IMG/VR virus record: IMGVR_UViG_3300028858_000221
Location: 1 to 22,420 of that record
DNA: 22,420 bases
DNA from: a virus
Direction: 5' to 3' (one strand)
This document shows, in pieces, positions 1 through 22,420 of this stretch (position 1 is its first letter; each line of letters starts with the position of its first letter). The notes beneath the pieces are model-generated. The model ran no database searches and was not told the DNA's origin. It saw only the letters and a list, made by a program, of their open reading frames with translations. The position numbers were made by a program, and so were the translations under genes.

Positions 1-1479
1 TTATGAGCTTGTTTTTGTAGGTGGCGTTTCTATTGCAGCTTGTACAGCAAGTCCATTTTCGACTTTTTGAGTTTCCGCCTTGAGAATTCTTTCTGACGTT
101 TCAGAAAGCTTCTTCGATATAGCCGAGAAACCTGGAATTTTAGATAGGGCGTCCATCGAGTCAGAAAGCTTTGCGCTATTCTCTAAGGCATCCATAAGGG
201 GGTGATCTGATTTATTGTAGTCGGTGATGAGCTTCCCAGGATTTTCAGAGCTGACTTGAAGAAGGTTAAAGAGAAGTCTAGTTCTAAGCTCATCTCGAAC
301 CAAGCTTTCACGAGGTAGAGATTCAATCTGGTTGGATAGGCCGGAGAAGGTTTTTCCAAGAACGGCTTTGTGTGTGTACTCTTCAATTAGTCGTTTAGAT
401 AGATTTAGTTTTTTATTTGATGAGTATGCGAACCACAGTACGGGGAAATATAGCGGCAAGATGGAGATGATAAGGCTTGGCGTGTCCTTGATCACCTGTA
501 CTAGGTCCGAACCTTTCCACCCAAGAAGATATATGTCAACAAAGAAAGGGATTAGTGAAACTGCAACCATTAACGCAATTGCAGTGGCGAAGCTGGATTC
601 ATATTTTTCTTGAGAAACTATTTCGTCCTCTTTCTTTTTTTCATATGCGGCGCTTAAGCCTTCAGCCATTGCTCCAGGTAGCAGTCCGGTGAGTTGCTTA
701 TCTATCTCTAGAATTCTATCCTTTGAATCTGAAACCAATGTTTCAAAGTTTTCATTGTCGGCTTTTAATTGCTTTTCATGTTTTTCAGTAATGGTGGATG
801 TTAGGTTTTGGATTGTTTCGTGTAGTTCAACTGTCTGATTTGCCACACCATCATAGGCGACCTTCAGCTCATCTATTAGCCCATCTACCCGCGCTACCGT
901 GCCGTCAGTAGCTTTTATTTCCTCACCAAAAATTACTGAGTGCAAATCATCTATTTCTGACTTTCGTTTAATTGAGTGAGTTAAAAGGCTTTCGATGTTT
1001 TCGCTTGTTTTTTTGGAGGTTTCTACAAGTTTGCTTACAAGTTCAACCTGTTCCGGAAGAAGTGCGCTCTCCGACAGCGCTGACTTTATTATTGCATAGC
1101 TTGACGTGATCTCGTTGGCTTGTGATTCAGCTGTCTCCTTTATAGTTAGAAGCTCTGCGTATACTGCTTGGTTGCTGATTACGATAGACTGTGTCAGCGC
1201 TTGATCTTGCTCTGCGGCCTCTTTGGTTGCTCTTATTTCAATGAGTTCTGCTTTGGCGTCAGCATTGAGAGCTGTGAGTTCTGTCAGTGCTATGTCGATA
1301 TTTGATTTTGTTGCGTTGATTTTTTCTTCGATCGACTTTGCATTTTTTGCGGCAGTACTAGCGACTTGTTCCGAGTCAGTTGCCTTTGTTATTATTTCTA
1401 ATCGTAGGATTTCGAAATCTTTTTCAACTTCTGTTCGAAATGCGTCGAAGACTTTTTTATCAACACCTAAAAAAGACAT
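1..1479 (-). CDS. Coiled-coil protein with two central membrane segments
   Basis: The frame is complete: ATG at 1479, stop TAA at 1-3, 492 aa, with GGGGA just upstream of the start. Residues 1-265 are rich in A, E, K, S and T with heptad-like spacing and look like a long coiled coil. Two hydrophobic stretches follow, about residues 296-320 and 334-352, so the protein is probably an inner-membrane protein with both ends on the same side. The part from LLPGAMAEGLSAAYEKKK (267-284) through RLIEEYTHKAVLGKTFSG (363-380) to the NP..D..HP stretch near 413-427 reminds me of the DUF6161 family, but I could not verify that. Its base composition is clearly more AT-rich than the replication genes or the host flank, which suggests separate acquisition. 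Function is unknown; a role as a cargo (defence or stress) gene is only inferred from position. Confidence 0.8.
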   Translation of the reverse strand: MSFLGVDKKVFDAFRTEVEKDFEILRLEIITKATDSEQVASTAAKNAKSIEEKINATKSNIDIALTELTALNADAKAELIEIRATKEAAEQDQALTQSIVISNQAVYAELLTIKETAESQANEITSSYAIIKSALSESALLPEQVELVSKLVETSKKTSENIESLLTHSIKRKSEIDDLHSVIFGEEIKATDGTVARVDGLIDELKVAYDGVANQTVELHETIQNLTSTITEKHEKQLKADNENFETLVSDSKDRILEIDKQLTGLLPGAMAEGLSAAYEKKKEDEIVSQEKYESSFATAIALMVAVSLIPFFVDIYLLGWKGSDLVQVIKDTPSLIISILPLYFPVLWFAYSSNKKLNLSKRLIEEYTHKAVLGKTFSGLSNQIESLPRESLVRDELRTRLLFNLLQVSSENPGKLITDYNKSDHPLMDALENSAKLSDSMDALSKIPGFSAISKKLSETSERILKAETQKVENGLAVQAAIETPPTKTSS

Positions 1480-2084
1480 AAATTCCCCAATATCCTTATA
1501 CGTGAAAGTTGATTTTTTAAAGCGGCTTAGGCACCTTTTGCCGCTTGTGCAGGTATTATTTTTTCAAGGAGCCAAGCTTCCGCTACGTTTGGCGGGGCAG
1601 TCAACGTTAATGAAGCCAAATTTTCGCTATTCTTGCGTGCTACTCGCGCGGTCCGGTCACCGGGTGTCCGAACGTGGTTGGTTAAGGTAACCCTCCCGAT
1701 ATAAATGAAGGTTAAATCGAAGCAGCCGCTTTCTGTGCCTGATCGATGTTAGCCCCGGTAATTTTTTGACGGGCATGATTACTAACTCGCGGCTGTTCAC
1801 GCTGGAAGCCTCACACCGCCTGGCCTACTGACCACTTGAGTATCTTGCCTGCGATAAAACCGTCTGGTGCCTGTCTAGTATTGCCTGGCGAGCTAAGGAT
1901 TTAAATGGTCCGGTATATCACCACCCCATCCCGTCAACGGGCCTTGATATTGATCGGGTATTTACCTTGACGGGCACCTCTAGAATTCTTGACGAGGGCG
2001 GCGCTGGCCAAGCTGCGCGAGTGCGCGCAAAGCGTTGCTCTGCGTGGCTTTCAGCGATCCAGCTGCTGGTGGCGCCAAGTAAAT

Positions 2085-2127
2085 CCGTCAAGACCTGTCA
2101 AGAATTTCGTCAAGGCTGGTCAAGGAT
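2085..2127. repeat. Four-copy GTCAAG direct repeat, 10-bp period
   Basis: Four related 10-mers lie almost head to tail: CCGTCAAGAC (2085), CTGTCAAGAA (2095), CGTCAAGGCT (2108) and GGTCAAGGAT (2118). The first two share GTCAAGA and the last two share GTCAAGG. The 10-bp spacing puts the copies on the same face of the helix, as in iteron or multimeric operator sites. This is one member of the paired-repeat family found in the island's gaps. Confidence 0.75.
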
Positions 2128-2264
2128 TGGGCTCTCGGAGCCACCCGCCACGGGTATGCCAAAAATTCTGGACGTGGTGGGTATCTGGCCTGTTACCCCG
2201 ATCTGTCGGAACCCTTGATCGCTGGGGCTCCCGGCTTAAATCAGGTTGCGTGCCGCGCAGCGAT

Positions 2265-2284
2265 CCGTCCAGATCTGTCCAGAA
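2265..2284. repeat. Paired repeat CCGTCCAGAT/CTGTCCAGAA
   Basis: Two 10-mers in tandem have the same frame as the pair at 2085-2104, but with GTCCAG in place of GTCAAG in both halves. The substitution is therefore matched between the halves. The pair ends 12 bp downstream of the stop codon of the 74-aa gene. Confidence 0.7.
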
Positions 2285-2296
2285 TTATTTGCCTCC

Positions 2297-2521
2297 TCAC
2301 GGCTGTCCCAGGCTGCCGGCGACGGTCAGCTCAGCAATGCCTTGGCGAATGAACACCAGGTTCTCGTCGAGCGTTTCCAGTGCGCCGCGCACGTTATTGG
2401 CAATGTCTGCCGATCCTCGCTGCTCGACCCAGTTGGAAAGCTCCTCCACTGCGGCGCCCAGGGCGAGTTGGTTTTGATTGAGGCGGTCGAGCAGGCTGGC
2501 GATCAATTTGGTGTCCGTCAT
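2297..2521 (-). CDS. Small helical protein of unknown function, 74 aa
   Basis: I chose the ATG at 2521 because GGAG lies about 9 bases upstream; the frame is open further upstream to 2554 but without a better signal. The product begins MTDTKLIASLLDRL and is predicted to be mostly helical, with regular leucine and alanine spacing (LLDRLNQNQLALGAAVEEL, then ALETLDENLVFIRQGIAEL). It is soluble and mildly acidic, with no cysteines and no recognised catalytic motif. It stands alone between two repeat-rich gaps. Small helical proteins of this look are, to my knowledge, common in Pseudomonas mobile elements, but I cannot name a family. Confidence 0.6.
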   Translation of the reverse strand: MTDTKLIASLLDRLNQNQLALGAAVEELSNWVEQRGSADIANNVRGALETLDENLVFIRQGIAELTVAGSLGQP

Positions 2522-2708
2522 GGTGGTTCTCCGTGTTTCGAGAGAGCGTAGCACCGGTGCCGCGAAGACCTGGAATCACCTTTACGTGGTTTGCGTCTGC
2601 CGGCGGCAAATTGGCCTGGCGATGTGATACGGGATTTCCCCGCATCTAACGCGCGGCCTCCGCCCGCATTGGGCGGTGCGCGTTCTCAGGCGGCCACGCT
2701 TGCCGAAT

Positions 2709-2927
2709 CCGTCTCATGCCTGTCTCACATTCGCTGGCGATTCGGTAAAGGCCGGGTAAAAGTAGGCAGGCCAATAGCGCCGTATCCGTCTGGGGTCTGT
2801 CAGGGGTATCGGCGGAAACGGTGCGCTTGTTTGACGGGCTGGCCACGCGATAAGACTCAGACGCCCACCCGGCTTGGGTTTCGTCCCATGCCGGTCTCAA
2901 ATTCCGTCAAAGGGTGGTCAAAGTAGG
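2709..2927. repeat. Composite paired repeats with 11-bp period
   Basis: Two imperfect copies of a composite unit lie about 175 bp apart. Copy one has GTCTCATGCCT/GTCTCACATT (2711-2731) followed by GTAAA/GTAAA ending AGTAGG (2745-2766). Copy two has CGTCCCATGCC/GGTCTCAAATT (2883-2904) followed by GTCAAAG/GTCAAAG ending TAGG (2906-2927). Between them sits GTCTGGGGTCT/GTCAGGGGTA (2788-2808). Within each pair the period is 11 bp, and the bases after GTC or GT are largely shared by the two halves but differ from pair to pair. Confidence 0.65.
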
Positions 2928-2992
2928 TGAAGTCAGCATGAAGACATACCCCATCACACTTGACTCGCCGGCGTCTTAATTAGGAATAAAAA

Positions 2993-3013
2993 AGCCCGCC
3001 TGGTTGGCGGGCT
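2993..3013 (-). terminator. Rho-independent terminator
   Basis: Read on the minus strand, an 8-bp stem AGCCCGCC/GGCGGGCT with a five-base loop is followed directly by a run of six T. It lies 38 bp past the stop of the 67-aa gene and so ends the protease/67-aa transcript. Confidence 0.9.
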
Positions 3014-3050
3014 CTAGACTTTCATTTACTGGAGCCCCTTAAGACTCGAG

Positions 3051-3254
3051 CTATAAAACTGGTTGCCCTCCGGCAAAAATTATTCTAACCGGATGGCCAT
3101 ACCACTGCTGAGGCGGGTTGATCTTTCTCTCAGGACTAAATACCACCACCGTGAAGACTGATGGCGATGTCGAGTCATTGATCACAACGTTCGCAGAATT
3201 CGTCGTCAAATCAAGGCGCCGGAGCAATGCTAGCACTGATTGGTGGTTGTCCAT
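3051..3254 (-). CDS. 67-aa protein overlapping the protease gene
   Basis: The start ATG at 3254 has GGAG 7 bases upstream; a second ATG at 3269 lacks such a signal. The gene overlaps the last 44 bases of the trypsin-like protease gene in another frame and ends 38 bp before a strong terminator, so the two are co-transcribed and probably translationally coupled. The product starts MDNHQSVLALLRRLDL and ends with a hydrophobic, beta-rich stretch (VRIIFAGGQPVL). It has no signal peptide, cysteine or known motif. I do not recognise the family. A role as the protease's partner, substrate or inhibitor is only an inference from the gene arrangement. Confidence 0.55.
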   Translation of the reverse strand: MDNHQSVLALLRRLDLTTNSANVVINDSTSPSVFTVVVFSPERKINPPQQWYGHPVRIIFAGGQPVL

Positions 3255-4389
3255 TTCCGGGCTCCACATTATGGCTCGATAGAAGACTCAAGCTGAAGAA
3301 GTTCAATACCTTGGCTATAGGCAGCACAAAGGAGACATTGTTCCCACCAGCAAAAACTACGCCTACTGCGGCGGTGCCGTCGGCAGTAACCACCAGAGAG
3401 CCACTATCGCCGCCCTCAGAAAAGGTATTGCCGTTGGCTCCCTCTACAATCCATACGCCGGTGAAGTACACCATAGACTGGAATCGCGATGATTTGTAGG
3501 GGATTGACAGCGGTATCACCGTCTCTCCCAGTACGGTACCGAGCCTTAGCCCTGTAGTTCGCCCCACTTTTTTTACGACCATCCCTGCTCTCATTGGCGC
3601 GATTACTGATGGCGTATCGTATGCGCCGTTCCCTTGCATCGAGCTCACCTTATCCGGCTCGGTGATCTCGAAGATCGCGCCGTCAATCTCTTGCAATGCG
3701 ATCTGCTGTGGATCACCACTGTTAAGCTGGGCTAGGCTCAGATGCTTACCAATTGCCAGGGGCGGTGGACTTGCAGGCGATGCATCGATCGGGGCGGGAC
3801 TGAGGATATGCATCCCTGCGGGCGTATGGTTTGAATCGCCAGTAACGTGGTTATTGGAGAAACCTACAATCCGGCCATCTGCCATCGTCGCAAGAAAGCC
3901 GAGCGTCCCAGCGCCTGGAGTATGACTGCAGATCACTGATGATCCGCATGAAATTCTGTTGTTGTGTGAAAACCAGATCGGGGCACCCGATACCGCAGAG
4001 CTTGGGGCCGCTGGTGGGTTAGGCTCGATGAGCGTTTTCCCTGTGTAGTGAATCGTAATGCCGCGTGTGTTTTTCGGGAGTCTTTTTTCTGCGGCTGAAG
4101 AAATAGCGCCTTTGCACATTACGGAGATGGAGCTTGCGGCACTGTCCGCAGCTACGCATACGACCTTGATCCTACGCAATGTATTAGCGATCCTCTCCGC
4201 CGTTTCATCATCAACCCCATAAATCTCACTTAGGGGGAGCTTCATATCTGACTCAACAGGTTCGCTGGCTACCAACGCTCCATGGGTGCGAGCCCACTCA
4301 TGAATGGCTTTTCCAATCTGCGTCGGAGTGTATTTTTGTTCTGCTTCCGCGGCTTCACGCTGAAGACCCACATCGAGCTGCTGGTCCAT
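3211..4389 (-). CDS. Trypsin-like serine protease (chymotrypsin fold)
   Basis: The product is 392 aa. ATG at 4389 is preferred over the adjacent GTG at 4392 because AAGGAGG then lies 4 bases upstream. The catalytic triad can be read with GTG-start numbering (subtract 1 for the ATG start): His182 in FSNNHV, Asp237 in EIDGAIFEI and Ser330 in EGGDSGSLV. KKVGRTTGLRLGTV (274-287) is a typical segment of bacterial trypsin-like domains, roughly residues 150-365. The first about 130 residues form a separate region with a helical start and a beta-rich part before a proline-rich linker. There is no signal peptide, so it probably acts in the cytoplasm, which fits a regulatory or defence protease better than a secreted one. 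It is transcribed with the overlapping 67-aa gene. The trypsin-fold assignment is firm; the substrate is unknown. Confidence 0.88.
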   Translation of the reverse strand: MDQQLDVGLQREAAEAEQKYTPTQIGKAIHEWARTHGALVASEPVESDMKLPLSEIYGVDDETAERIANTLRRIKVVCVAADSAASSISVMCKGAISSAAEKRLPKNTRGITIHYTGKTLIEPNPPAAPSSAVSGAPIWFSHNNRISCGSSVICSHTPGAGTLGFLATMADGRIVGFSNNHVTGDSNHTPAGMHILSPAPIDASPASPPPLAIGKHLSLAQLNSGDPQQIALQEIDGAIFEITEPDKVSSMQGNGAYDTPSVIAPMRAGMVVKKVGRTTGLRLGTVLGETVIPLSIPYKSSRFQSMVYFTGVWIVEGANGNTFSEGGDSGSLVVTADGTAAVGVVFAGGNNVSFVLPIAKVLNFFSLSLLSSHNVEPGNGQPPISASIAPAP

Positions 4390-4524
4390 CACCCCTCCTT
4401 AGGGATTGTCCTAAAATTTTCCACTTTGTTTAGTGACTGCGGTTATCAGCGATCAAACAGCGGCGTAACGCAGTTCAAATTGTTAGTGGAGTGTTACATC
4501 TAGATAAGTGCGGCGCTAGGCGAA

Positions 4525-4530
4525 ATTATA
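4525..4530 (-). promoter_or_regulatory. Possible -10 box for the protease operon
   Basis: On the minus strand there is a perfect TATAAT, about 135 bases upstream of the protease start. The hexamer 17 bp further upstream (ACTGCC) is a poor -35, so this is a weak call. If it is real, the mRNA has a long leader. Confidence 0.3.
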
Positions 4531-4667
4531 CTAAGCATGCGCTCCGAGGCAGTAGCACCCGCGCTAGGGACGCTCACTTAACTGGGCTCATTGGTCCGGA
4601 TAGTTGTAGGTTGTCGATTTTTGAGGAAGAGATGAGTTGGTTTTTTATAAGTTAGTCTGGTTCGCAG

Positions 4668-4708
4668 TGGAAACCACTGCCAAACCCTGGAAACCACAGT
4701 GGAAACCA
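4668..4708. repeat. GGAAACCA repeat, three copies
   Basis: GGAAACCA occurs at 4669, 4689 and 4701; the last two copies are 12 bp apart, and a degenerate CCAAACCC sits between the first and second. It is part of the family of short repeat clusters in the cargo gaps. Confidence 0.65.
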
Positions 4709-4788
4709 GCGCCTGGCAACCATGACTTTTGATAACAGGCTGGCGGGCTGGTTCGCACCAGTCTCGCGTAAAAGGGTGCGAACCTCAG

Positions 4789-4814
4789 TGCGCAATTTGC
4801 GCAATTGCTGCGCA
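4789..4814. repeat. TGCGCA repeat, three copies
   Basis: TGCGCA occurs at 4789, 4798 and 4809, with AATT after the first two copies. Spacing is 9 and 11 bp. Just upstream, GGTTCGCACC (4750) and GGTGCGAACC (4775) form an inverted pair. The layout matches other clusters in the island but the core is different. Confidence 0.65.
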
Positions 4815-4912
4815 GTAAACCGGCGGACCTGCTGGCGCTGAATTTTTAACCTTGTTCTTACAGGTCACCACGAAGGCGTCTGCGCTACAACGATGGACAA
4901 TAAGCTAGGATC

Positions 4913-5248
4913 TTGAGCTCAAGCCAGAATGCGGACGTCAAACCTATGGAAAGCAATCAGGACACCCTGACAAGGTTGCGTGAGAGCAATCTCCGCGACC
5001 CGCTTATGCACGCGCAGGCTCTCTATTCGATAGAAGAGGGGGTGAAAAGCATGGCGCTCGCGACTGAGCGTCTGGTCGACCAAGTGGAAGAGTTGGAGGC
5101 AGGTCAAAAGCGGCGCTATGAGGATCTCTGTAGCTACTTGCTGAGTGGACCGCAAAACACAGCACCGGAGATCGTTCGTTCACTTCGCCATATCAAAGCT
5201 CTTCTCGTGGTCATACTGATTTTGTTCGTCATCAATCTTTTCAGGTGA
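4913..5248 (+). CDS. Small tail-anchored membrane protein with coiled coil
   Basis: This is the only plus-strand gene in the island part of the window. The longest frame starts with TTG at 4913 (111 aa), with AGGA only two bases before it. ATG at 4946 (100 aa) is an alternative without a clear ribosome site, so the start is uncertain. The middle of the protein is charged and helical (SIEEGVKSMALATERL, then VDQVEELEAGQKRRYEDL). The last about 20 residues (ALLVVILILFVINLF) form one membrane segment ending one residue before the C-terminus. The protein therefore probably sits on the membrane with its coiled coil in the cytoplasm. I do not recognise the family. It stands alone between gaps rich in repeats and faces away from the protease operon. 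Confidence 0.65.
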   Translation: MSSSQNADVKPMESNQDTLTRLRESNLRDPLMHAQALYSIEEGVKSMALATERLVDQVEELEAGQKRRYEDLCSYLLSGPQNTAPEIVRSLRHIKALLVVILILFVINLFR

Positions 5249-5401
5249 AGCGAAAAATGAGCACGGCCTTGCGTTTGCACCCGGTGCGCGATGGGTGTGC
5301 GCGAAGCACTGCGTAACACGCGCCAGCGCGAAACTGGGCACCAGCCTTACATGGGGTTGTTTCGCAACTTGGGCGTCTTGTGGCAGTGACCAGCACCAAG
5401 T

Positions 5402-5433
5402 GGTCACTGATGTTGGTCACCGCACCTGGTCAC
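5402..5433. repeat. GGTCAC repeat, three copies, 13-bp period
   Basis: GGTCAC occurs at 5402, 5415 and 5428, exactly 13 bp apart, and an inverted copy (GTGACC) lies at about 5386. The cluster sits in the gap (5249-5544) between the tail-anchored gene and the gp7-like gene, where I see no other feature. Confidence 0.7.
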
Positions 5434-5544
5434 CGCCGAGGTATTCGCTGCGGACTAACGCCAAACCGTGAATACCTTGTTGGGTACTGGAAGGTTTCGA
5501 CCCAAAGAAGCCATCCATGACAGGGGGCTTTCGGCCAATAGTAT

Positions 5545-6108
5545 TCAGAACGGAAGCACAGACCTCGATGAGCATTTGCAGTCCTGTTCATAGCCTGGCC
5601 AGGTGATCTTTCCGTTCAGGGTGAGCCCTTCAGCTACATTGAATTTCTGCCCGTTAGCAAGGCGGTGTGCTTCATCTCGGCTTTTGGACGTTTCGTCACT
5701 CGGGTTTGCCAAGCATGGAGCCCCTGAATAAACCCAGATGGCTTCTGTGAGCCCAAGCTTAATTCTCTCGTCGCGAGTTATCAGTGACTTGGCTCTGGTC
5801 GGCAACCATCTACAAAGCTCTGTCGCCAGCTGCGGCGATATCTCTAAACTTTTCAACGCCTCGGCCATTTCATAAAGGTTGCCGGTCACTGCGGTGCGCA
5901 AGGCAACTTCATAGACAAATTCTGCGGATTCCGCTGGGATAACTTCGGTCTGGATGACGGCTTGCCATAAATCAGCCTTTACTGCCTCTGTAACCCGAGA
6001 GAAGTCTCCCTTCACGACCGGGATGCCGGACTTAGTCGCTTGCGGTGGCTGCTCTGCCGTGGCTCCCGATTTGGTCTTACCCTTTAAAAAGCGTCCAAAC
6101 AATGACAT
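5545..6108 (-). CDS. Protein with Mu gpF/SPP1 gp7-like C-terminal domain
   Basis: The product is 187 aa from ATG at 6108, with GAGGA about 9 bases upstream. The N-terminal 30 residues are basic and flexible. The middle is helical (residues 35-110). The C-terminal part has the order of motifs seen at the end of phage head-morphogenesis proteins of the Mu gpF/SPP1 gp7 type: an arginine-rich helix and LGLTEAIWVYSGAPC, then H..ANGQKFN...GL, then PGYEQDCKC and the end VLPF. In phages this domain belongs to a minor capsid protein of 300 or more residues that is encoded beside portal genes. Here it is short and alone, with no portal or capsid gene in view. It may be a capsid-derived cargo protein or an interference factor. 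The motif similarity is by eye and the role is unknown. Confidence 0.6.
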   Translation of the reverse strand: MSLFGRFLKGKTKSGATAEQPPQATKSGIPVVKGDFSRVTEAVKADLWQAVIQTEVIPAESAEFVYEVALRTAVTGNLYEMAEALKSLEISPQLATELCRWLPTRAKSLITRDERIKLGLTEAIWVYSGAPCLANPSDETSKSRDEAHRLANGQKFNVAEGLTLNGKITWPGYEQDCKCSSRSVLPF

Positions 6109-6640
6109 GGCCTAATCCTCTTTTCCGTTGTTCGTGGCGCTGCTGGTGAATAGGGTGGCTTGTCGCGCAGAAAGTCACAACGCGTGCAGAATCGAGAGGC
6201 CATCATGGTAAGCATGAAGGCGGTTGTAAAGTTCGCCTTGAAGCCAGAGAGGATGCCGGGCGGTCTACTTCAGAGCGTCCACTTTTGGCCGATTTCTGCC
6301 CTTTGGTCAGCGCCAGCGACTTAACAAAACTTAACCTTTTTTCAGGTCGAGAACCTGTCAAAGCCTGTCATCGAGCACGCACCAGAACCTGACAAAACCT
6401 GACATCGGATCGAGTGCGAAAGCCTGGCTCGATGTTGACAAATGTTGACATCGGATCAGCCTGGAGCCGCTGGAAACGCTCGCGACCTGTTGGCAAAAGT
6501 TAGTCCTGTGAGAGGTTGGCCAGCCCGTCATTCTGTTAACAATTTCCAAAGTTGGCGGGTGTTGGGCGACCTAGCAAGCCAGCTATATCCAACGCGGGCG
6601 AGGCCCATTTGGGCTCCTCCGCTAAACGTAATATTTCATG
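6109..6640. other. Gene-poor stretch with four matched repeat pairs
   Basis: No convincing gene lies in these about 530 bases. A 39-codon plus-strand frame (6205-6324) has GAGAGG before its ATG but no other support. The main content is the set of repeat pairs at 6319-6452. The rest shows nothing I can name. Confidence 0.45.
6319..6452. repeat. Four 10-bp repeat pairs with matched cores
   Basis: Four tandem pairs follow each other: ACTTAACAAA/ACTTAACCTT (6319), CCTGTCAAAG/CCTGTCATCG (6354), CCTGACAAAA/CCTGACATCG (6388) and TGTTGACAAA/TGTTGACATC (6433). In each pair the first six to eight bases are identical in both halves but differ from the other pairs. In all four pairs the first half ends in CAAA or CAAAG; in the last three the second half ends in CATC or CATCG. 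The period is exactly 10 bp throughout. Confidence 0.8.
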
Positions 6641-7432
6641 TCACAAAGCATCAGCTAGGATTTTGCTTTCATCTCTTGCCAAGTTGTTCCTTAGTGCGTC
6701 TGCCAGTTCTTTTGATTCTCGTGCAATCTCGGTCAGATACTCTCGTCTCACCACTCTAACGCAACATCCAACCTGGCTGGGTATGTGTGCCGAGAATAGA
6801 AATTCGCTTTTCTGAACCTCGGTTAGCACTAGGTCACCCTCGCTACTCCTCTCGCATTCGAATAGTGGTGAATCTACGACGATGATCGGAAAGGCGAATG
6901 CCAAACGCGGCAGCTTTCCCTCTCCTTCATCTTGGGACACTCCGTGGCAAGCTTTTAATACCGATATTGCTGCGCCGAAAGCCTCATCGTTCTTACCTCC
7001 CATGGCCTGGCGGAAACCATAACCCCCACGATTAGGGCGTTCTATATATTTAGCAAGGAGAGGAAGTTCGCGCCGTATTCCCATCGATATACGTTTTTTC
7101 ACTACGGCACGAGCAGCACCAGATTTGACGCCAAAAGCATCTAGTCTATTTGAGGTTTTGAGTACGTCATCGGACATGAATACTACCCAGGGATTTTGGG
7201 TTGACTTGCACTCAACGACAAAGGAAATGTCCAATATCCCAATCCAGTCCGGATCTTGCGCAAGCACATCTATTTCTCGCCCTTTATCGGCTTGGGGGTC
7301 GGCAAAGGTGGCAGATTGTCTAACGTCGAACCCTGCCTCGCGAAATGCCGCCGCCGCTTCCATTTCCAACGGGAAGCCGGTCTTCTTTAGCCATTCAGTG
7401 ATGTTCCTGGTTAGCGTGCTAGGTTCCTTCAT
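6641..7432 (-). CDS. Orphan PD-(D/E)XK restriction-like nuclease
   Basis: I place the start at ATG 7432 (263 aa) because GAGG lies 8 bases upstream; GTG 7441 and ATG 7438 are closer to it than usual. The PD-(D/E)XK core is readable, numbered from GTG 7441: Glu35 in the helix FREAGFDV, Asp58 in GREIDVLAQ, and Glu77-Cys-Lys79 in FVVECKST. It is followed by NPWVVFM, the layout of Mrr/Holliday-type nuclease domains. The C-terminal half (about 110-266) has a beta-rich part (LAFAFPIIVVDSPLFEC) and a helical end, and shows no second known domain. There is no methyltransferase or ATPase nearby, so it is a stand-alone enzyme in this window. It probably cuts DNA as an anti-phage or inter-element function; that is inferred from fold and setting. 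Confidence 0.75.
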   Translation of the reverse strand: MKEPSTLTRNITEWLKKTGFPLEMEAAAAFREAGFDVRQSATFADPQADKGREIDVLAQDPDWIGILDISFVVECKSTQNPWVVFMSDDVLKTSNRLDAFGVKSGAARAVVKKRISMGIRRELPLLAKYIERPNRGGYGFRQAMGGKNDEAFGAAISVLKACHGVSQDEGEGKLPRLAFAFPIIVVDSPLFECERSSEGDLVLTEVQKSEFLFSAHIPSQVGCCVRVVRREYLTEIARESKELADALRNNLARDESKILADAL

Positions 7433-7534
7433 GGGCATCACCTCAATTTAAAATGGGCTTATGTTGGAGCCGGGCCACTCCTTGACGGAGATCCCTATGA
7501 CGGATGGTAACCAGGCGGGGCGATTACTTTTGGT

Positions 7535-7552
7535 GGTTACCAGAGTGGTTAC
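7535..7552. repeat. GGTTAC pair, 12-bp period
   Basis: TGGTTACCAGAG and TGGTTACTTGTA lie in tandem and run into the stop codon of the secreted-protein gene (7549-7551). A further GGTAACCAGG lies at 7505. This is another cluster of the paired-repeat family, placed exactly at a cargo gene's 3' end. Confidence 0.65.
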
Positions 7553-8031
7553 TTGTACTGCCCCAGAATCTTGTTGGCCATCAGCTCAAGGTCAGAAATT
7601 TCTACGCTGTTAAGTACTAAATTCACTACGAACTCATCGGTCATTGTGTAGTGAAGTCTGATTTTGTTGTTTTTGCAGATGAGCTCAAAAGAGATCGATG
7701 AATCATTTGTGCTGTCGAGTCTGCCCAGCTCTCCGCTTTTAACGACAGAACCTGGACACTTGCCTATTGCGATAATTTCTTGATTTGCGGACCTTGCTTT
7801 TTTCACTACATCGAGCAGTTTTTCCGCGTCAGCTCTCTTGAGCGAGCGCATTAGGACGTCGTCAGCCTCGTCGCTTTTATACATCCCCCACGTGGTTTCA
7901 GATCCGGTCGTGCTGACCGTTATCCTCGGCAGTGCCGGGTTCAGGCCTTTAAGAGTAATCTCGCGTGTAAGCGCTGATGCGTATTGGCAAACCAGCAGGG
8001 CTGAAATTAATCCAAGCGTCATTTTTCTCAT
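7549..8031 (-). CDS. Secreted protein of unknown function, 160 aa
   Basis: The frame is open upstream to 8103, but that would run through a long hairpin. The ATG at 8031 has GGA about 7 bases upstream and gives a clear signal peptide, MRKMTLGLISALLVCQYASA, with likely cleavage after ASA. The mature part is beta-rich and polar, with repeated hydrophobic strands (REITLKGLNPALPRITVSTT, SISFELICKNNKIRLHYTM). Two cysteines in the mature part (in GKCPGS and ELICKN) could form a disulfide in the periplasm. No family is recognised. It follows the lipoprotein gene in the same direction, with a large hairpin between them, so the two may form an envelope pair. Confidence 0.65.
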   Translation of the reverse strand: MRKMTLGLISALLVCQYASALTREITLKGLNPALPRITVSTTGSETTWGMYKSDEADDVLMRSLKRADAEKLLDVVKKARSANQEIIAIGKCPGSVVKSGELGRLDSTNDSSISFELICKNNKIRLHYTMTDEFVVNLVLNSVEISDLELMANKILGQYK

Positions 8032-8072
8032 ATTTTTCCGTCCGTGAATTTTTGGTTTTAGGGTGTCGCCAT

Positions 8073-8115
8073 GAGACAGACGATTTGGTCTGAGTGAGAC
8101 CATATCGTCTGTCTC
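8073..8115 (-). other. Long inverted repeat (19-bp arms)
   Basis: Two 19-base arms, 8073-8091 and 8097-8115, are complementary at 18 of 19 positions around a five-base loop. The hairpin lies 10 bp after the lipoprotein stop and about 40 bp before the next start. There is no T run on the minus strand after it, so it is not a classical intrinsic terminator. It could be an mRNA-stabilising or processing hairpin, or a protein-binding site. Confidence 0.7.
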
Positions 8116-8125
8116 GATCAGTCAG

Positions 8126-8560
8126 TTAAATGGAGCTCGGGCGTATGTCCGTTCCATTTTGAGTACCCGAAATCCTGAACTTTTGGGTTTCTCCTGAGCT
8201 GACCTCAGCTGCCGTTTCCTTCACGGGCTGACCGATCTGCATTGCACAGAGGCCGTTGCCTTCGTCATCGCCGGCAATGCCAACGATATGGCGACCTGGC
8301 TTGACCTTGAATTTCACAATTTCGCCGGTGTCGATGCGGGCGACCTTTTTTCCGTCGATGAGCACGGTGGCCAAGCAGCCGCCAGACGCCCAAAAACCGT
8401 TGTCTCGACTAACTGCCAGTGTCGCACCACCAGGAACGTCTGACTGATAGGCGTAGACCCGGTCGGCAGGTACCCGCTTTGCAGAGCCAGGCGCTACTGG
8501 TGTGCTTGAACATCCAGCCAGTAGTGCGAAGGTGACGCTGGCGAGCAAAATCCTGTGCAT
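8126..8560 (-). CDS. Lipoprotein, 144 aa
   Basis: ATG at 8560 has GGAGGA 7 bases upstream. The N-terminus MHRILLASVTFALLAGCSS is a lipoprotein signal with lipobox LLAGC, so the mature protein starts at Cys17 and is lipid-anchored. The mature part is a small beta domain: GGATLAVSRDNGF, then VLIDGKKVARIDTGEIVKF, then VKPGRHIVGI. Two more cysteines (GGCLAT and GLCAMQ) could pair in the periplasm. It lies 43 bp after the second gpI-like gene in the same direction. Temperate phages often carry small lipoprotein genes beside tail-tip genes, some of which block superinfection (Cor-type). That role is possible here but not shown by the sequence. Confidence 0.75.
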   Translation of the reverse strand: MHRILLASVTFALLAGCSSTPVAPGSAKRVPADRVYAYQSDVPGGATLAVSRDNGFWASGGCLATVLIDGKKVARIDTGEIVKFKVKPGRHIVGIAGDDEGNGLCAMQIGQPVKETAAEVSSGETQKFRISGTQNGTDIRPSSI

Positions 8561-8603
8561 ATTTCTTCCTCCGGGGTTGATGGATCACTTTACACGAGCA
8601 TTC

Positions 8604-9188
8604 CTACATCTGGTCTTCGGCGTAAATGGCAGCACTGATGATTGCTCCGCCCACCCGCCGTTTGCCGTAACAGAGCGGCACCGGGTTGCCACTGGCCGTG
8701 GTGTTCTTGGCGCTGCCGAAGGCGTATCCGGGGGTGTTCTCTGGTGCGGCGCTGGTCTTGAGGCCGCCGGCCTGAGGGCTGAGCATTTGGATAACACCAC
8801 CAGCAGCAAGAGCGATCCCTGGCGCAAGCGTAGCGCCGTTGGTGAACGCACTGGCCACGATCAACACAATTCCGATGATGGTCTGAAGTACCCCGGCGCG
8901 CTTGCTTCCGGTGATCACGGGGACGACCCGTATCTCCCTGGCTCCGCCGAGTGTCAGCTCGGATTCGCCAACATTCTTCCTGTTACGGAAAATTGCGAAC
9001 TCCAGACCGATGGAGCGCGCTCGGGCAATGTCGCTCAAGAATCCAGGGTGATTTACATCGATCGCTCTCAATGCCTCCCTGGTGTCGCCATGAGCAGAAA
9101 GTGCATAGATGTGCCTCCTTCCGTACTTTTTGGCTAAAGAGCCGCTGAGCAGGATGATTGTTTTCGGGGTGTACTCGATGGCGGTCAT
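8604..9188 (-). CDS. Lambda gpI-like tail-assembly protein (second copy)
   Basis: The product is 194 aa; its ATG (9186-9188) overlaps the stop of the upstream copy as ATGA. The family is lambda gpI/TAPI, in which an N-terminal beta-grasp (ubiquitin-like) domain precedes a Gly/Ala-rich hydrophobic part. gpI acts in building the tail tip with gpK, gpL and gpJ and is about 220 aa in lambda. Here FAIFRNRKNVGESEL (about 64-78) closes the first domain. GSKRAGVLQTIIG and TNGATLAPGIALAAGGVIQM form the hydrophobic middle. The end carries NTPGYAFGSAKN and VPLCYGKRRVGGAIISA. No other tail gene is in the window. Compared with the first copy, the C-terminal half is nearly identical and the N-terminal half is strongly diverged. 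Confidence 0.85.
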   Translation of the reverse strand: MTAIEYTPKTIILLSGSLAKKYGRRHIYALSAHGDTREALRAIDVNHPGFLSDIARARSIGLEFAIFRNRKNVGESELTLGGAREIRVVPVITGSKRAGVLQTIIGIVLIVASAFTNGATLAPGIALAAGGVIQMLSPQAGGLKTSAAPENTPGYAFGSAKNTTASGNPVPLCYGKRRVGGAIISAAIYAEDQM

Positions 9189-9763
9189 ACCCGATCCTCA
9201 GCGTAAATAGCAGCGCTGATGATCGCGCCACCCCAGCGGCGATGGCCGATGCAGAGAGGTACGGGCAAGCCCGATGCCACGGTATTTTTTGCACTACCAA
9301 AAGCATAGCCAGGTGTATTCTCGGGCGCGGCGCTAGACTTCAAGCCTTGGGCTTGCGGGATCAACATTTGAATTACGCCGCCGGCGGCCAACGCGATACC
9401 CGGCGCAAGAGTTGCACCATTTGTGAAAGGGCTCAAAACGATCAGTACAGCCCCTATAATCGTTTGCAAGATGCCTGCCCGCTTACTGCCGACGATCACG
9501 GGGGCGATAATGATGTCGCCATGGCCTTGATAGTTGAGCTCACTCTCCCCGATGTTTTTCTTTCCTCGGAAAACGGCGAACACAAGTCCGCGCGACCTGG
9601 CGTTTGAGATGAATCGCTCGAGGCCGGGAATCTGCACGCACAGCGCTTTCAAGGCTTCCGCTGGCGTCCGCACTGCAAGGTCGTAGGACCTGCCGAACTG
9701 CCGGAGCTGGCCATAGAGTTTGATGGTGGTCATAGGGGCGTTATCGAATGCTTTAGTGGCCAT
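9185..9763 (-). CDS. Lambda gpI-like tail-assembly protein (first copy)
   Basis: I start at ATG 9763 (192 aa): AGGAGG lies 4 bases upstream, and this gives an N-terminus of the same length as the other copy. The later ATG at 9733 lacks such a site. The same family features are present: FAVFRGKKNIGESEL, GSKRAGILQTIIG, TNGATLAPGIALAAGGVIQM, NTPGYAFGSAKN and VPLCIGHRRWGGAIISA. Its ribosome site overlaps the stop of the gene at 9772-10152, and its stop overlaps the next start, so three genes are coupled. Having two gpI copies in tandem without J, K or L is unusual. Possible roles are altering or jamming the tail assembly of a helper or competing phage; this is inference. Confidence 0.85.
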   Translation of the reverse strand: MATKAFDNAPMTTIKLYGQLRQFGRSYDLAVRTPAEALKALCVQIPGLERFISNARSRGLVFAVFRGKKNIGESELNYQGHGDIIIAPVIVGSKRAGILQTIIGAVLIVLSPFTNGATLAPGIALAAGGVIQMLIPQAQGLKSSAAPENTPGYAFGSAKNTVASGLPVPLCIGHRRWGGAIISAAIYAEDRV

Positions 9764-9771
9764 GGGGCCTC

Positions 9772-10152
9772 CTATACGGTGATCGAAGGGGCTGGCAGCC
9801 CCAGGCGAATGGCAAGAACTGCGCGTGACATTTGAGCCTGGTCGATGGTCAGGCGCTCCTGACGGGGGTCGTAGTTCCACACTCGGTTGTAGATGGTCTC
9901 GCTGGCCTTGGCCCCGCGGAATGTTCCCCGTAGCAGGCCGGCCGAGATCCGCGCCTCCTCCTCTGTGAAGTAGGGGCCATCAATTGTCACTTGCCTTCCG
10001 TCGCTGACGTGCTGGACCTCCCACACCAAGTAGCCCGCGTCTGGCCCCTGGATCAGTTCGTAGGGTTTGAATTTTTGCGTGTTGCATGCGTCGGTGAATC
10101 GCTCCTGATACGTGGGCGCATGGCCCGCGGTGTTGGTGTCTTGATCTGTCAT
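9772..10152 (-). CDS. Unrecognised 126-aa protein upstream of gpI pair
   Basis: ATG at 10152 has GAGGA 6 bases upstream; longer upstream extensions cross a large hairpin and are rejected. The product is polar and mixed alpha/beta: a short flexible N-terminus, then YELIQGPDAGYLVWEVQHV, GPYFTEEEARISAGLL and a C-terminal helix with LAIRLGLPAP. It has no membrane segment or metal motif. Its stop TAG overlaps the AGGAGG of the first gpI-like gene, so it is likely translated with it and may be its functional partner. I do not recognise the family. Confidence 0.65.
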   Translation of the reverse strand: MTDQDTNTAGHAPTYQERFTDACNTQKFKPYELIQGPDAGYLVWEVQHVSDGRQVTIDGPYFTEEEARISAGLLRGTFRGAKASETIYNRVWNYDPRQERLTIDQAQMSRAVLAIRLGLPAPSITV

Positions 10153-10216
10153 GTGTTCCTCTGTGCGCTGCTGGCGCTGGTCATGGGCTGGCGCCCCGGT
10201 GGTGTCGCTCGGTATC

Positions 10217-10250
10217 GCGCCACGTTTTCGCGATTCGCAAAACGTGGCGC
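10217..10250 (-). other. Perfect 12-bp inverted repeat
   Basis: GCGCCACGTTTT (10217-10228) is fully complementary to AAAACGTGGCGC (10239-10250). The 10-base loop can pair further (GCG with CGC). It sits in the 107-bp gap between two operon genes and has no T run after it, so it is better seen as a processing, attenuation or mRNA-stability hairpin than as a standard terminator. Confidence 0.65.
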
Positions 10251-10259
10251 GCAAAATGG

Positions 10260-10868
10260 TCATTTGCCGACGATGCTCAGGGAGGGCGGCAGCTTTGGGC
10301 CGAACGGCGCACCAGGGGCGAATGGGTCGGGTAACTGGTCTTCTGGGCATGCCTCGATGAACCGGATCATGGCGGCATGGCAAGCGCGATACAGCGGGCC
10401 ACCGGTTCCCCAATCCCCTCTCTTATGGCCGGCGCTGTCCTCCAGTTGGGATAGGTAGGCCACTCCGCGAAGGCTGGTGTCGCCGTCTGCGCTGGCTTGT
10501 TGGCGATGTACTGGGTTGACGCCCAGCAGGTCGCACATCAGGTCGAAGCCCAGCGCCTGCGCGAGCCCCTCGCGGTCGAACATCAGTGATTGGCCAAACC
10601 CGGCAAGCGCGCCCCACGCTCCGCTTCGGGTGGCCTTTTGGTGTTCGCTGGCCCGTTCCACCAGTTCCGCAATGGACTGCCGGGTGAATGGGAGAAACGC
10701 TTTCAGCTTTTCCGCCTGCCGGCGAAGGGCTCGCCGCTCAGAGCGGATAGCGTCGAGCTGGTCAGCAATGGCGCGACAGATTCGCCGGGTGGTGATGAGC
10801 TGAGTGGCGGGGCTGATGCCGGGCTTCATGCCGATGTTGCACAAGCGGGTTATAAGGCTGGGGGTCAT
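10260..10868 (-). CDS. Unrecognised helical protein, 202 aa
   Basis: ATG at 10868 overlaps the stop of the upstream gene (ATGA) and has GGAGG 7 bases upstream. The N-terminal half is strongly helical and basic (RRICRAIADQLDAIRSERRA, RRQAEKLKAFL). The middle has ALAGFGQSLMFDREGLAQAL, and the end is proline-rich (FAPGAPFGPKLPPSLS). There is no signal peptide or recognisable catalytic motif. It belongs to the accessory part of the operon downstream of the replication genes. Proteins like this occur, as far as I recall, in related Pseudomonas islands, without a known function. Confidence 0.65.
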   Translation of the reverse strand: MTPSLITRLCNIGMKPGISPATQLITTRRICRAIADQLDAIRSERRALRRQAEKLKAFLPFTRQSIAELVERASEHQKATRSGAWGALAGFGQSLMFDREGLAQALGFDLMCDLLGVNPVHRQQASADGDTSLRGVAYLSQLEDSAGHKRGDWGTGGPLYRACHAAMIRFIEACPEDQLPDPFAPGAPFGPKLPPSLSIVGK

Positions 10869-11179
10869 TGATGCGCCTCCATAGGCGTGGTGTCGTAGCT
10901 GGCGCGCAGGTGGGCGCCAGCCGTGCAATGGCGGCCGGTGGGCGCGTAGCAGCACCGGCAAACCATGATGTGGTTGAGGTATTGGTCACGGGCCTGTCGC
11001 CACTCAGGTGTGGCGGTGGCAGCGCTTGCGTGCGGGCTGGTGTTGAACTGATTTGCGCGCTCGACGGGGCTGGTCAGAACCAGGAGAGGGCGAGGTTCAG
11101 GCCGTCTCCGCAAATTTGTGGAGTCGGTACCGGCAATGGCTGGCGGCATGTGATCGAGCAGACCGGAAAGGAGGCTCAT
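10865..11179 (-). CDS. Small Cys-rich protein, 104 aa
   Basis: ATG at 11179 follows GAGGTGA by 6 bases and overlaps the upstream stop (ATGA); the stop overlaps the next start the same way. The C-terminal part holds a compact cysteine/histidine cluster, HIMVCRCCYAPTGRHCTAG, which could bind one zinc ion. The N-terminal part is polar and low in structure. Zinc-finger-like small proteins are common in phage and satellite operons, but I cannot assign this one to a family. Position and coupling support expression together with the replication genes. Confidence 0.65.
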   Translation of the reverse strand: MSLLSGLLDHMPPAIAGTDSTNLRRRPEPRPLLVLTSPVERANQFNTSPHASAATATPEWRQARDQYLNHIMVCRCCYAPTGRHCTAGAHLRASYDTTPMEAHQ

Positions 11180-11538
11180 ACCGTCACCTCGGCCTCATCG
11201 CTGTTAATCCAATGTTCCTGTGATTTCAAAAACACCGGCAACAGCGGCAACAATGGCAACAGCCCCGTAAACCGTGGCCTCCAGACGTTGGTGTTGCTGC
11301 CAAACTGTTGCCAGCGATTTCTTATCGGCAACAGTGATAACCAAATGAAGGGAAAGTACGGGTCTCTTATGTTGAAAATGAGGTGTGCGTTGCCAGTTGT
11401 TGCCACTTTTTTTATAGGGTGGCAACGGCTGTAAGCCACGCCACACAAGGCCGTTGCCGGTGTTGCCACTGTTGCCAGTGATTCTAGGTTCCTGTGAACT
11501 TGGGCAATCTGGATTGCTGGTCTTTGAGTGACGTTCAT
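11176..11538 (-). CDS. ORF running through the GGCAAC repeat cluster
   Basis: The frame is 120 codons. Its ATG overlaps the helicase stop (ATGA) and its own stop overlaps the next gene's start (ATGA), so it fits the operon perfectly. However, the protein is largely an echo of the DNA repeats (ESLATVATPATA, GLLPLLPLLPVF) and has unnatural composition. It may be translated mainly to keep ribosomes moving through the repeats, or it may be a real but unusual protein. Another frame (11204-11554, GTG start) is also open here and looks no more natural. Confidence is moderate because of the coupling, not the sequence. Confidence 0.45.
   Translation of the reverse strand: MNVTQRPAIQIAQVHRNLESLATVATPATALCGVAYSRCHPIKKVATTGNAHLIFNIRDPYFPFIWLSLLPIRNRWQQFGSNTNVWRPRFTGLLPLLPLLPVFLKSQEHWINSDEAEVTV
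11237..11476. repeat. GGCAAC/GTTGCC iteron-like cluster; possible origin
   Basis: Eleven exact hexamers lie within 240 bp: GGCAAC at 11237, 11246, 11255, 11327 and 11421, and GTTGCC at 11307, 11389, 11399, 11453, 11462 and 11471. The outer arrays have a regular 9-bp period and opposite orientation. An AT-rich stretch lies inside (11407-11415). The cluster follows the helicase gene directly. In phage P4 the alpha protein binds short iterons at its origin, so this is the best candidate here for the island's replication origin. Confidence 0.6.
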
Positions 11539-13328
11539 ACGCCACCGCCTTCACGATCCATGATGTCTGGGTCGATCACGTAGAGACGCGCCTGGCCACC
11601 ACCAGGGAGTCGGTAGTTTTTGGTTTTGCGCTCGTTGTCGCGGCGCGCGAGGACGTTAGCGCCCTCCAAGGCTTTGATGATGCGAGACAGGCCATAGCCG
11701 TGAGCCGCCTCGATGAGCGCCGGCTTGTTGAATAGGTACAGACGGTTGGTGCCCACCAGCTCCCAGTAACCGGCCCGGTTGAACACCTTAGTGTCAGGCG
11801 TTTGATCGTCGACATCTGAAAAGCGGCTGCTGCCGTGGCGGTCGATAAAGTCCAGGATGCCGGCCAGGATCTGCCGATCCTCTGCATTGCCACTACCAAC
11901 CCGGCTGAGCCATTCGCCATACAGCAAACGGCAGTCGGCTAGGGCGGTACCCGGCACCCATGGCAGCAGGCCGTAGGCGATGGCCATCTCGCCGGCAAGC
12001 GCGATCACGGCGAACCGATCAGCCACCCGGCCGGCCTGAGCGTTGTCTTCCACAAAGCTGGCGCGTACCCCGGCGAAGTCTTCCAGCAGGCCGGCCCGGT
12101 CGTCGCTTTCGAGCAGCTTCTCGACAAAGGCCGGTCCGAGGTGTCCATGGTGGGAGCCGACCGACACGGTGAGCTGCCGGTGGAAGTCCGCTCCCTCAAG
12201 TCCGTGTAACTCGTCGAAGGCCCGGTGTGTGCGGGTGCCGGCGTTCACGTCGACCATGCGCAACTCGGCGCCAGCGTGGGCGGCATTGCCGGATATGGCC
12301 GCGTGTTCAGAGAGGGAGCGCTCGCCGCTGGAGAGTGTCAGCAGGCGCCAGCTCAATTTGGCGCGGCCTTCGCGCTCACGGGTCATGGTGCCCTTGCCCT
12401 GGCCGTTGGCGAGGGAGTACGCCATTTCCTGTACGCGCTTGGGGTCGGCGCGCTTGATCTCATCCAAGGGCAGGATGGTGTCATTGCGGCTCGACGCCTC
12501 GATCTCCAGACCGCCCTTGGTCATGTCCCAACTGGCGGCGAATATGCCCGGGTCGCCCCATACCGACGAGCCGATCAGTTGCGCCAGTGACTTGCCGCTT
12601 GAGCTGTCGCCCACCAGATGAACACCACCGCCCAGCACGCCCACCAAACTCAGCAACGGGCCTGCCAGCGAGCAGCCGATTGCGAGCGTCAGTACCGGGT
12701 TGCCCGCGCACTTTGCGGCCACCTCCGATTGCCACAGCGCCAGCTCGCCGCGCCGGCTGAAAAGTATCTGGGCCTTGTTGCTGGCCTGGTACCGCACATT
12801 GGTGCTGCCGATGGTTCGCCCAGGCAGCACGAAAGCGCCCGACTCATGCCAGCCTGGCCGGCTGGTGGTGGCAAACACTTCTGCAGGATGCTGGTCGAGC
12901 AGGTACTCCATGAACGTGCCGCGTTTCTTGAGGGCGATAATGACGCCCATCCCGAACAAGGCGCGCCGGGCGTCCTCGCCGCTGCCGCCGAACACCTCCA
13001 TGGCGATGATCCATTCCTTGATGCCGCCCTCGGTGACCAGGCGCAGCAACCGGCCTTCGCTGCCATCGTCGCTGTTGGTGGTGCGGGCGACGACTGTGAC
13101 GGGGCTGGAGATCCACTCATCGGTGATAGGCCGGCCGCCGGTATCGCCCTCGGCGTCGTCCAGGTCAGCGGCGGCGCGCTTGAAGCTATGCCAGTAAACG
13201 CCCGGGCGCAGCTTGCGGCCCTTCTCATTGATCACCCAATGCTCATACACCGCCCAGCAGGGACGATCTGGCGCAATGGTCGCGGCGTCCGGCCGAAGGT
13301 TGATCACGTTGGTGTCAGGCTTGGACAT
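11535..13328 (-). CDS. DUF927-type replicative helicase/ATPase
   Basis: The start is ATG 13328 (597 aa), which overlaps the primase end by 14 bp; the frame is open further upstream but inside the primase gene. The Walker A motif is GDSSSGKS at about 240-247 of this start, and Walker B is TILPLDEI at about 284-291. The region before it (CWAVYEHWVINEKGRKLRPGVY through GWHESGAFVLPG) is typical of the DUF927 family of mobile-element helicases, relatives of the helicase half of P4 alpha. The C-terminal about 120 residues have a winged-helix look (YGLSRIIKALEGANVLARRD). With the adjacent Toprim primase it should form a two-gene version of the P4 alpha replication protein. Its stop overlaps the start of the repeat-containing ORF. 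Confidence 0.9.
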   Translation of the reverse strand: MSKPDTNVINLRPDAATIAPDRPCWAVYEHWVINEKGRKLRPGVYWHSFKRAAADLDDAEGDTGGRPITDEWISSPVTVVARTTNSDDGSEGRLLRLVTEGGIKEWIIAMEVFGGSGEDARRALFGMGVIIALKKRGTFMEYLLDQHPAEVFATTSRPGWHESGAFVLPGRTIGSTNVRYQASNKAQILFSRRGELALWQSEVAAKCAGNPVLTLAIGCSLAGPLLSLVGVLGGGVHLVGDSSSGKSLAQLIGSSVWGDPGIFAASWDMTKGGLEIEASSRNDTILPLDEIKRADPKRVQEMAYSLANGQGKGTMTREREGRAKLSWRLLTLSSGERSLSEHAAISGNAAHAGAELRMVDVNAGTRTHRAFDELHGLEGADFHRQLTVSVGSHHGHLGPAFVEKLLESDDRAGLLEDFAGVRASFVEDNAQAGRVADRFAVIALAGEMAIAYGLLPWVPGTALADCRLLYGEWLSRVGSGNAEDRQILAGILDFIDRHGSSRFSDVDDQTPDTKVFNRAGYWELVGTNRLYLFNKPALIEAAHGYGLSRIIKALEGANVLARRDNERKTKNYRLPGGGQARLYVIDPDIMDREGGGV

Positions 13329-14196
13329 GGGCGAGTTTCCAGTTGGCGAGGTCGTTGAAGTCGGTGAGGTCATCGGGGGCGCCTTCCGGCCACTCGGGGA
13401 AAGCCACCTGGCCGCCCACGGCCGCAGCCGCCGCGTTTGCCACTGCGCGCCCCGGGTTGCCATTGGTGAGCCGGTCGTCGTCACCGGCGATGACGATTGG
13501 CTGGCCCGGGTAGCGAGCGCGAAGGGCCATCGCCGCCGGGATCAAGTTGCCCGCGTTCATGGCCGCGGCAACGACGTAGCCGCCGTGTTGGTGGAGGCTG
13601 GCGGCCGTCGCCCATCCTTCGCAGATGCAAAGCACAGAACCTGGCTCAATGATGCCCAGCGGCGAATAGGTGCCCTTGATCCGGCCGCCGAACAGGAAGC
13701 GCTTGTCGCCGTCCGGCCCGATCCTTTGCAGGTTGACCAAGCGCCCATCCAGGTACAGAGGGATCAGCAGGTCAGCGCCGCGCTGGCGTAGGCCGTAGGA
13801 GCGAACAGCCTTGGCGACCAAATACGGGTGGTCGGGTGAGGCGCGGCGCGCATTGCGCCACCAGTAATTGGCCTTCTCAGCGGCCTGCTGCTGGCGCCGG
13901 TGTTGCTCGGCTTCGCGCTGGCGCCGGGCCTGGTCAACCCGCTCGCGGATCTGTGCCGCTTCGCGGGCGTCCACCGGTTCGCGGCTACACCAGGTGCTGG
14001 CGCCCCCGGCCTTCCAACTGCCGAACGCACCGGACGCGATACCGTCAGCGAACAACGTGTACCAGCCATTTGAGGAGCCGGCCTTGTCGCCTGGGACGTG
14101 AAACCGGTGAATGGTGCCGTCGGCCAAGGGGAGCCATTCGAGAGGGCCATAGACGGCCTGGAGTGCATCACGGAATAGGATCGTTGCGTCAGTCAT
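13315..14196 (-). CDS. Toprim-domain DNA primase
   Basis: The product is 293 aa; its ATG overlaps the upstream stop (ATGA). The first about 70 residues hold aromatic-rich beta segments (GTIHRFHVPGDKAG, GWYTLFADGIASGAFGSW) like the N-terminal region of P4-alpha-type primases. A basic helical linker rich in R and Q follows (85-115). The Toprim domain spans about 185-275, with the catalytic Glu193 in LCICEGWATAAS and the acidic cluster Asp239-241 in IVIAGDDDR. There is no cysteine zinc cluster of the DnaG type, so it belongs to the short plasmid/phage class. It lies immediately upstream of the DUF927 helicase with a 14-bp overlap, so the two are made together. Confidence 0.9.
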   Translation of the reverse strand: MTDATILFRDALQAVYGPLEWLPLADGTIHRFHVPGDKAGSSNGWYTLFADGIASGAFGSWKAGGASTWCSREPVDAREAAQIRERVDQARRQREAEQHRRQQQAAEKANYWWRNARRASPDHPYLVAKAVRSYGLRQRGADLLIPLYLDGRLVNLQRIGPDGDKRFLFGGRIKGTYSPLGIIEPGSVLCICEGWATAASLHQHGGYVVAAAMNAGNLIPAAMALRARYPGQPIVIAGDDDRLTNGNPGRAVANAAAAAVGGQVAFPEWPEGAPDDLTDFNDLANWKLAHVQA

Positions 14197-14420
14197 GCGG
14201 CCCCCTTCTGCGGGGTAAACCGCTTGGCCAAGCTCTCCAGTTTCTGAGTCAGGCGAGTCAGCTCATTGCATTGGCGGCCTTGGTCGCCTTCGGAGATGCG
14301 CAGATCCAGGAAGCCGACCAGGGTTTCCACCAGCAGGGCATGGCTGGTGCTGTCGATGTGGGCGCCCGTGGTGGGCGGCACGCTGCTGCCCTTGCGCTTG
14401 ATGGGGGTGACGTTACCCAT
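14193..14420 (-). CDS. Small 75-aa protein upstream of primase
   Basis: The ATG at 14420 overlaps the preceding gene by 8 bp, and the stop overlaps the primase start (ATGA). The product has a basic start (MGNVTPIKRKGSS) and a helical second half (ALLVETLVGFLDLRISEGD, ELTRLTQKLESLAKRF). It has no known motif and could be a small DNA-binding or primase-accessory protein. Tight coupling on both sides makes it very likely a real gene; its function is unknown. Confidence 0.65.
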   Translation of the reverse strand: MGNVTPIKRKGSSVPPTTGAHIDSTSHALLVETLVGFLDLRISEGDQGRQCNELTRLTQKLESLAKRFTPQKGAA

Positions 14421-14874
14421 GATTCACCCCCTCGGCGCCCGAATAACCGACCCAGGCGGCGCCGTCGAAGCGTTGCAGACGCACGTCGGCCAGCGGCACG
14501 ACGCCAGCAATGGCAAACCAGTTGATGGGCGAGGCACCACGCTTGCGTCCCACGGATTCCAGCTTGCGGCGGGTGGTGCTGGTGATACCTGCGTACTTGC
14601 AGGCGTCCACCCAACTCATCAGGCGCGCGTCGTCGGCAGGAAGGGAAAACCGGGCACAGCCAAACTCGGCCAGTTGCTCGGCAAAGGTCAGCAAGCGCGG
14701 ACCATCCGCCCCCATGACCATCTTGGTCGCGGTGCCCTCCCAGCGTTGCGCCTTGGAAAACCACACTAGCGGCGGCTCATGCTCGGCACCGGCGTTGTTT
14801 GGGCGAAGCGATCCAGACGTGAGGATCAGCGGGAGATGATGATGTTCGGTCGTGTAGTGGTGAACCATGATCAC
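14413..14874 (-). CDS. Unrecognised protein with HYT..H start, 153 aa
   Basis: GTG at 14874 overlaps the upstream stop (GTGA) and has AGGAGG 6 bases upstream; ATG at 14868 is the alternative but lies farther from that site. The first 50 residues read VHHYTTEHHLPLILTSGSL, then PPLVWFSKAQRWEGTATKM. This is the type of start (H-Y/F-T, then a helix leading to a glycine, then a W/F-strand) seen in some ADP-ribosyltransferase-like folds such as DarT and Tpt1. I could not identify further catalytic residues, so this is only a suggestion. It sits in the replication operon and may be a common gene of this island family. Confidence 0.55.
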   Translation of the reverse strand: MIMVHHYTTEHHHLPLILTSGSLRPNNAGAEHEPPLVWFSKAQRWEGTATKMVMGADGPRLLTFAEQLAEFGCARFSLPADDARLMSWVDACKYAGITSTTRRKLESVGRKRGASPINWFAIAGVVPLADVRLQRFDGAAWVGYSGAEGVNHG

Positions 14875-15155
14875 TGGCCACCTCCTTGGCGATCAGCGCC
14901 AGCAAAGGCCCGGCAAACTTGACCGTTGTTCACACCGTGCCAGCGGGTGGTGTCGTCGATTGAGTCAACCAGAACGGCTGTCACCTGAGCTCCAGCACTG
15001 CGCATAACCACGCGCCCGCACTCGGCGTCGGCCTCGGTCAAGAACGGCCCCAGCAACGCCTTGGGCGCCTTTGGGTGGGTTACGAACCAAAGCTCGGCGG
15101 CTTTTTTTGAGCAAGCCGATCCCATCGACGCTGATGCGCCGTTTTGAATTTTCAT
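14871..15155 (-). CDS. Unrecognised small protein, 94 aa
   Basis: ATG at 15155 has GAGG 7 bases upstream; the stop overlaps the next start (GTGA). The product holds a mixed alpha/beta segment (AAELWFVTHPKAPKALLGPF, LTEADAECGRVVMRSAG, VTAVLVDSIDD). It is separated from the preceding gene by 106 bp, the longest gap between genes of this part of the operon; that gap shows no terminator. No family is recognised and its role is unknown. Confidence 0.6.
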   Translation of the reverse strand: MKIQNGASASMGSACSKKAAELWFVTHPKAPKALLGPFLTEADAECGRVVMRSAGAQVTAVLVDSIDDTTRWHGVNNGQVCRAFAGADRQGGGQ

Positions 15156-15261
15156 GCTTAACCTCTTAGGTCAGGGCGTCGGCGCTTCGCGTGAGTACGC
15201 GGTGGCTTTGGACAAAATGTGGGGCTGATAAAAAGGATCGAATGCGAACGCATGTGTTGGC

Positions 15262-15771
15262 TCATAGGGCGACCTCGCGGTATTGCTGAGCGCCGCCCAG
15301 GTCGTCCGATCCGAATAGGGCTTGATTGACTGCCTTCCGGCTTTCCAGCATCAGATCGTGTTCATCATGCGTGCCGACGCCCGCCGCCACCCAGTCAGGC
15401 AGTTCCTCGCGGCGCCGCATCTCGTTCAAGTGCGTCCACCACCTGGTAGCGTGTGTGCGCTCGGCAGAAATCGCCTCGGCCACCTCGTTACTGCGCTGGT
15501 CCAGCAGGTGGTGCGGCAATGGCGGTGCCTTATGCGCCTCCGCGTTCGCATCATCCACCTCGTTTTCCATGCGTTCACACCACTGAAAAATTTTCATGGA
15601 CCAGTCATTCGCCTCAATAATGCCGAGTTGGGCGAAAGCGTTGCCGGTACTGTCTTCGGGGAAGTGCTGGAGCATCAGCGTGAAGATCGCGTGCAAGTTG
15701 TCTAGCGCTGCCTGCGCTTCGTACAGATCACTAATGGCGGTCTCGGCGATTGCCTTGTAGGAGCGGCTCAT
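15262..15771 (-). CDS. Unrecognised helical protein, 169 aa
   Basis: The ATG at 15771 overlaps the upstream stop (ATGA). The product is mostly helical and acidic, with several histidines (LHAIFTLMLQHFPED, KIFQWCERMENEVDDANAEA, HATRWWTHLNEMRRREELPDW). It has no signal peptide or known motif. Its N-terminus (AIAETAISDLYEAQAALDNL) is similar in pattern to that of the 87-aa gene two positions upstream (TIQEIANDTLEDLESAQIAL), so the two may be distant relatives. Confidence 0.6.
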   Translation of the reverse strand: MSRSYKAIAETAISDLYEAQAALDNLHAIFTLMLQHFPEDSTGNAFAQLGIIEANDWSMKIFQWCERMENEVDDANAEAHKAPPLPHHLLDQRSNEVAEAISAERTHATRWWTHLNEMRRREELPDWVAAGVGTHDEHDLMLESRKAVNQALFGSDDLGGAQQYREVAL

Positions 15772-15977
15772 AGGGCACCCCCATCCAATTTAAAGCGCCG
15801 ATAAAGATCGTAGCTCGCATCATTCAGGCCGGGCCGGTACTTGGTCCTCAACAAATCGCGCACCCGATCTTCAAGCGTGGCAGTTATGCCCGCGATGTCG
15901 TCAGCCGAGGAATAGCGCATCATGACTCGCAGAAGCTCAGCGCAATAGGCCTTCTGGAACTCAAGAGGGTGTCTCAT
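15768..15977 (-). CDS. Unrecognised small protein, 69 aa
   Basis: Both ends overlap neighbouring genes as ATGA, which supports translation in series. The product is a small, charged, probably all-helical protein (FQKAYCAELLRVMMRYSSAD, TATLEDRVRDLLRTKY) ending in a short basic stretch. No family or motif is recognised. Its place between other small genes ahead of the primase suggests an early, accessory role, but nothing in the sequence shows it. Confidence 0.6.
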   Translation of the reverse strand: MRHPLEFQKAYCAELLRVMMRYSSADDIAGITATLEDRVRDLLRTKYRPGLNDASYDLYRRFKLDGGAL

Positions 15978-16237
15978 TGCTCACCCCCAGCGCCCAGCGC
16001 AACACATCCGGCCAGCGCAGCGGCGATTTGCTCGCGGTTGCAGTCGGCGGTGTTGGCGCCGTCAGCGGCCAGGCTCCACGCGACGTCTACCAGGTTGCGG
16101 ACGTGCTGACTCGTGCCCTTGTCTGCCAATGCGGCATAGAGAACGGCCTCAACCTTGCGCAGTGCGATCTGGGCGCTTTCGAGATCCTCAAGCGTGTCGT
16201 TGGCGATTTCTTGGATGGTGCGGGCGAGAGTATTCAT
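15974..16237 (-). CDS. Unrecognised small helical protein, 87 aa
   Basis: The ATG at 16237 overlaps the upstream stop (ATGA), and the stop overlaps the next start. The N-terminal half is an amphipathic helix pair (IQEIANDTLEDLESAQIALR, KVEAVLYAALADKG); the C-terminus is alanine-rich with two cysteines (NTADCN and AGCVALG). No known motif is seen. The N-terminal pattern resembles that of the 169-aa protein further along the operon, which may mean an old duplication. Confidence 0.6.
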   Translation of the reverse strand: MNTLARTIQEIANDTLEDLESAQIALRKVEAVLYAALADKGTSQHVRNLVDVAWSLAADGANTADCNREQIAAALAGCVALGAGGEQ

Positions 16238-16395
16238 TGCACACCGCCGGCAGACTCCAGGGTACGAGCGATGGCCATGTGGGAGTTGTAACGGGCGAGG
16301 CGAACGGAGAGTGATGAGTTTGCGCGGAGGGCGCTCAGGGCCATGCGGCGGTGAGCAAAGGCGCGGATTGCGGACGGAATAAGGGCGTGATTCAT
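16234..16395 (-). CDS. 53-aa protein controlled by a CI-like leader RNA
   Basis: I start at ATG 16395, with TAGGAG 8 bases upstream. The frame is open further upstream to 16716, but that part is a structured RNA with its own promoter, so a 160-aa protein is rejected. The product is small and basic (FAHRRMALSALRANSSLSVR, RLARYNSHMAIARTLE) and probably helical. Its Shine-Dalgarno is part of a segment that can pair with the 78-nt CI-like RNA just upstream, so translation is likely shut off by that RNA. The stop overlaps the next start. It is the first gene after the leader, so blocking it would affect the whole coupled replication operon. The protein's own function is unknown. Confidence 0.65.
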   Translation of the reverse strand: MNHALIPSAIRAFAHRRMALSALRANSSLSVRLARYNSHMAIARTLESAGGVQ

Positions 16396-16449
16396 CGGTA
16401 CGGCTCCTAACGTTGAGGAACCGCCACTACCTGCTGCAAAACAGAATTG

Positions 16450-16527
16450 GGTGGCGGCTGTACGCAGGTTTGCAGACCGGGACGTTAGGAACCCGGCGCG
16501 CTCGAGAGCGCCCCACGCACAGCCACC
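16450..16527 (-). ncRNA. P4 CI-like immunity RNA, 78 nt (island copy)
   Basis: A closing stem GGTGGCTGTGCG (3' block at 16516-16527) with CGTACAGCCGCCACC (16450-16464) encloses a strong inner hairpin, GCGCT CTCG AGCGC, and the single-stranded segment CCTAACG...CTGCAAAC. That segment is complementary to both flanking segments of the leader. The P4 CI RNA is a 69-nt stem-loop that pairs the same way and causes early transcription termination. The second copy at 20866-20943 has the same length and fold, with base changes that keep pairing. The RNA ends are predicted, not measured. Confidence 0.75.
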
Positions 16528-16549
16528 ATAAAGCGAAATAGCGGCCATG

Positions 16550-16581
16550 AAAAAAGCGCCAGCTTTCGAAACGGTGGCGCT
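16550..16581 (-). terminator. Intrinsic terminator inside the leader
   Basis: The stem AGCGCCA/TGGCGCT (16575-16581 with 16555-16561) is followed on the minus strand by a run of T (16550-16555). It lies between segment 1 and the CI-like RNA, a fitting place for RNA-controlled termination. The host-flank copy of the leader lacks it. Confidence 0.8.
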
Positions 16582-16641
16582 TATGCGCCTAACGATAGTC
16601 GGGCTGCAAAACCCGGTCGCTGAATTTGCAGCGACGGGCAA

Positions 16642-16670
16642 ACCATACCGACGAGCACGATTGCTTGCAA
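16642..16670 (-). promoter_or_regulatory. Promoter of the CI-like leader
   Basis: On the minus strand, TTGCAA (16665-16670), a 17-bp spacer and TATGGT (16642-16647) form a sigma-70-type promoter, with the start expected near 16635. A promoter of the same spacing sits at the same distance from the equivalent hairpin at the second locus. Confidence 0.6.
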
Positions 16671-16712
16671 CAAAAGTTATCGACCGTTTATCGCTGATCA
16701 TGAGCATAGCTG

Positions 16713-17186
16713 TCATGGGCGGAAGTCCTCAGAATCGATTGGCAGCTTCAGTTGCTCCCTCAAATGAGCAACGTGCGCGTACACGCCTGGCTTGTCATAG
16801 CGCCAGTGGGCTAGGCGGCGGCCACTGCTGCTGGCTTCCTTCTTGCGGGCCTCCAACGACCGGCAGGCGTGCCCATATCGTGCTTCGCGGAACGCCATGA
16901 TGAGGCTCGCTTTCAGTTCCACAATGCGGTCGGTATTGCGGGACAACGACAGCAGGAAGAACGCTTGATCTTCGTTCAGCAAGCCGAATCGCTCCGGCCT
17001 ACCACCGGCAGTTCCGGCCAAGGGTTTCTCCGTTTGAAACGGAACAACCCCGAACTCTTCAAACTTCGCCAGGTAGCGCTCGATCAGCGCCATTGGGTTT
17101 TTGTGCTTGGTTCCCAGTTGCTTCGCGAGCTGGCGGCTATCCACGCGAGGCTCGCCCCCGATTTGAGTCACCATGATTGTGTTCAT
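16713..17186 (-). CDS. rha: Rha-family phage regulator
   Basis: The product is 157 aa; its ATG overlaps the upstream stop (ATGA). Residues 8-40 (GGEPRVDSRQLAKQLGTKHK followed by NPMALIERY) are the typical winged-helix start of the phage Rha (pRha) family, and the family part continues to about residue 110 (FGLLNEDQAFFLLSLSRNT, then LKASLIMAFREAR). Rha proteins are found in temperate phages and satellites; in phi80 and P22 the gene interferes with growth in hosts lacking IHF. The C-terminal about 50 residues are basic and variable. The end of the gene lies next to the promoter of the CI-like leader, so regulation of the downstream operon can act right here. Confidence 0.85.
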   Translation of the reverse strand: MNTIMVTQIGGEPRVDSRQLAKQLGTKHKNPMALIERYLAKFEEFGVVPFQTEKPLAGTAGGRPERFGLLNEDQAFFLLSLSRNTDRIVELKASLIMAFREARYGHACRSLEARKKEASSSGRRLAHWRYDKPGVYAHVAHLREQLKLPIDSEDFRP

Positions 17187-17482
17187 GCTGTCACCCCCGC
17201 CGGCGGGTTGGTGCTGAGGTAGTAGAGCGCCATGCCCTGATGAGTACGCCCTTGATCGTCGGTTAGGGTGAGGCGGTGGGTCAGGATCTTGTGGCCCAGG
17301 CTGCGCAGTTCATTGATGCGGGCGCCAGGACGAACGATGTTCAGCTCGCGGATGGCGGTGAAGGTATCAATCGGACCAATTTGTAAGCGCTCCCAAAGGC
17401 GAGCGCGTTGCGCAGTTCCACTGGTATTCTCGGCGTGAGTATTTTTGTGGCTGGCCTGTTGGTCGGCCTTTTTTTTGTTCAT
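17183..17482 (-). CDS. HTH_39-type helix-turn-helix protein
   Basis: The product is 99 aa; its ATG overlaps the AlpA stop (TAATG). The first 25 residues are polar and basic. The rest fits the winged HTH_39 pattern: AQRARLWERLQIGPIDTFTA, then IRELNIVRPGARINELRSLG, then HKILTHRLTLTDDQGR and a final beta wing MALYYLST. Such proteins are common between alpA and rha in P4-like islands and probably bind DNA. It may set operon expression together with AlpA; the target is unknown. Confidence 0.8.
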   Translation of the reverse strand: MNKKKADQQASHKNTHAENTSGTAQRARLWERLQIGPIDTFTAIRELNIVRPGARINELRSLGHKILTHRLTLTDDQGRTHQGMALYYLSTNPPAGVTA

Positions 17483-17742
17483 TAGGCGGCCACCTCGCGT
17501 AGAGCGATGCGCTGGCGCACCCAGGCGTGGACCTCAGCCAGCACAAAGCCAACTGGCGAACCACGCGACTTACTGTTGCTCAGCGGCACAGGACGGGGGA
17601 AGGTCGGGTCGTCTTTGAGGCGTTTGTAGACAGTGGCGCGGGCGAGGCCTGTGATGACTTCTACTTCAGGGAAACGAATGATGGTATTCGCAGGATCGAA
17701 CCCTGTAGCGGAGGCGACTTCAAGTTGACGTAGGTTGCTCAT
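17482..17742 (-). CDS. alpA: AlpA-family transcriptional regulator
   Basis: The product is 86 aa from ATG 17742, with GGGAAA about 8 bases upstream. Residues 22-75 have the AlpA (MerR-like excisionase) layout: IIRFPEVEVITGLARATVYK, RLKDDPTFPRPVPL, then SPVGFVLAEVHAWVRQRIAL. AlpA proteins activate prophage integrase or excision genes and often head such operons. Here it is the first gene of the long leftward operon. An inverted repeat directly upstream (17745-17775) is a likely binding site for it or for another regulator. Confidence 0.9.
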   Translation of the reverse strand: MSNLRQLEVASATGFDPANTIIRFPEVEVITGLARATVYKRLKDDPTFPRPVPLSNSKSRGSPVGFVLAEVHAWVRQRIALREVAA

Positions 17743-17744
17743 AT

Positions 17745-17775
17745 CTGTTTCCCGTTATTGATGAGGACGGGAACA
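17745..17775. promoter_or_regulatory. Inverted repeat upstream of alpA, possible operator
   Basis: CTGTTTCCCGT (17745-17755) faces ACGGGAACAG (17766-17775), a near-perfect inverted repeat with one extra base, centred about 18 bp before the alpA start. The position suits an operator or an mRNA hairpin at the operon's start. Confidence 0.5.
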
Positions 17776-17820
17776 GGTTAAGGAGATAGGTGAACACCTT
17801 CGATCCGAGTTTAGGCGGGT

Positions 17821-17840
17821 GGAAGTTTCCGGAAGGTTTC
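17821..17840. repeat. GGAAGTTTCC/GGAAGGTTTC pair at a gene end
   Basis: Two 10-mers lie in tandem, and a further AGTTTCCGG lies at 17851. The pair ends at the stop codon of the DUF6387-like gene, the same placement as the GGTTAC pair at 7535-7552. Confidence 0.55.
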
Positions 17841-18738
17841 AGCTTGAGAAAGTTTCCGGGTTGGCCCACGCCCGAGAGGCCGCTTCGACGGCTACCAGAG
17901 ACTTAATCTCTGACAGATCGCGCATCAGCCCATCGGCTAGCGGCGCCACAGTTTTGCGTAAGTTGCTCTCTCCTGCGTCATATCTGCTGATCGCAGCTGA
18001 CATTATGCGGTCGGGAATATTGTTGTCTGTTTCCATTTCCCAGATTCTTAGGTCAAGGTAAGGAAGCAACCCATAGCGTGCCCACCGATCGTAGAGGGGC
18101 TTGCCTCTTTTTGGGCTTGAGTTTTTTTGGCCTGCTCTAGCGCCTCTCAGCCATGTGGAAAATGCTTCTTTTAACGCAGCATCTGAAGCGCCAAGGTCAA
18201 CCTGGACGATAGGAATCTCATTCCCTCCACCACTGTAATGGCTGCCCTCTTCATCGTAATAGTTCAGCGACAACGGCGACGTAGCGTGTTCAACAGAATC
18301 CCATACCGAAATGGAGCTAGGGTTAATCGCCGCCCATCTTTTGCTAATCCCTTTTGCTGCTCTGCCGTTCCGCTCTGCTTCTAAGTCTCTGGTCCCTTGC
18401 CATACCAAATCCATGACGCGTACTGATCTGATTGGCTGATTGTCGGCATGGGCCATCCACTCACTGATTTTTCCCTTTGAGGGGCTGTCGACAGGTCTTT
18501 CTCTAACACGTTTAGCTGACTCATTTATGGTCAGTGCCCAGAACTCTAGAGCAAACTCCAGCCAATGTTCTTGGCCGTGCTGAGAGATCCTCTCGTTGTA
18601 GAGGGGGTGTAACACGAGTAAGTCGTGACGGCGTTCTACTTGCTCGAGCCACTCAGCGGCACCAAATGATTCGCACCCCTGGTATTTAGAGAGATCAAAC
18701 CACTCGGGCAAGTCGTTTATTCGATCAATCTTTGCCAT
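17839..18738 (-). CDS. DUF6387-like protein next to integrase
   Basis: The product is 299 aa; ATG at 18738 has GGAGG 8 bases upstream. The start KIDRINDLPEWFDLSKYQG resembles the conserved N-terminus of a family I recall as DUF6387, which is often encoded beside integrases. The rest is mostly helical and rich in W, R and D (WLEQVERRHDLLVLHPLY, FSTWLRGARAG, LPYLDLRIWEMETDN, MSAAISRYDAGESN). No membrane segment or catalytic motif is evident. It is separated from the integrase by 175 bp and from alpA by about 96 bp, so it is probably transcribed on its own. Its role in integration or maintenance is only suggested by position. Confidence 0.7.
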   Translation of the reverse strand: MAKIDRINDLPEWFDLSKYQGCESFGAAEWLEQVERRHDLLVLHPLYNERISQHGQEHWLEFALEFWALTINESAKRVRERPVDSPSKGKISEWMAHADNQPIRSVRVMDLVWQGTRDLEAERNGRAAKGISKRWAAINPSSISVWDSVEHATSPLSLNYYDEEGSHYSGGGNEIPIVQVDLGASDAALKEAFSTWLRGARAGQKNSSPKRGKPLYDRWARYGLLPYLDLRIWEMETDNNIPDRIMSAAISRYDAGESNLRKTVAPLADGLMRDLSEIKSLVAVEAASRAWANPETFSS

Positions 18739-18913
18739 CCTTGTGCCCTCCCAGGCGACCGCATATTGGATAGATCGGGCTCATAGGCGAAAAGGTCGTT
18801 AACCTATCGCTCCGCCGCATTAAGCCCATCAGGGCCGTCTTATGGGTACTGGTTATCTGGACAGTGATGGCTTTGAGTCTATATCTGTCTAGAAGTCAGT
18901 GGGAAGCACCCAG

Positions 18914-20155
18914 TCAGGCTCGCTTGCCAAAGTCGCCCTGGATAACGATGCCACCGGCAAGACCGTCGAGGTAGTTCGCATACCATTGCATCATCACCGT
19001 GCGCTGTGGGAGGTACTGGGCCTTGTTGTAGACGCCAGCAACGCCAGGTTTTTTGTGCGATAGCTGGGCCTCGACGTGGTTCTCGTCGAACCCGTTCTCG
19101 TTGAGCACTGTCGACGCGATATGCCGGAAGCCGTGACCGGTTTGCCGGCCTTCATATCCCATACGGCGCAGCGCCATCAGAAACACTGTGTCACTGCGTG
19201 GTTTGGTGTGGTCGCTGCGGCCAGGGAACAGAAGGGGATAGCTGCCGGTGTACTGGCGTAGTTCCTCCAGCGCCTCGATCGCCTGAGACGAAAGCGGTAC
19301 CAAGTGCTCAAGTCCCTTTTTGCGGCCTTTGCGCTCTACTGGGATCGTCCAGAGCTTTTTGGTGAAATCGAACTCCGACCACCGGGCCTCGCGCAGCTCG
19401 CTAGGGCGCACCGCGAACAGGCTCAGCAGGCGCAGGCCGAGGCGCACATCGTGGGCGTGCGGATAGGCAGCGATGGCGCGGATCAGGCCGGGAAGTTCAT
19501 CGGGTGAGACGTGGGCGTAGTTCTCGGCTTTGCCAGACTGGAGATATTTTTGCAGCCCCTCGAGCGGGTTATGGGTCGCCCGGCCGGTTACCCTGGCCAA
19601 GTCGTAGGCGTCTCGGCAGTACGAGCGCACCCGGCTCATTTGCTCAAGGATTCCCTGTTGTTCCATGCCGCGCAGAAACTCCATCCACTCAAGCGGGGTG
19701 ATGTTGGCATAGGGACGCTTTCCGAACACCGGGAAGACGTGCCGCTCCAGGGCGCCGATGATTCGCTTGGCGGTGCCCGCATCCCAGTTGTTAAGGCGTG
19801 AGGCGTACCACTCTCTCGCCAGTGGCTCGAATGTCTCGCCGGCGATATCCCTCTCTGCTTTTTTGCGGGCTTGCTTGGTAACGATCGGGTTTTTGCCGTC
19901 GGCGGCGTCGGTGCGCAATTCGGCAGCTTTCTGCCTGGCGACTGATCCGCTCACCTCGGGGTAACCGCCAAGCCCAAGCCATGACCATTTGCCGTCAGGC
20001 TTCTTGTAGCGAAGCTGCCAGGACTTTTGGCCATCAGGCTTCACGCGGAAATAAAGGCCGCTCCCGTCCAGCTCGCGATACTCGTTGGCATCAGGCTCCA
20101 GGCCGGCCAATGCGGTATCGGAAAGGGGGCGGCGTTTTATCTCAGAGCGCTTCAT
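18914..20155 (-). CDS. int: P4-type tyrosine recombinase (integrase)
   Basis: The product is 413 aa. The N-terminal part (about 10-100) is the P4-integrase arm-binding domain (LSDTALAGLEPDANEYRELD, SWQLRYKKPDGKWSWLGLGG). The catalytic residues can be seen: Arg250 in FAVRPSELREARW, His341-x-x-Arg344 in HGFRHIAST, His367 in LSHKKPG and the nucleophile Tyr376 in GVYNKAQY. The end (MMQWYANYLDGL) is standard for the family. The gene starts 170 bp from the 3' end of tRNA-Met, the usual att site for this group. Repeats between it and the tRNA probably bind its arm domain. It looks intact and active. Confidence 0.95.
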   Translation of the reverse strand: MKRSEIKRRPLSDTALAGLEPDANEYRELDGSGLYFRVKPDGQKSWQLRYKKPDGKWSWLGLGGYPEVSGSVARQKAAELRTDAADGKNPIVTKQARKKAERDIAGETFEPLAREWYASRLNNWDAGTAKRIIGALERHVFPVFGKRPYANITPLEWMEFLRGMEQQGILEQMSRVRSYCRDAYDLARVTGRATHNPLEGLQKYLQSGKAENYAHVSPDELPGLIRAIAAYPHAHDVRLGLRLLSLFAVRPSELREARWSEFDFTKKLWTIPVERKGRKKGLEHLVPLSSQAIEALEELRQYTGSYPLLFPGRSDHTKPRSDTVFLMALRRMGYEGRQTGHGFRHIASTVLNENGFDENHVEAQLSHKKPGVAGVYNKAQYLPQRTVMMQWYANYLDGLAGGIVIQGDFGKRA

Positions 20156-20163
20156 TTGGGCTT

Positions 20164-20234
20164 GTATCCCCTCGGTTCAATTATTTGTCGAGGATACACA
20201 GGGGGATACACGGAGGGAAGGTATAGGGGGATAG
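20164..20234. repeat. GGATAC repeats, probable integrase arm sites
   Basis: GGATACAC occurs at 20192 and 20204 (12 bp apart), a related GGGGGATAG lies at about 20226, and the inverted form GTATCCCC lies at 20164. They lie between the integrase start and the tRNA 3' end, where arm-type binding sites of this integrase group are expected; they may also control the int promoter. Confidence 0.55.
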
Positions 20235-20258
20235 AAGGAGAGATAGCCAGAAACAAGA

Positions 20259-20279
20259 AAGCCCGCACGAGGCGGGCTT
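20259..20279 (-). terminator. Terminator downstream of tRNA-Met
   Basis: The stem AAGCCCGC/GCGGGCTT with a five-base loop is followed by TCTTG on both strands, so it can act in either direction. It lies about 45 bp past the tRNA 3' end and ends tRNA transcription before the integrase. Confidence 0.7.
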
Positions 20280-20325
20280 CTTGAGGTGGTTTAGAGACTC
20301 ATGTAGACATCTGTAAACCGGTACT

Positions 20326-20402
20326 TGGTGGCTACACAGGGACTTGAACCCCGGACCCCAGCATTATGAATGCTATGCTCTAACCAACTGAGCTATGTAG
20401 CC
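20326..20402 (-). tRNA. tRNA-Met (CAT), elongator
   Basis: The full cloverleaf is present: acceptor stem GGCTACA/TGTAGCC, D-arm with GGTTAGAGC, anticodon stem TAGCA/TGCTG with loop TTCATAA (anticodon CAT), T-arm CGGGG TTCAAGT CCCTG, and an encoded CCA. Its 5' half is nearly the same as E. coli elongator tRNA-Met. The 3' end is the probable attachment site of the island; the gene has stayed complete. Confidence 0.97.
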
Positions 20403-20413
20403 AAGTGGCGCGC

Positions 20414-20442
20414 ATTATTCGCGGAGAACGACAAAGCGTCAA
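20414..20442 (-). promoter_or_regulatory. Promoter of tRNA-Met
   Basis: On the minus strand, TTGACG (20437-20442), a 17-bp spacer and AATAAT (20414-20419) form a good sigma-70 promoter, 11 bp ahead of the tRNA 5' end. It is followed by a GC-rich stretch (GCGCGCC), as usual for stable-RNA promoters. Confidence 0.75.
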
Positions 20443-20574
20443 GCGTTTTTATTGAATTTTTATCTACGCTTTCAACTGTTTAACGAAAAGCCCTGGCTGG
20501 GCCGACGGGAGGCGGGGGGATTTGCAGGTCTTTATGGCGCGCCCGGGTCTCCCACAGTTGGTCGGCGTTGACGG

Positions 20575-20814
20575 TCAGGACGTGCGGGGCATGCAGTCGA
20601 TGGAGCGGTCGACCACGGTTTTGGCCATTTCCAGCAGGTGCCACACGGCGTGGATTTTGGCGCGGTCGTGGGGTGGCAGGTGGTCGCCGCAGTCCAGCAC
20701 GGTGGCCGAGGCGCTGTGGATCAGGTGGGCGATGTAGAGCTGGGCGTCTTCGAAGCTGAGGTGTTCGTTGACGACGAGGCAGTCGATGGGCGGATCGGGG
20801 AGTGCTTTGGTCAT
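20575..20814 (-). CDS. DUF6124-like small protein
   Basis: I start at ATG 20814 (79 aa), with TAGGAG 7 bases upstream; the longer open frame up to 20964 is structured RNA, not protein. The sequence LVVNEHLSFEDAQLYIAHLI, then ATVLDCGDHLPPHDRAKIHA, then VWHLLEMAKTVVDRSI fits the small helical proteins annotated as DUF6124 in Pseudomonas, to my recollection. The function is unknown. It lies in the host flank beyond the tRNA, and its leader is a second copy of the CI-like RNA element found in the island. Its ribosome site can be covered by that RNA, so its translation is probably under RNA control. Confidence 0.75.
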   Translation of the reverse strand: MTKALPDPPIDCLVVNEHLSFEDAQLYIAHLIHSASATVLDCGDHLPPHDRAKIHAVWHLLEMAKTVVDRSIDCMPRTS

Positions 20815-21011
20815 GGTGTAGCTCCTATTGAACGAGAGAGCGACCACCCACGCTGCTAAACGAGGGGTGGCAGCTGTACGCGGGTTAGCAGACCGGTCAA
20901 TAGGAAAACCAGCGCGCCCGAAGGCGCCCCACGCACAGCCACCATAAGCGGAGACATGAACCATGCGTCTATTGAAACGGGCTGCTAAACCCGATCACTG
21001 ATTCCAGTGAC
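20815..21011 (-). promoter_or_regulatory. CI-type leader of the DUF6124 gene
   Basis: On the minus strand, segment 1 (GTTTAGCAGC at 20981-20990, TCAATAG at 20969-20975), segment 2 (CCTATTGA at 20897-20904, CTGCTAAC at 20884-20891) and segment 3 (GTTTAGCAGC at 20852-20861, TCAATAGG at 20824-20831) mirror the island leader. Segment 3 again covers the Shine-Dalgarno. Compared with the island copy both pairing blocks have changed sequence but stay complementary. The hairpin TCACTG/CAGTGA near the transcript start is kept in shape, too. The terminator of the island copy is missing. Confidence 0.75.
20866..20943 (-). ncRNA. P4 CI-like RNA, 78 nt (host-flank copy)
   Basis: It has the same length and fold as the island copy: closing stem GGTGGCTGTGCG with CGTACAGCTGCCACC, and inner hairpin GCGCC TTCG GGCGC. 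The inner hairpin differs from the island's GCGCT CTCG AGCGC by a paired C-G to T-A change. The segment CCTATTGA...CTGCTAAC is free to pair with either flank. The block GTGCGTGGGGCGC is identical in the two copies. Confidence 0.75.
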
Positions 21012-21018
21012 GGATCGA

Positions 21019-21047
21019 AGACTAGCCAGCAGTTTCCACAGGCACAA
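21019..21047 (-). promoter_or_regulatory. Likely promoter of the DUF6124 leader
   Basis: TTGTGC (21042-21047), a 17-bp spacer and TAGTCT (21019-21024) lie at the same distance from the first hairpin as the better promoter of the island copy. The -10 match is poor alone; the shared position raises its value. Confidence 0.45.
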
Positions 21048-21223
21048 GGCGCCGGGGATTGTCTAGGAAACATCCTTCAAATTAAAGCGATCCACCCTGC
21101 TGGCCTTTTACAAAGCATGACCGCAACGTCGTTAGCTCCCTAACGGGATAGCCTTGCCGCGTGTAAAAGTGGCACATTGTCGCACCTGCACCTGTGCATT
21201 CCCCCGCTGTACGGAACCCTCTT

Positions 21224-22420
21224 ATGGCTCTTAGCAATTCCCCCGCCGCCGGGCAAACCAGCCCGCTGGTCATGCGTATTATCGGCGCGGTGGCGCTGGC
21301 GCATTTGATCAATGACTTGATCCAGTCAGTGCTGCCCTCGATCTATCCGATGCTCAAGGCCAGCTATGGCCTGACGTTCACCCAGGTCGGGCTGATTACC
21401 CTGACGTTCCAGCTCACCGCCTCGCTGTTGCAGCCGTGGGTGGGTTATTACACCGATCGTCATCCCCAGCCGTTTCTGTTGCCGTGCGGGATGGTCTGCA
21501 CCCTGGTGGGGATTGTGATGATGTCCCAGGTCGGCAGCTTCGCGCTGATTTTGCTGGCGGCGGCGTTGATCGGGATCGGTTCGTCGACCTTTCACCCGGA
21601 GGCGTCCCGCGTGGCGCGGCTGGCGTCGGGCGGGCGTTATGGCCTGGCACAGTCGACGTTCCAGGTCGGCGGCAACGCGGGCTCGGCGTTCGGCCCGTTG
21701 CTGGCGGCGGCGATCATCATTCCGTTCGGCCAGGGCAATGTGGCCTGGTTCGGTCTGTTCGCGGTCTTTGCGCTGGTGGTGCTGTATGCGATCAGCCGCT
21801 GGTATCGCACGCACTTGAGCCTGTTCACGCTCAAGGCCGGCCAGGCGGCGACGCATGGGCTGTCGAAACAACGCGTGATGGCGGCGCTGGTGGTGCTGGG
21901 GCTGCTGGTGTTTTCCAAGTACTTCTACATGGCGAGCATCACCAGCTACTTCACGTTTTACCTGATCGAGAAGTTCGACCTGTCGGTGGCCAGCTCGCAG
22001 TTGCACCTGTTCCTGTTCCTCGGCGCGGTGGCGGCGGGGACGTTCTTTGGCGGGCCGATTGGCGACCGGATCGGGCGTAAGGCGGTGATCTGGTTTTCGA
22101 TCCTCGGCGCGGCGCCGTTCACCTTATTGATGCCCCATGTGGACCTGTTCTGGACCAGCGTGCTCAGCGTGATTATCGGCTTCGTACTGGCCTCGGCTTT
22201 CTCGGCGATTGTGGTGTACGCGCAGGAGTTGGTGCCGGGCAATGTGGGGATGATCGCCGGGGTGTTCTTCGGGCTGATGTTCGGTTTTGGCGGGATCGGT
22301 GCGGCGCTGCTGGGGCACCTGGCGGATAGTCGCGGCATCGAGTACGTGTACCGGTTATGCGCGTTCTTGCCGCTGTTCGGGCTGCTGGCGATCTTGCTGC
22401 CTCGCACGAAAAAGGCTTGA
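21224..22420 (+). CDS. fsr: MFS transporter, fosmidomycin-resistance (Fsr) type
   Basis: I take ATG 21224 (398 aa), with GGAA 8 bases upstream; GTG at 21194 would add ten residues without better support. The sequence has about 12 membrane segments and the MFS signature GYYTDRHPQP in the loop after the second helix, repeated in the second half as GPIGDRIGRK. The segment ALAHLINDLIQSVLPSIYPM with GLTFTQVGLITLTFQL is characteristic of the Fsr family, which exports fosmidomycin and related compounds by proton antiport. It is a host gene, GC-rich and unlike the cargo, transcribed away from the island. The stop codon is the last three bases of the window. Confidence 0.9.
   Translation: MALSNSPAAGQTSPLVMRIIGAVALAHLINDLIQSVLPSIYPMLKASYGLTFTQVGLITLTFQLTASLLQPWVGYYTDRHPQPFLLPCGMVCTLVGIVMMSQVGSFALILLAAALIGIGSSTFHPEASRVARLASGGRYGLAQSTFQVGGNAGSAFGPLLAAAIIIPFGQGNVAWFGLFAVFALVVLYAISRWYRTHLSLFTLKAGQAATHGLSKQRVMAALVVLGLLVFSKYFYMASITSYFTFYLIEKFDLSVASSQLHLFLFLGAVAAGTFFGGPIGDRIGRKAVIWFSILGAAPFTLLMPHVDLFWTSVLSVIIGFVLASAFSAIVVYAQELVPGNVGMIAGVFFGLMFGFGGIGAALLGHLADSRGIEYVYRLCAFLPLFGLLAILLPRTKKA

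Follow-up and report, generated by a model that had tools for sequence, protein, structure and literature searches.

A probable C4-type antisense RNA switch ahead of the replication operon in a phage satellite of the phiAH14b type, and related cassettes across Pseudomonas chromosomes

What kind of RNA precedes the replication operon of a Pseudomonas phage satellite, and how might it act on the genes that follow? We addressed this question in a 22,420-nt stretch of DNA (the window), which is IMG/VR record IMGVR_UViG_3300028858_000221 and includes host flank. A sequence-only reading had proposed, within positions 16396-16640, a 78-nt stem-loop RNA with segments complementary to both of its flanks. 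All elements of that description are present on the minus strand, and the range takes in the whole module. Our analysis indicates that the feature very probably serves a phiAH14b-like satellite as a C4-type antisense RNA switch. Using the P1 nomenclature for the segments (a', b', a1, b1, a2, b2), the order on the minus strand is a1, b1, terminator, C4, a2, b2 and the start codon of a 53-aa gene:

16596-16648, minus: match to c4-a1b1 (RF03163), 58.7 bits, above gathering
16604..16610, minus: a1 block, TTTGCAG, within the RF03163 match
16588..16594, minus: b1 block, CGTTAGG, complementary to b'
16549-16635, minus: isrK (RF01394) match spanning a1/b1 and the terminator, 51.8 bits (gathering score 50)
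16550..16582, minus: intrinsic terminator between b1 and C4, an 8-bp stem followed by a T-run
16450..16527, minus: C4 antisense RNA, 78 nt (RF01695; Rfam span 16447-16533)
16482..16490, minus: b' segment, TCCTAACGT, the loop of the C4 hairpin; complements b1 over 7 nt and b2 over 9 nt
16469..16475, minus: a' segment, CTGCAAA, forming the 7-nt junction strand of C4; complements a1 and a2
16434..16440, minus: a2 block, TTTGCAG, complementary to a'
16405..16413, minus: b2 block, ACGTTAGGA, overlapping the Shine-Dalgarno of the 53-aa gene
16404-16410, minus: Shine-Dalgarno of the 53-aa gene, TTAGGAG, with the ATG at 16395

By its Rfam score of 83.6 bits (gathering 45, E = 2e-15), the window RNA is a member of the known C4 antisense RNA family (RF01695) of phages P1 and P7, and it scores 96 bits with a covariance model built in this analysis. 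The fold comprises 27 pairs, 99.8% paired across 37 sequences, and a GG at 16527-16526 corresponds to the expected 5' end of C4 RNA. The size proposed earlier, 78 nt (16450-16527), is correct, the C4 of P1 being annotated as 77 nt; likewise borne out were the placement of the downstream block over the Shine-Dalgarno (b2 over TTAGGAG) and that of the upstream block before a terminator, which lies downstream of a1/b1. The pairing proposed for CTGCAAAC reflects real complementarity, but over 7 nt (CTGCAAA) and not 8. The b' loop contains the anti-Shine-Dalgarno TCCT. Taken singly, the 7-nt matches are weak (p 0.04-0.10); flank matches summing as high as those observed were obtained in 0.0002 of 5000 trials with dinucleotide-shuffled flanks, which rules out chance complementarity of C4 to its flanks. 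The leader also folds 5 sd better than shuffles, and exceeds the isrK gathering score only just. The stretch scanned for promoters contained no consensus sigma-70 sequence. A 160-aa open frame crosses the C4 leader into the 53-aa gene (window 16234-16716, minus), as also observed at locus L203 (3771-4253).

The gene succession around the leader runs integrase, AlpA, winged-helix protein, Rha, C4 leader, small genes, Toprim primase, DUF927 helicase and tail-assembly-I (the last 61% identical to that of phiAH14b):

20326-20402: tRNA-Met
18914..20155, minus: integrase, adjoining tRNA-Met, 39% identical to the phiAH14b integrase
17482..17742, minus: AlpA
16713..17186, minus: Rha-like regulator, lying upstream of the C4 leader and sharing 78% identity with phiAH14b p05
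16234..16395, minus: 53-aa gene, first of the controlled operon, its end overlapping the next start by 4 nt
15974..16237, minus: 87-aa gene (phrog_36154)
13315..14196, minus: Toprim primase, 95% identical to phiAH14b p15
11535..13484, minus: DUF927 primase-helicase, 90% identical to phiAH14b

Judged by these genes, the host element of the window C4 is a phiAH14b-type phage satellite. phiAH14b (KU708005), a 16.8-kb satellite found packaged in phiAH14a capsids (PMC4936722), is of the same element type and has the same gene order. It possesses its own C4 at 3957-4043 (89 bits), over which its annotation lays a hypothetical gene, p06; this gene is probably the same annotation artefact as the 160-aa frame, hiding a C4 RNA. 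The word "antisense" is absent from the phiAH14b paper (PMC4936722). A C4 shared with the helper phage was also considered and rejected, as phiAH14a carries no C4. Within the window, the record of which is truncated, we found no capsid genes, and no attachment-site repeat; the tRNA end occurs just once (20330-20350), so that the record probably stops short of the satellite's far end. The C4 precedes the 53-aa/87-aa pair that heads the primase-helicase operon, which is the place of the CI RNA in P4; the expectation of an antisense leader with three segments that match one another, placed before the first gene of a replication operon in a Pseudomonas satellite, as in P4, was thus correct. The 53-aa protein forms a conserved family in 36 aligned elements, with no match in Pfam or NCBIfam.

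Conservation of the segments and their covariation, proposed as the check on homologous islands, were both found. A C4 was identified at 73 of 80 loci encoding the DUF927 helicase, derived from Pseudomonas, Halomonadaceae, one Brachymonas MAG and one Cellvibrionaceae MAG; two of the seven helicase loci without one are cut by a contig end. Five helicase islands (L025, L042, L049, L077 and L078) have flanks of sufficient length and no C4 was found in them, and their leader control may differ from the C4 type. Among 21 islands with different codes, the code words change together at all three places: pairs between C4 and the downstream blocks are formed in 98.5% of cases, with a covariation of 0.671 compared with 0.177 when shuffled and at most 0.10 when slid, and pairs with the upstream blocks in 98.0%, with a covariation of 0.613 compared with 0.159 when shuffled and at most 0.12 when slid. 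Code words were taken by covariance-model alignment and longest perfect match, a procedure that undercounts G-U pairs, and such pairs rescue some seemingly unmatched downstream loop targets. Matches of at least 7 nt occur with own flanks in 76-100% of islands, versus 5-22% for the flanks of islands coded otherwise. The fold itself is supported by 19 pairs with changes on both sides, with the reservation that a structure model had been used to find the sequences. Fifty-six island leaders of one class carry 34 codes, and among the leaders compared the window satellite C4 gave a double-block match only with the downstream target of one island (L037).

The likeness to C4 of P1 and P7 extends beyond the fold and size to the a'/b' segments, the order of the a1b1 and a2b2 blocks, the position of b2 near a start codon, nearly identical spacings, and a small first gene with a 4-nt overlap to the next. 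The P1 record annotates a1, b1, c4 (77 nt), a2, b2, icd and ant in that order; a2 follows C4 by 4 nt, b2 by 33 nt and the icd start by 51 nt, icd and ant overlap by 4 nt, and the matching segments are a' CTGTCAA and b' TCACTAAC. Against our model made from Pseudomonas sequences, the P1 C4 scores 56 bits. Two differences stand out: P1 targets icd and the antirepressor whereas the predicted satellite target is the 53-aa/87-aa pair with its replication operon, and the window satellite has an intrinsic terminator between b1 and C4. No antirepressor gene lies directly downstream of the window C4, where the 53-aa and 87-aa genes are found instead; a downstream antirepressor is the setting of P1 and P7 and no part of the C4 family definition. 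The P1 arrangement, with C4 directly before an annotated antirepressor gene, was observed in the P. aeruginosa phages PAShipCat1 and vB_Pae_CF74b (L209 and L210).

A further parallel is the IsrK/STnc1160/orf45/anrP system of the Salmonella prophage Gifsy-1. The a1/b1 part of the window leader, with its terminator, fits the isrK model, and Gifsy-1 likewise has a small ORF overlapping the next gene, although its downstream gene is an antirepressor (PMC4825925). In Gifsy-1 a stable RNA of ~80 nt is processed from a read-through transcript, while IsrK, the short RNA ending at the terminator, acts in trans to switch the operon on; the text of that study makes no mention of C4 RNA (PMC4825925).

The promoter, processing, silencing, immunity and decoy role that we infer for the satellite C4 are as follows. 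Transcription from an upstream promoter would yield a leader with a1/b1, the terminator, C4 and a2/b2, followed by the replication operon. Since the terminator lies between a1/b1 and C4, production of C4 would require read-through or a promoter of its own. The read-through transcript would be cleaved (in P1, RNase P does this at the GG with which the hairpin starts) to release the 78-nt C4 RNA, which would pair with a2 and with b2 over the Shine-Dalgarno. Best supported among the predicted effects is that this pairing would block translation of the 53-aa gene; since that gene overlaps the 87-aa gene by 4 nt, and by polarity, the block would extend to the primase-helicase operon. A resident copy could in this way silence an incoming satellite with the same code. 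It is reasonable to suppose that the satellite C4 works like P4 immunity in this respect; superinfection immunity is a plausible prediction, and the immunity groups of satellites can be predicted from their codes. Conversely, short terminated transcripts carrying a1/b1 could soak up C4, in the manner of IsrK of Gifsy-1, and induce the operon; by this analogy the satellite switch may consist of the ratio of short decoy to C4.

Two other accounts of the leader were weighed. The first, which we regard as unlikely, is a purely cis-acting attenuator that works through alternative hairpins and releases no trans-acting RNA. Consistent with it, a1, b1, a2 and b2 share one transcript with C4, and the leader folds strongly; against it, the C4 RNA of P1 and the C4-like RNAs of Acinetobacter are processed, stable RNAs (PMC5320573), and conservation extends to the C4 fold and to the GG with which it begins.

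The second account, slightly more doubtful, makes the RNA a member or variant of the P4 CI system, in which seqB acts on seqA and seqC through premature transcription termination; the sequence-only reading had proposed this kind of P4 logic with an extra pairing block. P4 CI and the window C4 are both antisense RNAs of satellites, with targets on both sides, placed before a replication operon, and a terminator lies upstream of C4. P4 CI has a single pairing segment, whereas the window C4 has two, which pair on each side, one of them over the Shine-Dalgarno. Also in favour are P4-type integrase, AlpA and primase relatives (PMC4936722), and IsrK was compared to P4 seqA by the authors of the IsrK study, where P4 CI is cited as working by transcription termination via seqA and seqC (PMC4825925). 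These likenesses are outweighed by the RF01695 score, by spacings like those of P1, and by the two pairing blocks, which had been taken as a departure from P4 and are the known a'/b' layout of the P1/P7 c4. The coverage of the Shine-Dalgarno by b2 points furthermore to translational control. The score and the two-block layout led us to reject a P4 CI variant in favour of a C4-type antisense switch.

A second C4 module lies in the window beyond tRNA-Met from the satellite (20575-21025), ahead of a DUF6124-like gene of the host, and is one of a genus-wide set of C4 cassettes:

20982-20989, minus: a1 of the second module
20969-20975, minus: b1 of the second module
20863..20949, minus: second C4 RNA, outside the satellite, RF01695 82.8 bits
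20853-20860, minus: a2 of the second module
20823-20831, minus: b2 of the second module, over a Shine-Dalgarno
20575..20814, minus: 79-aa DUF6124-like gene downstream of the second C4, PF19619 E 1.8e-5

Its code (b' TCCTATTGA, a' CTGCTAA) differs from that of the satellite C4, and it matches its own flanks over 7/9/7/7 nt. The PF19619 match of the 79-aa gene, at 25 bits, is just below the cut-off of 27.

Across the genus, C4 was present in 55 of 60 sampled Pseudomonas genomes, with a median of 14 and a maximum of 54 copies and at least 20 copies in 25 genomes; it was detected in 6 of 143 genomes sampled from the same class, with 1-3 copies in five of those. These copy numbers derive from Rfam scores, and the genomes sampled are few. 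The first genes in the main set of 80 cassettes encode DUF6124 (58), DUF3077 (6) and Bro-N (3), and across the three genomes examined a C4 lies just upstream, on the same strand, of 81 of the 92 DUF6124 genes. Among cassette neighbours with a Pfam match, sampled in one genome, we identified mostly ordinary host genes, e.g. catalase, TerC, Ppx/GppA and transporters, so that the cassette copies seem not to be carried on prophages. The idea that DUF6124 is a phage or plasmid gene was rejected: one typical query found it in a single record among 50,697 from phages, where it lay at the edge, and in 0 of 72,556 plasmids. It is encoded at 57 IMG/VR loci, nearly all with a C4 upstream. Its predicted structure is helical (mean pLDDT 76), and the model gave no significant match against PDB. 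Of 80 island-type leaders, 79 have a terminator-like site separating b1 from C4, compared with only 19 of 65 DUF6124-type leaders. In the open-access text searched, no paper on the Pseudomonas C4 set was found, and DUF3077 received one passing mention.

Several cassettes depart from the common pattern. Some chromosomal C4 cassettes (L127, L191, L155) apparently precede a Bro-N type gene and not DUF6124, and a link of Bro-N cassettes to antirepressors is possible. On one IMG/VR contig (L212), a C4-DUF6124 cassette lies in a defence-like neighbourhood of putAbiC, HEPN, FRG and nonspecific nuclease genes. In P. psychrophila (L044), C4 modules at 7918-8005 (plus) and 16799-16886 (minus) share a code in opposite orientation before different genes. 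The Group 1 C4-like sRNAs of Acinetobacter baumannii (PMC5320573) are similarly multi-copy, chromosomal and varied in their loops; they differ in being without assigned targets, whereas in Pseudomonas most copies match their own flanks and most precede DUF6124 genes.

Within a genome the loop codes are all distinct (51/51, 23/23 and 10/10 copies examined), and for 42/51, 20/23 and 9/10 copies no other flank matches as well as the copy's own. The loop code differs in every within-genome pair of paralogues with at least 85% protein identity. Near-identical DUF6124 paralogues or orthologues with differing C4 codes were observed at L185, L194, L188 and L149 and between L102 and L173, the last two having almost the same coding sequence and different code words at all three places; that near-identical genes carry different codes indicates a faster turnover of the code than of the gene. 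That the chromosomal copies serve the host as a library of immunities to satellites and phages with C4, as their number and diverse codes might suggest, is the least probable reading considered here and was rejected for phiAH14b-type satellites, since cassette C4s fit both downstream island blocks in 0.19% of pairs versus 0.18% expected, with no excess of double matches, and most copies have their own flanking targets. We lean, with some reserve, towards a different history, in which the Pseudomonas host took over the C4 phage switch and multiplied it into as many as dozens of separate RNA locks per genome. Each cassette would bear a private code that fits the two flanks beside it and would keep one small gene silent, mostly a DUF6124 gene; codes would change faster than the genes they guard, as if selected against cross-talk.

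Taken together, these results assign a C4-type RNA switch to the replication operon in a satellite family that is known but little studied, and in which sequence alone predicts which satellites should exclude one another. The C4-DUF6124 cassettes amount to a naturally occurring set of numerous RNA switches, apparently orthogonal, within one cell, and provide a first handle on DUF6124, a widespread gene family of unknown function.
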